From positions 921,001 to 985,000 of the forward strand of contig NZ_BLPF01000001.1 in the NCBI RefSeq assembly GCF_011764425.1: DNA of 64,000 nt. Reading direction: 5' to 3'. The position numbers were made by a program, and so were the translations under genes. A model generated the notes under the pieces. It ran no database searches, was not told where the DNA came from, and saw only the letters and a list, made by a program, of their open reading frames with translations. This document shows, one piece after another, positions 1-64,000 of this stretch; position 1 is the stretch's first letter, and each line of letters starts with the position of its first letter. This stretch comes from Phytohabitans houttuyneae (GTDB lineage: Bacteria; Actinomycetota; Actinomycetes; Mycobacteriales; Micromonosporaceae).

Positions 1-11
1 GATAAATACGC

Positions 12-626
12 GTGGACCTGGAAACCTCTACCCGCCAGCTAGCCACGGGCCTGACCCGCGTGGCGGTGGCCGTGCAGGCCGCCGAGAGCCCGCTCCAGCT
101 GGAGCGCACGATCGCGCAGCAGCAGGTGCTGCTCCTGCTCAGCCGCCGCAGCGAGGTCTACCCGCTGTCCGAGCTCTCGGCCGACCTCAACATGACCACC
201 CACGCGACGATGTCGGCGATAGCGACGCTGGCCCGCGAGGGCCTGGTGTCGGTAGACCCCTCCCCGTCGTACGCACCACACGCCGTCCGCATCGCCCTGA
301 CCGACGCCGGCCGCGCCCAGTCGCCCGAGCTGCTCAACTGGGCCGCCGACCTGCTCGCCGAGCTGCACAATCTGGACCACGAGGGCCAGCACCAGCTGCT
401 CGGCGTGGTGGCCAGCCAGATCCGCCGCATGCAGCGCGAGGGCCGCATCCCGGTCACGAAGATGTGCGTGAGCTGCCGCTTCTTCGACGGCTACGCCCAC
501 CCCGGCACCGACGAGCCACACCACTGCTGGCTGATCGACAAGCCGTTCGGCCACCAGTACCTGCGCCTCCGCTGCCCCGAAGGCCAGCCCGGCGAAGGCC
601 CCGTCCGCCCCGACGAGGCGGCCTAG
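12..626 (+). CDS. MarR-family transcriptional regulator with C-terminal Cys motif
   Basis: A 204-residue protein from a GTG start 11 bases into the window, so upstream signals are out of view. Residues ~25-115 look like a MarR winged helix-turn-helix: helical N-terminus, recognition-helix-like segment TTHATMSAIATLAREGLV, then a short wing with conserved DAGR. The last ~55 residues are extra for the family and carry four cysteines (about C152, C155, C172, C188) in a CxxC...HHC...RCP pattern, which could bind a metal or act as a redox switch; that is inference. Family members are usually dimeric repressors controlled by a ligand or oxidation. No target operator can be identified. A copy of a dispersed intergenic element begins 15 bases after the stop. 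Confidence 0.8.
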   Translation: MDLETSTRQLATGLTRVAVAVQAAESPLQLERTIAQQQVLLLLSRRSEVYPLSELSADLNMTTHATMSAIATLAREGLVSVDPSPSYAPHAVRIALTDAGRAQSPELLNWAADLLAELHNLDHEGQHQLLGVVASQIRRMQREGRIPVTKMCVSCRFFDGYAHPGTDEPHHCWLIDKPFGHQYLRLRCPEGQPGEGPVRPDEAA

Positions 627-641
627 CGGTCACCCTCTTTT

Positions 642-840
642 GAGCTACCGCGACGTCCGCGGTGGTCCGGACCGTTGCTCCCGCGGCCTCACCCTCCGCG
701 GTCGCCAGGCTCAACCCCAAGGGGGGCGGCACCTGCGCGGCGATCCCTGTGAGCCGCCGACCGGAGCGGTGCCCGCGGGAGCATGCGGTCCGCAGCTGAC
801 GCGGACGGGGGCATATCTGCCGATAAAGCGTCACGACGGC
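642..840 (+). repeat. Dispersed structured element, copy 1 (fills the MarR-recQ gap)
   Basis: The 279-base gap between the MarR gene and recQ is largely this element. Positions 642-710 closely match 16803-16862 and 24508-24576. Positions ~750-840 match ~17022-17118. The left end contains the perfect palindrome GGTCCGGACC (664-673). The right end, centred on GCGGGAGC and CGGTCCG near 775-800, is an imperfect inverted copy of the left end, so a transcript or single strand could fold end to end. All three copies lie just downstream of a plus-strand stop codon in the same orientation. It could be a 3'-end/terminator module or a miniature mobile element; the sequence does not decide. Confidence 0.75.
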
Positions 841-905
841 GCCGGCGGGGCGGAGGGCGGCCCGGCTGTTTGCGGGTGGCGCGTGGGGGGCACGATGGCG
901 GCGCC

Positions 906-2540
906 ATGAGACTGCCTCTTCCCCTCTCCCGGCGGCTGCGCCGCGCCGCCCGCACCCACTTCGGATGGCGCCGTCTGCGCCCGGGCCAGCTCAACCCCAT
1001 GCGCGCGGTGATGCGCGGGCGGGATGCGCTGGTCGTGTTGCCTACCGGTGGCGGCAAGTCCGCCATCTACCAGGTGCCCGCGATGATGCTGCCCGGGCCG
1101 ACCGTGGTGATCTCGCCGCTGCTCGCGTTGCAGCAGGACCAGATCAACGCCATCAACGACCGCCCGGGGATGGCGGCCGTCCGGGTCAGCTCGGCCGAGA
1201 CGCCGGGTCAGCGGGCGGCGGCGCTCGATGCGGTCGGCAAGGGGTTGGCGCGGTTTCTCTTCATCACGCCCGAGCAGCTCACCGACCCCGAGCGGCTCGC
1301 CCAGGTGAAGGCGCTCCGGCCGGCGCTGGTCGCGGTCGACGAGGCGCACTGCATCTCGGCCTGGGGGTACGACTTCCGGCCGGACTACCTCGCGCTCGGC
1401 CACCTCATCGAGGGCATCGGCCGCCCGCCCGTGGTCGCGTTGACCGCCACCGCGTCGCCGCCGGTGCGCGACGACATCGTCGAGCGGCTGCGGCTGCGCA
1501 GCCCGCTCGTCGGCGTGTCCGGCCTGGACCGCTCCAACCTCTTCCTCGAGGTCGCGCACTGCCCCGACGAGGACTACCGGTGGCGCCGCCTGCTCACGCT
1601 GCTGCAGGACGGCGAGCGGCCCGGGATCGTGTACGTGCCGACCCGCCGCGCCGCCGAGGAGCTGGGCGAGCGGCTGTCCGCGGCCGGGTACGCGGCGGAG
1701 GCCTACCACGGCGGCATGGCCGCGGGCCTGCGCGAGCGGCGGCACGAGGACTTCCTCGCCGGGCGGGTGCCGGTGATGGTGGCGACCTCCGCGTTCGGCA
1801 TGGGCATCGACAAGCCGGACATCCGGTGGGTGGCCCACATGGCGCTGCCCGACTCGCCGGACAGCTACCAGCAGGAGATCGGCCGGGCGGGGCGGGACGG
1901 CGCGCCGGCCCGCGGGCTGCTGCTGTGGCGGGCCGAAGACGTGGGGCTGCAGCGCTTCTTCACCGGTGGCGCGCCGGACGAGACCGAGCTGCGCGACCTC
2001 GCCGCTGTGCTGCGTACCGGCCCGCTGGCCCGCACCGCCCTGCGCGAGCGCACCGGCCTCGGCGCCCGCAAGCTCGGCCAGCTGATCGGGCTGCTGGAGC
2101 AGGTGGGCGCCGCCGCGACGGTGGGCCAGAAGCTGACGTCGCCCCGGTACGCGCCCGAGCCGGTCGAGGCCGCCCGCGCCGCCCTGGCCGAGGCCGAGCG
2201 GCAGCAGGCGGTGCAGCGCTCGCGCACGGACATGATGCGCGCGTACGCGGAGAGTGAGTCCTGCCGCGGCCAGGTGCTGCTCGCGTACTTCGGCGAGCAC
2301 CTCGCCCACCCCTGCGGGCACTGCGACAACTGCGCCGGCGGGCGGGCCAAGCCGGCGCCGAAAGCGCAACGCGGCCCGTTTCCGCTGCACAGCACCGTTC
2401 GACACGCCGAGTGGGGGGTCGGCTTGGTGCTCGCATACGAGTCCGACAAGATGACGGTTCTGTTCGACGACGTGGGGTACAAGACTCTGTCCGTGCCAGT
2501 CGTTCGTGACCAGAAGCTGCTGGTGGTGGAGACAGGATGA
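906..2540 (+). CDS. recQ: RecQ-family ATP-dependent DNA helicase
   Basis: A 3'-5' superfamily 2 helicase for recombination and replication-fork repair, 544 residues. Visible motifs: Walker A TGGGKS, Walker B DEAH followed by CISAWGYDFRPDY, SAT-like TATA, motif V region AFGMGIDKPDIRWV, motif VI QEIGRAGRDG. A RecQ zinc-binding domain follows (CRGQVLLAYFGE...CGHCDNC), then a C-terminal domain ending in a small beta-rich module (residues ~490-544) in place of a classical HRDC. The frame is open back to 783, but those codons lie in the dispersed repeat, so I place the start at ATG 906 (MRLPLPLSRR). No strong ribosome-binding site precedes it, and a GTG/TTG just upstream is possible. It shares an ATGA with the next gene. 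Confidence 0.92.
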   Translation: MRLPLPLSRRLRRAARTHFGWRRLRPGQLNPMRAVMRGRDALVVLPTGGGKSAIYQVPAMMLPGPTVVISPLLALQQDQINAINDRPGMAAVRVSSAETPGQRAAALDAVGKGLARFLFITPEQLTDPERLAQVKALRPALVAVDEAHCISAWGYDFRPDYLALGHLIEGIGRPPVVALTATASPPVRDDIVERLRLRSPLVGVSGLDRSNLFLEVAHCPDEDYRWRRLLTLLQDGERPGIVYVPTRRAAEELGERLSAAGYAAEAYHGGMAAGLRERRHEDFLAGRVPVMVATSAFGMGIDKPDIRWVAHMALPDSPDSYQQEIGRAGRDGAPARGLLLWRAEDVGLQRFFTGGAPDETELRDLAAVLRTGPLARTALRERTGLGARKLGQLIGLLEQVGAAATVGQKLTSPRYAPEPVEAARAALAEAERQQAVQRSRTDMMRAYAESESCRGQVLLAYFGEHLAHPCGHCDNCAGGRAKPAPKAQRGPFPLHSTVRHAEWGVGLVLAYESDKMTVLFDDVGYKTLSVPVVRDQKLLVVETG

Positions 2541-3055
2541 AAGGCGGTCCCGTGACCGAACAACCGGTGTACTCGACGCTGGGCTTCTCCGACGAGGAGT
2601 GGGGCCTGCTCACCGGCCTGCCGCTCGCGGTGCTCACCGCCGCCAGCGCGGCCGAGTCCGACGGCACCCGCCGCACGCTCGCCGAGGGCGCGGCAGGGCT
2701 GGAGGCCGTGTCCGCCGGGCGGGAGGGCGCGAGCCCGCTGGTGACCCTGGTGGCCCAGGAGGTGGTGTCGCGGGCCGGCGACCCGGAGGCCGGCGAGGAG
2801 CTGCCGCTGATCAGCCCGGAGGACCCGGAGGCGTACACCGCCGACGTGCTCGGCCGGGCCACCCAGGCGGCCGCACTGCTGCGCGGCAAGGTGGACGAGG
2901 GCGAGGCCGGGGCGTACGGCCACTGGCTCGTCAGCATCGCCGAGCAGGTGGTCACCGCGGCCCCCTCCGGCGGCATGCTGGGCATCGGCGGCGACCTGGT
3001 GACCGAGCCGGAGCGGCGCTTCCGGGACGCACTGGCGAAGGCACTGCAAGACTAA
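2537..3055 (+). CDS. Conserved hypothetical protein downstream of recQ
   Basis: 172 residues, soluble, mostly helical and acidic, with no signal peptide and no motif I can name. The N-terminal part has the pattern WGLLTGLPLAVLTAASAAESDGTRRT. The start ATG overlaps the recQ stop (ATGA), so the two are probably translationally coupled. GTG 2552, preceded by GAAAGG at 7-base spacing, is an equally good start and would give 167 residues. Coupling suggests a role near DNA repair, but nothing in the protein shows that. Function unknown. Confidence 0.7.
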   Translation: MKGGPVTEQPVYSTLGFSDEEWGLLTGLPLAVLTAASAAESDGTRRTLAEGAAGLEAVSAGREGASPLVTLVAQEVVSRAGDPEAGEELPLISPEDPEAYTADVLGRATQAAALLRGKVDEGEAGAYGHWLVSIAEQVVTAAPSGGMLGIGGDLVTEPERRFRDALAKALQD

Positions 3056-3171
3056 TCGATAGCCATGGATGCGCGGGGGCGTGCTCTCGATCCTCTACCA
3101 GCGCCGGTCGAGCGGCACGACCCCGTCAGCCGTGCGGGTGGTGGACTTCCGCTTGGGCTAGTGTGCTGCTG

Positions 3172-3546
3172 GTGTTGGGCGGCGAGTCTTTCCTGAGCTT
3201 CTGGCGCGAGCGCCACCTCTGCACGCTGACCACCCTGCGCCGGGACGGTTCGCCGCACGTCACCCCGGTCGGCGTCACGCTCGACCCGGAGGCCGGCCTC
3301 GCCCGCGTGATCACCTCGCGCGACTCCCGCAAGGCGCGCAACGCCGCGGCCACCGGCCGCGTCGCCGTCTGCCAGATCGACGGCCGCCGCTGGTCGACGC
3401 TCGAAGGCCGCGCGGTGGTCCGCGACGACCCGGCCGCGGTGGCCGAGGCCGAGCGCCGCTACGCCGAGCGGTACCGCGTCCCCCGCGCCAACCCCCAGCG
3501 CGTCGTCATCGAGATCAGCATCACCCGTGTGCTCGGCAATGCCTGA
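3172..3546 (+). CDS. PPOX-class F420-dependent enzyme (Rv1155-like split barrel)
   Basis: About 124 residues with the split beta-barrel signature of small F420/FMN-binding proteins: LCTLTTLRRDGSPHVTPVG, then VITSRDSRKARNAAATGRVAVC and the GRAVVRDDP strand. Members bind F420 or FMN and reduce or oxidise small substrates; the substrate here is unknown. The start is uncertain. GTG 3172 gives VLGGESFLSFW at the N-terminus, close to family members; GTG 3163 is also in frame, and neither has a clear Shine-Dalgarno site. The stop overlaps the cobL start by 8 bases. F420 is common in actinobacteria, and the overlap does not by itself make this a cobalamin gene. Confidence 0.8.
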   Translation: MLGGESFLSFWRERHLCTLTTLRRDGSPHVTPVGVTLDPEAGLARVITSRDSRKARNAAATGRVAVCQIDGRRWSTLEGRAVVRDDPAAVAEAERRYAERYRVPRANPQRVVIEISITRVLGNA

Positions 3547-4726
3547 CGCGTCCGTCGTCGGCATCGGCGCCGACGGCTGGTCCGGCCTGTCGCCCGCCGC
3601 CCAGGCCGCGGTGCGGGCCGCCGACGTCATCCTCGGCAGCCACCGCCAGCTCGACCTGGTCCCCGAGTCGTGCGCCGCCGAGCGCGTCCCCTGGCCCACC
3701 CCGCTCATGCCCGCCCTGCCCGCCCTGCTGGAGGCGCACCGCGGCCGGCGCGTCTGCGTCCTGGCCAGCGGCGACCCCATGCACCACGGCATCGGCGCGG
3801 CGATCGTCCGCCTCCTCGGCGCCGAACGGGTCACCGTGCTCCCGCACGCCTCGTCGATGTCGCTGGCCTGCGCGCGCCTCGGCTGGGCGATGGAGGAGGT
3901 CGAGGTGGTCGGCCTGGTCGGCCGCCCGCCCGAGCTGCTGCACGCATACATCACCCCGGGCCGCCGCCTGCTGGTCCTGGGGGCGGGCGCGGCCACCGTC
4001 GCGGGCATCCTCACCAAGATGGGGTACGAGCAGAGTCGGTTGACGCTCCTCGGACAGCTGGGCGGCCCCGCCGAGCGGGTCACCCGCGGCACGCCGCTCT
4101 CGGCCTGGGCGGCCGCCGACCCACTGTCCATCGTGGCGGTCGAGTGTGTGGGATCCGGCTTCCTGCCGCAAGTGCCCGGCCTTCCCGACGACGCGTACGT
4201 CCACGATGGACAGTTGACGAAGCGCGAGGTGCGCGCCATCACGCTGTCACGTCTCGCGCCGGCACCCGGCCACCTGCTGTGGGACGTCGGCGCCGGCGCG
4301 GGCAGCATCGCGATCGAGTGGATGCGCACCCACCGCGCCTGCCGCGCCGTGGCCGTCGAGGCCGACCTGGCACGCGCGGCCCGCGTCCGCACGAACGCGG
4401 CGGCGCTCGGCGTACCCCATCTGTCCATCGTGGAGGGCCGCGCACCCGCCGCACTGGCCGGCCTCCCGGACCCGGACGCGGTCTTCGTCGGCGGCGGCGT
4501 CACCGAAGCGGGCATGCTCGAAGCCTGCTGGTCGGCCCTCTCCCCCGGCGGCCGCCTGGTCGCGAACGCGGTGACCCTGGAGTCCGAGGCGGTCCTCGCG
4601 GCGTGGCACGCCAGGCTCGGCGGCGACCTCACCCGCGTCGAGGTGAGCCGCGCCGGCGCGGTGGGCGGCTTCACCGCGTGGCGCCCGGCCCTGCCCGTCG
4701 TCCAGTGGTCGGCGGTCCACCCGTGA
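3539..4726 (+). CDS. cobL: Precorrin-6Y C5,15-methyltransferase (decarboxylating), CbiE-CbiT fusion
   Basis: 395 residues in the usual CobL arrangement. Residues ~1-200 form a CbiE-type tetrapyrrole methylase (early [10 protein letters not shown], later [12 protein letters not shown]). Residues ~215-395 form a CbiT-type Rossmann methyltransferase with SAM loop [13 protein letters not shown] near residue 247 and FVGGGV near 320. The enzyme methylates C-5 and C-15 of precorrin-6B and decarboxylates the C-12 acetate, giving precorrin-8. It begins inside the end of the preceding F420-enzyme gene and overlaps cobM by GTGA, so cobL-cobM are co-transcribed. Confidence 0.95.
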
Positions 4727-5463
4727 CCGTCCACTTCATCGGCGCGGGCCCGGGGGCGGCGGACCTCATCACCGTGCGCGGCCGCGACCTGATCGCGGCA
4801 AGCGCGGTCTGCCTCTACGCCGGCAGCCTCGTCCCCGCCGCCCTGCTCGACGCCTGCCCACCCGGCGCCCGCAAGGTCGACACCGCCAACCTCACGCTCG
4901 ACGAGATCCTCGCCGAGATGGTCGCGGCGCAGGAGTCCGGGCACGACGTGGCCCGCCTCCACTCCGGCGACCCGTCCATCTTCAGCGCGATGGCCGAGCA
5001 GATGCGCCGCCTCGACGCGGCCGGCATCCCCTACGACGTCACCCCGGGCGTCCCCGCCTTCGCCGCCGCGGCCGCGTCCCTGGGCCGCGAGCTCACCGTG
5101 CCGGGCGTCGGCCAGACCGTGATCCTCACCCGCGTGACCGGCCAGGCCACCCCGATGCCGCCGGGCGAAGACCTGGCGACGCTGGCCGCGAGCCGCGCGG
5201 TGCTGGTGCTCCACCTGGCGGTACAGCGCGTCGACGACGTAGCGGCCGCCCTCGTCCCGCACTACGGCCGAGACTGCCCGGCGGCCGTCGTCGCGTACGC
5301 CTCCCGCGCCGACGAGGTCATCCTCCGCGGCACCCTCGACACGATCGCCGGCCAGGTGGCGGACGCCCGGGTCACGCGCACGGCCGTGATCGTGGTCGGC
5401 CGCACCCTCACGGCGACGGAGTTCCCGGACAGCCACCTGTACTCGGCGGCGCGTACCCGCTGA
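4723..5463 (+). CDS. cobM: Precorrin-4 C11-methyltransferase
   Basis: 246 residues, a single tetrapyrrole methylase domain. N-terminal [18 protein letters not shown] is the SAM/porphyrinoid loop, [12 protein letters not shown] the second conserved loop, and [15 protein letters not shown] the third. It methylates C-11 of precorrin-4 to give precorrin-5. The GTG start overlaps the cobL stop. No terminator is obvious in the 208 bases before the following lipoprotein gene. Length and motifs match CobM rather than the closely related CbiF only by context (aerobic pathway). Confidence 0.94.
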
Positions 5464-5671
5464 CCCGCTCCGGCATCCCGGAATCGGGTGGACGTCCGGC
5501 GCGGCCAGGCCTTGATCGGCGGATGCGCGGCCGGCTGGAGATCTACTTCGGATCGACCTTGCGCGGGCGAAGGGTGCCCGTCGGCCCGCGATGACCAGAT
5601 CGATGACCGACGGTGATCAACGTCGTACCGGATGTACCGTACGGGCCCTCACATCTACGGAGGGTCGGAAC

Positions 5672-6289
5672 ATGAGGGTGCAAAAGGTACTCATCCGCGT
5701 CGCGGCGGCCGTCTGCGTCGCGGGCCTGTCGTTCGCGTGCGCGCCGGCCGACAGGGAGCAGGTCGCGGCCGAGACGGACGTGACCGCCGTCGAGGAGACG
5801 CCGAGCGCCGAGCCGACGCCCACGGCCGAGGCGACGCCGACGCCGACGCCGACGCCGGAGGTCACGCCCACGCCGGCCGTCGAGGTCAAGACGGTCACCG
5901 TCACGCAGGCGGTCCCGTTCAGGCGGACCACGGTCAAGGACTCCACCCTCACCGAGGGCACCCGCAGGGTACGGACCAAGGGCGTGGCCGGCGTGAAGAC
6001 GCTGACCTACGAGGTGACGTACACGGACGGGAAGGAGACCGCGCGCAAGCTGGTCAGCCAGGCCGTCACCAAGCAGCCGGTCACCGAGGTGGTCGTCGTC
6101 GGCACGAAGAAGAAGGCGCCGACCCGGCAGTGCGACCCCAACTACAGCGGCTGTGTCCCGATCGCCAGCGACGTCGACTGCGCCGGCGGCAGCGGAAACG
6201 GTCCGGCCTACGTCAGCGGACCCATCCGGGTGACCGGCAGCGACATCTATGGCCTGGACAGCGACGACGACGGCATCGCCTGCGAATAA
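5672..6289 (+). CDS. Secreted G5-domain / excalibur protein, putative lipoprotein
   Basis: 205 residues. Signal peptide MRVQKVLIRVAAAVCVAGLS followed by FACAP, a plausible lipobox with Cys ~24. Residues ~30-70 are a Glu/Thr/Pro tether with TPTPTP repeats. Residues ~75-150 form a G5 domain (VTVTQAVPFRRTTVKDSTL, then the GVKTLTYEVTYTDGKE hairpin). The last ~45 residues are an excalibur calcium-binding module ending in DSDDDGIACE with paired cysteines. Such proteins bind cell-wall polymers outside the membrane; no enzyme domain is present. ATG 5672 has GGAGGG at 7-base spacing, so the open frame back to 5591 is not used. CGATGACC occurs twice 12 bases apart (5589, 5601) in the 208-base upstream gap. 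Confidence 0.85.
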   Translation: MRVQKVLIRVAAAVCVAGLSFACAPADREQVAAETDVTAVEETPSAEPTPTAEATPTPTPTPEVTPTPAVEVKTVTVTQAVPFRRTTVKDSTLTEGTRRVRTKGVAGVKTLTYEVTYTDGKETARKLVSQAVTKQPVTEVVVVGTKKKAPTRQCDPNYSGCVPIASDVDCAGGSGNGPAYVSGPIRVTGSDIYGLDSDDDGIACE

Positions 6290-6329
6290 CCCGGCAGCGG
6301 GCGTCAGCGGCTTCCAAACAGGCGGCTCT

Positions 6330-7418
6330 CTACACGGGAGCGCGGCCCACGACGGTGCCGGCGCGGTCGATCACCAGGACGTCGACCGTGACCGGCGCCT
6401 CGCGGAGCACCCCGACGGCGGTCCGCCGCGCGCGCTCCGCGATCAGGTCGCCCAGCGGCAGCCCGGCGGCCTGGCAGTGGCCGAGCGCCTCCAGCGCGGT
6501 GTTCGCGGCGGCGACGCGGGCGACCAGCTCGCCGTCGCCGCCCGCCGCGCGCACCGTCTCGGCCATCGCGCGCAGGTCCACCTGGGAACGTCCAGAGTGG
6601 AGGTCGAGGTGCCCCTCGGCCAGTTTGGACAGCTTGCCGATGCCGCCGGCGATCGTGAGGCGGGACACCGGGTGGCGGCGCAGGTGCTTGAGCACCGCGC
6701 CGACGAAGTCGCCCATGTCCAGCAGCGCGTCCTCGGGCAGCCCGTACAGCTCGGCGGCCACCCGCTCGGACGTGCTGCCCGTGCACCCGGCCACGTGCTC
6801 GCGTCCGGCCGCCCGAGCCACGTCGATGCCGCGGCGGATGCTGTCGATCCAGGCGGAGCAGGAGTAGGGCACCACGATGCCGGTGGTGCCCAATATGGAG
6901 AGTCCGCCGACGATGCCGAGGCGCGGGTTCCACGTGCGCCTGGCGAGCTCTTCGCCGTTGTCGACGGAGATCTCCACGACCGCGTCGCCGGTGCCGCCCA
7001 GCCGGGTGGCCACCTCGGTGACCGCGGCGCGCATCATGCGGCGGGGCACCGGGTTGATGGCCGGCTCGCCGACCGGGAGCGGGAGGCCGGGCTTGGTGAC
7101 CGTGCCGACGCCGCTCCCGGCCCGGAAGAGCACGCCGCTGCCGGCGGGCCCGGGCGTGACCGTGGCCCGCACGAGCGCACCGTGCGTGACGTCGGGGTCG
7201 TCGCCGGCGTCCTTGACGACGCCCGCGGTCGCTGACTGCGCGGTCAGCTCCTCGACGGCGAGCGCGAAGGTGGGCCGCTGCCCCTTCGGCAGCACGATCT
7301 CCACCGGGTCCGGAAACGCCCCGGTGAGCAGCGCCGTGTACGCGGCGGTCGTCGCCGCGGTCGCGCAGGCCCCGGTGGTCCAGCCGTAGCGCAGAGTCAC
7401 CGCACCAGCATGCCCCAC
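6330..7418 (-). CDS. cbiD: Cobalt-precorrin-5B C1-methyltransferase
   Basis: 362 residues. The N-terminus LRYGWTTGACATAATTAAY is the CbiD signature, followed by VDNGEELARRTWNPRLGI, ILGTTGIVVPYSCSAW and GFTGS-like GCTGSTSERV. CbiD methylates C-1 with loss of the C-20 side of the ring; in the classical aerobic route CobF does this step. No cobF is visible in the window, so CbiD is the only candidate for C-1 methylation here. It is divergent from cobK (41-base gap) and ends 40 bases from the G5-protein stop. The start could be ATG 7418 or a GTG six codons inside. Confidence 0.93.
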   Translation of the reverse strand: MGHAGAVTLRYGWTTGACATAATTAAYTALLTGAFPDPVEIVLPKGQRPTFALAVEELTAQSATAGVVKDAGDDPDVTHGALVRATVTPGPAGSGVLFRAGSGVGTVTKPGLPLPVGEPAINPVPRRMMRAAVTEVATRLGGTGDAVVEISVDNGEELARRTWNPRLGIVGGLSILGTTGIVVPYSCSAWIDSIRRGIDVARAAGREHVAGCTGSTSERVAAELYGLPEDALLDMGDFVGAVLKHLRRHPVSRLTIAGGIGKLSKLAEGHLDLHSGRSQVDLRAMAETVRAAGGDGELVARVAAANTALEALGHCQAAGLPLGDLIAERARRTAVGVLREAPVTVDVLVIDRAGTVVGRAPV

Positions 7419-7459
7419 CCTCCGTGACGGCGGCCCGGCAGGGTCGGGAGACTGGAGCC

Positions 7460-8194
7460 GTGCGAACCCTGCTCATCCTCGGCGGCACGGGCGAGGCCCG
7501 CGCGCTGGCGGCGCGCGCGGCCGGATGGCGGGTGGTCACGTCGCTCGCCGGGCGGGTACGCGACCCGGCACTCCCCGAGGGTGAGGTGCGGGTGGGCGGC
7601 TTCGGCGGGCCGGACGGGCTCGCCGCGTGGCTGGTGGCCGAGGGCGTGGGCGCGGTGGTGGACGCCACGCACCCGTTCGCGAGCCGGATCAGCGCTTCGG
7701 CCGTCTCCGCCGCCCGGGCCACGGGCGTGCCGCTGCTCGCGCTGCACCGGCCCGGCTGGAGCGAGCGGCCCGGCGACGACTGGCGGCGCGTGCCCGGCAT
7801 CGCCGAGGCGGCCGCCACACTGCCCGGCCTCGGCGCGCGGGTCATGCTCACGACCGGCCGCCAGAGCCTCGCCGCCTTCGCCGGACTGCCGCTCTTCTTC
7901 CTCGTGCGCACCGTCGACCCGCCGTCGCCCCCGCTGCCGGCGCGGCATCACCTGCTGCTGGACCGCGGGCCGTACACGGTGGACGGCGAAGCGGCACTCA
8001 TGCGCGAGCACGCGATCGACGTGCTCGTCACGAAGGACAGCGGCGGTGAGATGACGGCGGCGAAGCTGACCGCGGCCCGCGAGCGGGGAATCCCGGTGGT
8101 GATGGTGGATCGGCCCGCGCGGGCGGCCGGCGTACCGACGGTGTCCACCGTGGACGATGCCGTCGCGTGGCTCAGGGGTATCGGCGCGGCGTGA
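7460..8194 (+). CDS. cobK: Precorrin-6A reductase
   Basis: 244 residues. N-terminal LLILGGTGEARALAARAAG is the NADPH Rossmann loop; later DATHPFASRISASAVSAAR and VTKDSGGEMTAAKLTAAR are diagnostic of CobK/CbiJ. It reduces precorrin-6A to precorrin-6B. I chose GTG 7460 (VRTLLILGG), preceded by CTGGAG and GGGAG; the frame is open to 7424 but those residues are not family-like. Divergent from cbiD, and its 3' end overlaps cobIJ by 23 bases on the opposite strand. Confidence 0.94.
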   Translation: MRTLLILGGTGEARALAARAAGWRVVTSLAGRVRDPALPEGEVRVGGFGGPDGLAAWLVAEGVGAVVDATHPFASRISASAVSAARATGVPLLALHRPGWSERPGDDWRRVPGIAEAAATLPGLGARVMLTTGRQSLAAFAGLPLFFLVRTVDPPSPPLPARHHLLLDRGPYTVDGEAALMREHAIDVLVTKDSGGEMTAAKLTAARERGIPVVMVDRPARAAGVPTVSTVDDAVAWLRGIGAA

Positions 8195-9659
8195 ACACCG
8201 CTCCTCCGCTGCCCTGGCGCGTCGTCGACGAGCCGACGATGAGCAGGCACCGCATGTCCACCGTGGACGGGTCGAGGTCGGCGAGGCGCACGACCCGAAC
8301 GAGCTCCTCCGGCCCGCCCACGTCCCGCCCGACGACCACCGGCGTGTCCGGCGCGCGGTGCTTCAGGAGCACGTCGCGGGCCTTCTCCACCTGCCAGGTG
8401 CGGGTGCGCGAAGCCGGGTTGTAGATGGCGATGACGAGGTCGGTGCCGGCGGCGGCGTCGAGCCGCTCGACGATCACGTCCCACGGCTTGAGCCGGTCCG
8501 AAAGGGACAGCACGCAGTAGTCGTGGCCGAGCGGCGCGCCGACCCGGCTCGCCACGGCCTGCGCGGCGGTGAGCCCGGGCACGACGCGCACCGGCACCTC
8601 CGCGTACCTGGGCTGGGCGGCCACCTCGATCACCGCGCTCGCCATCGCGAAGACGCCCGGGTCGCCCGAGGACACCACCGCGACGCGGGAGCCGGCGACG
8701 GCCAGGTCGAGCGCGTACTCCGCGCGCGCCGCCTCCTCGGTGTTGCCTGAGGCGTGGCGCCGCTGGCGCGGGTTCGGCGGCACCCGGTCGAGGTACGGCC
8801 CGTAGCCCACCAGATCGTCGGCCGCACCGAGCACGGCCTGCGCCTCCGGCGTCGTCCAGTCGCGACCGGCGGGGCCGAGGCCGACGACCGAGACCTCTCC
8901 GGGGCCCGAGCGCGCGGCGGGCTCGGGCACGCGTGCGGCCGCCACCCCGCTGGGCAGTACCGCGAGCGAAAAGTACGGCACGGACTCGGGATCCACACCG
9001 GACAGTGGGACCGTGCGCTGGCGGCCGGTGGTGGCGCGCTCGACGTACCACGCCTCGTCCAGCCGGCCCGCCGTGGCCAGCGCCTCGCGCACCGCCGGAA
9101 ACGTGCGGCCCAGCTTGAGGATCGCCGCCGGCCCGGAGCCGTCCAGGCGGCGGGCCAGCTCCTCCGGCGGCAGGGTGCCGGGCAGCACGGTGAGCACCTC
9201 GTCGCGCTCCACGAGCGGGCGCCCCAGCACCGCCGACGCGCCGCTGACCGAGGTGACGCCGGGCACCACCTCCGTCGTGTACCGGTGCGACAGTCGCTTG
9301 TGGAGGTGCATGTACGAGCCGTAGAAGAACGGGTCGCCCTCACACAGCACCACCACGTCCCGACCGGCGTCGAGGTGTGCGGCGAGGCGCGCGGCGCACT
9401 CGGCGTAGAACTCGTCGATCGCGGCGCGGTAGCCGCCCGGGTGCGCGGTCGTCTCGGTCGTCACCGGGTAGACAAGCGCCTCCTCGACCTGCCCGTCGCG
9501 CAGGTACGGCTCCGCGACCGTCCGCGCGATGCTGCGGCCGTGGCGGGCGCTGTGGTACGCGACCACGTCGGCCCGCTCCACCAGCCGGGCGGCCTTCACC
9601 GTCACCAGCTCGGGGTCGCCCGGCCCGAGCCCCACGCCGTACAGCCGCCCCGCACCCAT
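8172..9659 (-). CDS. cobIJ: Bifunctional precorrin-2 C20 / precorrin-3B C17-methyltransferase
   Basis: 495 residues, two tetrapyrrole methylase domains in one chain. The CobI half (1-~245) begins LYGVGLGPGDPELVTVKAA and contains CEGDPFFYGSY and VVPGVTSVSGASA. The CobJ half (~248-495) begins VSVVGLGPAGRDWTTPEA and contains VVSSGDPGVFAMAS and VVPGLTAAQAVASRVG. The first half adds the C-20 methyl to precorrin-2; the second methylates C-17 and drives ring contraction. CobI-CobJ fusion is known in actinobacteria such as mycobacteria. ATG 9659 shares one base with the cobH stop. The open frame upstream of 9659 is the antisense-like shadow of cobH. Confidence 0.94.
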   Translation of the reverse strand: MGAGRLYGVGLGPGDPELVTVKAARLVERADVVAYHSARHGRSIARTVAEPYLRDGQVEEALVYPVTTETTAHPGGYRAAIDEFYAECAARLAAHLDAGRDVVVLCEGDPFFYGSYMHLHKRLSHRYTTEVVPGVTSVSGASAVLGRPLVERDEVLTVLPGTLPPEELARRLDGSGPAAILKLGRTFPAVREALATAGRLDEAWYVERATTGRQRTVPLSGVDPESVPYFSLAVLPSGVAAARVPEPAARSGPGEVSVVGLGPAGRDWTTPEAQAVLGAADDLVGYGPYLDRVPPNPRQRRHASGNTEEAARAEYALDLAVAGSRVAVVSSGDPGVFAMASAVIEVAAQPRYAEVPVRVVPGLTAAQAVASRVGAPLGHDYCVLSLSDRLKPWDVIVERLDAAAGTDLVIAIYNPASRTRTWQVEKARDVLLKHRAPDTPVVVGRDVGGPEELVRVVRLADLDPSTVDMRCLLIVGSSTTRQGSGGAVFTPRRYP

Positions 9660-10279
9660 CACTCCTCCTCGCTGGCGATGGCGTTGATGGCCGCCGCCGT
9701 CATCGCGCTGCCGCCGCGGCGGCCGTGCACCACAAGGTGTTCGAGGTCGCTGGCCGCGAGCGCGCGCTTGGACTCCGCCGCCCCGATGAAGCCGACCGGG
9801 ATGCCCAGCACCGCCGCGGGCCTCCCGGCACCCTCGGCGACAAGCTCCAGCAGGCGGAAGAGCGCGGTCGGCGCGTTGCCCACCGCGACGAGCGCGCCGT
9901 CGAGGCGGTCGCGCCACAGCTCCAGGGCCGCCGCGCTGCGGGTGGTGCCCAGCCGCTCGGCGAGCGCCGGCACGCGGGGGTCGCCGAGCGTGCAGACCAC
10001 GTCGTTGTCAGCGGGCAGGCGGCGGCGGGTCACCCCGGCGGCCACCATCGTGGCGTCACAGAGGATCGGCGCGCCGGCCCGCAGCGCCGCCCGGCCGGCC
10101 GCGACCGCCCCCGCCGACCAGGCGAGGTCTTCGACGAGGTCGACCATCCCGCACGAGTGGATCATCCGGACGGCCACCCGCGCCACGTCGTCCGGCAGGC
10201 CCGACAGGTCGGCCTCCGCGCGGATCGTCGCGAACGAACGCCGGTAGATCTCCGCGCCATCCGTCAGGTAGTCGCTCAT
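9659..10279 (-). CDS. cobH: Precorrin-8X methylmutase
   Basis: 206 residues. Contains [20 protein letters not shown] at the N-terminus, [18 protein letters not shown] with the conserved His, [26 protein letters not shown] and the C-terminal [15 protein letters not shown]. The enzyme moves the methyl from C-11 to C-12, producing hydrogenobyrinic acid. ATG 10279 is chosen over ATG 10333 because the longer N-terminus is encoded by a repeat-like intergenic sequence and is not family-like. The start overlaps the stop of a 27-residue bridging ORF (ATGA), and the stop touches the cobIJ start. Confidence 0.95.
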
Positions 10280-10359
10280 GCCCGTCCTCGCTTCGCTCCG
10301 GGCGGCCACGAGACTCCAAACGCACTGCGCCAAATGATTCGCTCGCTACGCTCGCTCAT
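10276..10359 (-). CDS. 27-residue bridging ORF between cobG and cobH (repeat-derived)
   Basis: The 76-base gap between cobG and cobH is spanned exactly by an ORF that begins in the cobG stop (ATGA, 10356-10359) and ends in the cobH start (ATGA, 10276-10279). It would encode [20 protein letters not shown] followed by GAKRGRA. The DNA has the direct repeat CGCTCGCT-A-CGCTCGCT, which looks like repetitive intergenic DNA rather than a protein gene. It may allow ribosomes to pass without release from cobG to cobH. A stable product is unproven. Confidence 0.4.
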
Positions 10360-11495
10360 GCCGTCACGTAGCCGTCCGGGGTGGCTTCCATCCGCAGGTG
10401 CTCGCCGGCCGGGCTGCCGCAGGCCCGCTCGCAGCCGACCCAGTGCACGGGCAGGCCGTGCGACGGGTGTCCACTGTGGTGGTCGAGCGCGTCGGCGCGC
10501 ACGTCGGCGTGCCCGCGGGCGCATCCGGGCGAGCCGACGCACGCGGTCACCCCCACCCACGGCGAATCGGGATCGGTGGCGAGACCCGCCTCGTCGAGGC
10601 GGGCGAGGAAGCCGTCGTCGGGCAGGTCCGGCAGCACCACGCCGCGCCACGGGGTGACGATGACGCCCGGCGCGGAGCGGAGCACGTCCGCCTGCGCCGC
10701 GGAGAGCCGCCCCAGCGGCACCGCCGCCGCCACCGCGACCCGGCCGTCCACCTGCGGCACCGCACCGATCGGGCCCCACGAGACGGGACGCGCGGCGGGC
10801 AGCCCGGGCGGCGTCGCACCGAGGCGCGCCGCCACCCGGTGCACACCATCGTCCAGTTCGGACAGTCGCCAGTGCTCGTCCCGCTCGGCGAGGAAGGCGT
10901 GCGCGGCGGCCAGCAGCGCCGCCACCGCCTCGCCGGGCGCCACCCGCAGCCCGCTGTCCCGGCCGGCGAGCAGGAGGGTACGCCCGCGCAGCGCCACGTC
11001 GGCGCCGAGCCCGGCCACGTCGCCGCGACCGTCGTCGAGGGCGAAGAGGAAGCGGCCGGGCAGGTCGGCGAGCGCGGGGTCGGCGCACAGGGCCGCGTCG
11101 AGCGCGGCGACCAGCGGGCGCACGTCGATCACGCCTCGTCCATCGCGGCCGCTGAGCGGGGAGGCGACGATGTTCCGTACCCGATCATGGGTGAGGGACG
11201 GCAGCAGGCCGGCCGCCGACAGCCGGTCGGCGAGCGCCGCCTCCGCCCCGGCCGCCAGTCCGCGGACCTGGAGGTTGCCCCGCGAGGTCAGCTCCAGCCC
11301 GCCGGCGCCCAGCTCAGCCGACGCGTCGACGACGGCCCGCCACTGGTCGGCGGAGAGAACGCCGCCGGGCACCCGGATCCGGGCGAGCCCGCCGTCGCGG
11401 GCCTGGTGCACCTGGATGGCGCCGGGACAGGCGTCGGGTCCGGAACGCGGTTTCTCGTGCCCCCCACGACTCGGGGGGTGGGGCAGGTCGGGCAC
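10356..11495 (-). CDS. cobG: Precorrin-3B synthase (oxygen-dependent)
   Basis: About 379 residues from GTG 11495 (VPDLPHPPSRGG). CobG is a sirohaem-type nitrite/sulfite reductase relative holding a 4Fe-4S cluster and mononuclear iron; it uses O2 to hydroxylate C-20 and form the gamma-lactone of precorrin-3B. Visible: two ferredoxin-like halves (residues ~20-90 and ~195-260), ELTSRGNLQVRGL, and the cluster cysteines in ACVGSPGCARGHAD and WVGCERACGSP. Its presence marks the aerobic pathway. The start is only ~20 bases from the divergent cobN riboswitch region. No clear ribosome-binding site precedes GTG 11495, so a leaderless mRNA or slightly different start is possible. Confidence 0.88.
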   Translation of the reverse strand: MPDLPHPPSRGGHEKPRSGPDACPGAIQVHQARDGGLARIRVPGGVLSADQWRAVVDASAELGAGGLELTSRGNLQVRGLAAGAEAALADRLSAAGLLPSLTHDRVRNIVASPLSGRDGRGVIDVRPLVAALDAALCADPALADLPGRFLFALDDGRGDVAGLGADVALRGRTLLLAGRDSGLRVAPGEAVAALLAAAHAFLAERDEHWRLSELDDGVHRVAARLGATPPGLPAARPVSWGPIGAVPQVDGRVAVAAAVPLGRLSAAQADVLRSAPGVIVTPWRGVVLPDLPDDGFLARLDEAGLATDPDSPWVGVTACVGSPGCARGHADVRADALDHHSGHPSHGLPVHWVGCERACGSPAGEHLRMEATPDGYVTA

Positions 11496-11514
11496 GCGCC
11501 GGATACTACGGGCA

Positions 11515-11650
11515 GCTACGCTGGTGTCCGCAACCCGCGGCGACAAGCGGAGGAAGCCGGTGCGAGTCCGGCGCGGTCCCGCCACTGTCACCGGGCAGCA
11601 CGTCTCGTCGAGCGCTGCCCGGGAGCCAGACACTCCGGTCGCCGTGACCT
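11515..11650 (+). promoter_or_regulatory. Cobalamin riboswitch upstream of cobN
   Basis: Contains the B12-box pattern on the plus strand: GGAAGCCGGTGCGAGTCCGG (11551-11570), then GCGCGGTCCCGCCACTGTCA, a GC-rich stem pair (CCGGGCAGC with GCTGCCCGG), and GGGAGCCAGACACTCC near 11620-11636. It lies 38-170 bases before cobN. A small CGGGA/TCCCG stem just before the cobN ribosome-binding site (GGGAGG, 11674-11679) could be the expression platform. Known cobalamin riboswitches turn expression off when adenosylcobalamin or a related corrinoid binds. Confidence 0.92.
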
Positions 11651-11687
11651 TCGACCCGGGACGCGGATCCCGAGGGAGGCCGTGGCC

Positions 11688-14600
11688 ATGTTCCTGCTGC
11701 TGTCGACGTCCGACACCGACCTGTTGAGCGCGCGGGCGAGCGGCGCGCCGTTCCGGCTGGCAAACCCGGCACGCACGGCGGTGGCCGACCTTCCCGACCT
11801 GGTCGAGGGCGCGGACCTCGTGATCGTCCGCCTGCTCGGCGGCCGCCGCGCGTGGCAGGAAGGGCTCGACGCGCTGCTGGCCGGCCCCCGCCCGGTGGTG
11901 GTGCTCGGCGGCGAGCAGGCGCCGGACGCGGAGCTCATGCGCCTGTCGACAGTGCCGAGCGGGGTCTGCGCGGAGGCCCATGCCTACCTCGCGCACGGCG
12001 GCCCGCACAACCTCGCCGAGCTGCACCACTTCCTGTCCGACACCGTGCTGCTGACCGGGCACGGCTTCGCGCCGCCCGAGCCGACGCCGGTGTGGGGCGC
12101 CGGTGAGCTGCCCGAAGGTGCCGGTCCGGTCGTCGCCGTGCTGTACTACCGGGCGCACCACGTGGCCGGCAACACGGCGTTCGTCGACGCGCTGTGCGAG
12201 GCGGTCACGCGGGCCGGCGGGCGGCCGCTGCCCGTGTACTGCGCCTCGCTGCGCACCCCCGACCCGGCGCTGCTGGCCGCGCTCGGGCAGGCCGACGCGC
12301 TGGTGGTGACCGTGCTCGCGGCCGGCGGCACGCGTCCCGCCGAGGTGGGCGCGGGCGGCGACGACGAGGCGTGGGACGTGGGTGCGCTCGCCGCGCTCGA
12401 CGTGCCGATCCTGCAGGGACTCTGCCTCACCGGCGGGCGCGACGCGTGGGCCACCGGAGACGACGGACTGTCCCCGCTGGACGCGGCGACGCAGGTGGCG
12501 ATCCCCGAGTTCGACGGGCGCATCATCACGGTGCCGTTCTCCTTCAAGGAGATCGACCCGGACGGCCTCACGGTGTACGTGGCCGACCCCGAGCGCGCCG
12601 CCCGCGTCGCCGGCATCGCGGTCGCACACGCCCGCCTCCGCCACGTGCCGGCGACCGAGAAGCGGGTGGCGCTGATGCTCTCCGCGTACCCGACCAAGCA
12701 CTCCCGCATCGGCAACGCGGTCGGCCTCGACACCCCGGCGAGCACCGTGCGGCTGCTGGACGCGCTGCGCGAGCGGGGGTACGACGTCGGCGACCTGCCG
12801 GACGACGGCGACGCGCTCATGCACACGCTCATCGCCGCGGGCGGGCAGGACCCGGACTGGCTCAGCGAGGAGCAGCTCGAAGGCAATCCGGTCCGCATCC
12901 CGGCGGCCACCTACATCGCGTACTACGAGACGCTCCCGGCCGCCCTGCGCGAGCGGATCGAGCGGCACTGGGGGCCGCCACCGGGCGAGCTCTACGTCGA
13001 CGCGTCGGGTGACATCGTGCTGGCCGCCCTCCGCGCCGGCAACGTGGTCGTGATGGTGCAGCCGCCGCGCGGCTTCGGTGCCAACCCGATCGCCATCTAC
13101 CACGACCCCGACCTGCCGCCGAGCCACCACTACCTTGCCGCGTACCGATGGGTGGCGGACACGTTCGGCGCGCACGCGATCGTCCACATCGGAAAGCACG
13201 GCAACCTGGAGTGGCTGCCCGGCAAGACGGTCGGCATGTCCGCCGCGTGCGGGCCGGACGCCGCGCTGGGCGACCTCCCGCTGGTGTACCCCTTCCTGGT
13301 CAACGACCCCGGCGAGGGCACGCAGGCCAAGCGGCGGGCGCACGCCACACTGATCGACCACCTCGTGCCGCCGATGGCGCGCGCCGAGTCGTACGGCGAC
13401 ATCGCCCGCCTGGAGCAGCTCCTCGACGAGCACGCCACGATCGCCGCGCTCGACCCGGCCAAGCTGCCGGCGATCCGGGCGCAGATCTGGACCCTCATCC
13501 AGGCCGCGCGGCTCGACCACGACCTGGGTGTGGACGACCGGCCGCACGACGCCGAGTTCGACGACTTCCTGCTGCACGTCGACGGGTGGCTGTGCGAGGT
13601 GAAGGACGCGCAGATCCGCGACGGCCTGCACGTGCTCGGCGTGGCACCGGTGGGCGAGGCGCGGGTCAACCTCGTGCTCGCCATGCTCCGCGCCCGGCAG
13701 ATGTGGGGCGGGCGGGTGGCCGCGCTGCCCGGGTTGCGCGAGGCCCTGGGCGTGGGCGAGTCACTCAAGGACGTCGACCGCGTCGAGGCCGAAGCGCGCG
13801 CCCTCGTCGAGGCGATGGAGCGCGCCGGCTGGGACGCCGAAGCCGTGCCCGACGGTCCGGCCGCGGAGGTGCTCCGCTTCGCCGCCACCGAGATCGTGCC
13901 GCGCCTGGCGCGCACCACCGACGAGCTGACAAACGTGCTGCGCGCGCTCGACGGGCGGTACATCCCGGCCGGGCCGAGCGGCTCACCCCTGCGCGGCCTC
14001 GTCAACGTGCTGCCCACCGGCCGCAACTTCTACTCCGTCGACCCGAAGGCGGTGCCGAGCCGGCTCGCCTGGGAGACGGGGCAGGCGATGGCCGACTCGC
14101 TGCTGGCCAGGTACCGCGCGGACACCGGCGAGTGGCCCCGCTCGGTGGGGCTGTCGGTGTGGGGCACGAGCGCGATGCGCACCGCCGGCGACGACGTGGC
14201 CGAGGTGCTCGCGCTGCTCGGCGTCCGTCCACAGTGGGACGAGGCTTCCCGCCGGGTGAACGGCCTCGCGCCCATCCCCCTCGCCGAGCTCGGCCGGCCC
14301 CGGATCGACGTGACGGTGCGGATCAGCGGGTTCTTCCGCGACGCGTTCCCCCATGTGGTCGTGATGCTCGACGACGCGGTCCGGATGGTGGCCGACCTCG
14401 ACGAGCCCGCGGCGGAAAACTTCGTCCGCGCCCACGTGAGCGCGGACCTGGCCGAGCACGGCGACGTGCGGCGGGCGACCGCGCGGGTGTTCGGCTCCAA
14501 GCCCGGTGCGTACGGCGCGGGCCTGCTCCCGCTCATCGACAGCCGCAACTGGCGAGACGACGCCGACCTGGCCGAGGTGTACGCGGCGTGGGGAGGCTTC

Positions 14601-15200
14601 GCCTACGGGCGCGACCTCGACGGCGTGCCGGCCCGCGCCGACATGGAGTCGGCCTACCGCAGGATCGCCGTCGCCGCCAAAAACGTGGACACCCGCGAGC
14701 ACGACATCGCCGACTCCGACGACTACTTCCAGTACCACGGCGGCATGATCGCAACGGTGCGCGCGCTGACCGGCGCGGCGCCGGCCGCGTACATCGGCGA
14801 CAGCACCCAGCCCGAAGCCGTGCGCACGCGCAGCCTCCACGAGGAGACGGCCCGCGTGTTCCGCGCCCGCGTGGTCAACCCGCGGTGGCTCGCGGCCATG
14901 CGGCGGCACGGGTACAAGGGTGCCTTCGAGCTGGCGGCCACAGTGGACTACCTGTTCGGCTACGACGCGACGGCCGGCGTGGTGGCCGGCTGGATGTACG
15001 ACAAGCTCGGCGAGACCTACGTGCTGGACGAGGAAAACCGCGCCTTCCTGGAGCGGTCGAACCCGTGGGCCCTGCACGCCATCGCCGAACGCCTGCTGGA
15101 AGCCGCCGAGCGCAAGCTGTGGGAGTACCCCGACCCGGCGGTGCTGGAGGGCCTCCGCGAGGCGTACCTGGCCACGGAGGGTGACCTGGAGGGCCGCTAG
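11688..15200 (+). CDS. cobN: Cobaltochelatase large subunit
   Basis: 1170 residues, the CobN/ChlH/BchH family. Landmarks: an N-terminal binding region, GPPPGELYVDASGDIVLAAL, VHIGKHGNLEWLPGKTVGMS (conserved His/Glu region), NVLPTGRNFYSVDPKAVPS, SVGLSVWGTSAMRTAGDDV, ISGFFRDAFPH and YKGAFELAATVDYLFGYD. CobN binds hydrogenobyrinic acid a,c-diamide and inserts Co2+ with an ATPase partner, here most likely the fused I/D-type protein at 19039-20910. ATG 11688 has GGGAGG at 8-base spacing; GTG 11682 is an alternative. The frame is open to 10398, but those codons are antisense to cobG and contain the riboswitch. Its TAG shares CTAG with the stop of the convergent small gene. Confidence 0.96.
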   Translation: MFLLLSTSDTDLLSARASGAPFRLANPARTAVADLPDLVEGADLVIVRLLGGRRAWQEGLDALLAGPRPVVVLGGEQAPDAELMRLSTVPSGVCAEAHAYLAHGGPHNLAELHHFLSDTVLLTGHGFAPPEPTPVWGAGELPEGAGPVVAVLYYRAHHVAGNTAFVDALCEAVTRAGGRPLPVYCASLRTPDPALLAALGQADALVVTVLAAGGTRPAEVGAGGDDEAWDVGALAALDVPILQGLCLTGGRDAWATGDDGLSPLDAATQVAIPEFDGRIITVPFSFKEIDPDGLTVYVADPERAARVAGIAVAHARLRHVPATEKRVALMLSAYPTKHSRIGNAVGLDTPASTVRLLDALRERGYDVGDLPDDGDALMHTLIAAGGQDPDWLSEEQLEGNPVRIPAATYIAYYETLPAALRERIERHWGPPPGELYVDASGDIVLAALRAGNVVVMVQPPRGFGANPIAIYHDPDLPPSHHYLAAYRWVADTFGAHAIVHIGKHGNLEWLPGKTVGMSAACGPDAALGDLPLVYPFLVNDPGEGTQAKRRAHATLIDHLVPPMARAESYGDIARLEQLLDEHATIAALDPAKLPAIRAQIWTLIQAARLDHDLGVDDRPHDAEFDDFLLHVDGWLCEVKDAQIRDGLHVLGVAPVGEARVNLVLAMLRARQMWGGRVAALPGLREALGVGESLKDVDRVEAEARALVEAMERAGWDAEAVPDGPAAEVLRFAATEIVPRLARTTDELTNVLRALDGRYIPAGPSGSPLRGLVNVLPTGRNFYSVDPKAVPSRLAWETGQAMADSLLARYRADTGEWPRSVGLSVWGTSAMRTAGDDVAEVLALLGVRPQWDEASRRVNGLAPIPLAELGRPRIDVTVRISGFFRDAFPHVVVMLDDAVRMVADLDEPAAENFVRAHVSADLAEHGDVRRATARVFGSKPGAYGAGLLPLIDSRNWRDDADLAEVYAAWGGFAYGRDLDGVPARADMESAYRRIAVAAKNVDTREHDIADSDDYFQYHGGMIATVRALTGAAPAAYIGDSTQPEAVRTRSLHEETARVFRARVVNPRWLAAMRRHGYKGAFELAATVDYLFGYDATAGVVAGWMYDKLGETYVLDEENRAFLERSNPWALHAIAERLLEAAERKLWEYPDPAVLEGLREAYLATEGDLEGR

Positions 15201-15367
15201 CCTTCTTCGACGTCGAGGTACTGCGTGCCCGCCTCCAGCGCCACCCGAGCCAGCTCGTCGCACTGCTCGGGCGTGAGGGTGAGGCCCAGCTCGTGGGCAC
15301 GCCGCGCCACCGCGACCGCGCCCACGGAGATGGCGACATCGGGCAGCCGTTCTGAAAACTCGCTCAC
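15197..15367 (-). CDS. Small conserved-looking protein, 56 residues
   Basis: From GTG 15367, preceded by GAGGAGG at ~9-base spacing. The product starts VSEFSERLPDVAISVGAVAV and ends ALEAGTQYLDVEEG. It is helical and acidic at the C-terminus, with one cysteine, no signal peptide and no membrane segment. I do not recognise the family. It lies 86 bases downstream of the phosphoribosyltransferase on the same strand. A palindrome GTACCA-n5-TGGTAC (15426-15442) sits in that gap, so it may have its own promoter or operator. Good ribosome-binding site and codon usage support translation. Confidence 0.55.
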   Translation of the reverse strand: MSEFSERLPDVAISVGAVAVARRAHELGLTLTPEQCDELARVALEAGTQYLDVEEG

Positions 15368-15453
15368 GGAGCTCGTCCTCCTCGCTGGGAGCGTGTCGCA
15401 ATATGCCCAACGCGAAGTCTCCCGCGTACCACAGGTTGGTACAAGCACCCCAA

Positions 15454-15912
15454 TCAATCGGAGGACCAGGGGAAATTTATCCAGCGGTCGGTGTGCTTCC
15501 AGACGTACTCGCAGCGGACGCTCGTGTGGGGCTTCTCGTAGAGGACGGCGCACCGCACCTCGGCCACGTGGTCGCGGCAGAAGTCGTGCACCAGCTTCAA
15601 CGTGGCGCCGGTGTCGGCCACGTCGTCGGCGATCAGCACCCGCGCGCCGGCGAGGTCGACGACCTGCGGCACGGGCGGGAGCATGACCGGCATGTCCAGG
15701 CGCTCGTCGATGCCCGTGTAGAACTCCACGTTCATCACGTGGAGGTTCTTCACCTCCAGCGCGTACCCGAGCGCGCCGGCCAGGAACAGGCCGCCGCGCG
15801 CGATGGCGAGGATCAGGTCGGGACGGTAGCCGTCGTCCGACACGCGTTTTGCCAGCTCGCGGCTGGCGCGGCCGAACATGGCCCAGTCCAGCACCTCACG
15901 ATCTTCCGTCAT
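15454..15912 (-). CDS. Phosphoribosyltransferase (purine PRTase type I fold)
   Basis: 152 residues. The PRPP loop VLIADDVADTGATL carries the acidic pair of type I phosphoribosyltransferases, and ILAIARGGLFLAGAL is the conserved PPi-loop region. The C-terminal YVWKHTDRWINFPW resembles the Gpt/XGPRT-like group that salvages xanthine or guanine, but the exact base cannot be read from sequence. Start ATG 15912. It is divergent from the oxidoreductase at 15970, with a 57-base gap that must hold both promoters. Confidence 0.85.
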   Translation of the reverse strand: MTEDREVLDWAMFGRASRELAKRVSDDGYRPDLILAIARGGLFLAGALGYALEVKNLHVMNVEFYTGIDERLDMPVMLPPVPQVVDLAGARVLIADDVADTGATLKLVHDFCRDHVAEVRCAVLYEKPHTSVRCEYVWKHTDRWINFPWSSD

Positions 15913-15969
15913 GCCGCCACCATATGCGGGCCGGCCTTTTTGTCGTACCTGTCTGTTTGGCTCCAGGGC

Positions 15970-16788
15970 ATGAGTAAAGACGCGATACTCGTGCTCGGCG
16001 CGACCGGCACCACCGGCCGGCGGTTGACCGGGCGCCTGCGCTCAGCGGGCGCCACCGTGCGGGCGGCGTCGCGCCACGGCGACGTGCGGTTCGACTGGTC
16101 CGACCCGGGCACCTGGGACTCCGCGCTCTCCGGCGCCGTCCGGCTCTACCTGATGGCGCCCCACGAGCTGCCCGTCGACCCCCGCTTCGTCGAGCGCGCC
16201 GTCACGCGGGGCGTGCGGCACATCGTGCTGCTGTCCAGCCGGGGCATCGAGGTCATGGGCGACGAGCGGCTGATGAGCGCGGAGCGCACGGTGCGCGGGT
16301 CGGGCGCCGACTGGACGATCCTGCGAGCGGACTGGTTCGACCAAAACTTCGACGAGGGCTTCTTCCAGCCCGCGGTGGTGGCCGGCGCGCTCGCCGTGCC
16401 GCTGGGCGACGCGCGGCAGGCGTTCGTCGACGCGGACGACATCGCCGCCGTCGCGGCCGCCGTGCTCACCGGCGACGGGCACGCCGGCCACAGCTACGAG
16501 GTGACCGGCCCGGACGCGCTGTCGTTCGCCGAGGCGGTGCGCATCGTCGGCGAGGCGGCCGGGCGCCCGGTCCGGTTCGGCGGCACCGACGGTGACTACC
16601 TGGCCCAGCAGGCCGCGCTCGGCCTGCCCGAGGAGCAGACCCGGCAGGAGATCGCGGCGTTCACCGCGCTGCGCGAGCAGGGCGACCAGAGCGCCACCGA
16701 CACCGTGCGCCGGATCACCGGTCACCCGCCGAAGAGCTTCCACACCTACGCGACCGAGGCCGCCGCCCGCGGCGCCTGGAAGGAATGA
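15970..16788 (+). CDS. NmrA-like / atypical SDR NAD(P)-binding protein
   Basis: 272 residues. N-terminal ILVLGATGTTGRRLTGRLRS is the GxxGxxG dinucleotide loop. The mid part has HIVLLSSRGIEVMG and WTILRADWFDQNFDEGFF, typical of NmrA/SDR-a5 proteins, which often lack the catalytic Tyr-x3-Lys and act as redox sensors or reductases on small quinones. Start ATG 15970 after CCAGGG. The stop is followed after 14 bases by copy 2 of the dispersed structured element. Substrate unknown. Confidence 0.82.
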   Translation: MSKDAILVLGATGTTGRRLTGRLRSAGATVRAASRHGDVRFDWSDPGTWDSALSGAVRLYLMAPHELPVDPRFVERAVTRGVRHIVLLSSRGIEVMGDERLMSAERTVRGSGADWTILRADWFDQNFDEGFFQPAVVAGALAVPLGDARQAFVDADDIAAVAAAVLTGDGHAGHSYEVTGPDALSFAEAVRIVGEAAGRPVRFGGTDGDYLAQQAALGLPEEQTRQEIAAFTALREQGDQSATDTVRRITGHPPKSFHTYATEAAARGAWKE

Positions 16789-16802
16789 GAGACAGCAGAT
16801 GT

Positions 16803-17108
16803 GAGCTACCGCGACGTCCGCCGTGGTCCGGACCGTTGCTCCCGCGGCCTCACCCTCCGCGGGGGTCGGGCGGCGCCCACCGCGAGCTGCCTCTCAAGCT
16901 GGGCGCACCGATGCGCCCAGCTGCTCGCGACTGTTGCCGGGACTTCAGCCAAGCATCACGGCCACCCGGTGGCGGGCTTGTCGCGCGGAGCCGGCAGCGG
17001 AGGTCGGGGTTTCGGCGAGCCCTGGCGAGCCGCCGACCGCAGCGGTGCCCGCGGGAGCGTGCGGTCCGCAGGTGACGCGGACGGGGGCACGTCTGTCTGG
17101 AAGGAACG
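16803..17108 (+). repeat. Dispersed structured element, copy 2 (fills the gap before cobB)
   Basis: The ~320-base gap between the oxidoreductase and the convergent cobB stop holds no gene. 16803-16862 matches copy 1 at 642-700; ~17022-17108 matches its right end. Inside are GGTCCGGACC (16825-16834) and a perfect hairpin of 11-bp arms AGCTGGGCGCA / TGCGCCCAGCT with a 4-base loop (16897-16922). The element is ~100 bases longer inside than copy 1. CTGGAAGGAA occurs at both borders (16776-16785, 17097-17106), which may be a target duplication or coincidence. It may terminate both converging transcripts. Confidence 0.75.
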
Positions 17109-18440
17109 TCACGACGCGGCGGCGACAAGGCGGTGGGCGATCTCGGGGTGGGCGGCCCAGTGGAGGTGGAGGTAGGAGGCGTGCACGCCGCCCACCACGA
17201 AGCCCTCCGGCCCGGCGCCGCGCCAGGCCCACGCGGGTGCGCCGCCCGCCCGCGGGGTGACCGCCGTGCGGTGAAACTCGTGGCCGGTGACCCGCGTGCC
17301 GGCCGGCGCGACTGAGCTGTCGCTCAGCGCGACGGCGTCGCGGTAGCCGAGAGTGAGGCGGTCGGTCATCGTGGCGTCGGCGTCCAGCACGCCGCACATC
17401 TCGGCGCCGTCGAGCGTGCGGCACAGCCACAGCAGGCCCGCGCACTCGGCCGCGATCGGGGCGCCGCGCGCGGCCATCGCGGCCACCGCGGCGCGCAGTG
17501 GCGCGTTGGCGGCCAAGCGGTCCGCGTACACCTCGGGAAAGCCGCCACCCACCACCAGCGCCCGCGCCCCCTCGGGCAGCGCCTCGTCGCGCAGCGGATC
17601 CACTGTGGACACCTCGGCGCCGGCCGCGCGCAGCAGCTCGACCGTCTCCGGGTAGCCGAAACTGAAGGCCGGGCCGCCCGCGACCGCGACCACCGGGCGG
17701 CCCGGCATCGGCTCCACAGAGGAGGGTGTCCACGCCGCGGAGGCCAGCGGCGGCGCGGCCCGGGCCACCGCGAGCACCGCGTCGAGGTCGACGCCGGCGG
17801 TCACGAGGTCGGCGAGCGCGGACACCGACGCGGTGGCGTCGGCGGAACGCTCCACCACGGGCACCAGGCCCAGGTGCCGTGACGGCGCGGCGACCGCTGA
17901 GTGGCGGCGCAGCACGCCGAGCACCGGCGTGCCGACCTCCTCGCACGCGTCCCGCAGCAGCGCCTCGTGCCGGTCGGAGCCGACCCGGTTGAGGACCACG
18001 CCGGCCAGCCGCACGCTGCCGAACGACCGGAACCCGTGCACCAGCGCCGCCACCGACCGCCCCTGCGCGGACGCGTCGACGACGAGCAGGACCGGCGCGG
18101 CGAGCAGTGCGGCAACGTGCGCGGTGGAGCCGAAGTCGCCGGCGCCCACGCGCCCGTCGTACAGGCCCATCACGCCCTCGACCACCGCCAGCTCGGCACC
18201 CGCGGCGCCGTACGCGAAGAGCGGGCCGATCCGCTCCTCACCCACCAGCACCGGGTCGAGGTTGCGGCCGGGGCGGCCGGCGGCGAGCGTGTGGTAGCCC
18301 GGGTCGATGTAGTCGGGGCCCACCTTGAAACCGGCCACCCGCGTGCCCCGCGCGGCGAACGCGGCCAGCAGCCCCGTCGCGACCGTCGTCTTGCCGTGCC
18401 CGGAGGCGGGCGCCGCGATGACCAGGCGTGGGACGGTCAC
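17109..18440 (-). CDS. cobB: Hydrogenobyrinate a,c-diamide synthase
   Basis: 443 residues in CobB/CbiA order. An N-terminal dethiobiotin-synthetase-like ATPase (IAAPASGHGKTTVATGLLAA, GFKVGPDYIDPGYH, VVEGVMGLYDG) occupies ~1-190. A C-terminal class I glutamine amidotransferase-like domain (ALVVGGGFPEVYAD, nucleophile Cys in AAECAGLLWL, late GHEFHRTAV) occupies ~245-443. It amidates the a and c side chains of the corrin before cobalt insertion. GTG 18440 overlaps the cobO stop (GTGA); the open frame upstream is a shadow of cobO. This gene ends the chelatase-cobO-cobB operon. Confidence 0.95.
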   Translation of the reverse strand: MTVPRLVIAAPASGHGKTTVATGLLAAFAARGTRVAGFKVGPDYIDPGYHTLAAGRPGRNLDPVLVGEERIGPLFAYGAAGAELAVVEGVMGLYDGRVGAGDFGSTAHVAALLAAPVLLVVDASAQGRSVAALVHGFRSFGSVRLAGVVLNRVGSDRHEALLRDACEEVGTPVLGVLRRHSAVAAPSRHLGLVPVVERSADATASVSALADLVTAGVDLDAVLAVARAAPPLASAAWTPSSVEPMPGRPVVAVAGGPAFSFGYPETVELLRAAGAEVSTVDPLRDEALPEGARALVVGGGFPEVYADRLAANAPLRAAVAAMAARGAPIAAECAGLLWLCRTLDGAEMCGVLDADATMTDRLTLGYRDAVALSDSSVAPAGTRVTGHEFHRTAVTPRAGGAPAWAWRGAGPEGFVVGGVHASYLHLHWAAHPEIAHRLVAAAS

Positions 18441-19039
18441 CACTCGATGCCCTGCTGCCCCTTGCGCCCCGCGTCCATCGGATGCTTGACCTTCGTCATG
18501 TCGGTCACCAGGTCGGCCGCGGCGACGAGGTCGGGGTGCGCCTCGCGCCCGGTGACCACCACGTGCTGCGAGCCGGGCCGGTCGCGCAGCGCCGCCACGA
18601 CGTCCGCGACGTCGACCCAACCCCACTTCATCGGGTACGTGAACTCGTCGAGCACATAGAACCGGTAGGCTTCCGCGGCCAGGTCGCGTTTGACCTGCGC
18701 CCACCCCTCGGCCGCCTCCGCCGCGTGGTCGCGCTCCGTGCCGGGGCGCTGGATCCACGACCAGCCCTCGCCCATCTTGTGCCAGGTGACCGCGCCGCCC
18801 TCGCCGGTGCGGCCGAGCGCGCGGAGCGCCGCCTCCTCACCGACCTTCCACTTCGGACTCTTCACGAACTGGTACACCACGATCGGCCAGCCGGCACTCC
18901 ACGCCCGCAGCGCCATCCCGAACGCGGCCGTGGACTTGCCCTTGCCCTGTCCGGTGTGGACGGCCAGGACGGGCTGGCGCCGCCGCTCGCGCGTGGTGAG
19001 CCCGTCGTCTGGCACGGTGTCCGGCTTGCCCTGCGGCAT
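18437..19039 (-). CDS. cobO: Cob(I)yrinic acid a,c-diamide adenosyltransferase (CobO/BtuR)
   Basis: 200 residues. P-loop HTGQGKGKSTAAFG near residue 30, then YQFVKSPKWKVGE, and YVLDEFTYPMKWGWVDV as the acidic Walker B-like region. C-terminal VVTGREAHPDLVAAADLVTD is typical of the BtuR/CobO family. It transfers the 5'-deoxyadenosyl group of ATP to Co(I). ATG 19039 is chosen because the in-frame codons upstream overlap the preceding gene; the ATG shares a base with that stop. It overlaps cobB by 4 bases. Confidence 0.96.
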   Translation of the reverse strand: MPQGKPDTVPDDGLTTRERRRQPVLAVHTGQGKGKSTAAFGMALRAWSAGWPIVVYQFVKSPKWKVGEEAALRALGRTGEGGAVTWHKMGEGWSWIQRPGTERDHAAEAAEGWAQVKRDLAAEAYRFYVLDEFTYPMKWGWVDVADVVAALRDRPGSQHVVVTGREAHPDLVAAADLVTDMTKVKHPMDAGRKGQQGIEW

Positions 19040-20910
19040 CAGGCCGCCCTCCCCAACCGGTTGGTGGCTGACAGCTGCGCGAGCGGCACGCACGGCGCGT
19101 CGAGCGCCACGGCCAGCCGCCGCGCGAGGCCCAGCCGCACCGGCCCGGCCTCGCAGTCGACCACAACGGACGTGGTGCCGGCCAGTGACGGCACCACGCC
19201 CAGCGGGTCGGGTCCCGCCGTGTTGCGGCCGTCGGTGACGAGCACGAGCAGCGGGCGGCGGCGTGGATCCCGGCGGCGCTCGGCGCGCAGCGTGCGCGCG
19301 GCCGCCTCCAGCCCGGCGGCCAGCGGTGTGCGACCGCCGGTGCGCAGGCGGGCGAGCTTCTGCACGCCCACCTCGTGGCTGGAGGTCGGCGGCAGCACCT
19401 CGTCCGCGCCGGCGCCCCGAAATGTGATCATGCCGACCCGGTCGCGCCGCTGGTAGGCGTCGCGCAGCAGTGACAGCACCGCCGCCTTGACGGTCGTCAT
19501 CCGCTGCCGCGCGGCCATCGAGCCGGACGCGTCGACGACAAAGAGCACGAGGTTGGACTCCTTGCCCACGTGCACCGCCTCGCGCAGGTCGGCCGGCTCG
19601 ACAGTGCGGCTGCCCCGCGCGGCCGCCGCCAGCAGCGTGGCGGGCAGGTGCGGCGCACCGGCGCCCTGCGGCAGGCGCGCGCCGACCACGCGGCCGCGCC
19701 GGGCGTACGCGAGTGAGCGCCGGCCCGCGTGTGCCCGCTCCCCGGTCTTGGGCAGCGTCAGCACACGCGGCCGGTACGGCTGTCCGGGCGCGGCGGCCGC
19801 CTGCTCCGCCGCGTCATCGCCCGCACTGTCCTCACCGTCCTCATCGGACCGCGTGCCACGGCCGCCCGGCGGGTCCGGCTCCGGCTGCGGGTCCTCATTG
19901 GACAGTGTTTCCTCCAGCCGCTCCTCGTCGGTGCCGGGCGGGTCGAGCGGGTCGCGGCGGCGCCGGTGCGGCAGCGCCAGCCGGGCGGCGTCCCGGATGT
20001 CGCCGGCGCTCACCTCGTCCCGCCCGTGCCACGCCGCGAGCGTCAGCGCCGCCCGCGCCACGACGATGTCGGCGCGCAGGCCGTCCACTCCGTACGCCAA
20101 GCAGATGCGGGCGATCCGGTCCAGCTCGCCGTCCGGCAGCCGCACCGAAGCCAGCCTCTCCCGCGCGGCCACGATCCGCCCGGCCAGCTCGGCATCCTCG
20201 GCCGCCCAGCGCGCGGCGAAGCCGTCCGGGTCCGCGTCGTACGCCAGGCGCCGCCGCACCACCTCGGCCCGCGGCGCGGGCTCGTCCGGCGAGGTCACCG
20301 ACACCACGAGGCCGAAGCGGTCGACGAGCTGCGGGCGCGGCTCGCCCTCCTCCGGGTTCATCGTGCCGACGAGCAGGAAGCGCGCCGCGTGCTTGACCGA
20401 CACACCGTCCCGCTCCACGTGCGCGCGGCCCATCGCCGCCGCGTCGAGCAGCAGGTCGACCAGGTGGTCGGGAAGGAGGTTGACCTCGTCCACATAGAGC
20501 AGTCCACGGTGGGCGGTGGCCAGAATCCCTGGCTCGTAAGCCTTTACGCCGTCGGCGAGCGCGCGCTGGATGTCGAGCGTACCGACCACGCGGTCCTCCG
20601 TCGCGCCCACCGGAAGCTCCACAAGGGACGATCGGCGCCGGGTGACCGGCGGGTCGGCGGCGTGCGGCCCGTCGGGGCACTCGGCGTCGGGCGCGGCCGG
20701 ATCACAGGCGAAGCGGCAGCCGCGGACCGCGTCGATCTCGGGCAGCAGCGCGGCGAGCGCGCGCACGACTGTCGACTTCGCGGTGCCCTTCTCGCCGCGG
20801 ACGAGCACGCCGCCGATCGCCGGGTTGACGGCGGTGAGCAGCAGTGCGAGCCGCAGGTCGGCGAGGCCGACGATCGCGGAGAACGGGTAGGCCGCGGGCA
20901 TGCCGGCCAT
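19039..20910 (-). CDS. Fused ChlI/ChlD-type AAA+ and vWA chelatase subunit
   Basis: 623 residues. AAA+ module ~10-330 with Walker A RGEKGTAKST, Walker B YVDEVNLLPDHLVDLLLDAA, sensor-like LVGTMNPEEGEPRPQLVDRF and an arginine-finger region. An acidic, proline-rich linker follows (~335-385), then a vWA domain ~430-623 with MIDAS DASGSMA and DGRNTAG. This matches a magnesium-chelatase I+D fusion. Between cobO and a B12 riboswitch it most likely supplies the ATPase for CobN in place of CobS and CobT, neither of which is in the window; that pairing is inference. Starts at ATG 20910 or ATG 20901. Divergent from the cbt operon. Confidence 0.88.
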   Translation of the reverse strand: MAGMPAAYPFSAIVGLADLRLALLLTAVNPAIGGVLVRGEKGTAKSTVVRALAALLPEIDAVRGCRFACDPAAPDAECPDGPHAADPPVTRRRSSLVELPVGATEDRVVGTLDIQRALADGVKAYEPGILATAHRGLLYVDEVNLLPDHLVDLLLDAAAMGRAHVERDGVSVKHAARFLLVGTMNPEEGEPRPQLVDRFGLVVSVTSPDEPAPRAEVVRRRLAYDADPDGFAARWAAEDAELAGRIVAARERLASVRLPDGELDRIARICLAYGVDGLRADIVVARAALTLAAWHGRDEVSAGDIRDAARLALPHRRRRDPLDPPGTDEERLEETLSNEDPQPEPDPPGGRGTRSDEDGEDSAGDDAAEQAAAAPGQPYRPRVLTLPKTGERAHAGRRSLAYARRGRVVGARLPQGAGAPHLPATLLAAAARGSRTVEPADLREAVHVGKESNLVLFVVDASGSMAARQRMTTVKAAVLSLLRDAYQRRDRVGMITFRGAGADEVLPPTSSHEVGVQKLARLRTGGRTPLAAGLEAAARTLRAERRRDPRRRPLLVLVTDGRNTAGPDPLGVVPSLAGTTSVVVDCEAGPVRLGLARRLAVALDAPCVPLAQLSATNRLGRAA

Positions 20911-20944
20911 GCTGGCCCAGCCGGAGGGCTGGCGTCAAACACCT

Positions 20945-21105
20945 GTCCGGAGTTACGCTGCCCACGCCACGGTGCTCGGGAAGCCGGTGAGATTCCGGCG
21001 TGGTCCTCGCCACTGTGACCGGGGAGTGCTCCCCCGCTGCACCACTGGACCGGCGACGGTCTGGGAAGGTCGTGGGAGCGCGTTGATCCGGGAGCCAGGA
21101 GACCG
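20945..21105 (+). promoter_or_regulatory. Cobalamin riboswitch upstream of cbtB-cbtA
   Basis: Plus-strand B12-box pattern: GGGAAGCCGGTGAGATTCCGG at 20979-20999 (written here without its 5' stem), then GTGGTCCTCGCCACTGTGA, a stem pair GGGGAGTG / CACCACTGG-like segment, and GATCCGGGAGCCAGGAGACC near 21086-21105. It precedes cbtB by ~55 bases. Expected to shut off cobalt uptake when corrinoid is plentiful. It starts ~35 bases from the divergent chelatase gene, which lies on the other strand and is not under its direct control. Confidence 0.9.
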
Positions 21106-21159
21106 GCCGTGGCAGTTGGACCGCATCGCCACGAGGCATGGACGAGAGGAACACCTGGC

Positions 21160-21348
21160 ATGGCCGCACCCTCGCCACCCACCGCATCCGTCACCCAGAT
21201 CCGCGTGCCCGTCGCCGCTTGGCTGCTCGTGGCGTTCGCACTGCTCGCGGTGTTCGTGTTGTTGCAGCTCAACGGCACAGCGTTCGCGGAGCAGATCCAC
21301 GAGTTCACACACGACGGGCGGCACGCGCTCGGCGTTCCCTGCCACTAG
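21160..21348 (+). CDS. cbtB: CbtB cobalt-transporter small subunit
   Basis: 62 residues with one membrane segment (VAAWLLVAFALLAVFVLLQL) and a His-rich C-terminus, HEFTHDGRHALGVPCH, that matches the metal-binding tail of CbtB. CbtAB is a predicted cobalt uptake system usually found behind B12 riboswitches. ATG 21160 has AGAGGA at ~9-base spacing; the frame is open upstream but those codons lie in the riboswitch exit. Followed 4 bases later by cbtA. Confidence 0.9.
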   Translation: MAAPSPPTASVTQIRVPVAAWLLVAFALLAVFVLLQLNGTAFAEQIHEFTHDGRHALGVPCH

Positions 21349-21352
21349 CGCC

Positions 21353-22084
21353 ATGTCCTCCCTCACCCTCGGCGCCGTGCTGCGCCGGGCGGCTCTGGCC
21401 GGGCTGTTCGCCGGCGTGGCCGCCGCGCTCGTCGCGCTGCTCGTCGTCGAGCCGCAGATCGACAAGGCGCTCGTGATCGAGGAGACCCGTTCCGGAGCGG
21501 GAGCGCATGAGGAGCCGGTCTTCGGCCGCGCGACACAGGTGTTCGGCGGCATGCTCGCGGCGGTCGCCGTCGCCGTGTGCCTCGCGCTCGTGGTGGGCGT
21601 GGTCTTCGCCCGGGTGCGGCACCGGCTGCCGGCCACCACCGACTTTGGACGGTCGGCGCTGCTGGCGTTGATCGGCTTCACGACGGTCGTGCTGCTGCCC
21701 GCGCTCAAGTACCCGCCAAACCCGCCCGGCGTCGGCGACCCGGACACCGTCACCGAGCGCACCGTGCAGTACCTGACGCTGATCGCGGCCGCGGTCGCCG
21801 TGACGTGGCTCGCCTTCCTCGTGCACGACCGCTTGGCCGCCCGCCCGTGGCCGCCGGCCCACCGCGCGGCGCTCGCGGTGTCGGTCGCCGCCGTCGGATA
21901 CATCGCGCTGCTCATGACGTGGCCGGCCAGCCCCGACAGCGTGCCCTCGGACATCCCGGCCGCCCTGCTGTGGGACTTCCGGCTGGCGTCGCTGGGCGAG
22001 CTGGCGACACTGTGGACGGTGCTGGGGCTGGGCTTCGGCCTGCTGCTGACGCCCCGCACGGTCGCGGCGCCCGCGCCGGCGTGA
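21353..22084 (+). CDS. cbtA: CbtA cobalt-transporter membrane subunit
   Basis: 243 residues with about six hydrophobic segments, including LAGLFAGVAAALVALLVVEP, MLAAVAVAVCLALVVGVVFA, LLALIGFTTVVLLPALKYPP, YLTLIAAAVAVTWLAFLV and a C-terminal LWTVLGLGFGLLL. The ALIVIEET-like VIEETR and the KYPPNPPGVGDP loop are typical of CbtA. It would form the cobalt channel with CbtB. Its stop overlaps the start of a 2Fe-2S protein (GTGA), so three genes share the riboswitch-controlled transcript. Confidence 0.9.
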   Translation: MSSLTLGAVLRRAALAGLFAGVAAALVALLVVEPQIDKALVIEETRSGAGAHEEPVFGRATQVFGGMLAAVAVAVCLALVVGVVFARVRHRLPATTDFGRSALLALIGFTTVVLLPALKYPPNPPGVGDPDTVTERTVQYLTLIAAAVAVTWLAFLVHDRLAARPWPPAHRAALAVSVAAVGYIALLMTWPASPDSVPSDIPAALLWDFRLASLGELATLWTVLGLGFGLLLTPRTVAAPAPA

Positions 22085-22437
22085 GCGCGGTCACGGTCAC
22101 GGTGTGCCGCGGCTGCTGCTGCGGCACCGCCCGCAAACACCCGGGCGTCGACCACGACGGCCAGGTGGGTCGCCTGCGCGCCGCGGCGGGCCACCACCAT
22201 CGGGTGCGGACCAGCGGCTGCCTCAACGTCTGCGGCGAGTCCAACGTGGTCGTCGTGCAGCCCGCACCCGAGGCGCGGCGCGGTGGCGCCCGCCCGGTGT
22301 GGCTGGGCACCGTGCTCGACGGCGACGTGGAGTCGCGCATCGCCGAGTGGGTGCGCGCCGGCGGTCCCGGCGTGGCGCCGATGCCGCCCGCTCTTCGGGC
22401 ACTGGCCTTCCCGGCGCCGCGGTGGAAGGCACACTGA
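22081..22437 (+). CDS. Thioredoxin-like (2Fe-2S) ferredoxin-domain protein
   Basis: 118 residues. CRGCCCGTARKHPGVDHDGQ at the N-terminus and SGCLNVCGESNVVVVQP supply the four cysteines of a thioredoxin-like 2Fe-2S ferredoxin fold; HHHRVRT lies between. The C-terminal half lacks motifs. Translationally coupled to cbtA and under the same riboswitch, so it is probably involved in cobalt or corrin metabolism, for example electron supply or metal delivery; the actual reaction is unknown. GTG 22081. Confidence 0.8.
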   Translation: MSAVTVTVCRGCCCGTARKHPGVDHDGQVGRLRAAAGHHHRVRTSGCLNVCGESNVVVVQPAPEARRGGARPVWLGTVLDGDVESRIAEWVRAGGPGVAPMPPALRALAFPAPRWKAH

Positions 22438-22441
22438 GATC

Positions 22442-22849
22442 ATGACTGTGCGACAGCTGCGACTGGCCGTGACGGCCGACGACTACGAGGCCGCGCTCCG
22501 CTTCTACCGCGACGTGCTCGGGCTGACCGAGCAGGCGACCTACCACCGCCCTGACGGGGACGGGCGGGTCACGATCCTGGAGGCGGGCCGGGCGACGCTG
22601 GAGCTGATCGAGCCGTCCTACGCCGAGTACATCGACGACGTCGAGGTGGGGCGCCGGGTGGCCGGGCACGTGCGGGTGGCCTTCGAGGTGGAGGACTCGG
22701 CGGCGGCGACCGCGCGGGCCGCCGAGGCGGGCCTCGAGGTGATCGCCGAGCCGCGGCGCACCCCGTGGGACTCGCTCAACGCCCGCGTCGACGGCCCGGC
22801 CCACCTGCAGCTGACGATCTTTCAGGAGCTGGGCGAGTCAGCGCAGTGA
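22442..22849 (+). CDS. VOC-family (glyoxalase/bleomycin-resistance fold) protein
   Basis: 135 residues. The two betaalphabetabetabeta halves are visible as LRLAVTADDYEAALRFYRDVLG and VRVAFEVEDSAAATARAAEAG, with the metal-site-like LELIEP and LQLTIF strands. Such proteins include glyoxalases, dioxygenases and drug-binding proteins; nothing fixes the substrate. ATG 22442 is 4 bases after the preceding stop, so it may still belong to the cbt transcript. Its 3' end overlaps the convergent MmcQ/YjbR gene by 12 bases. Confidence 0.8.
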   Translation: MTVRQLRLAVTADDYEAALRFYRDVLGLTEQATYHRPDGDGRVTILEAGRATLELIEPSYAEYIDDVEVGRRVAGHVRVAFEVEDSAAATARAAEAGLEVIAEPRRTPWDSLNARVDGPAHLQLTIFQELGESAQ

Positions 22850-23185
22850 CGCCTCGTACTCCGCGATGACCTTCTTGGGCACGCACATCCGCCAGGCGTC
22901 GGTGACGAGCTCGCGCATCTCCGCCTCGTCGATCTTCGCGAGCCAGACCTGCACCCAGTTGTAGCGCTCGTCCGACTTGATCGGCATGAAGAACTTGTCC
23001 GGCTCGGCAGCGATCAGCGCGGCGCGCTCCTCCTTCGGGTAGCCGAAGCCCATCTCGGTCTCGTCCCGGGAGAGCGCCACGAAAACGATCTGGCCGACCC
23101 GGAACTTCACGCGGTCGCGCACCATCGCCTCGTACGCGCGCGGGAGCGAGAGCGCCACCGCGCGGATGTCGTCCGCGGTCACCAT
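22838..23185 (-). CDS. MmcQ/YjbR-family DNA-binding-like protein
   Basis: 115 residues. Features of the CyaY-like double-wing family: ADDIRAVALSLPRAYEAMVR at the N-terminus, VKFRVGQIVFVALSRDET, PDKFFMPIKSDERYNWVQVW, and C-terminal ELVTDAWRMCVPKKVIAEY. Members are common single-domain proteins of unsettled function, sometimes proposed to bind DNA. A second member is encoded on the plus strand at 23677. Divergent from the membrane-protein gene at 23264; the 78-base gap contains CTAGACAGTGGCTAG. Confidence 0.82.
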   Translation of the reverse strand: MVTADDIRAVALSLPRAYEAMVRDRVKFRVGQIVFVALSRDETEMGFGYPKEERAALIAAEPDKFFMPIKSDERYNWVQVWLAKIDEAEMRELVTDAWRMCVPKKVIAEYEASLR

Positions 23186-23263
23186 CGGCCTACCGTACCT
23201 CCGGCGCCCGTGCTATGGTCGGCCCGTAACTAGACAGTGGCTAGATCGAGATGGGACAAGATC

Positions 23264-23671
23264 ATGTTGCTGAGCGACGAAAGCCGGTACGTCGCCGGCG
23301 TGCTGCTGATCACGATCGTGACGATCGAGTTCGGCGGCTGGTTCATGACGAAGATCGTCCGCGGCCAGGTGCCGATGACCGACTTCCAGAAGGCGTTCGC
23401 GCGGGCCGGCCACGCCCACGCCGGGGTGCTCGTGACGCTCGGCCTGATCTGCCAGGTGCTCGCCGACGCCACCACCTTGAGCGGCGCGGCCGACTGGGTC
23501 GCGCGCCTCGGCGTTCCGGCGGCCGCGATCCTCATGTCGGGCGGCTTCTTCGCCTCCTCCGCCGGGCGCGGCATCACCCAGCCCAACCGCTTCTTCTGGG
23601 TCCTCTGGCTCGGCGCGGCCGCCCTCGCCGCCGGCACGGTCACCCTCGGCGTCGGTCTTCTCATAGCCTGA
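23264..23671 (+). CDS. Small four-helix membrane protein, unknown function
   Basis: 135 residues with about four transmembrane segments: VAGVLLITIVTIEFGGWFM, a region around AHAGVLVTLGLICQVLADA, VPAAAILMSGGFFASSAG and FFWVLWLGAAALAAGTVTLG. A polar stretch TDFQKAFARAGHAHAG with two histidines lies between helices 1 and 2, and could bind metal or haem. ATG 23264 has GGGAC at ~8 bases; GTG 23237 is in frame. I do not recognise the family. Six bases separate it from the next gene. Confidence 0.7.
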   Translation: MLLSDESRYVAGVLLITIVTIEFGGWFMTKIVRGQVPMTDFQKAFARAGHAHAGVLVTLGLICQVLADATTLSGAADWVARLGVPAAAILMSGGFFASSAGRGITQPNRFFWVLWLGAAALAAGTVTLGVGLLIA

Positions 23672-23676
23672 GGGGC

Positions 23677-24018
23677 ATGACGTGGGATGAGCTGCTGGCG
23701 TACTGCCTGGCCAAGCCGGGTGCGTGGCAGGACGAGCCCTGGGAGGGCGACGTCGTGGTGAAGGTCGGCAGCAAGATCTTCGCGTTCCTCGGGTCCGGCG
23801 AGGGCGTCGGCGTCAAGTGCGGGCCCAACCGCGAGGTCGCCGACGAGTGGCTGCTCCGCTACCCCGAGGACGCGTCGGCGTCGGCCTACATCGGCCGCTC
23901 CGGGTGGAACTCCCTCCGCATCGGCGGCAAGATCCCCGACGACGAGATCCGCGAGGCGGTCGACGGCTCGTACGACGCGGTGCTCGCCAAACTACCCAAA
24001 CGCGAGCGCCCTACCTGA
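23677..24018 (+). CDS. MmcQ/YjbR-family protein (second copy)
   Basis: 113 residues. MTWDELLAYCLAKPGAWQDE, VVVKVGSKIFAFLGSGEG, VKCGPNREVADEWLLRYPED, and C-terminal WNSLRIGGKIPDDEIREAVD identify the family. It differs clearly from the neighbour at 22838, so this is not a recent duplication. ATG 23677 follows GAGGGG by two bases, and the gene may be co-transcribed with the small membrane protein. Function unknown beyond fold. Confidence 0.82.
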   Translation: MTWDELLAYCLAKPGAWQDEPWEGDVVVKVGSKIFAFLGSGEGVGVKCGPNREVADEWLLRYPEDASASAYIGRSGWNSLRIGGKIPDDEIREAVDGSYDAVLAKLPKRERPT

Positions 24019-24054
24019 CACCGGTTGTCAGGGTCGTGCGGCATGCTGTGGCAC

Positions 24055-24459
24055 ATGACGGAGTACGCCAAGGGCACGTTCACCATCGACGGCTGGGACC
24101 AGGAAACCTTCGACGAGGCCGAGGCCGAGGGCGCGACGCTGGCGCAGGCGACGGTGACGAAGACCTTCACCGGTGACCTGACCGGCACGAGCAGCACCCG
24201 CATCCTGATGTGCACGACGCAGGTCGAGACCTCCGCGGCCTACGTGGGGTTCGAGCGCTTCAGCGGCACGGCCGGCGGGCGGACCGGCACGTTCGTCCTG
24301 CACCACAGTGCCACCGCCGACGCGGACGCCGGCCAGGCACTGCACTGGGCCATCGTGCCCGACTCCGGCACCGGCGACCTCCGCACCATCCGCGGCACCG
24401 GCCAGATCACCGTCGACGCCGACGGTGGCCACGCATACACCCTGGAGTACACGCTCTAG
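24055..24459 (+). CDS. DUF3224-family protein
   Basis: 134 residues from ATG 24055. Pattern of DUF3224: AKGTFTIDGWDQETFDEAEA near the start, VTKTFTGDLTGTSSTRIL, YVGFERFSGTAGGRTGTFVL, and the C-terminal strand GTGQITVDADGGHAYTLEYT. A compact beta-barrel-like, soluble protein; no enzymatic residues are known for the family. The frame is open to ATG 24025, but the family starts near the chosen codon. Copy 3 of the dispersed element begins 48 bases after its stop. Confidence 0.82.
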   Translation: MTEYAKGTFTIDGWDQETFDEAEAEGATLAQATVTKTFTGDLTGTSSTRILMCTTQVETSAAYVGFERFSGTAGGRTGTFVLHHSATADADAGQALHWAIVPDSGTGDLRTIRGTGQITVDADGGHAYTLEYTL

Positions 24460-24507
24460 CTCTGGTCCGGACCCCACGACCTTGAAAGATCCAACCCAAA
24501 GAGATCC

Positions 24508-24576
24508 GGGCTACCGCGACGTCCGCCGTGGTCTAGACCGTTGCTCCCGCGGCCTCACCCTCCGCGGTCGCCAGGC
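24508..24576 (+). repeat. Dispersed structured element, copy 3 (left part)
   Basis: Matches 642-710 with a few changes. The palindrome GGTCCGGACC of copies 1 and 2 is here GGTCTAGACC (24530-24539), two changes that keep it self-complementary. The right end of copies 1 and 2 is missing. Instead CCTCACCCTCCGCGGTCGC (24553-24571) recurs as its exact reverse complement at 24738-24756. Confidence 0.75.
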
Positions 24577-24662
24577 GCCGGGAGTGCGCGAGTCAGCCCG
24601 CAGTTCGGCACCGTCGTCGCAGTCTGTGACTGTCGATCAGTTGGGGTCGGTGTCAGCCTCGA

Positions 24663-24707
24663 ATCTTGGTGAGTTAGCGCGTTATTTCGACGCTAACTTG
24701 CCAAGAT
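24663..24707. repeat. AT-rich inverted repeat (17-bp arms)
   Basis: Arms ATCTTGGTGAGTTAGCG (24663-24679) and CGCTAACTTGCCAAGAT (24691-24707) pair with two mismatches around an 11-base loop containing TTATTTC. This is unusually AT-rich for the region. It could be a protein-binding site, a stem in an RNA, or the trace of a mobile-element end. Confidence 0.6.
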
Positions 24708-24964
24708 CTGCCGGAGCGGGCTCCTGGGTTGAGCTGAGCGACCGCGGAGGGTGAGGTCGATCTGCTCTCCAGGGGCCGCAACCGACCACGATCCGCTCCG
24801 TGGGGCCCTCTTGTCGACGCCGATCAAGGAGCCAGTGCGGTCCAGATCGCCCCGGGCGGCCGGCTACGACAGATCTGTAGAGACTTCGAGCGCGCATCCT
24901 TCCCTGCGACGCCGTTCTGCTGTGGACGGATCGCCCACCTCGGCCCCAAAGCTCAGATCGTGGT

Positions 24965-24994
24965 GCGGATCCGCCCCTGACGGGGCGGATCCGC
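24965..24994 (-). terminator. Hairpin terminator downstream of coxG
   Basis: A perfect 13-bp stem GCGGATCCGCCCC / GGGGCGGATCCGC around a TGAC loop, 28 bases past the coxG stop. No T-run follows, which is common for actinobacterial terminators. Placed to end the cox operon on the minus strand; it could also block read-through from the plus strand. Confidence 0.65.
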
Positions 24995-25021
24995 GTACTG
25001 CCTCGCGCGAACGAACCAGCC

Positions 25022-25672
25022 TCAGCGGCGGATCGCGCGGATCACGAGCCAGGTGAGGACCGCGGCGCCGGCGCTCAGTGCGATCAGCCCCGCGTAGCGG
25101 GCGGCGGCCGTGCCCACCGACAGCTTGAGCACGTCGATCGGCTCGATCTCGGCCTCCGGCTGCGTCTCCGGCGCCACCACGGCGGAGGCCGGGTCCGGGG
25201 GCGCGGCCTCCTCAGCCGGCGGGTCGGGCACCTCGGACAGCTTGCCCGCGAGGCAGTCGGCGAACTGGCCGATCAGGCGCCCGCCCACGTCGGCGAGCAT
25301 GCCGCGGCCGAACTGCGCCGGTTTGCCGGTCACCGTCAGGTCGGTCGACACCTCGACGCGGGTGCCGTCGCCGTCGGGCAGGAGTGTGGCCGTGACCGTC
25401 GCAGCGGCGGTGCCGGCGGCGCGGGTGTCCCGGCCGGTGGCCTCGACCACCACGCGGCGGGCCGCCTCGTCGCGCTCGACGAAGCGACCCTTTCCGGTGT
25501 ACGTGAGCACAATCGGCCCGACCTTCACCTTCACCGTGCCGTCGAACTGCTCCCCGTCGAAGTCCTTCAGCGTGGCGCCCGGCATGCACGGTGCGACCCG
25601 CGGCACGTCCAGCAGCACACTCCACGCCTCTTCGACGGGGACCGGCACGGTGAAGGAATGGTCGAGCTTCAT
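25022..25672 (-). CDS. coxG: CoxG-like SRPBCC protein with C-terminal membrane anchor
   Basis: 216 residues. Residues 1-~145 form an SRPBCC/CoxG domain: KLDHSFTVPVPVEEAWSVLL, CMPGATLKDFDGEQFDG, YTGKGRFVERDEAARRVVVE and GRGMLADVGGRLIGQFADCL. A Pro/Ala/Glu linker (~150-180) leads to one transmembrane helix (YAGLIALSAGAAVLTWLVIR) near the end. CoxG-type proteins are reported to help assemble or recruit molybdenum hydroxylases to the membrane. It is the last gene of the operon, 52 bases after coxM. Confidence 0.86.
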   Translation of the reverse strand: MKLDHSFTVPVPVEEAWSVLLDVPRVAPCMPGATLKDFDGEQFDGTVKVKVGPIVLTYTGKGRFVERDEAARRVVVEATGRDTRAAGTAAATVTATLLPDGDGTRVEVSTDLTVTGKPAQFGRGMLADVGGRLIGQFADCLAGKLSEVPDPPAEEAAPPDPASAVVAPETQPEAEIEPIDVLKLSVGTAAARYAGLIALSAGAAVLTWLVIRAIRR

Positions 25673-25724
25673 GCTGCTCCCTTTCCGGTCCGGCGTCGGC
25701 CGGCGGCCGGCCCTCCGAGCCCGC

Positions 25725-26582
25725 TCACCCGATACCCCCGGCCGCGAGCACCGCCCGCTTCGTCAACACGGTCACCAGGTGTCCCCGGTATTCGGCGGAG
25801 GCGAAGACGTCGGAGGGTGGGTCGGTGCCCTCCGCGGCCCGGCCGGCGGCCGACGCCACCGCGTCCACAGTGGCCGACGCGCCGGCGAGTGCCTGCTCCA
25901 CGCCGCCGGCCCGCAGTGGCGTGGCGCCCATGTTGGTGAGCGCCACCCGCGCCTCGGCGATGCTGCCGTTTTCGCGCCGCACCGCCGCGGCCACGCCGCA
26001 GATCGCCCACGCCTGTGCCACCCGGGTGAACTTCTCGTAGTGCGTCGTCCAGCCCGGAAGCTTCGGCACCCGCACCGAGACGAGCACCTCGTCGGGTGCC
26101 AGCGCGGTGGTGAGGAAGTCCACGAAGAACTCCCCCGCACCCACGGTGCGCCGCCCACCCGGGCCGGCGATCTCGAACGACGCGTCCAGCGCCACCGCCA
26201 CGCCCGGCAGGTCGCCGGCCGGGTCGGCGTGCGAGAGCGAGCCGCCGAGGGTGCCCAGGTGGCGCACCTGCCGGTCGCCGACCATCGCCGCCGCCTGGGC
26301 GAGCAGCGGTGCGTGCTCGGCCACCAGCGGGTCGCGCACGAGGTCGGCGTGGCGGGTGGTGGCGCCGATGACCAGGGCGTCGCCGTCGTCGCGTACGCCG
26401 CGCAGGTCGCCCACCCCGCCGAGGTCGACGAGGACGGTCGGTGCGGCGAGGCGCAGCCGCAGTACGGGGATCAGGCTCTGCCCGCCGGCGAGCACCTTGG
26501 CGTCCTCGCCGCCGGCGGCGAGCGCGGCGACCGCCTCGTCCACCGTGGACGGTCTGGTGTAGTCGAACGCGGCCGGGATCAC
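25725..26582 (-). CDS. coxM: Molybdenum hydroxylase FAD-binding (medium) subunit
   Basis: 285 residues of the CoxM/CutM family. FAD-binding motifs AGGQSLIPVLRLRLAAP and the TLGGSLSHADPAGDLP loop are present, with a C-terminal CO_deh_flav_C-like region. It passes electrons from the 2Fe-2S subunit through FAD to an acceptor. GTG 26582 overlaps the coxL stop (26579-26581), so the subunits are coupled. The substrate is set by the large subunit. Confidence 0.92.
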   Translation of the reverse strand: MIPAAFDYTRPSTVDEAVAALAAGGEDAKVLAGGQSLIPVLRLRLAAPTVLVDLGGVGDLRGVRDDGDALVIGATTRHADLVRDPLVAEHAPLLAQAAAMVGDRQVRHLGTLGGSLSHADPAGDLPGVAVALDASFEIAGPGGRRTVGAGEFFVDFLTTALAPDEVLVSVRVPKLPGWTTHYEKFTRVAQAWAICGVAAAVRRENGSIAEARVALTNMGATPLRAGGVEQALAGASATVDAVASAAGRAAEGTDPPSDVFASAEYRGHLVTVLTKRAVLAAGGIG

Positions 26583-28966
26583 GACCGGTCACCCCCTTGG
26601 ACGGCCCGCCACACGCGCTCCGGCGTGCACGGCATGCGGATGTCGTCTACCCCGTACGGCCGCAGCGCGTCGACGATCGCGTTGACCACGGCCGGCGTGG
26701 AGGCGATCGTGCCGGCCTCGCCGACGCCCTTGGTGCCGAGCGGGTGGTCCGGCGCGGGCGTCTCGGTGCGCTCGCTCACGATGTCCGGCAGGTCGGCCGA
26801 GCTCGGCGGCGTGTAGTCGACGAACGTACCGGTGAGCAGGTTGCCCTCCGCGTCGTACACGGCCTCTTCGAACAGCGCCTGCGCGATGCCCTGCGCCACG
26901 CCGCCGTGCACCTGACCCTCGACGATCATCGGGTTGATCACCCGGCCGACGTCGTCGACGGCCACATAGGACCGGATCGTGACCCGCCCCGTCTCGGTGT
27001 CCACCTCGGTCGCGCACAGGTGGGTGCCGTGCGGGAACGAGAAGTTGGCCGGGTCATAGGTCGCTTCGGCGTCCAACGACGGCTCGACACCGTCCGGCAG
27101 GTCGTGCGCCGCGAACACGGCGAGCGAGCAGTCGGCGAGCGTCTTGCCGGCCGCGTCCTCGGGCGCCCCGCGCACCCGGAAGGCCCCGCCCTTGAACTCC
27201 AGGTCGGACACGTCGCACTCGAGCAGGTGCGCGGCGATCGGCTTGGCCTTGTCGACCACCCGCGTGCACGCGTTGACGAGCGCGAAGCCGCCGACCGCGA
27301 GCGAGCGGGACCCGTACGTGTCCAGGCCCTTGTGCGAGGTGCGCGTGTCGCCGTGCAGCACCTCGACGTCCTCGAACGCGACCCCGAGCTGGTCGGCCAC
27401 GATCTGGCTCCACGCCGTCTCGTGACCCTGCCCGTGCGGCGACGTGCCGGTGACCACCTCGACCTTGCCGGTGGGCAGCACCCGCACGGTGGCGGTCTCC
27501 CACCCGCCCGCGCCGTACCGCAGCGCGCCCAGCACCCGGGACGGCGCGAGCCCGCACATCTCCGTGTACGTGGAGACGCCGATGCCCAGCTGCACCGGGT
27601 CGTTCGACTCGCGCCGGGCGGCCTGCTCGCGCCGCAGCTCGTCGTACCCGAAAAGGCTCATCGCCTTGTCGGTGGCGGCCTCGTAGTTGCCTGAGTCGTA
27701 GGTCAGCCCGGCGACGGTGTCGAACGGGAACTCCTCATGCTTGATCCAGTTGCGCCGGCGCACCTCGATCGGGTCCAGGTCCAGCTCGACCGCGAGCTCG
27801 TCCATGATCCGCTCGATCGCGAACGTGGCCTCCGGCCGCCCCGCCCCCCGGTACGCGTCGGTGATCGTCGTGTTCGTGAACACGCCCACGCACTCGAAGC
27901 GGTAGCTGGGGAACTTGTAGATCGCGTTGTACATGAACGCACCCAGCAGCGGCACGCCCGGCGTGACAAGCCCCATGTACGCGCCCATGTTGGCCAGCAG
28001 CTTCACCCGCAGCCCGAGCACCGTGCCGTCGCGCCTGGCGGCAAGCTCCAGCTCCTGGATCTGGTCGCGGCCGTGGTGCGCGGAGACGATGCTGTCCGAA
28101 CGGGACTCGGTGTACTTGACCGGCTTGCCGACCCGCTGCGCGGCCAGGAACGTGATCAGCTCCTCGGCCGTGACCTGGAGCTTGCCGCCGAACCCGCCGC
28201 CCACGTCCGGCGCGACCACGCGCACCTTGTGCTCGGGCGTGCCGGTGACGACGGCCAGCAGGAAGCGCAGGATGTGCGGGATCTGCGTGGCGGACCAGAG
28301 CGTGTGCTGGTCACCGGTGGGGTCGGCGACCACGCTGCGCGGCTCCATGAAGGCGGGGATCAGCCGCTGCTGGATGTACCGCCGCTTGATCACGACCTCC
28401 GCGTCCGCGAAAGCGGTGTCCGTGGGCTGGCCGGTGCCCGCGTCGCCGGAGTCGAAGATCCAGGTGTACGCCTTGTTGGTGCCCTTGTCGGAGTGCACCA
28501 GGTCGGCGCCCTCCTCGAGCGCGGCCGGCATGTCCAGCACGACCGGCAGCGGCTCGTAGTCGACCTCGATCGCCGCTAGCGCGTCGACCGCGCTGGCCCG
28601 GTCGCGGGCCACGACGACGGCGACCGCCTCGCCCACGTGCCGCACCTCGGTGACCGCGATCGGCGGGTGGTCGGGCAGCAGCATGTCTTCGGTGACCGGC
28701 CACGCGCACGGCAGGCTGCCCTGCACGTCGGCCACGTCGGCGCCGCTGAACGCCGCCACGACGCCCGGCTCGCTCCGCGCGGCCGAGACGTCCACGCGGG
28801 TGATCCGGGCGTGCGCCATGGGACTGCGCAGGATCGCCAGGTGCAGCATGCCCGGCAGCGTGACGTTTTCCGTCCACATGGTGCGGCCGGTGATGAGGCG
28901 GGCGTCTTCCTTGCGCCGCCGCGCCGCGCCCACCTCGGTGGCCGGGCGCTCCTCCATGATCGTCAT
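26579..28966 (-). CDS. Molybdenum hydroxylase large subunit, form II (CoxL-like)
   Basis: 795 residues of the xanthine oxidase/aldehyde oxidase/CODH large-subunit family. Seen: GRTMWTENVTLPGMLHLAIL, GGGFGGKLQV, the MCD-cofactor-binding GQGHETAWSQ, and near the C-terminus GTKGVGEAGTIASTPAVVNA with the catalytic Glu. The active-site loop reads AYRGAGR, the form II signature; true CO dehydrogenases (form I) have AYRCSFR with a Cu-ligand Cys. CO oxidation is therefore not supported, and an aldehyde or heterocycle hydroxylase is more likely. ATG 28966 has AGGAGG at ~7 bases. It follows coxS by 11 bases. Confidence 0.92.
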   Translation of the reverse strand: MTIMEERPATEVGAARRRKEDARLITGRTMWTENVTLPGMLHLAILRSPMAHARITRVDVSAARSEPGVVAAFSGADVADVQGSLPCAWPVTEDMLLPDHPPIAVTEVRHVGEAVAVVVARDRASAVDALAAIEVDYEPLPVVLDMPAALEEGADLVHSDKGTNKAYTWIFDSGDAGTGQPTDTAFADAEVVIKRRYIQQRLIPAFMEPRSVVADPTGDQHTLWSATQIPHILRFLLAVVTGTPEHKVRVVAPDVGGGFGGKLQVTAEELITFLAAQRVGKPVKYTESRSDSIVSAHHGRDQIQELELAARRDGTVLGLRVKLLANMGAYMGLVTPGVPLLGAFMYNAIYKFPSYRFECVGVFTNTTITDAYRGAGRPEATFAIERIMDELAVELDLDPIEVRRRNWIKHEEFPFDTVAGLTYDSGNYEAATDKAMSLFGYDELRREQAARRESNDPVQLGIGVSTYTEMCGLAPSRVLGALRYGAGGWETATVRVLPTGKVEVVTGTSPHGQGHETAWSQIVADQLGVAFEDVEVLHGDTRTSHKGLDTYGSRSLAVGGFALVNACTRVVDKAKPIAAHLLECDVSDLEFKGGAFRVRGAPEDAAGKTLADCSLAVFAAHDLPDGVEPSLDAEATYDPANFSFPHGTHLCATEVDTETGRVTIRSYVAVDDVGRVINPMIVEGQVHGGVAQGIAQALFEEAVYDAEGNLLTGTFVDYTPPSSADLPDIVSERTETPAPDHPLGTKGVGEAGTIASTPAVVNAIVDALRPYGVDDIRMPCTPERVWRAVQGGDRS

Positions 28967-28977
28967 CAGCCGACCTC

Positions 28978-29574
28978 CTACGGGACCGGCCGGGGCACGG
29001 CCTCGGCGGGGACGGGTGTGGGCTCCGACTCGGCCGCGGGCTCCGCGTCCGGGGTGCCCGGCATCGGCCCGTCGGCGACGGAGGCCGGCTCGGGCGTCGC
29101 GCCGGTGGCGCGGATCGTGGCCGCCGCGTCGTGGACGGCCCGGATGATGTTCTGGTAACCCGTGCAGCGGCACAGGTTGCCCTCCAGCCCCTCCCGTATC
29201 TCCGCGTCGGTGGGGTCGGGGTTTTCGGCGAGCAGGTCGACCGCCGCCATGATCATGCCGGGTGTGCAGAAGCCGCACTGGAGCGCGTGGCGGTCGTGAA
29301 AGGCCTGCTGCACGGGGTGCAGGTCACCCGACGCGCCGGCCAGGCCCTCAACTGTGGTGATCTCCAGGCCGTCGGCCTGGACCGCCAGCACGGTACAGCT
29401 CTTCACGGACTCGCCGGCCATGAGCACTGTGCAGGAGCCGCAGTTGCTCGTGTCGCAGCCGACCACGGTGCCCACCTTGCCTAGCTGCTCACGCAGGTGG
29501 TGGACGAGCAGCGTGCGAGGTTGGACGTCGTCGTCGTAGCGGACGCCATCGACGGTGATGCTGATACGGGTCAT
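28978..29574 (-). CDS. coxS: Molybdenum hydroxylase 2Fe-2S (small) subunit
   Basis: 198 residues. The plant-type cluster is bound by [22 protein letters not shown], written here only as its key cysteines (~43, 48, 51, 63), and the second cluster by [10 protein letters not shown] with [11 protein letters not shown]. After ~residue 150 there is a 45-residue Pro/Glu/Ala tail that most family members lack. GGGAGGG lies 3-4 bases before ATG 29574; ATG 29577 is adjacent. It is the first structural gene, with an 89-base gap from the vWA gene that may hold a promoter. Confidence 0.93.
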
Positions 29575-29663
29575 CATCCCTCCCGTCAGGAGCGGGAACC
29601 TACCCTCAGACAAGTCCTCCGGACGCCCCGCCGCAAGGGGTTCGGCGTAACACGCCGGAAACA

Positions 29664-30767
29664 TCATGATCGACTGATAACGCGAACCAGTTCTTCCAAG
29701 GCCGCGAGGCTGTGCCCGGCGACGAAGTCGTCCAGGTACGGAAGGGCGGCGGCCATACCGGCGACCAGCGGCTCGTACCCTGGCTTGCCGCGGTGCGGGT
29801 TGACCCAGACCACCCGGTGGGCGAGCCGGGACAGGCGGGCCATCTGCGCGGCGAGCAGCGCCGGGTCTCCCCGCTCCCAACCGTCGCTGAAGAGCACCAC
29901 CACCGCGCCCCGCGCCGTGCCCCGCTGCCCCCACCGGTCGAGGAACGCCTTCAGCGAGTCGGCCAGCCGGGTGCCGCCGTGCCAGTCCGGTATCGCCTCG
30001 CCGGCGGCGCGCAGCGCACCGTCCGGGTCGCGGTGGCGCAGCGCGCGGGTCACCCTGGTCAGCCGGGTGCCGAGCGTGAACGCCTCGGTCAGCGTGGGCC
30101 GCCGCCGCACCGCCGCGTGCGAAAAGCGCAGGAGCGCGTCCGCGTACGGCGCCATCGAGCCGGACACGTCGAGCAGCAGCACCAGCCGGCGAGGCTTGTC
30201 GCGCCGCTCCCGCCTGGCCAGCCGGGCAGGTTCGCCGAGCTGGCGGAGCATCCGGCGGACGGTGCGGGGCGGGTCGACGGTGCCGCCGCGTGCCGGGCGG
30301 TGGCGGCGACCGGGCCGTGCGGCGGTGGCCGGGGCGAGGAGGGCCACGAGGCGGCGCACCTCGTCGCGCTCGGCCGCGGAGAGCACGCCGAGGTCGCGAT
30401 GGCGCAGTACCTCGGCGGTGCTGGCCGCCACCGCGAGGTCGTCGCCGGCCTGCTCGCCGCCGCTGCCGTTGGGGTCGGCCTGCGCGAACAGCGCCACCGC
30501 CCGCCGCTTGGCCGGCACGGACGCCGCGGGTGGCGACGGCGCGCGTCCGCCGAAGTAGGCGGCGAACGCGGCGTCATAGACCGGCAGGTCGTCGGGCTCG
30601 CCGCAGAGCGTGAGCCGGCCGGCCCAGTACGCGTCCTGCGGCCGGCTCACGTCGAGCGCGTCCACCGCCGCGACCATCGCCTCGACCCGCTCCCCCGTCG
30701 CGTGCACGCCCGCGTTGCGCAGGGTGCGGGCGAAGCCGACGAGGACCGAGGTCAGGTCCGAGCTCAT
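29664..30767 (-). CDS. coxE: CoxE-like vWA-domain protein
   Basis: 367 residues. Residues ~180-367 are a vWA domain with MIDAS DVSGSMAPYADALL, the TLGTRLTRVTRALRHRD helix and VLFSDGWERGDPALL. The N-terminal half is helical and poorly conserved. CoxE works with a MoxR ATPase (CoxD) to mature the CODH-type active site. Its ATG overlaps the ATPase stop (ATGA). The gap after it separates the maturation pair from the hydroxylase subunits. Confidence 0.88.
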   Translation of the reverse strand: MSSDLTSVLVGFARTLRNAGVHATGERVEAMVAAVDALDVSRPQDAYWAGRLTLCGEPDDLPVYDAAFAAYFGGRAPSPPAASVPAKRRAVALFAQADPNGSGGEQAGDDLAVAASTAEVLRHRDLGVLSAAERDEVRRLVALLAPATAARPGRRHRPARGGTVDPPRTVRRMLRQLGEPARLARRERRDKPRRLVLLLDVSGSMAPYADALLRFSHAAVRRRPTLTEAFTLGTRLTRVTRALRHRDPDGALRAAGEAIPDWHGGTRLADSLKAFLDRWGQRGTARGAVVVLFSDGWERGDPALLAAQMARLSRLAHRVVWVNPHRGKPGYEPLVAGMAAALPYLDDFVAGHSLAALEELVRVISRS

Positions 30768-31645
30768 CCCGATCGCCACGGCTGGGCCGTCTTGACCCGC
30801 TCCGCGTCCTCCCGGTATTTGAGGACGGCGCCGAGCGTGGCCGCGGCCAGGTCGGGATCGATCTCCCGGGCGCCGAGGGCGGCGAGCGCGCTGGTCCAGT
30901 CGATGGCCTCGGCGACGCCGGGCGCCTTGATCAGGTCGAGCTGGCGCATCCGCTGCACCGCGCCGGCGACGTCCGCGGCCAGCCTCTCGGTCACCTCGGG
31001 CAGCCGGGACCGGATGATCGCCACCTCTTGCGCGAAGCTCGGGTGCTCGACCCAGTGGTACAGGCAGCGACGCTTGAGCGCGTCGTGCACCTCGCGGGTG
31101 CGGTTGCTCGTCAGCACGGTAAGCGGCGGGGTCGTCGCGGCGATGCGGCCCAGCTCGGGAATCGTGATCGCGGCGTCCGCGAGGATCTCCAGCAGGAACG
31201 CCTCGAACTCGTCGTCGGCCCGGTCGATCTCGTCGACCAGCAGCACGCACGGGCTCAGCTCCAGCGCCTGCAGCAGCGGGCGGGCGATGAGGAAGCGACG
31301 GTCGTAGAGGCTCGCCTCCAGCGCCGCCGTGTCCGGTCTGTCACCCGCCGCCGCGGCCGCCGCCTCGACGGTGCGCAGGTGCAGGATCTGCCGCGGAAAG
31401 TCCCAGTCGTAGAGCGCCTGCGCCGCGTCCAGCCCCTCGTAGCACTGCAGCCGCACGAAGTGCGCGCCGGTCGCCGACGCCAGGGCCTGCGCGAACGCCG
31501 TCTTGCCCACCCCCGCGTCGCCCTCCAGGAAAAGCGGGCGGCCCAACTTGAGGGCCAGGTGGCCGGCGGTGGCGAGGCCGTCGTCGGCCAGGTAACCCAC
31601 GCCGGCGAGCGCTTCGGCCAGCGCGGCGGGAGTGGCGGGGATCAC
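30764..31645 (-). CDS. coxD: MoxR-family AAA+ ATPase (CoxD-like)
   Basis: About 293 residues from GTG 31645 (VIPATPAALAEAL). Walker A EGDAGVGKTAFAQALA, Walker B LLVDEIDRADDEFEAFLLE, sensor 1 PLTVLTSNRTREVHDALKRR. In CODH systems CoxD is a chaperone-like ATPase that helps insert sulfur/copper into the cofactor with CoxE. An ATG at 31723 would add 26 residues with no family match and lie in the promoter region; I reject it. It is the first gene of the six-gene operon and divergent from the small gene at 31744. Confidence 0.88.
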   Translation of the reverse strand: MIPATPAALAEALAGVGYLADDGLATAGHLALKLGRPLFLEGDAGVGKTAFAQALASATGAHFVRLQCYEGLDAAQALYDWDFPRQILHLRTVEAAAAAAGDRPDTAALEASLYDRRFLIARPLLQALELSPCVLLVDEIDRADDEFEAFLLEILADAAITIPELGRIAATTPPLTVLTSNRTREVHDALKRRCLYHWVEHPSFAQEVAIIRSRLPEVTERLAADVAGAVQRMRQLDLIKAPGVAEAIDWTSALAALGAREIDPDLAAATLGAVLKYREDAERVKTAQPWRSG

Positions 31646-31743
31646 CCGATCAACTATGCCACCGCCACGGTGAGGGGTATCACGCCTGGTGGTAACTCCC
31701 TCGTAGCGAATACGCAGTGTCATGGGGGTGGGAGGTACATCAA

Positions 31744-31929
31744 ATGCTTTACGACTGCCCGGAGTGTGGGCTACCCGCGGAGGTGACCACGGTCGGTGAC
31801 GCCCGCGGGACGGACGGGCCCGTCGAAGTCGTGCGGGTGCGGTGCGCCGCCGCGCACTGGTTTCTCGGGCCGGGCGAGGCCCTGCGGCGGCTGCTGCCCG
31901 ACCCGCGATCGAGCAGCAGCCGCCGCTGA
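31744..31929 (+). CDS. Small zinc-ribbon-like protein, 61 residues
   Basis: MLYDCPECGLPAEVTTVGDA at the N-terminus and VRVRCAAAHWFLGPGEALRR in the middle give CxxC...C...H ligands for a small metal site. The C-terminus is basic and Ser-rich. ATG 31744 has GGAGG at 8-base spacing, a strong start. Divergent from coxD; whether it regulates the hydroxylase operon or is unrelated cannot be told. Similar short CPEC proteins are frequent in actinobacteria and uncharacterised. Confidence 0.68.
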   Translation: MLYDCPECGLPAEVTTVGDARGTDGPVEVVRVRCAAAHWFLGPGEALRRLLPDPRSSSSRR

Positions 31930-32051
31930 GCTGTGGCGCGGTCCGTTCGGGTCGGACGGCGCCCCTTCCCCGTGGAGGCTCGTGGACAAGCCAGCGGAGA
32001 ATAGGGCCCGTCGATGCGTGTACGCGACCCCGTCCGGCGACTTTCGAGCGT

Positions 32052-32213
32052 CTACTGGTTGTCGTCGGCCGGCGGCGCGCTCACGCCCTTGCCCTTGGCC
32101 GGCGTGCTCACGCCCTTGCCCTGCGTGGTCGAGCTGACGCCCTTGCCATCCGGGTCGGAGCTGACGCCCTTGCCCTGCGCACTGACGTCCGCGGGCTCCA
32201 GCGGGTCGGTCAT
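32052..32213 (-). CDS. 53-residue protein of four 9-residue GKGVS repeats
   Basis: ATG 32213, preceded by AAGGGGG at ~5-base spacing, opens an unlisted frame ending at TAG 32052-32054. After a 12-residue leader (MTDPLEPADVSA) come four tandem units of exactly 9 residues, each (Q/D/K)GKGVS(S/T/A)xx, with GKG at residues 14, 23, 32 and 41; it ends ADDNQ. There is no Cys, no signal peptide and no hydrophobic segment. It is divergent from the large cyclase/AAA regulator 146 bases away. Repeat spacing is conserved at protein level while third bases vary, which supports translation. Function unknown; repeated-core peptide precursors and intrinsically disordered ligands are possibilities only. Confidence 0.6.
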   Translation of the reverse strand: MTDPLEPADVSAQGKGVSSDPDGKGVSSTTQGKGVSTPAKGKGVSAPPADDNQ

Positions 32214-32359
32214 GGGATCCCCCTTTGTGGACGGAAAACAGCTCCTTGCACCGTAGTGTCCAAAGTCGGCGCACCGCTGTCTCCTCTTCGACAGGCAACG
32301 TTACCGTTTCCCTGACGCACCTTGGCCCAGCGGGCACGACCTGCGAGGATGGTCGCGGG

Positions 32360-35300
32360 ATGGGCGACGAAACGGAGCAGCGCGACACACAGCGCGTGTG
32401 TCTGAAGTGCGACGCCCCGGCCAACCCCGAGCACCACTTCTGCGGCCGGTGCGGCGCCCCGCTGCACATCCGGTGTGGATCGTGCCTGGCGCTGGTCGCG
32501 CCCGAGTTCATGTTCTGCACCAGCTGCGGCAGCCCGCTCACCCGCGAGCTGCAGGCGACAAGCGCGCACCGCGAGGAGCGGCGCACGGTCAACGTGCTCT
32601 TCGTTGATCTCAAAGGCTTCACCGCGATGGCCGAGCGCCTCGACCCCGAAGACCTGCGCCGCCTGCAGGTGGACTACTTCAACACCGCGCGCGAGGTGAT
32701 CCGGCGGTACGGCGGGGTGGTCGAGAAGTTCATCGGCGACGCGGTCATGGCCGTCTTCGGCGTGCCGGTGGAGACCGAGCACGACGGGTACCGGGCGGTG
32801 CTGGCCGGCCTCGACATGCAGCGGGCGCTCGACGGCAAGCCCCTCGCGGGGCGCTACCCGATGCGCGCGCGGGTGGGCATCGCCACCGGCGAGGCGCTTG
32901 TGGACCTTGCCGCCGCCCGCAACGGCGGTGAGGCACTGCTCTCCGGCGACGTGGTGGCCACGGCCGCGCGGCTGCAGACCCACGCGCCGCCGGGCGGCGT
33001 CCTCGTCTCGGCCGCCACCCACCGCGCCACCGCCGGCTCGATCCGCTACGCCGAAGAGCCGCTCCACCTCGAGCTCGCCGGCAAGTCGCGGTCCGTCGAG
33101 GCATGGCTCGCCCAGGCTTCGGTACGCCGCCCGCCGGTCGTCGACGACGAAGGCACCCCGCTGGTCGGGCGCGCCGCCGAGCTCGACCTGCTCATGGCGG
33201 CGGTGCGGCGGTGCGTCTCCGAGCGCCGCGCCCACCTCGTGTCGGTGGTCGGCGCGCACGGCATGGGCAAGAGCCGCCTGGTGCGCGAGCTGTCCCGCCG
33301 CATCCACGACGACGGCGACCTGCTGGTGCGGTGGCGGGTCGGCCGCTGCCTGCCGTACGGGGCGGGAGGCACCTACGACGCCCTCGCCGAGATCGTCAAG
33401 GCCGAGGCGGACGTGCTCGACACCGACGACCCGGCCAGCACCCGCGAGCGGCTGACGGTCGCGCTGGCCGAGGTGCTGCCCGGCCCGGAGGTGTACCGCC
33501 TGGTGGGGCTGCTCGGCCCCCTCGCCGGCCTGCCCGGCCGCGCGGTGCGACCCGGCGAGATCGAGGCCGCCTGGCGCGACGCGCTGCTCGCGCTGGCCCG
33601 CCACATCCCCACCGTGCTGGTGATCGAAGACCTGCACTTCGCCGACCAGGCCATGCTCCGCTTCCTCGCCGACCTCGTGGAGGCCGGAGGCGATGTGCCG
33701 CTGCTCGTGCTGTGCACGTACCGGCCGGAGCTGCTCGACGAGCAGCCGGCCTGGCCGTCCGCGCTGCCCGGCATGCTCACCGTGTCGCTGGCCCGCCTGC
33801 GCAACGCGGAGATGCGCGCGCTGCTGTCCGGGCTGCTCCTCCAGCAGGACATGACCACCGACCACGCCGACCGCCTCACGATGATCACCGGCGGCAACCC
33901 GATGTACGCCGTCGAGTACGTGCGCATGCTCGCCGAGCGCGGCACCGGCTCGGTGCTCGGGCGCGACGGCGAGGTCGACGTGCCGGAAAGCGTCCACGGC
34001 GTGATCGCAAACCGCATCGACCTGCTCGACAACGCCGAGCGCACCGTGCTCAACGCCGCCGCCGTCCTCGGCGACCGCCTCTGGAGCGGCGCGATCGCCG
34101 ACATGCTCGCGCTCGACGCGGTCGGCGTGGCCGGCGTCCTGCGCCGCCTGCAGCGCCGCGACCTCCTCGTCGCCGGCAGCGTGTCCACTGTGGCCGGTGA
34201 GGCGGAGCTGACCTTCCAGCACCAGCTCGTGCGCGACGTGGCGTACCGCCGCCTGCCCCGAGCGAGCCGCGCGGCGCTGCACCGGCGCGCGGCGGCCTGG
34301 CTGGAGCGAGTCTCCATCGACGGCCGCAACGACCTCGCCACCGCCGTGGCCCGCCACCGCATCCAGGCCCTCGACCTCACCCAGAGCCTCGGCGAAGACA
34401 CCACCACCGACGCCGAGGCCGCCCGCACCGCGCTGCTCGCCGCCGCCGAGGCCGCCTTCGCCGTGTACGCGGTGGACGCCGCGCGCGGCTACACCGAGGG
34501 CGCGCTCAACGCCTGGCCCGCCGACCACGAGCCGGACGCGCGGCGCCGCACCGAGCTGTTCCACCACCGGCTGCAGTTCCTGGCCGACTCCGACAGCTTC
34601 TACCGCGACCGGGTCAAGCAGGTCGCCCGCCTCGCCGACCGCATGCGCGAGGCCGGCGACCGCACCGGCGAGGCCCGCGCCGAGACCCTCCTCGGCCTCA
34701 CCGAGCTCATGCGCGCCGAGCGCGACAAGGCCCGCGAACACCTCGACCGCGCCATCACCCTCTTCCGCGAGCTGCCCGACGACGCCGCCAAGACCGAGGC
34801 GTACGCGGAGCTGGCCCGCCTGCACCTGCTCGAGTTCCGCACCGACCTCGCCCTGCCCGCCGCCCGCGCCGCCCGCGACCTCGCAAACCGCCTGGGCCTG
34901 GCCGACGCCGAGGTGCACGCGCTGGTCACCGAGCATGCCACCCGCTACGTGGCCGGCGACCTCGCCGCCCTCGACGACCTGGAGCAGGTCATCGAGACCT
35001 GCCGCGCGCAGGGCCTGCCCACGCTGCGGCGCGCGCTGCACAACCTCGCCACGTTCCGCCAGGAGGAGGGCGACCTGTCCGGCGCCGCCGACCTCGAACG
35101 CGAGAGCCGCACCGTCCACGGTGGACAGATCAGCCTCGTGCTCGACCACTCGGAGGAGGCCGAGCTGGCCTACTTCAGCGGCGACTGGGTGGCCCTGCTG
35201 CGCGCCGCCGACGAATACCTCGACCACGAGGCCGAGGGCGCCGGCACCGCCGACTGGGACCTGCAGCTGCGCGGCCGCCGCGCCTGGATCGGCGCCCTCT

Positions 35301-35797
35301 GCGGCCGCCCCGACGGCGAAGACATCGCCCGCAGCCTCGACGTCGCACACCGCTCCGGCTTCGTCCGCCTGCGCTACAACGCCTACGCACACGGCGCCCT
35401 GGCCCGCGCCCTCGACGGCAACGTGGACGGCGCCACCACCCTGCTGGCCGACCTGGCCAGCCTGTGGCGCGAGGCACCGACCGCCCTCACCCTGGAGTGG
35501 CTCTCCGCCGCAGCCCACGCCACCGTCCTCACCCCGGCCGCCGCGCCCGCGATGGCCGAGGTCGTCCGCACCAGCCTGCGCCGCACCCGCTGGGTCGAAG
35601 CCGCCGAAGCCCTGATCGCCGGCAACCCGGCCGCCGCGGTCACCCTCTACGACGACATCGGCTGCGCCAGCGACGCCGCCCTGTCCGCCGTGTGGGCCGC
35701 CCGCACCGCGCCCACCGAGCCGCACCTGGACCGCATCCGCACCTTCTCCGCCCGCAACCACGCCGGTCGACTCCTGGACCTCGCAGCTCTCCGCTGA
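32360..35797 (+). CDS. Zinc-ribbon / class III nucleotide cyclase / AAA ATPase regulator
   Basis: 1145 residues. N-terminal double zinc ribbon (CLKCDAP...HHFCGRCG, CGSC...FMFCTSCG, ~14-58). Class III cyclase domain ~78-250 with metal residues in VNVLFVDLKGFTAMAERL and VEKFIGDAVMAVFGVP. AAA/NB-ARC-like ATPase ~275-560 with Walker A GAHGMGKSRLV and Walker B VLVIEDLHFAD, then TPR-like helices to the C-terminus. The layout resembles adenylate/guanylate cyclase-ATPase signalling proteins of actinobacteria. ATG 32360 has GAGGA ~11 bases away; the frame is open to 32225. The last 16 codons are repeated twice after the stop. Confidence 0.88.
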   Translation: MGDETEQRDTQRVCLKCDAPANPEHHFCGRCGAPLHIRCGSCLALVAPEFMFCTSCGSPLTRELQATSAHREERRTVNVLFVDLKGFTAMAERLDPEDLRRLQVDYFNTAREVIRRYGGVVEKFIGDAVMAVFGVPVETEHDGYRAVLAGLDMQRALDGKPLAGRYPMRARVGIATGEALVDLAAARNGGEALLSGDVVATAARLQTHAPPGGVLVSAATHRATAGSIRYAEEPLHLELAGKSRSVEAWLAQASVRRPPVVDDEGTPLVGRAAELDLLMAAVRRCVSERRAHLVSVVGAHGMGKSRLVRELSRRIHDDGDLLVRWRVGRCLPYGAGGTYDALAEIVKAEADVLDTDDPASTRERLTVALAEVLPGPEVYRLVGLLGPLAGLPGRAVRPGEIEAAWRDALLALARHIPTVLVIEDLHFADQAMLRFLADLVEAGGDVPLLVLCTYRPELLDEQPAWPSALPGMLTVSLARLRNAEMRALLSGLLLQQDMTTDHADRLTMITGGNPMYAVEYVRMLAERGTGSVLGRDGEVDVPESVHGVIANRIDLLDNAERTVLNAAAVLGDRLWSGAIADMLALDAVGVAGVLRRLQRRDLLVAGSVSTVAGEAELTFQHQLVRDVAYRRLPRASRAALHRRAAAWLERVSIDGRNDLATAVARHRIQALDLTQSLGEDTTTDAEAARTALLAAAEAAFAVYAVDAARGYTEGALNAWPADHEPDARRRTELFHHRLQFLADSDSFYRDRVKQVARLADRMREAGDRTGEARAETLLGLTELMRAERDKAREHLDRAITLFRELPDDAAKTEAYAELARLHLLEFRTDLALPAARAARDLANRLGLADAEVHALVTEHATRYVAGDLAALDDLEQVIETCRAQGLPTLRRALHNLATFRQEEGDLSGAADLERESRTVHGGQISLVLDHSEEAELAYFSGDWVALLRAADEYLDHEAEGAGTADWDLQLRGRRAWIGALCGRPDGEDIARSLDVAHRSGFVRLRYNAYAHGALARALDGNVDGATTLLADLASLWREAPTALTLEWLSAAAHATVLTPAAAPAMAEVVRTSLRRTRWVEAAEALIAGNPAAAVTLYDDIGCASDAALSAVWAARTAPTEPHLDRIRTFSARNHAGRLLDLAALR

Positions 35798-35932
35798 CGG
35801 CACCCAGCAGCCTCCGCCCGCAACCACGCCTATCGACTCCTGGACCTCGCCGCGCTCCGCTGACAGCACCCAGCAGCTCCGCCCGCAACCACGCCGGTCG
35901 CCTCCAGGACCTCGCCGCGCTCCGCTGACGGC
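35747..35932 (+). repeat. Triplicated 3' end of the cyclase gene (65-66-bp tandem repeat)
   Basis: Three tandem copies start at 35747, 35813 and 35878 (periods 66 and 65). Copy 1 is the true gene end. Each can be read as SARNHA(G/Y)RL(L/Q)DLAALR plus TGA, so the peptide and its stop are kept in copies 2 and 3, although copy 3 is in another frame relative to the gene. The spacers share CACCCAGCAGC. Copies differ at several bases, so the duplication is not brand new. Confidence 0.85.
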
Positions 35933-35976
35933 ATGGCAGCAGTCTCGGGCCGGCGGGATCTGGGCGGCTCCCCATC

Positions 35977-37230
35977 TCAGGGCGGTGCCGGTCCGACTGT
36001 GTAGGTGTGTCCGAGCCGGGTCCGCCAGACGAAGGTGCCCGGGGTCGGCTGGCTCAACCTGACGCCTTTACTGTGCTTGTAGCCATGGCAGTGCCGACAC
36101 AACACGCCCAGATTGGCCGGTGTGGTGGATCCGCCGCTCTCCCAGGCGACCGTGTGGTCCAGATCTGACCGGCCCGCCGGGACCCGGCAGCCGGGCGCGC
36201 GGCAGGTGCGGTCGCGGGCCTGGACGAACGCGGCGAGACCGGCCGCGGGGCGCCGGCGCAGGGGACCGTGCGCCATGACGGCGCCCCGGCCGTCAACCAC
36301 GGTGAACCGCCACGACCGGTCGCGCTGCTGGTCGGCGACCTTGGCGGCGATCTCGGCGAGGACCGGGCCCCAGCCCTTGATCTCACCGGGATGCGCGCCG
36401 AGGCCGGCCAGGGTGGCGAACGGGACGACCAGCTCCACGCCGCCGACGCGCGGGGCGGGCGCGGTCGCCGCGTGGTGGCCATTGAGAATTTCCAGGAACA
36501 GGTCGGCGCGCAGCTCGTCAAGGGACCGCGTGTCGCCGGACCGCTTGGCCGCGCGGGCGAGCGCGTCGATCCGGGCTGCCGCCGCCGCGGCCCGCTCGGG
36601 CGGCAGGTGACAACCGGCGAGCGTCGCGGTGCCGTCCTGGTCCAGACCGTGCTCGATCCGGCGCCGGGTCAGGGCTTCACGCTGCCGCTGCGCGGCGGCC
36701 TCGGGATCGGCGGCGATGACCAGCTTGCGCAGCCGGGCGCGCAACTGCCCGGTGGTCCACCCGCCGGCCGCGGGCAGCACGAGGTCGACCAGCTGCCGGG
36801 CCAGCGGCGGCGGCAGGGCGGCGGTCTCCTCGTCGAGGACGCGGGCCCTGGCCAGATCGATCCGGCCGGACCGGAGCGCTGCGTGCGCGGCCGGAAGGCG
36901 CTCGACCAGTTGGCATGCCGTGCCCATCAGCGTGTCGGCGGCCCGCCGGGTCAGGGCCAGCGCGAACCGGACCTCGTCGGCGGCGAACTCCTCCGGGCGG
37001 TCGGTCCGCTCGGGCGGGCTGGTCTCGTCGCCCGGCGGGCAGAATGCGGACTCCCATGCCGCGGCCAACAGCGCGGCCTGGTAGTGGGCGATCTGCCGGG
37101 AGATGGCCTTGACCACCTCCACCACCTCGAACCCATTCAGCGCCGCCAGGTCGATGCGGTCGAGGACGGCGGCCAGCTCCGCCCCCGGCGGCAGCTGGAC
37201 CAGCTTGCCGGCAACACCCTCTTCGAACAC
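35977..37230 (-). CDS. DUF222 / HNH endonuclease (13E12-repeat family)
   Basis: 417 residues. DUF222 region ~20-300 (helical, with FEVVEVVKAISRQIAHYQAA and FALALTRRAADTL), then an HNH nuclease domain ~330-400: RDRTCRAPGCRVPAGRSDLDH, NLGVLCRHCHGYKH. The C-terminus VWRTRLGHTYTVGP is typical. Such genes are abundant in actinobacteria, related to the mycobacterial REP13E12 family and thought to be mobile or domesticated nucleases. GTG 37230 is the best start; the frame continues to 37935 as a shadow of the dehydrogenase. It is convergent with the cyclase gene and its tandem repeat. Confidence 0.86.
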   Translation of the reverse strand: MFEEGVAGKLVQLPPGAELAAVLDRIDLAALNGFEVVEVVKAISRQIAHYQAALLAAAWESAFCPPGDETSPPERTDRPEEFAADEVRFALALTRRAADTLMGTACQLVERLPAAHAALRSGRIDLARARVLDEETAALPPPLARQLVDLVLPAAGGWTTGQLRARLRKLVIAADPEAAAQRQREALTRRRIEHGLDQDGTATLAGCHLPPERAAAAAARIDALARAAKRSGDTRSLDELRADLFLEILNGHHAATAPAPRVGGVELVVPFATLAGLGAHPGEIKGWGPVLAEIAAKVADQQRDRSWRFTVVDGRGAVMAHGPLRRRPAAGLAAFVQARDRTCRAPGCRVPAGRSDLDHTVAWESGGSTTPANLGVLCRHCHGYKHSKGVRLSQPTPGTFVWRTRLGHTYTVGPAPP

Positions 37231-37304
37231 GCGTCCGAGTCTAGTCAACCCACCCACCGCGCACCATCCACGATGGACGCATAACCACAACATCGTGCAT
37301 CTGT

Positions 37305-38456
37305 TCAGGTGGAGAGCGAGATCCAGGCACCGGTGCGGAAGGATTCGGCCATGGCGGCGGTCGCGCGGGCGGCGTGGACCGCGTCGATGAGCACGGGGCC
37401 GTGCGCTGCACCGTCCACTATGGAGCGCAGAAAGCCGGCCGCCTCGATGACCTTCAGGTCGTCGTAGCTCATCGCTATGCCGGCGCCCGGCTGGAAGGCG
37501 GCGAACTCGCCGGCGCCGGGGCCCACGTGCTCCGCGGCCAGCGACAGGTTCTGGTAGCCGCCGCCCGTCGACACGCGCAGCTCGCCCATGCGGCGGAAGT
37601 CCCAGGCAAGCGCGCCCTCCGTGCCGTGGATCTCGAAGCCGTAGTTGTTCTGGTCGGTGACGCTGACCCGGCTCGCCTCCAGCGAACCCCGCGCGCCCGA
37701 AGCGAAACGGACCAGGCATGCGGCCCAGTCCTCGTTTTCCACCGGGCCGAGCGCGCCGCTCGCGATCGCGTAGTGGCTGGTGGCGCCGGACGGCGTGGGG
37801 CGTTCCGGGATGAACGTGGCCTGGTCGGCGACCACCGCGTCCAGCGGTCCGAGCAGGTGGCGGGCGAGGTCGGCGGCGTGCGACATGAGGTCGCCGAGCA
37901 CGCCGGAGCCGCTCGTGGCGCGGACGAAGCGCCACGACAGCGCGCCCATGGGGTGGGCCGCGTAGTCGCCCAGGAAGCGGAACCTCGCGTGGGTCACGGT
38001 GCCCAGGTGGCCGGCGGCGATCAGCTCGCGGGCGCGGGCCACGGCGGGCGCGCTCCGGTAGTTGAAGCCGACGGTGCCGCGGACTCCGGCCTCGGCCGCC
38101 GCGCTTTGGACGGCGGCGGCCTCGGCGGCGTCGCGGCCGACCGGCTTCTCGATCCAGATGTGCTTGCCGGCGCGGGCGGCGGCGACCCCCACCTCGACGT
38201 GCAGGTCCGTCGGTGTGGTGATGCTGACCGCCTCGACCTCCGCGTCGGCGAGCACGCCGGCCCAGTCCACTGTGGTGCGCGCGAAGCCGTAGCGGCGTGC
38301 GGCGTCCTCCCGCAGGGCCGCGACCGGGTCCGCGGCGGTCACCAGCCGCGGCGCCAGCGCCAGGTCGGGGAAGTGGTGGCCGACCCGCAGGTACGACTGG
38401 GAGTGCACCCGCCCCATCCAGCCCAGGCCGATGACGCCCACGCCGATCGTCCTCAC
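37305..38456 (-). CDS. Gfo/Idh/MocA-family dehydrogenase
   Basis: 383 residues. NAD(P) loop GVGVIGLGWMGRVHSQSY, EKP motif in HIWIEKPVGRDAAEAAA, and the SHAADLARHLLGPLDAV helix of the catalytic domain. Last gene of the inositol operon, overlapping the GntR gene by ATGA, so its likely substrate is an inositol isomer or related cyclitol/sugar (for example scyllo-inositol); the sequence does not fix this. Distinct from the shorter iolG upstream. Confidence 0.88.
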   Translation of the reverse strand: MRTIGVGVIGLGWMGRVHSQSYLRVGHHFPDLALAPRLVTAADPVAALREDAARRYGFARTTVDWAGVLADAEVEAVSITTPTDLHVEVGVAAARAGKHIWIEKPVGRDAAEAAAVQSAAAEAGVRGTVGFNYRSAPAVARARELIAAGHLGTVTHARFRFLGDYAAHPMGALSWRFVRATSGSGVLGDLMSHAADLARHLLGPLDAVVADQATFIPERPTPSGATSHYAIASGALGPVENEDWAACLVRFASGARGSLEASRVSVTDQNNYGFEIHGTEGALAWDFRRMGELRVSTGGGYQNLSLAAEHVGPGAGEFAAFQPGAGIAMSYDDLKVIEAAGFLRSIVDGAAHGPVLIDAVHAARATAAMAESFRTGAWISLST

Positions 38457-39196
38457 CGCGCCACCAGGGTCAGCTCGAAGGAGTACAGCGACGCGCGGTA
38501 CGCGTGCTGCCCGAACTCGACCGCCCGCCCGGCGTCGTCGTAGGCCGTCCGCGCCATCGTCAGCAGCGGGGCGCCGCGCGGCTCCCCCAGCGCCTTGGCC
38601 TCGGCGGCGGTGGCGCGGCGGGCGCCGATGGTCTGCTCGGCGAGGCGGAGGTTGACGCCGGCGGCGCGCATCAGCTGGTACAGGCCGCGGTCGCGCAGGT
38701 CGTCGGCGCTGATCCGGAGCAGGCCGGCCGGCAGGTAGTTGCGCATGAGCGCGAGTGGCTCACCCTGCGCGTACCGCAGCCGCTCGACCGCGAGGACCGA
38801 GGCGCCGCTGGGCAGCACGAGCGCGACCGCCACCTCGTCCGGCGCGGTCACCGAGGCGAGGGAGAGCACGTCGGTGCGCGGCTGCTGGTGCGTGCGGTCC
38901 AGGTCCTCGTACAGGCTGGTCAGCTCGACCGTGCGGCGGACCCGGGCGTGCACGACCTGGGTGCCCACCCCGCGCTTGCGCACGAGCATGCCCTTGTCCA
39001 CGAGGTACTGGATGGCCTGCCGCATGGTCGGGCGGGACAGGCCGAGCTGGTCGGCGAGCGCGACCTCGTTTTCTAGGCGCGTGCCCGGCGTGAGGTGGCC
39101 GGTCGCGATCAGCTCCTCCAGCCGCCGCGCGACCTGGAAGTACAGCGGCACGGGGCTGGACCGGTCGATGCGGATGAGCTCACTCACCGGGGTCAC
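38453..39196 (-). CDS. GntR/HutC-family regulator of the inositol operon
   Basis: 247 residues. Winged-helix GntR domain ~10-75 (VPLYFQVARRLEELIATGHL, LGLSRPTMRQAIQYLVDKGM) and a UTRA effector domain ~95-240 (YLPAGLLRISADDL, AEQTIGARRATAAEAKALG, VEFGQHAYRASLYSF). Sits inside the iol operon, with GTG 39196 overlapping the iolG stop, so it probably represses its own operon and responds to an inositol catabolite. A palindromic site at the operon head (48380-48402) is a candidate operator. Confidence 0.9.
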   Translation of the reverse strand: MTPVSELIRIDRSSPVPLYFQVARRLEELIATGHLTPGTRLENEVALADQLGLSRPTMRQAIQYLVDKGMLVRKRGVGTQVVHARVRRTVELTSLYEDLDRTHQQPRTDVLSLASVTAPDEVAVALVLPSGASVLAVERLRYAQGEPLALMRNYLPAGLLRISADDLRDRGLYQLMRAAGVNLRLAEQTIGARRATAAEAKALGEPRGAPLLTMARTAYDDAGRAVEFGQHAYRASLYSFELTLVAR

Positions 39197-40199
39197 GGTG
39201 ACGATTCTCCAGAGTAGAGCGCTGGCCGTTCGGCCAGGTCCACCATCGTCCGGCTGCCGCGGGACGCCACGGCGGCCTCGGCGACGGCGGTGGCCGCGTA
39301 CCCGTCCCAGGCGCTCGGCCCCGTCGCCGTCCCGCGGTGCACGGCGTCGACCCAGTCCTGCAGCTCGTCCACGTAGGCCTGGGCGAAGCGGGCCTGCCAG
39401 TCCATCGGCAGCGCCTGCACCCGCCCGCCGTCGAGGGCGACGGCGCCGGTGGTGGGCGCCTCCAGCGCGACGGTGCCGGTGGTGCCGACGACCTCGCAGC
39501 GCACGTCGTACCCGTAGCGGGCGTTGACGAAGACCTCCGCGTCGATGACGATCCCCGCTCGCTCTCCAGCAGCACGAGCCGGGGGTCGCGCAGCTGCGGC
39601 GAGGCGAGCGGGCTGTGCGGCACCTCGACCACGGTCGCGGCGACGATCTCCTGGCCGAGCAGCCAGCGGGAGGCGTCGACCTCGTGTACGAGCGAGTCGG
39701 TCAGCGACATGTCGCCGGTGAAGGCCGGCGGGACGCTCACGTTGCGGTGGACACAGTGGACGAGCAGCGGCTCGCCCACCCGCCCGGCGGCGAGCGCGCT
39801 CTTCACGGTGAGGTAGCCGACGTCGTACCGGCGCATGAAGCCCACCTGCACCAGCCGCCGCCCGTACGTCATCTCGGCCTCGACCACCTTGAGCGCCGCG
39901 CCGGACGTGGTGGCGAGCGGCTTTTCGCACAGCACCGGCTTGCCGGTGGCGACGCAGGCGAGCACGAGGTCGGCATGGGTGTCTCCGGGCGAGGCGATGA
40001 GCACCGCGTCGACCGCCGGATCGTCGATGACGTCGTGCCCCTCGCGATGGACGGCCGCCCCGGCGACGGCGGCGACGCCGGCGGCGCGGTCGGTGTCCAC
40101 ATCGAACACGGCGGTCACCCGCGCACCCGCCACCCGGCTCGTCAGCCGGCGCACGTGCTCGGTGCCGATCATTCCCGTGCCGATGACCCCAACGTTCAT
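39193..40199 (-). pseudogene. iolG: Inositol 2-dehydrogenase, single-base frameshift
   Basis: ATG 40199 begins a normal Gfo/Idh/MocA dehydrogenase (MNVGVIGTGMIGTEHVRRLT, EKP in CEKPLATTSGAALK, VHEVDASRWLLGQEIV). At about 39553-39556 a run of four C (G on the coding strand) breaks the frame. The correct continuation IVIDAEVFVNARYGYD...ALYSGESSP lies in the next frame and stops at 39193, which overlaps the GntR start as operon spacing predicts. One extra base in the run would give a 335-residue protein of normal length. As written, translation runs in the wrong frame to 39180. Either a recent mutation or a homopolymer sequencing error. Confidence 0.9.
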
Positions 40200-40210
40200 C
40201 GCGTGCTCCC

Positions 40211-40981
40211 TCAGTTTCGCTGCAGCTCGTGCGTGAGCGCGGTCAGCTCGTCTCCCCCGGCCATCTCGCGGGTCAGGTCGTCGAGGCTGATCTGGTCGCG
40301 CTTGCGGTCCAGCCGCATCCGGCCCCGGTTGAGCAGGATGAAGTGGTCGCCGACCAGGTACGCGTGGTGCGGGTTGTGGGTGATGAACACGACGCCGATC
40401 CCCGCGTCCCGCGCCGCCGCGACGTACTTGAGCACGACGCCGGACTGCTTGACGCCCAGCGCCGCGGTCGGCTCGTCGAGGATGAGGACCCGCGCTCCGA
40501 AGTGGATGGCCCGGGCGATGGCCACGCACTGCCGCTCGCCGCCGGAGAGCTGGCCGATGGGCTGCTCCACGTCGTTGAGGTTGATCCCCATCCGGGCCAG
40601 CTCGTCCCGGGTGGTGCGGCGCATGGCGTCGGCGTCGAGGCGGCGCAGCGGACCAAGGCCTTTCGTCTGCTCGGAGCCGAGGAAGAAGTTGCGCCACACC
40701 GGCATCAGGGCCACGACCGCCAGGTCCTGGTACACGGTGGCGATGCCCCGGTCGAGCGCGGCGCGCGGCGATCCGAAGCGCGCCGGCTCACCGTCGACCA
40801 GCATCTCGCCCTCGTCGTGCTGGTGCAGCCCGGACATTATCTTGATGAGCGTGGACTTGCCGGCGCCGTTGTCGCCCAGCACGCACGTGATCTCGCCGGC
40901 GTTGACCCGCAGCGACACGTCCTGCAGCGCGACGATCGTGCCGTACCGCTTGCCCACGCCGGTCATCTCGATGAGCGGCAT
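40211..40981 (-). CDS. Sugar/inositol ABC transporter ATP-binding protein
   Basis: 256 residues. Walker [18 protein letters not shown], signature [15 protein letters not shown], Walker [15 protein letters not shown] and switch His in [14 protein letters not shown] single-domain ATPase, half the size of RbsA-type double ones, as in several actinobacterial inositol or sugar CUT2 systems. Follows the permease by 2 bases and precedes iolG by 11. Confidence 0.92.
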
Positions 40982-40983
40982 CG

Positions 40984-41970
40984 TCACCTCCGTACCGCGA
41001 GTCGCCGGACCCACATGTTCAGGACCGTGGCGAAGAGAAGCATCACGCCGAGGAAGAACTTGAACCAGTCGGCGTCCCACCCGGCGTACACGATCCCCTG
41101 GTTGGTCATGCCGAAGATGAGCGCACCGAACGCGGCGCCGATCGCCGAGCCGTAGCCGCCGGTGAGCAGGCACCCGCCGATGACGGCCGCGATGATGTAG
41201 ATGAACTCGTTGCCGACGCCCTCGCCGGACTGCACGGTGCTGAACGCGAAGAGCCGGTGCATGCCCATGAACCACGCGCACAGGCCGACGCCCATGAACA
41301 GCGCGATCTTCGTCTGGCGCACCGGCACGCCGACCGCCCGCGCGCTGTCCTCGTTGCCACCCACCGCGAAGATCCAGTTTCCGGCGCGGGTGCGCAGCAG
41401 GATCCAGGTGCCGACCGCGACGAACAGTAGCCACCACAGCACGGTGATCCGGATCGTCACGCTGCCGATGTCGAACGAGGACGCGAAGATCGCCTTGGCG
41501 GCGCCGAAGCCGTCCATGTCGGAGATGTTGTCCGTGGCCACCTGGCCGCTCACCTGCTTGGTGACCGCGATGTTCGCACCTTGGAGCATGAGGAACGTGC
41601 CGAGCGTGACAAGGAAGCTCGGTATCCGCGTCGTCGTCACCAGAAAGCCGTTGAAGAAGCCCACGCCGAGCGCGAAGAGCAGCGAGACGAACACGCCGAC
41701 CCACACGTTGAGGCTCAGCTGGTAGCTGAGCATCGACGCGGTGAGCGCGGACGCGGTGACGTTGACGCCGGCCGAGAGGTCGAACTCGCCGCCGATCATC
41801 AGCAGCGCCACCGGCACCGCCATGATGCCGATCGTCGAGCTGACGTAGAGCACCGTGCCCATCGAGGTCGCCTGCCGGAACGGGTCGGCGATCGCGAAGA
41901 AGAACACGAAGATCGCGATGACACCCACCACCGAGCCGAGCTCGGGTCTGGCGAGCAACCGATGAGTCAT
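40984..41970 (-). CDS. Sugar/inositol ABC transporter permease (RbsC type)
   Basis: 328 residues with about ten membrane segments. CUT2/RbsC family marks: [47 protein letters not shown]-like [20 protein letters not shown] and [20 protein letters not shown]. Exports no protein domain of its own beyond the channel. ATG 41970 overlaps the binding-protein stop. Predicted to import inositol with its two neighbours. Confidence 0.92.
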
Positions 41971-42971
41971 CGGGTGCCCTTCTCCGCGTACTGCGCGACG
42001 CTCTCGATGTTCTTCTGGTCGATGAAGGACGGTCCGGTCAGGACGGTCTGGCCGCCGCCGATGACGTTGCCGTTGGTCAGGTACAGCCAGAGCGAGTCGA
42101 CCGCGAGGTAGCCCTGCAGGTACGGCTGCTGGTCGATGGCCCACTGCACGTCGCCGGAGCGGATCGAGCCGACGAGCTCCTTGTTGGTGTCGAACGTGAC
42201 GATCTTCGCGGCGGAACCGGCCTCCTTGGCCGACTCGACGGCGGTGATGGCGATCGGGGCGCCGAGCGTGATGACCCGGTCGACGCTCTTGTCCTGCTGC
42301 AGCTTCGCGGTGATGGTCGACTTGACCGACGGCATGTCCTTGCTGTTCACGTTCAGGTTTTCCACGACACCGGCACCGCCGAAGCCCTTCTTCACGCCCG
42401 CGCACCGGGCCTCCAGCGCGACGTGGCCCTGCTCGTGGATGACGCACAGCACCTTCTTCGCGCCGTCCTGCGCCAGCCGCTGCCCGGCCGCCTCGCCGGC
42501 GATCGACTCGTCCTGCCCGAAGAACTCGGTGACGCCCATCGCCTTCCACTGCTCGAGGCCGGCGTTGAGGGCCACGACCGGGATGCCGGCGGCCACCGCC
42601 TTCTGCACGGCGCCCTGCAGCGCGTCCGGCTTGGCGAGCGTGACCGCGATGCCGTTCACCTTGCTGTCGATCGCGGTCTGGATCAGGTTTGCCTGCTCGG
42701 GGCCGTCGGCGTTGTTGGAGTAGCGCAGCTCGATGTTGTCCTTCTTGGCCGCGGCCTCGGCACCCTTGCGGACCAGGTCCCAGAACGTGTCGCCGGGCAC
42801 CTCGTGCGTGATCATCGCGATCGTGTACCGCGGGGTGTCGGCCACGCCGGTGTTGCCGGAGTCGCTCTTCTCCTCCTCCTGCTTGCCGCCCTCGCTGCTG
42901 CAGCCGGCCGCGGCGAGGGTCAGGACAGCGGCGATGGCGAGCATTCTGCTGGCAGTGCGGTGCGTGGTCAC
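41967..42971 (-). CDS. Sugar/inositol ABC transporter substrate-binding lipoprotein
   Basis: 334 residues. Signal peptide with lipobox [11 protein letters not shown] (Cys ~24), a charged Gly/Glu/Ser tether, then a periplasmic-binding-protein type I fold ([60 protein letters not shown]). Binds a sugar or inositol for import. GTG 42971 has GAGGAGGG at ~7 bases, and 13 bases follow the iolD stop. Position between iolD and the permease makes inositol the likely ligand. Confidence 0.92.
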
Positions 42972-42984
42972 GGGTGTTCCCTCC

Positions 42985-44865
42985 TCAGCGTCGGGGTGGG
43001 GGTGCCAGATACGGCCGCTGGTTGCCCTTCGCGGCCTCGTACGACTTGCGGGCCTGGCGCGTCGCGTCCAGGGTGGACACCTCGGCGACGGGCACGTCCC
43101 ACCAGGCTCCGCCGTCCGGCGCGGGCACGAGCGGGTCGGTCTCGACGTGCACGAGGATCGGGCCGTCGTGGGCTTTCGCGTCCCGCAGGGCGGCGCGCAG
43201 GTCCTCGATGGTCCTGGCCCGCAGCACGGGCACGCCGAGGCTGGCCGCGTTGGCCGCGAGGTCCACCGGGAGGACGTCGCCGTCGAGGCGGCCGGTGTCC
43301 GGGTTTCGGTAGCGGTAGCGGGTGCCGAAGCGCGGTGCGCCGACCGTCTCGGAGAGCGCGCCGATGGAGGCGAAGCCGTGGTTCTGCACGAGGACCACGA
43401 TGAGCTTGACGCCTTCCTGCACGGCGGTGACAAGCTCGGAGGACATCATCAGGTACGAGCCGTCGCCGACGAGCACGAAGACGTCCCGGTCCGGGGCCGC
43501 CATTTTCGCGCCGAGGCCTCCCGCGATCTCGTAGCCCATGCAGGAGTACCCGTACTCCACGTGGTAGCCCTTCGGGTCCCGGCTGCGCCACAGCTTGTGC
43601 AGATCGCCGGGCATCGAGCCGGCCGCGCAGACGACCACGTCGCGGGGCGCGGAGACCTCGTTGACCGCGCCGATCACCTCCGACTGGGCGGGCAGCGGGC
43701 CGTGGCCGAGGTGGTACGCCCGCTCGACCGTCCCGTCCCACTCGGCGGCGAGCCGGCGGGCCTCCTCGCGGTACCCGTCGCCGACCGACCATCCGGTCAG
43801 CGCGCCGGTGAGGGCCCGCAGCGCCTGCCGGGCGTCGGCGACGACGCTCAGGCCGGCGTGCTTGGCGGCGTCGAAGGCGGCCACGTTCACGTTGACGAAG
43901 GCCGCCTGCCCGAACGCGCTCCGCGACGCGGTGGTGAAGTCGCTGTACCGGGTGCCGACGCCGATGACGAGGTCGGCCTCGCGGGCCATGTGCACGGCGG
44001 CGGTGGTGCCGGTCGCGCCGGCGGCGCCGAGGGCGAGCGGATGGTCGTACGGCAGCGCGCCCTTGCCCGCCTGGGTCTCCGCGACCGGGATGCCGGTGGC
44101 CTCGGCGAGCGAGCGCAGCGCGTCCGTCGCGCCGGAGTAGATGACGCCGCCGCCGGCGACAAGCAGTGGCCGGCGGGCGCCGCGGATGGCCGCGACCGCG
44201 CGGGCGAGCGCGGCCGGCTCGGGCACCGGCCGGGGCACGTGCCACACCCGGTGTGCGAACAGCTCCTCGGGCCAGTCGAACGCCTCGGCCTGCACGTCCT
44301 GCGGCAGCGCGAGCGTGACCGCGCCGGTCTCCGCCGGGTCGGTCAGCACCCGCATCGCGCCGAGCAGTGCGGACGGCAGCTGCTCGGGCCGCCACACCCG
44401 GTCGAAGAAGCGGGACACCGGCCGGAGCGCGTCGTTGACCGACACGTCCCCGGCGCGCGGGTCCTCCAGCTGCTGGAGCACGGGGTCGGCGACGCGGGTG
44501 GCGAAGACGTCGCCGGGCAGCAGCAGGACGGGCAGCCGGTTGATGGTGGCGAGCGCCGCGCCGGTCACCATGTTGGTGGCGCCGGGCCCGATCGACGAGG
44601 TACAGGCGAGCGTGCTGAGCCGGTCGCGCATCCGGGCGAACGCGGCGGCCGCGTGCACCATGGCCTGCTCGTTGCGGGACTGGTAGTACGGCAGCGCGCC
44701 CGGCTCGCGCTGCTCCGCCTCGTAGAGCGCCTGGCCGATGCCGGCGACGTTGCCGTGGCCGAAGATGCCGAAGCAGCCGGCGAAAAGCCTGTGCTCCACG
44801 CCGTCCCGCTCGGTGTGCTGGGCGGCGAGGAAGCGCACGAGCGCCTGGGCGACGGTGAGCCTCAT
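42985..44865 (-). CDS. iolD: 3D-(3,5/4)-trihydroxycyclohexane-1,2-dione hydrolase
   Basis: 626 residues, a thiamin-diphosphate enzyme. N-terminal MRLTVAQALVRFLAAQ and GCFGIFGHGNVAGIGQALYE, the catalytic-Glu region YYQSRNEQAMVHAAAAFARM, central GGGVIYSGATDALRSL, and ThDP/Mg motif VGDGSYLMMSSELVTAV with a downstream NHGFASIG. It opens the cyclitol ring to 5-deoxy-glucuronate. ATG 44865 overlaps the iolB stop (ATGA). Confidence 0.95.
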   Translation of the reverse strand: MRLTVAQALVRFLAAQHTERDGVEHRLFAGCFGIFGHGNVAGIGQALYEAEQREPGALPYYQSRNEQAMVHAAAAFARMRDRLSTLACTSSIGPGATNMVTGAALATINRLPVLLLPGDVFATRVADPVLQQLEDPRAGDVSVNDALRPVSRFFDRVWRPEQLPSALLGAMRVLTDPAETGAVTLALPQDVQAEAFDWPEELFAHRVWHVPRPVPEPAALARAVAAIRGARRPLLVAGGGVIYSGATDALRSLAEATGIPVAETQAGKGALPYDHPLALGAAGATGTTAAVHMAREADLVIGVGTRYSDFTTASRSAFGQAAFVNVNVAAFDAAKHAGLSVVADARQALRALTGALTGWSVGDGYREEARRLAAEWDGTVERAYHLGHGPLPAQSEVIGAVNEVSAPRDVVVCAAGSMPGDLHKLWRSRDPKGYHVEYGYSCMGYEIAGGLGAKMAAPDRDVFVLVGDGSYLMMSSELVTAVQEGVKLIVVLVQNHGFASIGALSETVGAPRFGTRYRYRNPDTGRLDGDVLPVDLAANAASLGVPVLRARTIEDLRAALRDAKAHDGPILVHVETDPLVPAPDGGAWWDVPVAEVSTLDATRQARKSYEAAKGNQRPYLAPPPRR

Positions 44866-45647
44866 GTGGTCACTCCACTTCGGAACGGCAGCCTGGGGTC
44901 GACGGCCTGGGAAGCCCAGGTGTCCCGGATCCAGGCGTGTGCCGGGTCGTCGCAGATCTCCCAGGCGCGGCGGGGGCCGGCCATCACGTTGAGGTAGTAG
45001 AGGTCGTAGCCGGGCGCGGCCATCGACGGCCCGTGCCAGCCCCGCGGGATCAGCACCACGTCGCCGCCGCGGACCTCGGCGAGCACGTCGACGTCCGGGC
45101 CGTAGACGCGCTGGTACGCCATGCCGGAGCCGCGCACCTCGAAGTAGTAGATCTCCTCCAGCACGGACTCGCCGGGCCGGTCCTCGTCGTGCTTGTGCGG
45201 CGGGTACGACGACCAGTTGCCGCCGGGTGTCAGCACCTCGCAGGCGATCAGCCGGTCGGCCTCGAAGACGCCGGGCGTGCAGAAGTTGTTGACCTGCCGC
45301 GAGCAGCTGCCCGCCCCGCGCAGCTCGACGGGGACGCCGGCGGCCGGTCCGTAGCGAGGCGGGAGGCGCCGCGAGGCCCGTGCGGTGGGTACCGCGAAAC
45401 GCCCCTGCCCGGTCACGGTGACGGCGGCGTCGCGGGGCGCGTACGCGAAGTCGGTCACCCCGGCGAAGACGTCCTCCCGACCGTCCAGAGTGAACACCTC
45501 GCCGTCACACTCCACAGTGCACGATCCGGACAGCGGCACGACGAGCACCTCGTCCTCGCCGGTCTCGAAGGTGACCGCCCCGTCGAGGTCGAGCACGCGC
45601 AGGCCGGAGTACCGCCAGCCGGCCGACTCGGGGGTCACGGAGGTCAC
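44862..45647 (-). CDS. iolB: 5-deoxy-glucuronate isomerase
   Basis: 261 residues, cupin family. SYPPHKHDEDRPGESVLEEI supplies metal-binding His/Glu, and GDVVLIPRGWHGPSMAAPGYD the second cupin motif; C-terminal YYLNVMAGPRRAWEI. Converts 5-deoxy-glucuronate to 5-dehydro-2-deoxygluconate. GTG 45647 overlaps the stop of the aldolase gene (GTGA). Confidence 0.94.
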   Translation of the reverse strand: MTSVTPESAGWRYSGLRVLDLDGAVTFETGEDEVLVVPLSGSCTVECDGEVFTLDGREDVFAGVTDFAYAPRDAAVTVTGQGRFAVPTARASRRLPPRYGPAAGVPVELRGAGSCSRQVNNFCTPGVFEADRLIACEVLTPGGNWSSYPPHKHDEDRPGESVLEEIYYFEVRGSGMAYQRVYGPDVDVLAEVRGGDVVLIPRGWHGPSMAAPGYDLYYLNVMAGPRRAWEICDDPAHAWIRDTWASQAVDPRLPFRSGVTT

Positions 45648-46522
45648 AGCAGGCTCACCGCCGTGTCGACCGCGCCGGCCACGTCGTCGTCGGCCGGGTA
45701 GAGCAGCGAACGGCCGGCCACGATCCCCTTGACGGTCGGCAGGCGCAGCGCCTTCTGCCAGCCCTCGAACGCGGCGTCGCGGTCGGCCGGCACCTCGCCG
45801 CCGAGCAGCAGCGCGGGGAGCGTGGACGCGGCCATCACGCGCTCCATGTCGTCGACGACCGGCACCTTCAGCCACGTGTACGCCGAGGTCCCGCCCAGCC
45901 CGGACGCGACCGAGATGGCGCGCACCATCGCGTCGGGGGTCAGCTCGTTTGTCGAGCGGCCGTCGACGCGGCGGCTGACGAACGGCTCCACCATCGCCAT
46001 CAGCCGCCGCCCGGCGAGCGCGTCGACCGCCCGCGCGCACGCCTCCATCGTGGACACCGTGGCCGCGTCGTCCGGGTCGATGCGCAGGAGCATCTTGCCG
46101 CCGTCGAAGCCGGCCGCGGCGATCGCCTCCGCGCCGTACCCCGTGAAGCGGTCGTCGATCTCGAACGCGCTGCCGGAGAGCCCTCCCCGGTTCATCGAGC
46201 CGACCACCACCTTGCCGTCGAGCGCGCCGAGCAGCAGCAGGTCCTCCAGCACGTCGGCGGTGCCGAGGACGCCGTCGACGCCGGGGCGGGCGAGCGCCAC
46301 GCAGAGCCGCTCGAGCAGGTCGGCGCGGTCCGCCATCGCGGTCGGGCGGCGGCCGGCGCCGAGCGAGCCGCGCGCCGGGTGGTCGGCGGCGACAAGGACC
46401 AGCCGGTCGTGGCCGCCGCCGGTGAACAGCAGGGCCCGGTGCCGCGCGGCGGCCGCCTCGGCGATGGCCCGCGGGCGGTGCACCCGGGCGTCGATGACGG
46501 CGGCGAGCCGCTCAGCGAACAT
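45644..46522 (-). CDS. Cgl0158-type (beta/alpha)8 aldolase of the inositol cluster
   Basis: 292 residues. LVLVAADHPARGSLGAG, GVLGTADVLEDLLLLGALDG, KMLLRIDPDDAATVSTMEAC and LMAMVEPFVSRRVDG are family marks of the deoxyribose-phosphate-aldolase-like Cgl0158 protein found in actinobacterial inositol loci. It probably cleaves the phosphorylated 2-deoxy-5-keto-gluconate, the IolJ step; no canonical IolJ is in the window. ATG 46522 overlaps iolC by 11 bases. The frame is open to 46657, but that part is the iolC shadow. Confidence 0.82.
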   Translation of the reverse strand: MFAERLAAVIDARVHRPRAIAEAAAARHRALLFTGGGHDRLVLVAADHPARGSLGAGRRPTAMADRADLLERLCVALARPGVDGVLGTADVLEDLLLLGALDGKVVVGSMNRGGLSGSAFEIDDRFTGYGAEAIAAAGFDGGKMLLRIDPDDAATVSTMEACARAVDALAGRRLMAMVEPFVSRRVDGRSTNELTPDAMVRAISVASGLGGTSAYTWLKVPVVDDMERVMAASTLPALLLGGEVPADRDAAFEGWQKALRLPTVKGIVAGRSLLYPADDDVAGAVDTAVSLL

Positions 46523-47507
46523 GCTCTTCGACCTCGTCCACAGTGGGCATCGCGTCGGAGCACGCGAGGCGCCCGGCGACGATCGCGCCGGCGGCGTTGG
46601 CGAAGCGCATGACCCGGGCGGTCTCCCACCCGGCGAGCAGGCCGTGGCAGAGGGCACCGCCGAACGCGTCGCCCGCGCCCAGCCCGTTCACCACCTCGAC
46701 GGGCACCGGCGGCACCTCGACCGCGCCGGAGGCGTCGACGGCCAGTACCCCTCGCGGGCCCTGCTTGACGACGGCGAGCTCGGCGCCCCGGTCGCGGAGC
46801 GCCTTCGCCGCGGCGGCCGGGTCCCGCTCGGCGACGGCGGTGTGGCACTCGTCGAGGTTGCCGACGGCGACCGTGGCGTAGGGCAGCGCCTGCTGGAGCC
46901 AGCGCCGCGCCTCCTCGCGCGACGGCCAGAACATCTCCCGGTAGTCGAGGTCGAGCACCGTGATCCCGGCCCGGTCGCGCAGGCGCAACGCGGCGAGCGT
47001 GGCGGATCGGCTCGGCTCCTCGCACAGCCCGGTGCCGGTCACCCAGAAGACGCCCGCGCCGCGGATCGCCTCGGCGTCCAGCTCGTCGGCTCTGATCTGC
47101 AGGTCAGGGGCGCTGGGCAGGCGGTAGAAGTAGAGCGGGAAGTCGTCCGGCGGGAAGATCTCGCAGAACGTCACGGGCGTCGGCAGGTGCGGGACCGCCG
47201 TCACGTACCGGTCGTCCACGCCGTAGCCGCGCAGTGCGCTGTGGACGAAGTCGCCGAACGGGTCGGCGCCGGTGCGGGTGATGACCGCGACCCGCCGCCC
47301 GTAGCGGGCGGCGGCGACCGCGACGTTGGTGGGGCTGCCTCCCAGGTACTTGCCGAACGTCTCCACCTCCGCCAGCCCGACGCCCACCTGGAGCGGGTAG
47401 ATGTCCACACCGACCCGGCCCATCGTGAGAACGTCAAGGTTTTCTGGACGCTTCTCGTCGTTTCGCGGGCCCGCGAAACGACGGCCAGCGCCGGGAGGGT
47501 TGCCCAT
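46512..47507 (-). CDS. iolC: 5-dehydro-2-deoxygluconokinase
   Basis: 331 residues, PfkB kinase family. MGRVGVDIYPLQ (here ~residue 29), YLGGSPTNVAVAAARYG, NLDECHTAV, and the C-terminal PfkB signature EVVNGLGAGDAFGGALCHG with catalytic Asp. Phosphorylates 2-deoxy-5-keto-gluconate. ATG 47507 is the only start before the conserved core; it adds ~25 residues (MGNPPGAGRRFAGPRNDEKR) whose codons contain a 28-bp perfect palindrome. Overlaps iolE by one base and the aldolase by 11. Confidence 0.92.
   Translation of the reverse strand: MGNPPGAGRRFAGPRNDEKRPENLDVLTMGRVGVDIYPLQVGVGLAEVETFGKYLGGSPTNVAVAAARYGRRVAVITRTGADPFGDFVHSALRGYGVDDRYVTAVPHLPTPVTFCEIFPPDDFPLYFYRLPSAPDLQIRADELDAEAIRGAGVFWVTGTGLCEEPSRSATLAALRLRDRAGITVLDLDYREMFWPSREEARRWLQQALPYATVAVGNLDECHTAVAERDPAAAAKALRDRGAELAVVKQGPRGVLAVDASGAVEVPPVPVEVVNGLGAGDAFGGALCHGLLAGWETARVMRFANAAGAIVAGRLACSDAMPTVDEVEEHVR
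47456..47483. repeat. 28-bp perfect palindrome inside the iolC 5' end
   Basis: Each 14-base half reads CGTCGTTTCGCGGG; the second half is its exact reverse complement, with no loop. It lies 25 bases into iolC and encodes the non-conserved part of the N-terminal extension (RRFAGPRND). Such long exact symmetry is unlikely by chance and looks like an inserted or selected site. In the mRNA it would form a strong hairpin just after the start codon. Confidence 0.85.
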
Positions 47508-48352
47508 CAGAGGCTCCGCAGGTATTCCACGCTCGCGGCCACGTCCGGCAGCGGGTCGGCGTCGGGCCCGGTGAGCACGACGTCCTGCTCCAGCACGAAC
47601 CACCCGTCGTAGCCGGCGGCGTCGAGCGAGCGCACGATGCCGGCGATGTCGACGTCGCCCTTGCCCAGCGGGCGGAACATGCCCGCGCGCACCGCCTCCG
47701 TGTACGACACGTCGCCGCCCCGCACCCGCGCGGCGAGCCCGGCGTCGACGTCCTTGAGGTGCACGTGCGCGACCCGCCCCGGGTGCTCGGCGGCGATCCC
47801 GGCCGGGTCGGCGCCGCCGACCGTGAGGTGGCCGGTGTCCAGGCAGAGCGGGACCGCGCAGCCGGCGAGGACCCGCTCGACGTCGTCCGCCGTCTCCACC
47901 ATCGTGCCGACGTGCGGGTGGAGCGTGGGTGTGAGGCCGGCGGCGGTCACCGCGGCCGCGGCACCGTCCAGGTTGGACAGCAGCGTGGCCCAGCCGGCCG
48001 TGTCGAGCTGCGGACGTGCGTCGTACCCCTGGCGGCCGGTGTCCGCGGCGAGCACCACGGTGTCGGCGCCGGCGGCCGCGTAGCGCGTGGCGACCGCGCC
48101 CACTTCCGGCCGGGGATCGTGGCCGGGCTCGTGCAGGACGGCCGGCACGAAACCGCCGACCGCGCGCAGGCCGTGCGCGGCGAGCAGGCCGGCGGGATCA
48201 TCGGGGAGGTATCCCACCGGCCCGAACTCGGTGGCCGCGAGGCCCAGGGAGTGCATCTCGCCGAGCACGCGCCCGGCCGGCAGCTGGAAGCCCCAGCCGG
48301 GCACCTCACACACGCCCCAGGAGATGGGTGCGCCCGCGATGCGCAACTCCAC
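47507..48352 (-). CDS. iolE: Inosose dehydratase-like TIM-barrel protein
   Basis: 281 residues of the xylose-isomerase-like TIM barrel. AGAPISWGVCEVPGWGFQLP is the IolE N-terminal signature, followed by TEFGPVGYLPDDP, TLHPHVGTMVET, LCLDTGHLTVGG and VHLKDVDAGLAARVRGGDVS, holding metal ligands. Dehydrates 2-keto-myo-inositol. GTG 48352 has GGAGGG at ~5 bases. First gene of the operon; a TTGACA-like -35 (48423-48428 on the minus strand) and a palindrome lie just upstream. Confidence 0.92.
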   Translation of the reverse strand: MELRIAGAPISWGVCEVPGWGFQLPAGRVLGEMHSLGLAATEFGPVGYLPDDPAGLLAAHGLRAVGGFVPAVLHEPGHDPRPEVGAVATRYAAAGADTVVLAADTGRQGYDARPQLDTAGWATLLSNLDGAAAAVTAAGLTPTLHPHVGTMVETADDVERVLAGCAVPLCLDTGHLTVGGADPAGIAAEHPGRVAHVHLKDVDAGLAARVRGGDVSYTEAVRAGMFRPLGKGDVDIAGIVRSLDAAGYDGWFVLEQDVVLTGPDADPLPDVAASVEYLRSL

Positions 48353-48379
48353 GTAGTCCCTCCCCAGGATTAGCAGAAA

Positions 48380-48428
48380 GTGACACCCGTGTTACGGGTC
48401 ACACTCCCCGGGTCGGAGACTTTGTCAA
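48380..48428 (-). promoter_or_regulatory. Putative iol promoter and operator
   Basis: On the minus strand TTGACA (48428-48423) is followed 17 bases later by AGTGTG (48405-48400), a usable though weak -10. Overlapping the -10 and start region is the imperfect palindrome GTGACCCGT-AAC-ACGGGTGTCAC (48402-48380, minus strand). A repressor bound there would block transcription of iolE onward. The GntR protein encoded at 38453-39196 is the natural candidate; binding is inferred from position only. Confidence 0.5.
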
Positions 48429-48438
48429 TACATTCTGA

Positions 48439-49254
48439 CTAAGTGCCAGCCAGCTGGCGCTGCAGCTCGCGCCGCCTTGTCCACCAGCGGACGGCAAACC
48501 AGCAGCTCGTGGTCAGTGCGGCACCGGCGACCGCATCGACGATGTAGTGGTTCGCGGTGAGCACGACCGCGAGTGTCATCGCCACCGGCATCGCCACGCC
48601 GAGCACCTTCACCCACAGCCGCCTCGCGGCGACCGCGATCGCGATGCCCATCAGCAGGTCCCAGCCGACGTGGAGGCTGGGCACGGCCGCGTACTGGTTG
48701 GTGAACATGGGCGGCTGCAGCACCCGGTACGCGTGGGAGCTGACCGTCACGGTGTCGACCATGCCCATCGGCGCCAGCCGCGGCGGCGCGACCGGAAACG
48801 TCGCGAAGATCACCATGCCGATCGCCCCGGAGAGGATCATCGCGTTGCGCGTGCGGAGGTAGATGACCGGGTGCCGCCGGGCCAGCCAGATGAGCGTGAC
48901 CGCGATGACCGGCCAGTGGCCCCAGATGTAGATCCAGTTGAACACGGTGCTGACCCGCGAGGAGCTCGCGAACGTGTCCTGCAGCCACTGCTCGTGGTGC
49001 AGCCCGAGCGCCGCCTCGAGGTCGACCACGCGGGCCGCGTTCGCGACCGCCGTCGTGACTGAGCCCTCAGTCAGGTGCCGGACGCCGAAGTAGATGACAA
49101 TGGCTCCCAGCAAGATGATGATCTGCTGCCCGAGCCGGACCGGTGGATGCGTGCGCGCGGTGCCGGTATCCACCGTGGTCTCGGCCCGCGCCCTCGTCAT
49201 GGGCGGTGCGCCGGCACCCGGCCGGACCTGCCCCGTCCCCGTAATGACCGCCAT
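48439..49254 (-). CDS. PAP2-superfamily membrane phosphatase
   Basis: 271 residues with six membrane segments. PAP2 residues are visible as AAVPSLHVGWDLLMG (PSxH) and LTANHYIVDAVAGA (H...D). The protein could dephosphorylate a lipid such as phosphatidate or a polyprenyl pyrophosphate. ATG 49254 has GGAGG at ~9 bases; the frame is open to 49302. Divergent from the Eis-like acetyltransferase. Confidence 0.85.
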   Translation of the reverse strand: MAVITGTGQVRPGAGAPPMTRARAETTVDTGTARTHPPVRLGQQIIILLGAIVIYFGVRHLTEGSVTTAVANAARVVDLEAALGLHHEQWLQDTFASSSRVSTVFNWIYIWGHWPVIAVTLIWLARRHPVIYLRTRNAMILSGAIGMVIFATFPVAPPRLAPMGMVDTVTVSSHAYRVLQPPMFTNQYAAVPSLHVGWDLLMGIAIAVAARRLWVKVLGVAMPVAMTLAVVLTANHYIVDAVAGAALTTSCWFAVRWWTRRRELQRQLAGT

Positions 49255-49374
49255 GAGCACAGCCTCCAACCTGATCTTCACACTTCCATCCGGGCCCGGC
49301 ACCGACTTCCCCTGATTCCGGAATGGGACTGGAGGGTGAGAACGCCCTAGGGGTTACGTGGTTTGCTGGTGCGC

Positions 49375-50562
49375 ATGAAGATCCGGCGGATCAATGGAGA
49401 CGAGCGGCTCACACACGCTTTCCCCCTTCAGGCGTACGCCTTCGAGGCGAGCCCGGCTCCCCTGGAAGACGCAGCCAAGTACCGCGGCTATCTCCCCTTC
49501 CAGGAGGACAGCGTCACCCTGGTGGCGGAGGAGGACGGCACCTCCCTCGCCGCCGTCTCCGCCGTCCCGATGCGGCAGAACGTGCGCGGCACGCTCCACC
49601 CCATGGCCGGGGTCGCGAGCGTGGCCGTGCACCCCCTCGCCCGCCGCCGCGGCCACGTCCGCACATTGCTCACCCGCCTGCTCGGCGACATGCGTGACGG
49701 CGGTCACGCGGTCAGCGCGCTGTACCCGTTCCGGCCCTCGTTCTACGAGCGCTTCGGGTACGTCGGGCTGCCGAAGCGGCGCCGGGTCACGTTCGCGCCA
49801 CGCGACCTCGCCTCCCTCGTCCGCGCCGACCTGCCCGGCGAGGTCACGTGGGAGCGGATCGGCACGGGGTACGACGCGTACCGCGCGTTCACGCTGCGGC
49901 TGGCCGAGCGGCGGCACGGGTTCGCGGTGTTTCCCGACTCCCGCGCCGAGCGGCTACGCGCGGACGACGCGCACTGGGTCCTCACCGCTCGGGTGGATGG
50001 CGAGGTGGCCGCCGCGGCGACGTACCGGATCACCGGCTTCGGCGCCGAGATGGAGGTGGACGACCTGCTCACCACCACGCCGCTGAGCCGCACGCTGCTG
50101 CTGCAGTTCTTCGCGCGGCACGTCGACCAGGTCGAGAAGGTCACCGCCCGCGTGGCGGCGGACGAGTTGCCCGAGCTGTGGGCCACCGACCTGGAGGTGG
50201 TCACCGAGTCACGCACGCGGATACCCAACATGAACGCGCCGATGGCGCGCGTCCTGGCCGTCGCACCACTCGCCGGCACCGCGGTGGGGCCGGGCCGCGT
50301 GGTGGTCGAGGTGGTCGACGACCCCTTCATCGCCGGTACGTACCTGCTGGACGGCCACGGCGGCCGGCTGGAGGTGGGCGGCGACGCGTCCGGCGTGCCC
50401 CGGGCGACGCTGCGGGCGGCCGGCCTTTCCGCGCTCGTGTACGGCGTGCTGGACCCGGACGAGCTGCCGCTACGCGGGTTCGGCGCCGTGCCCGCCGACG
50501 CCGGCGCCGAGCTGCGGACGCTCTTCCCGCGCGCCGTCCCCTACGTCTTCGCCGACTTCTGA
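49375..50562 (+). CDS. Eis-like GNAT-family N-acetyltransferase
   Basis: 395 residues in the two-GNAT plus SCP2-like layout of Eis proteins. The acetyl-CoA loop is VASVAVHPLARRRGHVRTLL, followed by PSFYERFGYV, and the C-terminal part has TRIPNMNAPMARVLAV and ALVYGVLDPDEL. Eis enzymes acetylate aminoglycosides or host proteins in mycobacteria; the natural substrate here is unknown. ATG 49375 is chosen; a TTG four codons earlier is possible. The 3' 93 bases are antisense to the end of the CcdA gene. Confidence 0.85.
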   Translation: MKIRRINGDERLTHAFPLQAYAFEASPAPLEDAAKYRGYLPFQEDSVTLVAEEDGTSLAAVSAVPMRQNVRGTLHPMAGVASVAVHPLARRRGHVRTLLTRLLGDMRDGGHAVSALYPFRPSFYERFGYVGLPKRRRVTFAPRDLASLVRADLPGEVTWERIGTGYDAYRAFTLRLAERRHGFAVFPDSRAERLRADDAHWVLTARVDGEVAAAATYRITGFGAEMEVDDLLTTTPLSRTLLLQFFARHVDQVEKVTARVAADELPELWATDLEVVTESRTRIPNMNAPMARVLAVAPLAGTAVGPGRVVVEVVDDPFIAGTYLLDGHGGRLEVGGDASGVPRATLRAAGLSALVYGVLDPDELPLRGFGAVPADAGAELRTLFPRAVPYVFADF

Positions 50563-51405
50563 CCGGCCTCCCCGTGACCGACCGGTCAGTCGGCGTGTGA
50601 CGAGCGCGGCGGCGAGCAGCACGGCGAACACGCCCGCCACCACCTCGACGCCGGCCGCGCTGAGCGCGGACGAGAGCGAGTGCTGTATCTGCCCGGCGGC
50701 ACCCACCACCGGATCGTCCACTGTGGAGCGGTCGGCGCTGAGCCGGATCTCGTACCAGCCGTAGTACGCGACGTAGGCGCCGGCGAGCAGCAGCAGGACG
50801 CCGCCCAGCCGGGAGATCGCCGTGCCGGCCCGCCGCACGAACCGGATCAGCGAGGTGCGCAGCAGCCCGACGGCGAGCGCGGCGGCGCCGACGGCCAGTC
50901 CCATGCCGGCCGCGTACGCCAGGAAGAGCCCGACCCCGGCGCCGGTCGAGCCGGCCCGCATGCTGGCCACGACGATGGCCAGGAACGGCCCGATCGTGCA
51001 GCTCAGCGACGCCGCGGCGTAGGCGGCGCCGAACATGGCCATCGACGGCAGCGTGCGGCGCAGCTCCGGTGCGCGCGGACCGCGCCACGGCGCCGGCAGC
51101 GTCCGGCCGGCGGCCAGCCACGCGCCCATCGCCACCAGCAGTGCGCCGAGGCCGACGGTCACCCACGGCAGCCGCTCCTGGATCCAGCCGGCGGCCGGTG
51201 CGACCGCGAGGCCGAACGCGCCGAACACGAGGACGAACCCCGCGGTCATGGCCGCCGTCGAGGCCAGGGCCCGCCGGACGGTGTCGCCTGTGGACTCACC
51301 GGCGACGAGCAGCGACAGGTACGCCGGCAGGAGCGCGAACCCGCACGGGTTGACCGCCGCGAGCATGCCCGCGGTCAGCGCAAGGACCACTGTGGTCTGT
51401 GTCAT
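50470..51405 (-). CDS. ccdA: CcdA-type thiol-disulfide transmembrane protein
   Basis: 311 residues with six or seven membrane helices. Conserved Cys pair in AAVNPCGFALLPAYLSLL and AAASLSCTIGPFLAIVVAS, the two cysteines that carry reducing power across the membrane to extracytoplasmic thioredoxins. It is 3 bases downstream of a TlpA-like gene, its likely partner. After RRLTGRS the last ~35 residues are charged, not family-like, and encoded antisense to the Eis-like gene, as if the original stop had been lost. Confidence 0.87.
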   Translation of the reverse strand: MTQTTVVLALTAGMLAAVNPCGFALLPAYLSLLVAGESTGDTVRRALASTAAMTAGFVLVFGAFGLAVAPAAGWIQERLPWVTVGLGALLVAMGAWLAAGRTLPAPWRGPRAPELRRTLPSMAMFGAAYAAASLSCTIGPFLAIVVASMRAGSTGAGVGLFLAYAAGMGLAVGAAALAVGLLRTSLIRFVRRAGTAISRLGGVLLLLAGAYVAYYGWYEIRLSADRSTVDDPVVGAAGQIQHSLSSALSAAGVEVVAGVFAVLLAAALVTRRLTGRSRGGRSEVGEDVGDGAREERPQLGAGVGGHGAEPA

Positions 51406-51408
51406 CGC

Positions 51409-51987
51409 TCAGCCGGCCAGCTCGGCGACCTTGCCCTCGAAGTCGACGCTGTCCATCCACCCCTTGCTGAGCACCTTGCCGTCCCGGTCGAGGAAGACAT
51501 ACGTGCTCTGCTCGGTGATTTTGAACTTCTTCCACACCGCGCCGGCCTGGTCGTTGAGGTGGGTGACGTCGCCGACCTGCCCATCGGTGACAAACTCTTT
51601 CATCTCGTCGGCGTTTCCCAACCCCGCGACGCCCAACAGGTTGACCTTGGTACCGAACTCGTCCTGCATGTCCGACACGGACGCCGCCTGCCCGAAGCAC
51701 GTGGCGCACCACGGCGCCCAGAACCACAGCACGGTCGGCTTGCCGGCAAAGCTGGCCGCGTCGAACGCCTTGCCGTCGAGCGTGGTCCCGCTGAACTTCA
51801 GCGTGGCGGGAACGGGACCGGCCGCCTGGTCGGCCGCGGCCTGCTGGTCGGCGGCCGGCGCGGCGCCAGCGGCGGGCGGCCGGCCGGCACCCCGGTCCGC
51901 ACTCGGCACGTCACCCCCGGTGCAGCCGCCACCCGCGACAACGACAGCGGCGGCGGCCATGGCCGCCACGACCAGCCGGACACGCAT
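51409..51987 (-). CDS. TlpA/ResA-like thioredoxin lipoprotein
   Basis: 192 residues. Signal peptide with VVVAGGGCTGG (lipobox-like Cys ~20), an Ala/Gln/Pro linker, then a thioredoxin fold with active site LWFWAPWCATCFGQA and cis-Pro region EQSTYVFLDRDGKV. Acts outside the membrane, reduced by CcdA, in cytochrome c maturation or other thiol reactions. ATG 51987 is preferred over the open frame to 52089. Divergent from the Rpn-like gene. Confidence 0.9.
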   Translation of the reverse strand: MRVRLVVAAMAAAAVVVAGGGCTGGDVPSADRGAGRPPAAGAAPAADQQAAADQAAGPVPATLKFSGTTLDGKAFDAASFAGKPTVLWFWAPWCATCFGQAASVSDMQDEFGTKVNLLGVAGLGNADEMKEFVTDGQVGDVTHLNDQAGAVWKKFKITEQSTYVFLDRDGKVLSKGWMDSVDFEGKVAELAG

Positions 51988-52122
51988 GCGAAACCTCCCC
52001 GGGAGTGGGCTGCGCCCGTGAGTACGGCGCCCAACCCCGTAAGGTTCAAAACCACAGGACCATCCATCCGCCTCGTCGTTGGGTGCCACCGACCAAGAGA
52101 ACTTCTTCTACCGTCCCCACCC

Positions 52123-52923
52123 ATGCCAAGCGCGGAACACGAGTCGCAGGTGGCTCTGACCAAGCAGGACCATGAACTCGTCGCGTTCCTGCTGATGAAC
52201 GTTTTCGAAATGAAGGTGCCCTTCTACGCCCACGCACACCCCCACGCCAGCGATGTGCGCGCTCAGCGGCCGGTGTTAGCAACGGTGATGGAGGTCCAGC
52301 GCGGCTGGGATCCCAGCAAGCGGCGGACCTGGAAGCTCTACGTCGCCGCGATCGAGGCGGAGCTCAACGTCGACACCGCACTGCTCGCCTACTGCCCCGA
52401 CCCGCGGCTGGCCCGCCGCTACCGCGACATGTTCGACGCCCCAGGCTGGAGCCTCTCCATGCGGCCATTCATCTTCACGCCCGACGATGTGCCGCTCGTC
52501 GTCAACGTGGACGAGGCGAGAAAGAATCCTTCGCTGGCCGTGCTCGCGGCCATCTGCCACGGAAGCCGGACCGACGTGGACGAGGCCTTTCCGGCGCTGA
52601 TCGCGGCGATGCGAGCGGCCGGCGCTCGCCAGGCAACCTTGTACGATGACATCGTGCTGGCCGGGCTGCCCGCGGCGGCCCGGGCCCGTCGGGAGGCGTT
52701 CATGATCACCACCGTGGGTTACGAATACCGCAGCGAGCTGTTCCGTAACCTTGCGGCTCAGGCTGAGGCACGAGCGATCCTGACCCTGCTCAAGGCACGT
52801 GGCATCGCGGTGCCGGACGACGTCCGCGAGGAGATCCTCGGGTGCACCGATCTCACGCAGCTTGACGCCTGGCTGCTCCGCGCGGCCAGCGCGTCCACGA
52901 TCGAGGATGTCACCCGCGCGTAG
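52123..52923 (+). CDS. Rpn/PD-(D/E)XK-like putative nuclease-family protein
   Basis: 266 residues. Resembles large paralogous families of short proteins related to Rpn recombination-promoting nucleases in Frankia and Streptomyces: KRRTWKLYVAAIEAELNVDT, LAYCPDPRLARRYRDMFD, then FMITTVGYEYRSELFRN. The acidic/lysine nuclease core is not clearly complete (PDPRLARRY stands where the catalytic residues should be), so activity is doubtful. ATG 52123. Codon use is a little less GC-rich than neighbours, which fits mobility. Confidence 0.6.
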   Translation: MPSAEHESQVALTKQDHELVAFLLMNVFEMKVPFYAHAHPHASDVRAQRPVLATVMEVQRGWDPSKRRTWKLYVAAIEAELNVDTALLAYCPDPRLARRYRDMFDAPGWSLSMRPFIFTPDDVPLVVNVDEARKNPSLAVLAAICHGSRTDVDEAFPALIAAMRAAGARQATLYDDIVLAGLPAAARARREAFMITTVGYEYRSELFRNLAAQAEARAILTLLKARGIAVPDDVREEILGCTDLTQLDAWLLRAASASTIEDVTRA

Positions 52924-52957
52924 GGTTCCAAATCTGGTCGTGGGTGGGACCCCTGGC

Positions 52958-53893
52958 GTGGCAGGCTCGGTCAATGCCCCTACGCCCCTCCCGGCCGTGC
53001 TGGAGCGGAACGTCGTCGGGGTCTGGGGTGCCGAAGGCGCGGCCTGGCTGGCCGGGCTGCCGGCGCTGCGTGACCGCGTGGCGCGGACCTGGGGGCTGAC
53101 CCTCGGCGAGCCGTACCCGCTCAGCTACCACTGGGTGGCGCCGGCCACCCGTCCCGACGGCACGGCCGCCGTGCTCAAGCTCGGCGTGCCCGGAGCCGAC
53201 CACCTGCCGGTCGAGGCGGCCACGCTGGAGTGCTGGGACGGTGCGGGCGCGGTGCGGCTGCTGGCCTACGAGCCGGCGTGGGGTGCGCTGCTGCTGGAGC
53301 GGGCCGACCCCGGCACGGCGGCCAGCGCGCTCGTGCCCGGCCGGGACGCGGAGGCCACCGCGGCGATCATCGCGGTGATGCGGCGGCTGCACGCGGTGCC
53401 GGTACCCGATGGGGGTCTGCCGCCGCTGGAGTCGCAGGGTGAGGCGTTCGCGCGGCATCTGCGCGTCTATCCGGGCGACCACCCGCTGCCGCGCGCGCTG
53501 GTCGAGCGGGCGGGTCGGCTCTTCGACGAGCTCTGCGCCTCGGCGACCGCGCGGGTGTTGCTCCACGGCGACCTGCACCACGACAACGTGCTGCGCGCGA
53601 AGCGCGAGCCGTGGCTGGCCATCGACCCGCACGGCGTGGTGGGCGACCCGGGGTACGAGGCCGGCTCGATGGTGCACAACCCCGACCCCGACCGCCGCGA
53701 GGACGAGCTGCTCGCACTGGTACCGGCCCGGATCGAGCAGCTGGCCGACGGGATGGGGCTGCCGGTCGAGCGGGTCACGGCGTGGGCGTTCGTGAAGGCG
53801 GTCCTCTCCGAGGTGTGGAGCGGCGAGTCAGGCCCCGAGATGGTGGGCAGCCGTGCGCTCGACGTCGCCCTGCGGTTATTGCCGCGACTGTGA
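52958..53893 (+). CDS. Aminoglycoside/hydroxyurea-type antibiotic phosphotransferase family
   Basis: About 311 residues. Kinase-like fold with lysine in TAAVLKLGVPGAD, catalytic loop RVLLHGDLHHDNVL and metal Asp in AIDPHGVVGDPGYEAGS, the APH(6)/hydroxyurea-kinase pattern. Substrate cannot be read; such proteins may phosphorylate aminoglycosides or sugars. GTG 52958 follows GGTGGG at ~10 bases; GTG 52997 is the alternative. Followed 28 bases later by a methyltransferase. Confidence 0.85.
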   Translation: MAGSVNAPTPLPAVLERNVVGVWGAEGAAWLAGLPALRDRVARTWGLTLGEPYPLSYHWVAPATRPDGTAAVLKLGVPGADHLPVEAATLECWDGAGAVRLLAYEPAWGALLLERADPGTAASALVPGRDAEATAAIIAVMRRLHAVPVPDGGLPPLESQGEAFARHLRVYPGDHPLPRALVERAGRLFDELCASATARVLLHGDLHHDNVLRAKREPWLAIDPHGVVGDPGYEAGSMVHNPDPDRREDELLALVPARIEQLADGMGLPVERVTAWAFVKAVLSEVWSGESGPEMVGSRALDVALRLLPRL

Positions 53894-53921
53894 GGGCGCC
53901 CACCCGTTATCGTCGGGCGCC

Positions 53922-54725
53922 ATGAGCGATGACTGGCTCATCGACAACCAGGCCTACTGGGACGAGCGGGCGCCGCTGCACACCACGAGCGACTTCTACG
54001 CGATGGCCCGGTTCCGGGAGGGTGCGACGTCGCTGCGGCCGTTCGAGATCGCGGAGCTGGGCGACGTGGCCGGGCGGCGGCTGCTGCACCTGCAGTGCCA
54101 CTTCGGGCAGGACACGCTTTCGTGGGCCCGCCTCGGCGCGCAGGTGACCGGCCTCGACTTCGCGCCCGCGGCGGTCGAGGCGGCCCGCGCGCTCGCGACC
54201 GAGCTCGGCGTTAGCGGCGCGCGGTTCGTGGAGTCCAATGTGTACGATGCGCCGGCCGCGCTGGGCGAGCGGTTCGACGTCGTCTACACGGGACTCGGCG
54301 TGCTCGGCTGGCTGCCGGACATCGACGCGTGGGCGCGCGTGGTGGCCGACCTGCTGGAGCCGGGCGGGGTCTTCTACATCGCCGAGTTCCACCCGTTCAT
54401 GGGCGTGCTCGACGACGAGACCGGCACCACCGTGACGCGCGACTACCTTCCGGACAAGCCCACGACGTTCGACGAGCCGGGCAGCTACGCCGACTGGCAC
54501 CTGCCCACCGTCCACAATCGAGCGACGGTGTGGCGGCACACACTCGGCGAGATCGTGAGCGCGCTGTGCGCGGCGGGGCTGCGGATCGAGTTTCTGCACG
54601 AGCACCAGGTCACCTACTTCGACCAGTTCTACAACCTCGTCCGCGACGAGGACGGCACGTTCCACCGTCCCGACGGCCTGCCCCGCCTGCCGCTGATGTT
54701 CTCCATCCGGGCTACCCGCTCGTAG
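53922..54725 (+). CDS. Class I SAM-dependent methyltransferase
   Basis: 267 residues. Motif I RLLHLQCHFGQDTLSWARL, post-motif I GLDFAPAAVEAARALA and motif III GGVFYIAEFHPFMGVL. No domain indicates the acceptor. ATG 53922 gives MSDDWLIDNQAYWDER, the usual N-terminus of this uncharacterised actinobacterial group. Its stop is 5 bases from the convergent gsmA stop. Confidence 0.85.
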   Translation: MSDDWLIDNQAYWDERAPLHTTSDFYAMARFREGATSLRPFEIAELGDVAGRRLLHLQCHFGQDTLSWARLGAQVTGLDFAPAAVEAARALATELGVSGARFVESNVYDAPAALGERFDVVYTGLGVLGWLPDIDAWARVVADLLEPGGVFYIAEFHPFMGVLDDETGTTVTRDYLPDKPTTFDEPGSYADWHLPTVHNRATVWRHTLGEIVSALCAAGLRIEFLHEHQVTYFDQFYNLVRDEDGTFHRPDGLPRLPLMFSIRATRS

Positions 54726-54730
54726 CCGGG

Positions 54731-55801
54731 CTACTTGTCGTACCGGTAGAGGTTGTACTTCTTCATCAGGTCGATGAGGTTCTGCGCGTAGGTGGGCGAC
54801 GTGGCGTACCCCGCCTTGTGGATCTCGATGGCGAAGCGGTTCGGGTCCCGGCTGTACGCGAACGCCTTCTTGTACCGGGGGTTGACCGTCAGGAAGCGGC
54901 CGTGGTCGGCGAACGAGCCGGTCGCGTTGCGGTACGCGCGGAACGACGCGCTCGTGCGGTAGCACTTGTTGCCGTCGCACTCGGTCGTCGCGTACGTGCG
55001 GCATCCCACCGCGATCCCGCCGGGGCTGCCGAAGCACTTGATGCCGAAGTAGCTGTGGTCGCGGCGGGTCAGCCAGCTGCCGCCCCACCCGGACTCCAGG
55101 ATGGCCTGCGCGATCGTCACCGAGGCGGGCACCTTGTACTGCCGGAAGCCGGCCTGGGCCGGACCCACGGTACGGGCGATGAACTGGCCCGCGTTGGCCG
55201 GCGGCACGGTCGGCGCCGCCTGGCCGCACCATGGGAGCGTGGGCGAGTTGCCGCGCCAGTCCACGTTGGCGTCGGCGACGTACCGGTTGCCGGTGATCCT
55301 GTTCCACGCGGCGGAGCGGCGCATCTTGCCGCTCACCAGCTCGCCCCACACCTGGCACTCGACCGGCAGCACGCTGCCCTCGGCGAGGGTGCCGGCGCGG
55401 GCGAAGCGGGTGCTCGGGCCGGTGCGCACGTTGACCGGGCCGGTGCCGGTGCGCACGGCCGGCCGCGCGGCGCCCTTGGGGCCGCACCAGTGCACCCAGG
55501 GGCGCGCGGGGCGCCAGCGCACGTACGCGTCGGAGACGTAGCGGCCGTTCGACAGGCGGTTCCAGCCCGGCGTGCGGCGTTCGGTGCCGACGATGAACTG
55601 CCCGTACACCTGGCACACCACGACGAGGCGGCTGCCTTCCGCCAGGCGGCCGACCGAGGCGTCGGCCGTGGAGGGGCCGGCGCGCAGGTTGAGGCCGGTA
55701 CCGCCGGAACGCACGCTGGCGGTGGTGCCGGCGGCGACCGCCGGCGTTGGCACGAGGAGGGACACGACCACGACCGTCAGGCTCATTCGGGCGTACCTCA
55801 T
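54731..55801 (-). CDS. gsmA: Sporangiospore maturation cell wall hydrolase GsmA-like
   Basis: 356 residues. Signal peptide MRYARMSLTVVVVSLLVPTP; two tandem SH3b domains (~28-95 and ~110-178: NLRAGPSTADASVGRLAEGS, NVRTGPSTRFARAGTLAEGS); a GH73 glucosaminidase domain ~205-350 with catalytic Glu in AQAILESGWGGSWLT. This exact layout is that of Actinoplanes missouriensis GsmA, which separates spores inside sporangia by cutting peptidoglycan. It is the main clue to a sporangium-forming host. The 5' region contains AT-rich CTCAGGA / TCCTGAG arms (55831-55861). Confidence 0.88.
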   Translation of the reverse strand: MRYARMSLTVVVVSLLVPTPAVAAGTTASVRSGGTGLNLRAGPSTADASVGRLAEGSRLVVVCQVYGQFIVGTERRTPGWNRLSNGRYVSDAYVRWRPARPWVHWCGPKGAARPAVRTGTGPVNVRTGPSTRFARAGTLAEGSVLPVECQVWGELVSGKMRRSAAWNRITGNRYVADANVDWRGNSPTLPWCGQAAPTVPPANAGQFIARTVGPAQAGFRQYKVPASVTIAQAILESGWGGSWLTRRDHSYFGIKCFGSPGGIAVGCRTYATTECDGNKCYRTSASFRAYRNATGSFADHGRFLTVNPRYKKAFAYSRDPNRFAIEIHKAGYATSPTYAQNLIDLMKKYNLYRYDK

Positions 55802-55830
55802 GCACTACACGGTATTTGCCCGAATTGCTA

Positions 55831-55861
55831 CTCAGGAGAAAATTGTGAAAAAAGTCCTGAG
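55831..55861 (-). promoter_or_regulatory. AT-rich inverted repeat upstream of gsmA
   Basis: Perfect 7-bp arms CTCAGGA (55831-55837) and TCCTGAG (55855-55861) flank a 17-base AT-rich core (AAAATTGTGAAAAAAG-like), 30-60 bases before the gsmA start. In A. missouriensis gsmA is controlled by FliA-type sigma factors and the regulator TcrA; no exact consensus for either is recognised here. A regulator binding site is inference. Confidence 0.4.
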
Positions 55862-55904
55862 AAGACACCGGCGTGCCTACGGGACAAGGCGGCGGCGCCC
55901 CGAC

Positions 55905-56738
55905 TCAGAAGGAGAGGCACTCGCAGCCGGTCATCAGGGCGCGGACGTTTTCCACGTACCGCGGGTTGGGGATCACCAGCCCCGCGTCGGTGTCGACGGC
56001 GCCGAACCCGAAGTTGTACGACGCGATGACCGCGTTGACGAGGCACGGCGCGGTGTGGCTCGCGCAGCCACCGCTCGTGTCGAGTGTGTAGTCGCCCTCG
56101 AAGTAGACGTCGCCGAAGTACTTGATGAGCCAGGCAAGGTAGTTGGCGCCCAGCGAGGCGTTGTCGGTGTACGTGCGGATGTCGTACGACTTGCCGAAGC
56201 GCTGGTTGACGAACGCGGCAGTGTCCGGCATCACCTGCATCAGCCCGATCCCGCCGTCGCACGCGATAATGTTCGACTGCCAGCCGCTCTCCTGCCACGC
56301 CGTGGCCTTGACGAGGTTGACCGGCACCTTGATGCTCGGCGCCGAGGTCGGCCAGTACGTGCGGCCGGCCGCCGCGGTCAGGGCCTCCTTGACCTGGGCG
56401 CGGGTGGCCGCGGTCCCCTCGTACTTCGGGCTGGTGCACCCGGACACCGGCGGCTTCGGCGGCGTGGGCGGCGGCAGCTGGGTCTCCACCGGCGGCTTGC
56501 GCTTGGGCTTCGGCTTGGCCGGCGGGCGCGTGGTCGGCGACTTCTTCGGCGTGGGCGAGGCCGACGCGCTCGGCGTGGGCGCGGCACCCCACTCCTGCGC
56601 CAGGGGCTCGACCTGCGTCCCCTCGGTGGTGACCGCGGAGTCGGGCGGCGCACCGCCCGTCGCGCTCGGCGTCTGCTCCAGGCAACCCGCCATCGCGAAC
56701 AACGTAAGAACCGCGACGACCCCCGTGCGCACCCTCAC
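55905..56738 (-). CDS. Lytic transglycosylase lipoprotein (internal start of the fusion frame)
   Basis: GTG 56738 with GAGAGG at ~7 bases would start a 277-residue lipoprotein: signal peptide VRVRTGVVAVLTLFAMAGC, a Pro/Lys-rich tether ~45-100, then an SLT domain with catalytic Glu in TAWQESGWQSNII and GGIGLMQVMPDTAAFVNQ. It would cut peptidoglycan glycan strands. Its complete signal peptide and own ribosome-binding site argue that it was, or still is, an independent gene read in the frame of the upstream DedA/PAP2 protein. Cys pairs (GCASHTAPC, GCEC) suggest disulfides. Confidence 0.65.
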   Translation of the reverse strand: MRVRTGVVAVLTLFAMAGCLEQTPSATGGAPPDSAVTTEGTQVEPLAQEWGAAPTPSASASPTPKKSPTTRPPAKPKPKRKPPVETQLPPPTPPKPPVSGCTSPKYEGTAATRAQVKEALTAAAGRTYWPTSAPSIKVPVNLVKATAWQESGWQSNIIACDGGIGLMQVMPDTAAFVNQRFGKSYDIRTYTDNASLGANYLAWLIKYFGDVYFEGDYTLDTSGGCASHTAPCLVNAVIASYNFGFGAVDTDAGLVIPNPRYVENVRALMTGCECLSF

Positions 56739-58211
56739 CGTGCCTACCTCTCGCTTGCGGCCGCGAGGCTCGCACCATGGCCGATCGGGCCGTGGCAGCT
56801 GACGCCCCCGCGTAGCACGCTGCGCACCATAACAGCTCGTCGTGGGGCTACCGGGGGCTGAACCCGACATGTCTGGCACATCGGGCGACCGGTTTTCGAC
56901 GCGGCCCCGCGTGGCCCAAGCGACCATGAAGACGGCCGTCCACAGCACGCCGAGCAGCACCGACGTGACGAGCTGGCTGGCCGTGTTCCAGCCGACGTAG
57001 AGGCGCGCGGCCGTGACCGTCACCACGGCGACGACCGCCGCGGTCCACACGGCCACACCGATCATCCACCGGGTGCGGCGCGCGAACAGCCAGGCCAGCG
57101 TGCAGAGGCTCGCGGTGACGACCGCGTGCTGGGTCAGGAAGAACCGCTCGGCGAGGGCCCGCTCCGCGACGGCGAGCAGCAACAGCGGCAGGAACGCGCC
57201 GGCCGTCGCCACGAGCGTGACAAGGTCGCCCCGCCACGACCGGCGGCGCCAGCCGAGCAGGAGCGCGGCCAGCGCCACGACGACCACGAGGCTCTTGGGT
57301 CCGAACACGTCGACCACCACGTCCGCCGCGTGGGCGAAGCCGTCGGTGCGCCGCGCGGCGAGCCAGTTGGCGATCGCGTCGTCCACCACGGACAGTCCAC
57401 TGTGGCGCACCACGGCGTTGACGACGAAAGCCATCGCGAACGCGAACAGCAGCAGCAGGGCCAGGCCGAAGACGAGGTTGGCCACGAACGCCCAGCCCGG
57501 TCCGAAGCGCATGGAGAGCAGGAAGAACAGCAGCCCGTACCGCTGGGTGACCCACCGCATCGGCGGGAGTGCCCCCGCCCTGCGGGCCAGCGCGAACGCC
57601 GGGTCCGGGTTGCGGCCCAGCCACCGTCCAAGTAGGACAATGGCGATGACGGCGACGAGCAGGATCAGCACCGCGCCGGTGGCCTTGCCGAGGTAGCGGG
57701 AGACCGTCTCGTAGGACTCGCCGGCCAGGAAACCGACGGCGACGGAGGTGCCGACCCAGGTGACCACGCCCAGTGCGTTCCACGGGGCGAAGCGCCGGTA
57801 CGGCATGCCCGCGCCGCCGGCAAGGCGCGGGGCGAGCGTGCGCACGAACGCCACCCACCGCGCGCCGAACATCGCCCGCCCGCCGAGCCGCTCCAGCATC
57901 GCGTCGGCCTTACGCCAGCGCTCGTGCCCGATCCGCGCACCCCAGCGCCCGGAGCGCAGCTTGGGTCCGTAGCGGCGGCCGCTGCGGAAGGCGAGCGCGT
58001 CGCCGGTCAGCGCGGCGACGATCATGACGGCCACGGCCGGGCCGAGGCGGAGCGTGCCGAGGTAGGCCAGGAAGCCGACGGTGAGCAGCGTGGCCTCGGC
58101 CGGCACCATCAAACCGACGATGACCGCAGTCTCGCCCGCGACGAGGACCGCCGCGACGATGTAGACGAGCAGCGGCGGTAGGTCGGTCAGGAGGTTTACC
58201 AGCTCTTGCAC
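55905..58211 (-). CDS. In-frame fusion: DedA - PAP2-like - lytic transglycosylase
   Basis: One open frame of 768 codons from GTG 58211. Residues ~1-200 are a DedA/SNARE-associated membrane domain (VAGETAVIVGLMVPAEATLL, GARWVAFVRTLAPRLAGGAG). ~230-460 is a PAP2-like membrane domain whose second His/Asp motif is degenerate (ARLYVGWNTASQLV), so phosphatase activity is doubtful. At ~492 a hydrophobic segment with a lipobox-like FAMAGCLEQ begins the lytic transglycosylase part. No stop separates the parts. Topology allows the internal segment to carry the enzyme outside. A lost stop codon or sequencing error are alternatives. Confidence 0.72.
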   Translation of the reverse strand: MQELVNLLTDLPPLLVYIVAAVLVAGETAVIVGLMVPAEATLLTVGFLAYLGTLRLGPAVAVMIVAALTGDALAFRSGRRYGPKLRSGRWGARIGHERWRKADAMLERLGGRAMFGARWVAFVRTLAPRLAGGAGMPYRRFAPWNALGVVTWVGTSVAVGFLAGESYETVSRYLGKATGAVLILLVAVIAIVLLGRWLGRNPDPAFALARRAGALPPMRWVTQRYGLLFFLLSMRFGPGWAFVANLVFGLALLLLFAFAMAFVVNAVVRHSGLSVVDDAIANWLAARRTDGFAHAADVVVDVFGPKSLVVVVALAALLLGWRRRSWRGDLVTLVATAGAFLPLLLLAVAERALAERFFLTQHAVVTASLCTLAWLFARRTRWMIGVAVWTAAVVAVVTVTAARLYVGWNTASQLVTSVLLGVLWTAVFMVAWATRGRVENRSPDVPDMSGSAPGSPTTSCYGAQRATRGRQLPRPDRPWCEPRGRKREVGTVRVRTGVVAVLTLFAMAGCLEQTPSATGGAPPDSAVTTEGTQVEPLAQEWGAAPTPSASASPTPKKSPTTRPPAKPKPKRKPPVETQLPPPTPPKPPVSGCTSPKYEGTAATRAQVKEALTAAAGRTYWPTSAPSIKVPVNLVKATAWQESGWQSNIIACDGGIGLMQVMPDTAAFVNQRFGKSYDIRTYTDNASLGANYLAWLIKYFGDVYFEGDYTLDTSGGCASHTAPCLVNAVIASYNFGFGAVDTDAGLVIPNPRYVENVRALMTGCECLSF

Positions 58212-58329
58212 GCGTGCCCCGGTACACGTACGACAGCATGCCAGGCCAATGTGACAGCTTGGGCGCGTGTCCCACGGGCGCCAACCCCCGGCGCTGGCCG
58301 ATGATCACAGGTTCGGGACAATGGACGGT

Positions 58330-60181
<1,852 letters not shown>

Positions 60182-60192
<11 letters not shown>

Positions 60193-60940
60193 CCTGCCAC
60201 CAGGCGTGTCTGTCTACATCGGACCATTGGACGGACCGGCGCGCCGCACGCGGCTGCCGGACGAGACCCACTACGCCGCGAGCACGATGAAGGTCGCCGT
60301 GCTCGCGGCGCTGCACCGCTCGGGCGCGGACCTCGACGCCGCGGTGCCGGTACACAACGTGTTCAGGTCGGCGGCGGGCGGGCTGTTCGGCTGCACCCGC
60401 GACTACGACAGCGACAAGGGCGTGTGGGAGCGGATCGGCGGCACCGCCCCGCTCGGCTGGCTGGCCGACCGCATGATCACGAAGTCGAGCAACCTCGCCA
60501 CCAACATCGTGCTCGGCCACGTCGGGCTGGACGCGGTCGCCGAGGTGTGGGCGCTGGCCGGCGCGCGGCACAGCGTGACCGCCCGCGGCATCGAAGACTA
60601 CGCGGCGCGCGAGGCCGGCCTCACCAACCTGGTCACCGCCGCCGACCTCGCCGCGCTGTTCACCGCGATCGTGGCGGGCACGCTCGGGCCGCCGGACGCG
60701 ATGCTGGACACGCTGCTGCGGCAGGAACGCACCGAGGACCTCGCCGCCGGCCTGCCCGCCGGCACCCGCGTCGCGCACAAGAACGGCTGGGTCGACGGCG
60801 TGCGCCACGGTGCCGGCGTGGTCTTCCCGGACGACGCGCCGCCGTACGCGATCGCCGTCTGCACCACCACGGACCTGCCCGACGCCGACGCCTGCGGGGT
60901 CATCGCGCGGGTCTCCGCCTGGGCCTGGGAGCACCGATGA
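60182..60940 (+). CDS. Serine hydrolase, class A beta-lactamase/DD-peptidase fold
   Basis: 252 residues. SxxK motif STMKVAVLAAL near residue 35, SxN motif KSSNLATNIV, and KTG-like HKNGWVDGV. No signal peptide, so probably cytoplasmic and not a resistance enzyme; more likely it cuts or processes peptidoglycan-derived peptides. It precedes a dipeptide epimerase and an NlpC/P60 protein in overlapping order. ATG 60182 overlaps the end of typA. Confidence 0.82.
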
Positions 60941-62019
60941 TCGCGGCCGTGCGCACCCACCGGCTCTCGGCGCCGCTGCACACGCCGTTCGTGACCGCGC
61001 TGCGCCGCGCGACGACCGTCGAGACGCTGGTGGTCGAGGTCGTCGATGCCGACGGGCGGTCGGGCTTCGGCGAGGCGCCGCAGGTGTGGCAGGTCACCGG
61101 CGCCTCGGTGCCTGGCAGCGAGGCGTGCGTGCGCGAGATCCTCGCGCCGCTGCTCACCGGCCGCGACCCGGACGACCTGCGGGCCAGGCTCGCCGAGGTG
61201 GGGCGCGCGGTCGCCGGCAACGAGGCGGCCAAGGCAGCCGTCGACACCGCACTGCACGACCTCGCCGCGCGCCGGCTCGGCGTACCCCTGGCGCGTTTTC
61301 TGGGTGGGACGGCGCCGCGGGTTCCCACGGACGTCACGCTCTCCGCCGGCGAGGCCGGCGCCCTCGCCGCGGCGGCCCGGGACCGGGTGGCCGAGGGGTT
61401 CGCGGTGCTCAAGCTCAAGGTCGGGCTCGATGCCGCGGGCGACATTTCGCGGGTACGGGAGGTGCGCGCGGCCGGCGGTCCCGCGGTGCGCATCCGGCTC
61501 GACGCCAACCAGGGGTGGACGCCGCGCGAGGCGGTGCGGGTGATCCGGGGCATCGAGGACGCGGGGCTCGACGTCGAGCTCGTGGAGCAGCCGGTGCCCG
61601 CGTGGGACCTCGCCGGGCTGGCCTGGGTGAGCGAGCGGGTGTCGCTGCCGATCCTGGCCGACGAGGCGGTGTACGGCGTGCGCGACCTCGTCGAGGTGAT
61701 CCGCCGGCGGGCCGCCGACATGGTCAACGTGAAGCTCGCCAAGTGCGGCGGCCTCGGCCCCGCCCGCACGCTGCTGGAGCTGGCCGCCGCGCACGGCATG
61801 GGCACTGTCGTCGGCTCGATGATGGAGAGCCAGGTGGGCATCGGGGCGGCGGCGAGCCTCGTCGCGGCGTACGGCACCACGGCCGTGCCGGACCTGGACG
61901 CCGCGTGGTGGCTCGCCTCGTCGCCGGTGGAGGGCGGCATCCGGTACGAGGGCGCGGAGGTCGTCCTGCCGGAGGCGCCGGGACTGGGCTTGAAGATAAT
62001 ATCCACGGATGGTATCTGA
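60937..62019 (+). CDS. Dipeptide epimerase (L-Ala-D/L-Glu type), enolase superfamily
   Basis: 360 residues. Muconate-lactonizing-enzyme barrel with catalytic lysine in FAVLKLKVGLDA, metal Asp/Glu in RIRLDANQGWTP, ELVEQPVPAWDL, ILADEAVYG, and second lysine in VNVKLAKCGG. Such enzymes epimerise L-Ala-D-Glu from murein. The KxK and DEE residues are complete. ATGA overlap with the serine hydrolase and 11-base overlap with the NlpC/P60 gene support a murein-peptide salvage operon. Confidence 0.87.
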   Translation: MIAAVRTHRLSAPLHTPFVTALRRATTVETLVVEVVDADGRSGFGEAPQVWQVTGASVPGSEACVREILAPLLTGRDPDDLRARLAEVGRAVAGNEAAKAAVDTALHDLAARRLGVPLARFLGGTAPRVPTDVTLSAGEAGALAAAARDRVAEGFAVLKLKVGLDAAGDISRVREVRAAGGPAVRIRLDANQGWTPREAVRVIRGIEDAGLDVELVEQPVPAWDLAGLAWVSERVSLPILADEAVYGVRDLVEVIRRRAADMVNVKLAKCGGLGPARTLLELAAAHGMGTVVGSMMESQVGIGAAASLVAAYGTTAVPDLDAAWWLASSPVEGGIRYEGAEVVLPEAPGLGLKIISTDGI

Positions 62020-62917
62020 GCCGGCAGTTGGTTTCATAGCGACCGCGGTGGCGACACTGTGGTCGGATCCGGCCGCGGTCCGCCCGGTCGACGCGCCCGC
62101 CCTGGCGCCCCGCGCCGATGTCGCGGCCTGGGTGTCCAGGTTGGACCGTGACCAGCGCGTGGGTGACTGTGTCGTCAGTCAGCTGCTGCTGGGCGAGCGG
62201 GTGCTCGTCGAGCAGGTACGCCCGGACGGCTGGGCCCGCGTCGTCGCGGTCGAGCAGCCCGCCGCGCCGCTGGACGCGCGTGGCTACCCGGGTTGGCTGC
62301 CGGCGTCGCAGCTCGCCTTCGGCGCGCTCCCCGAGCCGTCACTCGTCGTCGACGCCGTCGAGACCGCGCTGCTGGACGCGCCCGGCGGGGAGGTCGCGCT
62401 GCCCGGCGTGGTCCTCGGCACCCGCCTCGCCCCGGCCGGCGCACCGGTCGACGGCTTCGCGCCGGTGCACGTGCCGGGTCAGGACCGTCCGCTGTGGGTG
62501 GAGTCGGGCGCGGTGCTGCCCCTGCCGTACGCGGCGCCCGCCACCGACGTGCTCGTGCAGGCGCGCCGGCTGCTCGACTCCGTGTACGTGTGGGGCGGCA
62601 TGTCCGGTCACGGCATCGACTGCTCCGGGCTGGTCCACCTGGCGTGGCGGCGCCTCGGCGTGCGGCTGCCCCGCGACGCGAGCGACCAGGCGGACGCGAC
62701 CGAGCCGGTGCCGCCGGGCGAGGAGCAGCCAGGTGACCTGTACTTTTTCGCCCACCCCGGCCGGCCCGCGCACCATGTGGGCTTCGTGTCCGACCGAGGG
62801 CCCGGCCACGTGCTGCACGCCTGCTCCGAGCGGCGCCTCGTGGTCGAGGAGCCGATGCCCCCGCAGCGGGTCGCCACGCTGGCGGCGACCCACCGCGTCG
62901 TCAGTGGTCGGCGCTGA
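62009..62917 (+). CDS. NlpC/P60-family murein endopeptidase (YkfC-like)
   Basis: 302 residues without signal peptide. N-terminal SH3b-like part (~60-165), C-terminal NlpC/P60 domain with catalytic Cys in HGIDCSGLVHLAW, His in RPAHHVGFVSDR and a later His (VLHAC). YkfC-like enzymes cut gamma-D-Glu-meso-Dap links in imported murein peptides, matching the preceding epimerase. ATG 62009. Its 3' end overlaps the terC gene by 17 bases on the opposite strand. Confidence 0.86.
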   Translation: MVSEPAVGFIATAVATLWSDPAAVRPVDAPALAPRADVAAWVSRLDRDQRVGDCVVSQLLLGERVLVEQVRPDGWARVVAVEQPAAPLDARGYPGWLPASQLAFGALPEPSLVVDAVETALLDAPGGEVALPGVVLGTRLAPAGAPVDGFAPVHVPGQDRPLWVESGAVLPLPYAAPATDVLVQARRLLDSVYVWGGMSGHGIDCSGLVHLAWRRLGVRLPRDASDQADATEPVPPGEEQPGDLYFFAHPGRPAHHVGFVSDRGPGHVLHACSERRLVVEEPMPPQRVATLAATHRVVSGRR

Positions 62918-63902
62918 CCAGCTCTTTCTTGCTGTCCCGCGACGACTTGACGAGGCTGGCCACGGTCGCGATCACCAGCGTGCCAATGATGACGGTCAGC
63001 GACAGCCAGATCGGGATGTGCGGCGCCCAGCCGACGTGCTCGCCGCCGTTGATGAACGGCACGTTGTTGTCGGCGAGCGCCTCGAGCACCAGCTTGACGC
63101 CGATGAAGCCGAGGATCACCGAGAGCCCCAGCGACAGGTAGACAAGCCGCTCCAGGAGGCCGCCGAGCAGGAAGTACAGCTGGCGCAGGCCCATCAGCGC
63201 GAACACGTTGGCGGTGAAGACCAGGTACGGCTCGTCGGTGATGCCGAAGATCGCCGGGATCGAGTCGAGCGCGAAGATGAGGTCGGTCGTGCCGATCGCG
63301 ATCATCACGAGCAGCAGCGGCGTGAACATGCGCCGTCCGGCGCTGTTTGTCGTCGTGAAGCGGCCGGTGCCGTAGTCGTTGGAGACCCGCAGAGCCCTCC
63401 GCGCGTAGCGGATGACGACGTTTTCCTTGTAGTCCTCGGCGTCCATCTCGCCCTCGCGTGCGAGGTTGATGGCCGTGTAGATCAGGAACGCCCCGAAGAT
63501 GTAGAACACCCAGGCGAACTGCGAGATCAGCGCCGCGCCCGCCGCGATGAAGCCACCCCGCATCACCAGCGCCAGGATGATGCCGATGAGCAGCACTTCC
63601 TGCTGGAACTTACGGGGCACCGCGAAGCGGCTCATGATGATCACGAAGACGAACAGGTTGTCGACCGAAAGGCTGTACTCCGTGAGCCAGCCAGCGTAGA
63701 ACTCGCCCGCGATCGTGCCGCCGGTGGTCACCCAGACCCCGACGCCGAAGAGCAGCGCGAGGGCGACGTAGAAGCTCACCCAGATGCTGGACTCTTTGAT
63801 GCTGGGCTCGTGTGGGCGGCGACCGATGATGAGCAGGTCGACAGCGAGCACCGCGCCGAGAACGACGAGGGTGACGACCCACACCCCGGTGGACACGTCC
63901 AA
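62901..63902 (-). CDS. TerC-family membrane protein
   Basis: 333 residues with about nine membrane helices. TerC marks: EYSLSVDNLFVFVIIMSRFA, IGTTDLIFALDSIPAIFGIT with conserved acidic residues, and FALMGLRQLYFLLGGLLERL. TerC relatives such as Alx and YkoY export Mn2+ or help secreted proteins fold. I place the start at TTG 63902 because GGAGG lies 6 bases before it and MDVSTGVWV fits the family; GTG 63896 is close and ATG 63929 is upstream of the ribosome-binding site. Confidence 0.88.
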   Translation of the reverse strand: MDVSTGVWVVTLVVLGAVLAVDLLIIGRRPHEPSIKESSIWVSFYVALALLFGVGVWVTTGGTIAGEFYAGWLTEYSLSVDNLFVFVIIMSRFAVPRKFQQEVLLIGIILALVMRGGFIAAGAALISQFAWVFYIFGAFLIYTAINLAREGEMDAEDYKENVVIRYARRALRVSNDYGTGRFTTTNSAGRRMFTPLLLVMIAIGTTDLIFALDSIPAIFGITDEPYLVFTANVFALMGLRQLYFLLGGLLERLVYLSLGLSVILGFIGVKLVLEALADNNVPFINGGEHVGWAPHIPIWLSLTVIIGTLVIATVASLVKSSRDSKKELVSADH

Positions 63903-63975
63903 AAGAAACCTCCGGCAGACATACGACATCGCCCCGTCATGGACGAAGCGATGTGAACTCTGTCGGAGGTCTCTT
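63903..63975 (-). promoter_or_regulatory. Foldable terC leader that pairs with its ribosome-binding site
   Basis: On the transcript AAGAGACCTCCGACAGA (63975-63959) can pair with TCTGCCGGAGGTTTCTT (63919-63903): 17 positions with one G-U and one mismatch. The second arm includes the GGAGG Shine-Dalgarno. Inside is a second stem ACATCGC / GCGATGT. The fold would hide the ribosome-binding site. TerC genes elsewhere can follow Mn2+ riboswitches (yybP-ykoY), but its conserved loop sequences are not recognised here. Confidence 0.5.
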
Positions 63976-64000
63976 CCGCCGCCCGCGGGAGAACCCCGGT

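Follow-up and report, generated by a model that had tools for sequence, protein, structure and literature searches.

A short-motif microprotein encoded back-to-back with a STAND-cyclase in Phytohabitans and related Micromonosporaceae

The window analysed here is a 64-kb stretch of the Phytohabitans houttuyneae genome. It contains a gene for a small repeat protein (the microprotein) and, divergent from it, a gene for a large multidomain protein that we call CYC. The features of this gene pair are as follows:

32052 to 32213, minus strand: gene for the GKGVS-repeat microprotein (53 aa plus stop)
32160 to 32174, minus strand: GKGVS copy 1 (residues 14-18)
32133 to 32147, minus strand: GKGVS copy 2 (residues 23-27)
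32106 to 32120, minus strand: GKGVS copy 3 (residues 32-36)
32079 to 32093, minus strand: GKGVS copy 4 (residues 41-45)
32219 to 32226, minus strand: ribosome-binding site of the microprotein, AAAGGGGG, kept across Phytohabitans
32277 to 32294, no strand: inverted repeat CTGTC-N8-GACAG, a candidate operator in the divergent intergenic region
32360 to 35797, plus strand: CYC (1145 aa), with a double zinc ribbon, class III cyclase, STAND AAA ATPase and TPR-like superhelix
32573 to 33085, plus strand: class III cyclase domain of CYC, with the metal-binding residues Asp83 and Asp127 retained
34328 to 35782, plus strand: C-terminal TPR-like alpha-superhelix of CYC (residues 657-1141), the proposed docking surface

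A preliminary description of this DNA had reported the 53-residue ORF without its strand, which is minus; its translation is MTDPLEPADVSAQGKGVSSDPDGKGVSSTTQGKGVSTPAKGKGVSAPPADDNQ. The ribosome-binding site and start codon described ahead of the ORF are present (AAAGGGGGATCCC-ATG), the gene is indeed divergent from the zinc-ribbon/cyclase/AAA gene, and GKGVS recurs four times at an exact 9-residue period, with copies starting at residues 14, 23, 32, and 41. A leader does precede this array, but it is 13 residues long rather than the 12 first given, and about eight residues follow the last GKGVS. None of 20,000 residue shuffles of the microprotein yielded any pentamer four times, and no shuffled window held at least three GKG[VIM] units. 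At the DNA level, the array consists of a tandemly repeated 27-bp unit. Searches of the microprotein against Pfam and NCBIfam matched no family model, and an Rfam search and a scan for sigma-70 promoters each returned none.

Convergent with the microprotein gene is a small zinc-ribbon-like ORF (window 31717-31929, plus strand, starting at 31717 or 31744) that is conserved in four of the six Phytohabitans. Window positions 26579-31723 carry, on the minus strand, genes for both subunits (large and small) of a molybdenum hydroxylase, together with those for a VWA protein and an AAA ATPase resembling MadB/CoxD. The large subunit carries AYRGAGR, a form II CoxL-type signature, and the cluster looks like one of CO-dehydrogenase or xanthine-dehydrogenase type.

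All six Phytohabitans species examined have the microprotein beside the same cyclase-AAA-TPR gene; this count includes Phytohabitans maris and ‘Micromonospora’ sp. CPCC 205371, whose repeats are of the GKGVG type. The preliminary description had noted that third codon positions vary while the peptide holds, and we see this both within and between species: comparing the GKGVS codons of four species pair by pair gives twenty-six synonymous and no non-synonymous differences. The constraint test it had proposed therefore points to purifying selection on the motif. The spacers of the same four species are almost without constraint (pN/pS 0.77), and across Phytohabitans their length varies as well, giving repeat periods of 8, 9, or 10 residues. 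Because spacers vary in both length and sequence, the constrained unit is a short motif and not a fold. The microprotein is a real gene under selection. A plus-strand reading of 32052-32213 was discarded, as the codon constraint sits in the minus frame. In one relative (G004) a single base is missing from the array, which points to a sequencing error or to decay of this copy. A profile search for the microprotein in 301 genomes of the family Micromonosporaceae gave real matches in Phytohabitans alone (the remaining matches, at E 3.6e-5 or worse, were short stretches in other frames), and a triple GKG pattern searched in 395 genomes of the class matched only the source genome itself.

The ATPase domain of CYC was assigned to AAA_16 by family search, and a domain search of the protein found no SARP and no HTH DNA-binding domain. 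The predicted structure has a mean pLDDT of 83.4 and a pTM of 0.57, with residues 657-1141 of the superhelix modelled confidently (block pLDDT mostly above 90), and among solved structures it best matches 6mfv, a TPR-containing STAND protein. Class III cyclases employ a transition-state Asn, which corresponds to position 200. This residue is Ala in every CYC orthologue checked, whereas forty-one of forty-two paralogue loci with a readable motif keep Asn, suggesting that the cyclase domain of CYC is weak or regulatory. CYC also matches the cyclase-AAA-TPR part of the TOMM system kinase/cyclase fusion model (TIGR03903) at 196.8 bits, but this is far below the cut-off of 705.75 bits, and CYC lacks a kinase domain and has no TOMM genes in its vicinity. 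At the 3' end of the CYC gene, a 66-bp tandem repeat (window 35746-35933, 2.9 copies, 91% matches) copies its last codons (RNHAGRL-DLAALR) past the stop.

Using the N-terminal 327 residues of CYC as query, we found orthologues in 11 of 355 Micromonosporaceae genomes, spanning six genera. These scored 417-727 bits, against at most 309 bits for everything else, which is a ubiquitous paralogue, and a tree splits orthologues from paralogues with full support. The preliminary description had suggested looking for homologous repeat peptides in relatives and for co-occurrence with the cyclase-AAA gene. Such peptides exist, and the pairing is complete: each of the eleven CYC orthologues is accompanied, at a constant position, by a short, divergently oriented ORF whose product has a G-x-G-[VIP]-[small] motif. 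By genus, the motif peptides are:

Phytohabitans: GKGVS, four copies
Virgisporangium aliadipatigenens: GKGVT, three copies; the protein ends in the motif (GKGVT-stop)
G047: PDGAGVS, two copies; the protein ends in the motif (GAGVS-stop)
G045: GRGPA, three copies; the protein ends in the motif (GRGPA-stop)
G027: DGTGICS, one copy (GTGIC)
G039: QGPGIH, one copy; the protein ends in the motif (GPGIH-stop)

Between genera, the motif is the sole alignable part of these peptides, neither leaders nor length being conserved. The genes on the far side of the pair also differ between genera, yet the pairing is kept. Among the actinomycete matches listed in a pattern scan of GTDB, three small ORFs with at least three GKGV units were found (in P. 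maris, Micromonospora sp. CPCC 205371, and V. aliadipatigenens), and all three adjoin CYC; most of the matches listed were out of frame or unrelated repeats. Viral contigs held no small GKGV peptide of the microprotein type. Genomes beyond Micromonosporaceae were covered as a sample.

The motif consensus was drawn after viewing the six peptides, so the class is post hoc and the multi-copy cases carry most weight. As a control, we took 273 ORFs of similar size preceded by a ribosome-binding site, of which 3.7% hold one motif, none holds two identical copies, and none ends in the motif. The CYC-paired peptides have the motif in six of six genera, identical copies in four, and a C-terminal motif in four. 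Either of the single-copy cases, GTGIC and GPGIH, could by itself be due to chance. The microprotein represents one variant within a rapidly evolving family of motif mini-proteins whose genes always lie back-to-back with that of a CYC-type protein. None of the peptides from the six genera has a hydrophobic stretch or export signal, as judged by hydropathy rather than a dedicated signal-peptide predictor (maximum mean over 12 residues at most 0.35), which makes export by a classical signal unlikely.

The inverted repeat between the two genes, CTGTC-N8-GACAG, contains TGT-N10-ACA and so has Crp/Fnr-type spacing. Its core, TGTC-N8-GACA, is found in all eleven orthologous intergenic regions (nine exact, two with one mismatch), 53-106 bp ahead of the peptide start, and in none of forty-three paralogue loci. 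The proposed class of partner microproteins is marked by divergent position, GxG motif, and this site in 11/11 orthologue loci. The exact core has a single match in the 64-kb window, and the longer form occurs fifteen times in the 11.3-Mb genome versus four for a reversed control. The core resembles the CooA consensus, TGTCGGCNNGCCGACA (PMC545781). The product of a Crp-linked gene, whose recognition helix reads SRQSVNQ, is only a lead as a possible binder; the core is missing from the Crp-linked loci themselves. Elsewhere, near-perfect CooA-type palindromes (CTGTCGGCTAACCGACAG) occur at G000:C2:1352092 and G000:C3:419912 (L272, L276), where they adjoin a duplicated gene pair encoding a truncated-globin-like protein and an LKAMSVSG... 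protein. The arrangement suggests a CooA/NnrR-like Crp/Fnr regulon.

The paralogous cyclase clade is ubiquitous, mostly linked to Crp/Fnr genes, and usually has a divergent small protein of its own (ORFs upstream of the cyclase in L209-L263). These small proteins have a DUF7210-like N-terminus (20.9, below the Pfam cut-off of 27), and most also carry between one and three W/Y-x-G-P-[G/T] motifs in an acidic tail, for example three copies of KAWVGPGAPPAGD or of DGYIGPGKVEKAE. They are apparently an undescribed family. Like the microprotein, they are encoded divergently from a STAND-cyclase and carry short tandem Gly-rich motifs, in their case in the acidic tail; unlike it, they have an additional N-terminal domain and the W/Y-x-G-P motif. 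With a small motif protein beside both clades, two related STAND-cyclase lineages each carry a short-motif partner. The paralogous cyclase copies of Phytohabitans itself lack a partner small protein, so STAND-cyclases can work without one. In two relatives, the gene directly upstream of another STAND-cyclase encodes an aroma-sacti RiPP-like precursor, NF045560 (L066:1297-1482 in G002, E 2e-22; L067:1267-1470 in G005, E 4e-22; coordinates on reverse-complemented loci).

We propose that the microprotein is a cytoplasmic, intrinsically disordered protein whose conserved content is one to four copies of G-x-G-[VIP]-[small], and that it would act as a dedicated partner of CYC. The repeated motifs may dock multivalently on the TPR superhelix and so set the on/off state or the clustering of the STAND ATPase, with the shared candidate operator controlling both genes as a feedback pair. 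We hold this explanation as a whole to be somewhat better than an even bet. The pairing may instead reflect co-regulation, in which case both products could act on a third target. The preliminary description had left a signalling ligand and a disordered regulator equally open. Since no copy has an export signal, we favour an intracellular partner of the neighbouring regulator, and the secreted ligand loses ground.

A ligand could still take the form of a pheromone precursor. Its pentapeptides would be released by cleavage, leave and re-enter the cell, and be recognised there by the TPR domain next door, as in the RRNPPA systems (Rap-Phr, PlcR-PapR, NprR-NprX). In those systems, as here, a small gene with C-terminal or repeated pentapeptides lies beside a TPR protein, and CYC could be the corresponding receptor. 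RRNPPA systems include multi-peptide propeptides (PMC9765709), our peptides evolve fast, and in four genera the last copy is the exact C-terminus. However, the screen for RRNPPA propeptides defines them by an export signal (PMC9765709), a feature seen in none of our six genera, and the Phytohabitans array is followed by further residues. The TPR-like superhelix of CYC is set within a STAND-cyclase without an HTH; CYC is neither an HTH-TPR protein nor a Rap, and the phylum differs. We therefore regard a pheromone as unlikely. Slightly less probable again is a scheme in which the STAND regulator drives transcription of a microprotein whose target is RNA polymerase or another transcription factor instead of the STAND protein. 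The model here is Streptomyces AfsS/AfsR2, a sigma-like protein of 63 aa with three 12-aa repeats (PMC2267785) under the control of the NOD-TPR regulator AfsR (PMC10936776). The general layout, a short-repeat protein of about sixty residues tied to a large NOD/STAND-TPR regulator, is shared, and a divergent control region common to both genes would fit. AfsR, however, is a SARP-NOD-TPR transcription factor, whereas CYC (zinc ribbon-cyclase-AAA-TPR) lacks a DNA-binding domain; the 9-residue GKGVS units are unrelated to the 12-residue segments of AfsS, and the NCBIfam and Pfam libraries show no AfsS similarity. By analogy, AfsS may be the closest functional parallel, with membership failing on sequence, repeat, and type of partner.

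The idea of a multi-core RiPP precursor, raised in the preliminary description, has fared badly. In this scheme each GKGVS would be a core and the modifying enzyme would be encoded elsewhere. A leader followed by identical cores has that appearance, and the NF045560 precursors do adjoin another STAND-cyclase, but the flanks in all six genera (distant genes aside) lack a recurrent modifying enzyme, leader and peptide length vary between genera, Cys and aromatic residues are absent from the cores, and none of the RiPP family models gives a match. We consider it very improbable. Least credible of all is a neutral tandem-repeat ORF without function. The 27-bp repeat and the G004 deletion are what such an ORF might show, but its cores would not be expected to stay free of non-synonymous change amid abundant synonymous change, nor its motif and position to be kept in six genera whose DNA no longer aligns.

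With the dedicated-partner reading still the preferred one, a broader proposal is evenly balanced in our judgement: these pairs may represent a type of two-gene signalling module of the Micromonosporaceae that has so far gone undescribed. In each module, the activity of a STAND ATPase-cyclase would be set by a disordered microprotein dedicated to it. The microprotein would present tandem copies of a rapidly diversifying Gly-rich motif, GxG[VIP][STACH] in the one clade and W/Y-x-G-P-[G/T] in its paralogue, and motif and sensor would diversify together from genus to genus. A literature search on GKGVS-type motifs or small partners of STAND-cyclases found nothing relevant. Being so short and changing so quickly, genes for such motif peptides escape ordinary homology searches, and the family becomes visible only through partner and motif together. 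Although actinomycetes abound in STAND ATPase regulators, the partners or ligands that activate them are known in few cases. Here, two paralogous STAND-cyclases each come with a genetically fixed motif peptide small enough to synthesize, which would offer a direct handle on the input to the TPR sensor. The finding also hints that AfsS and similar repeat microproteins may exemplify a more widespread arrangement.
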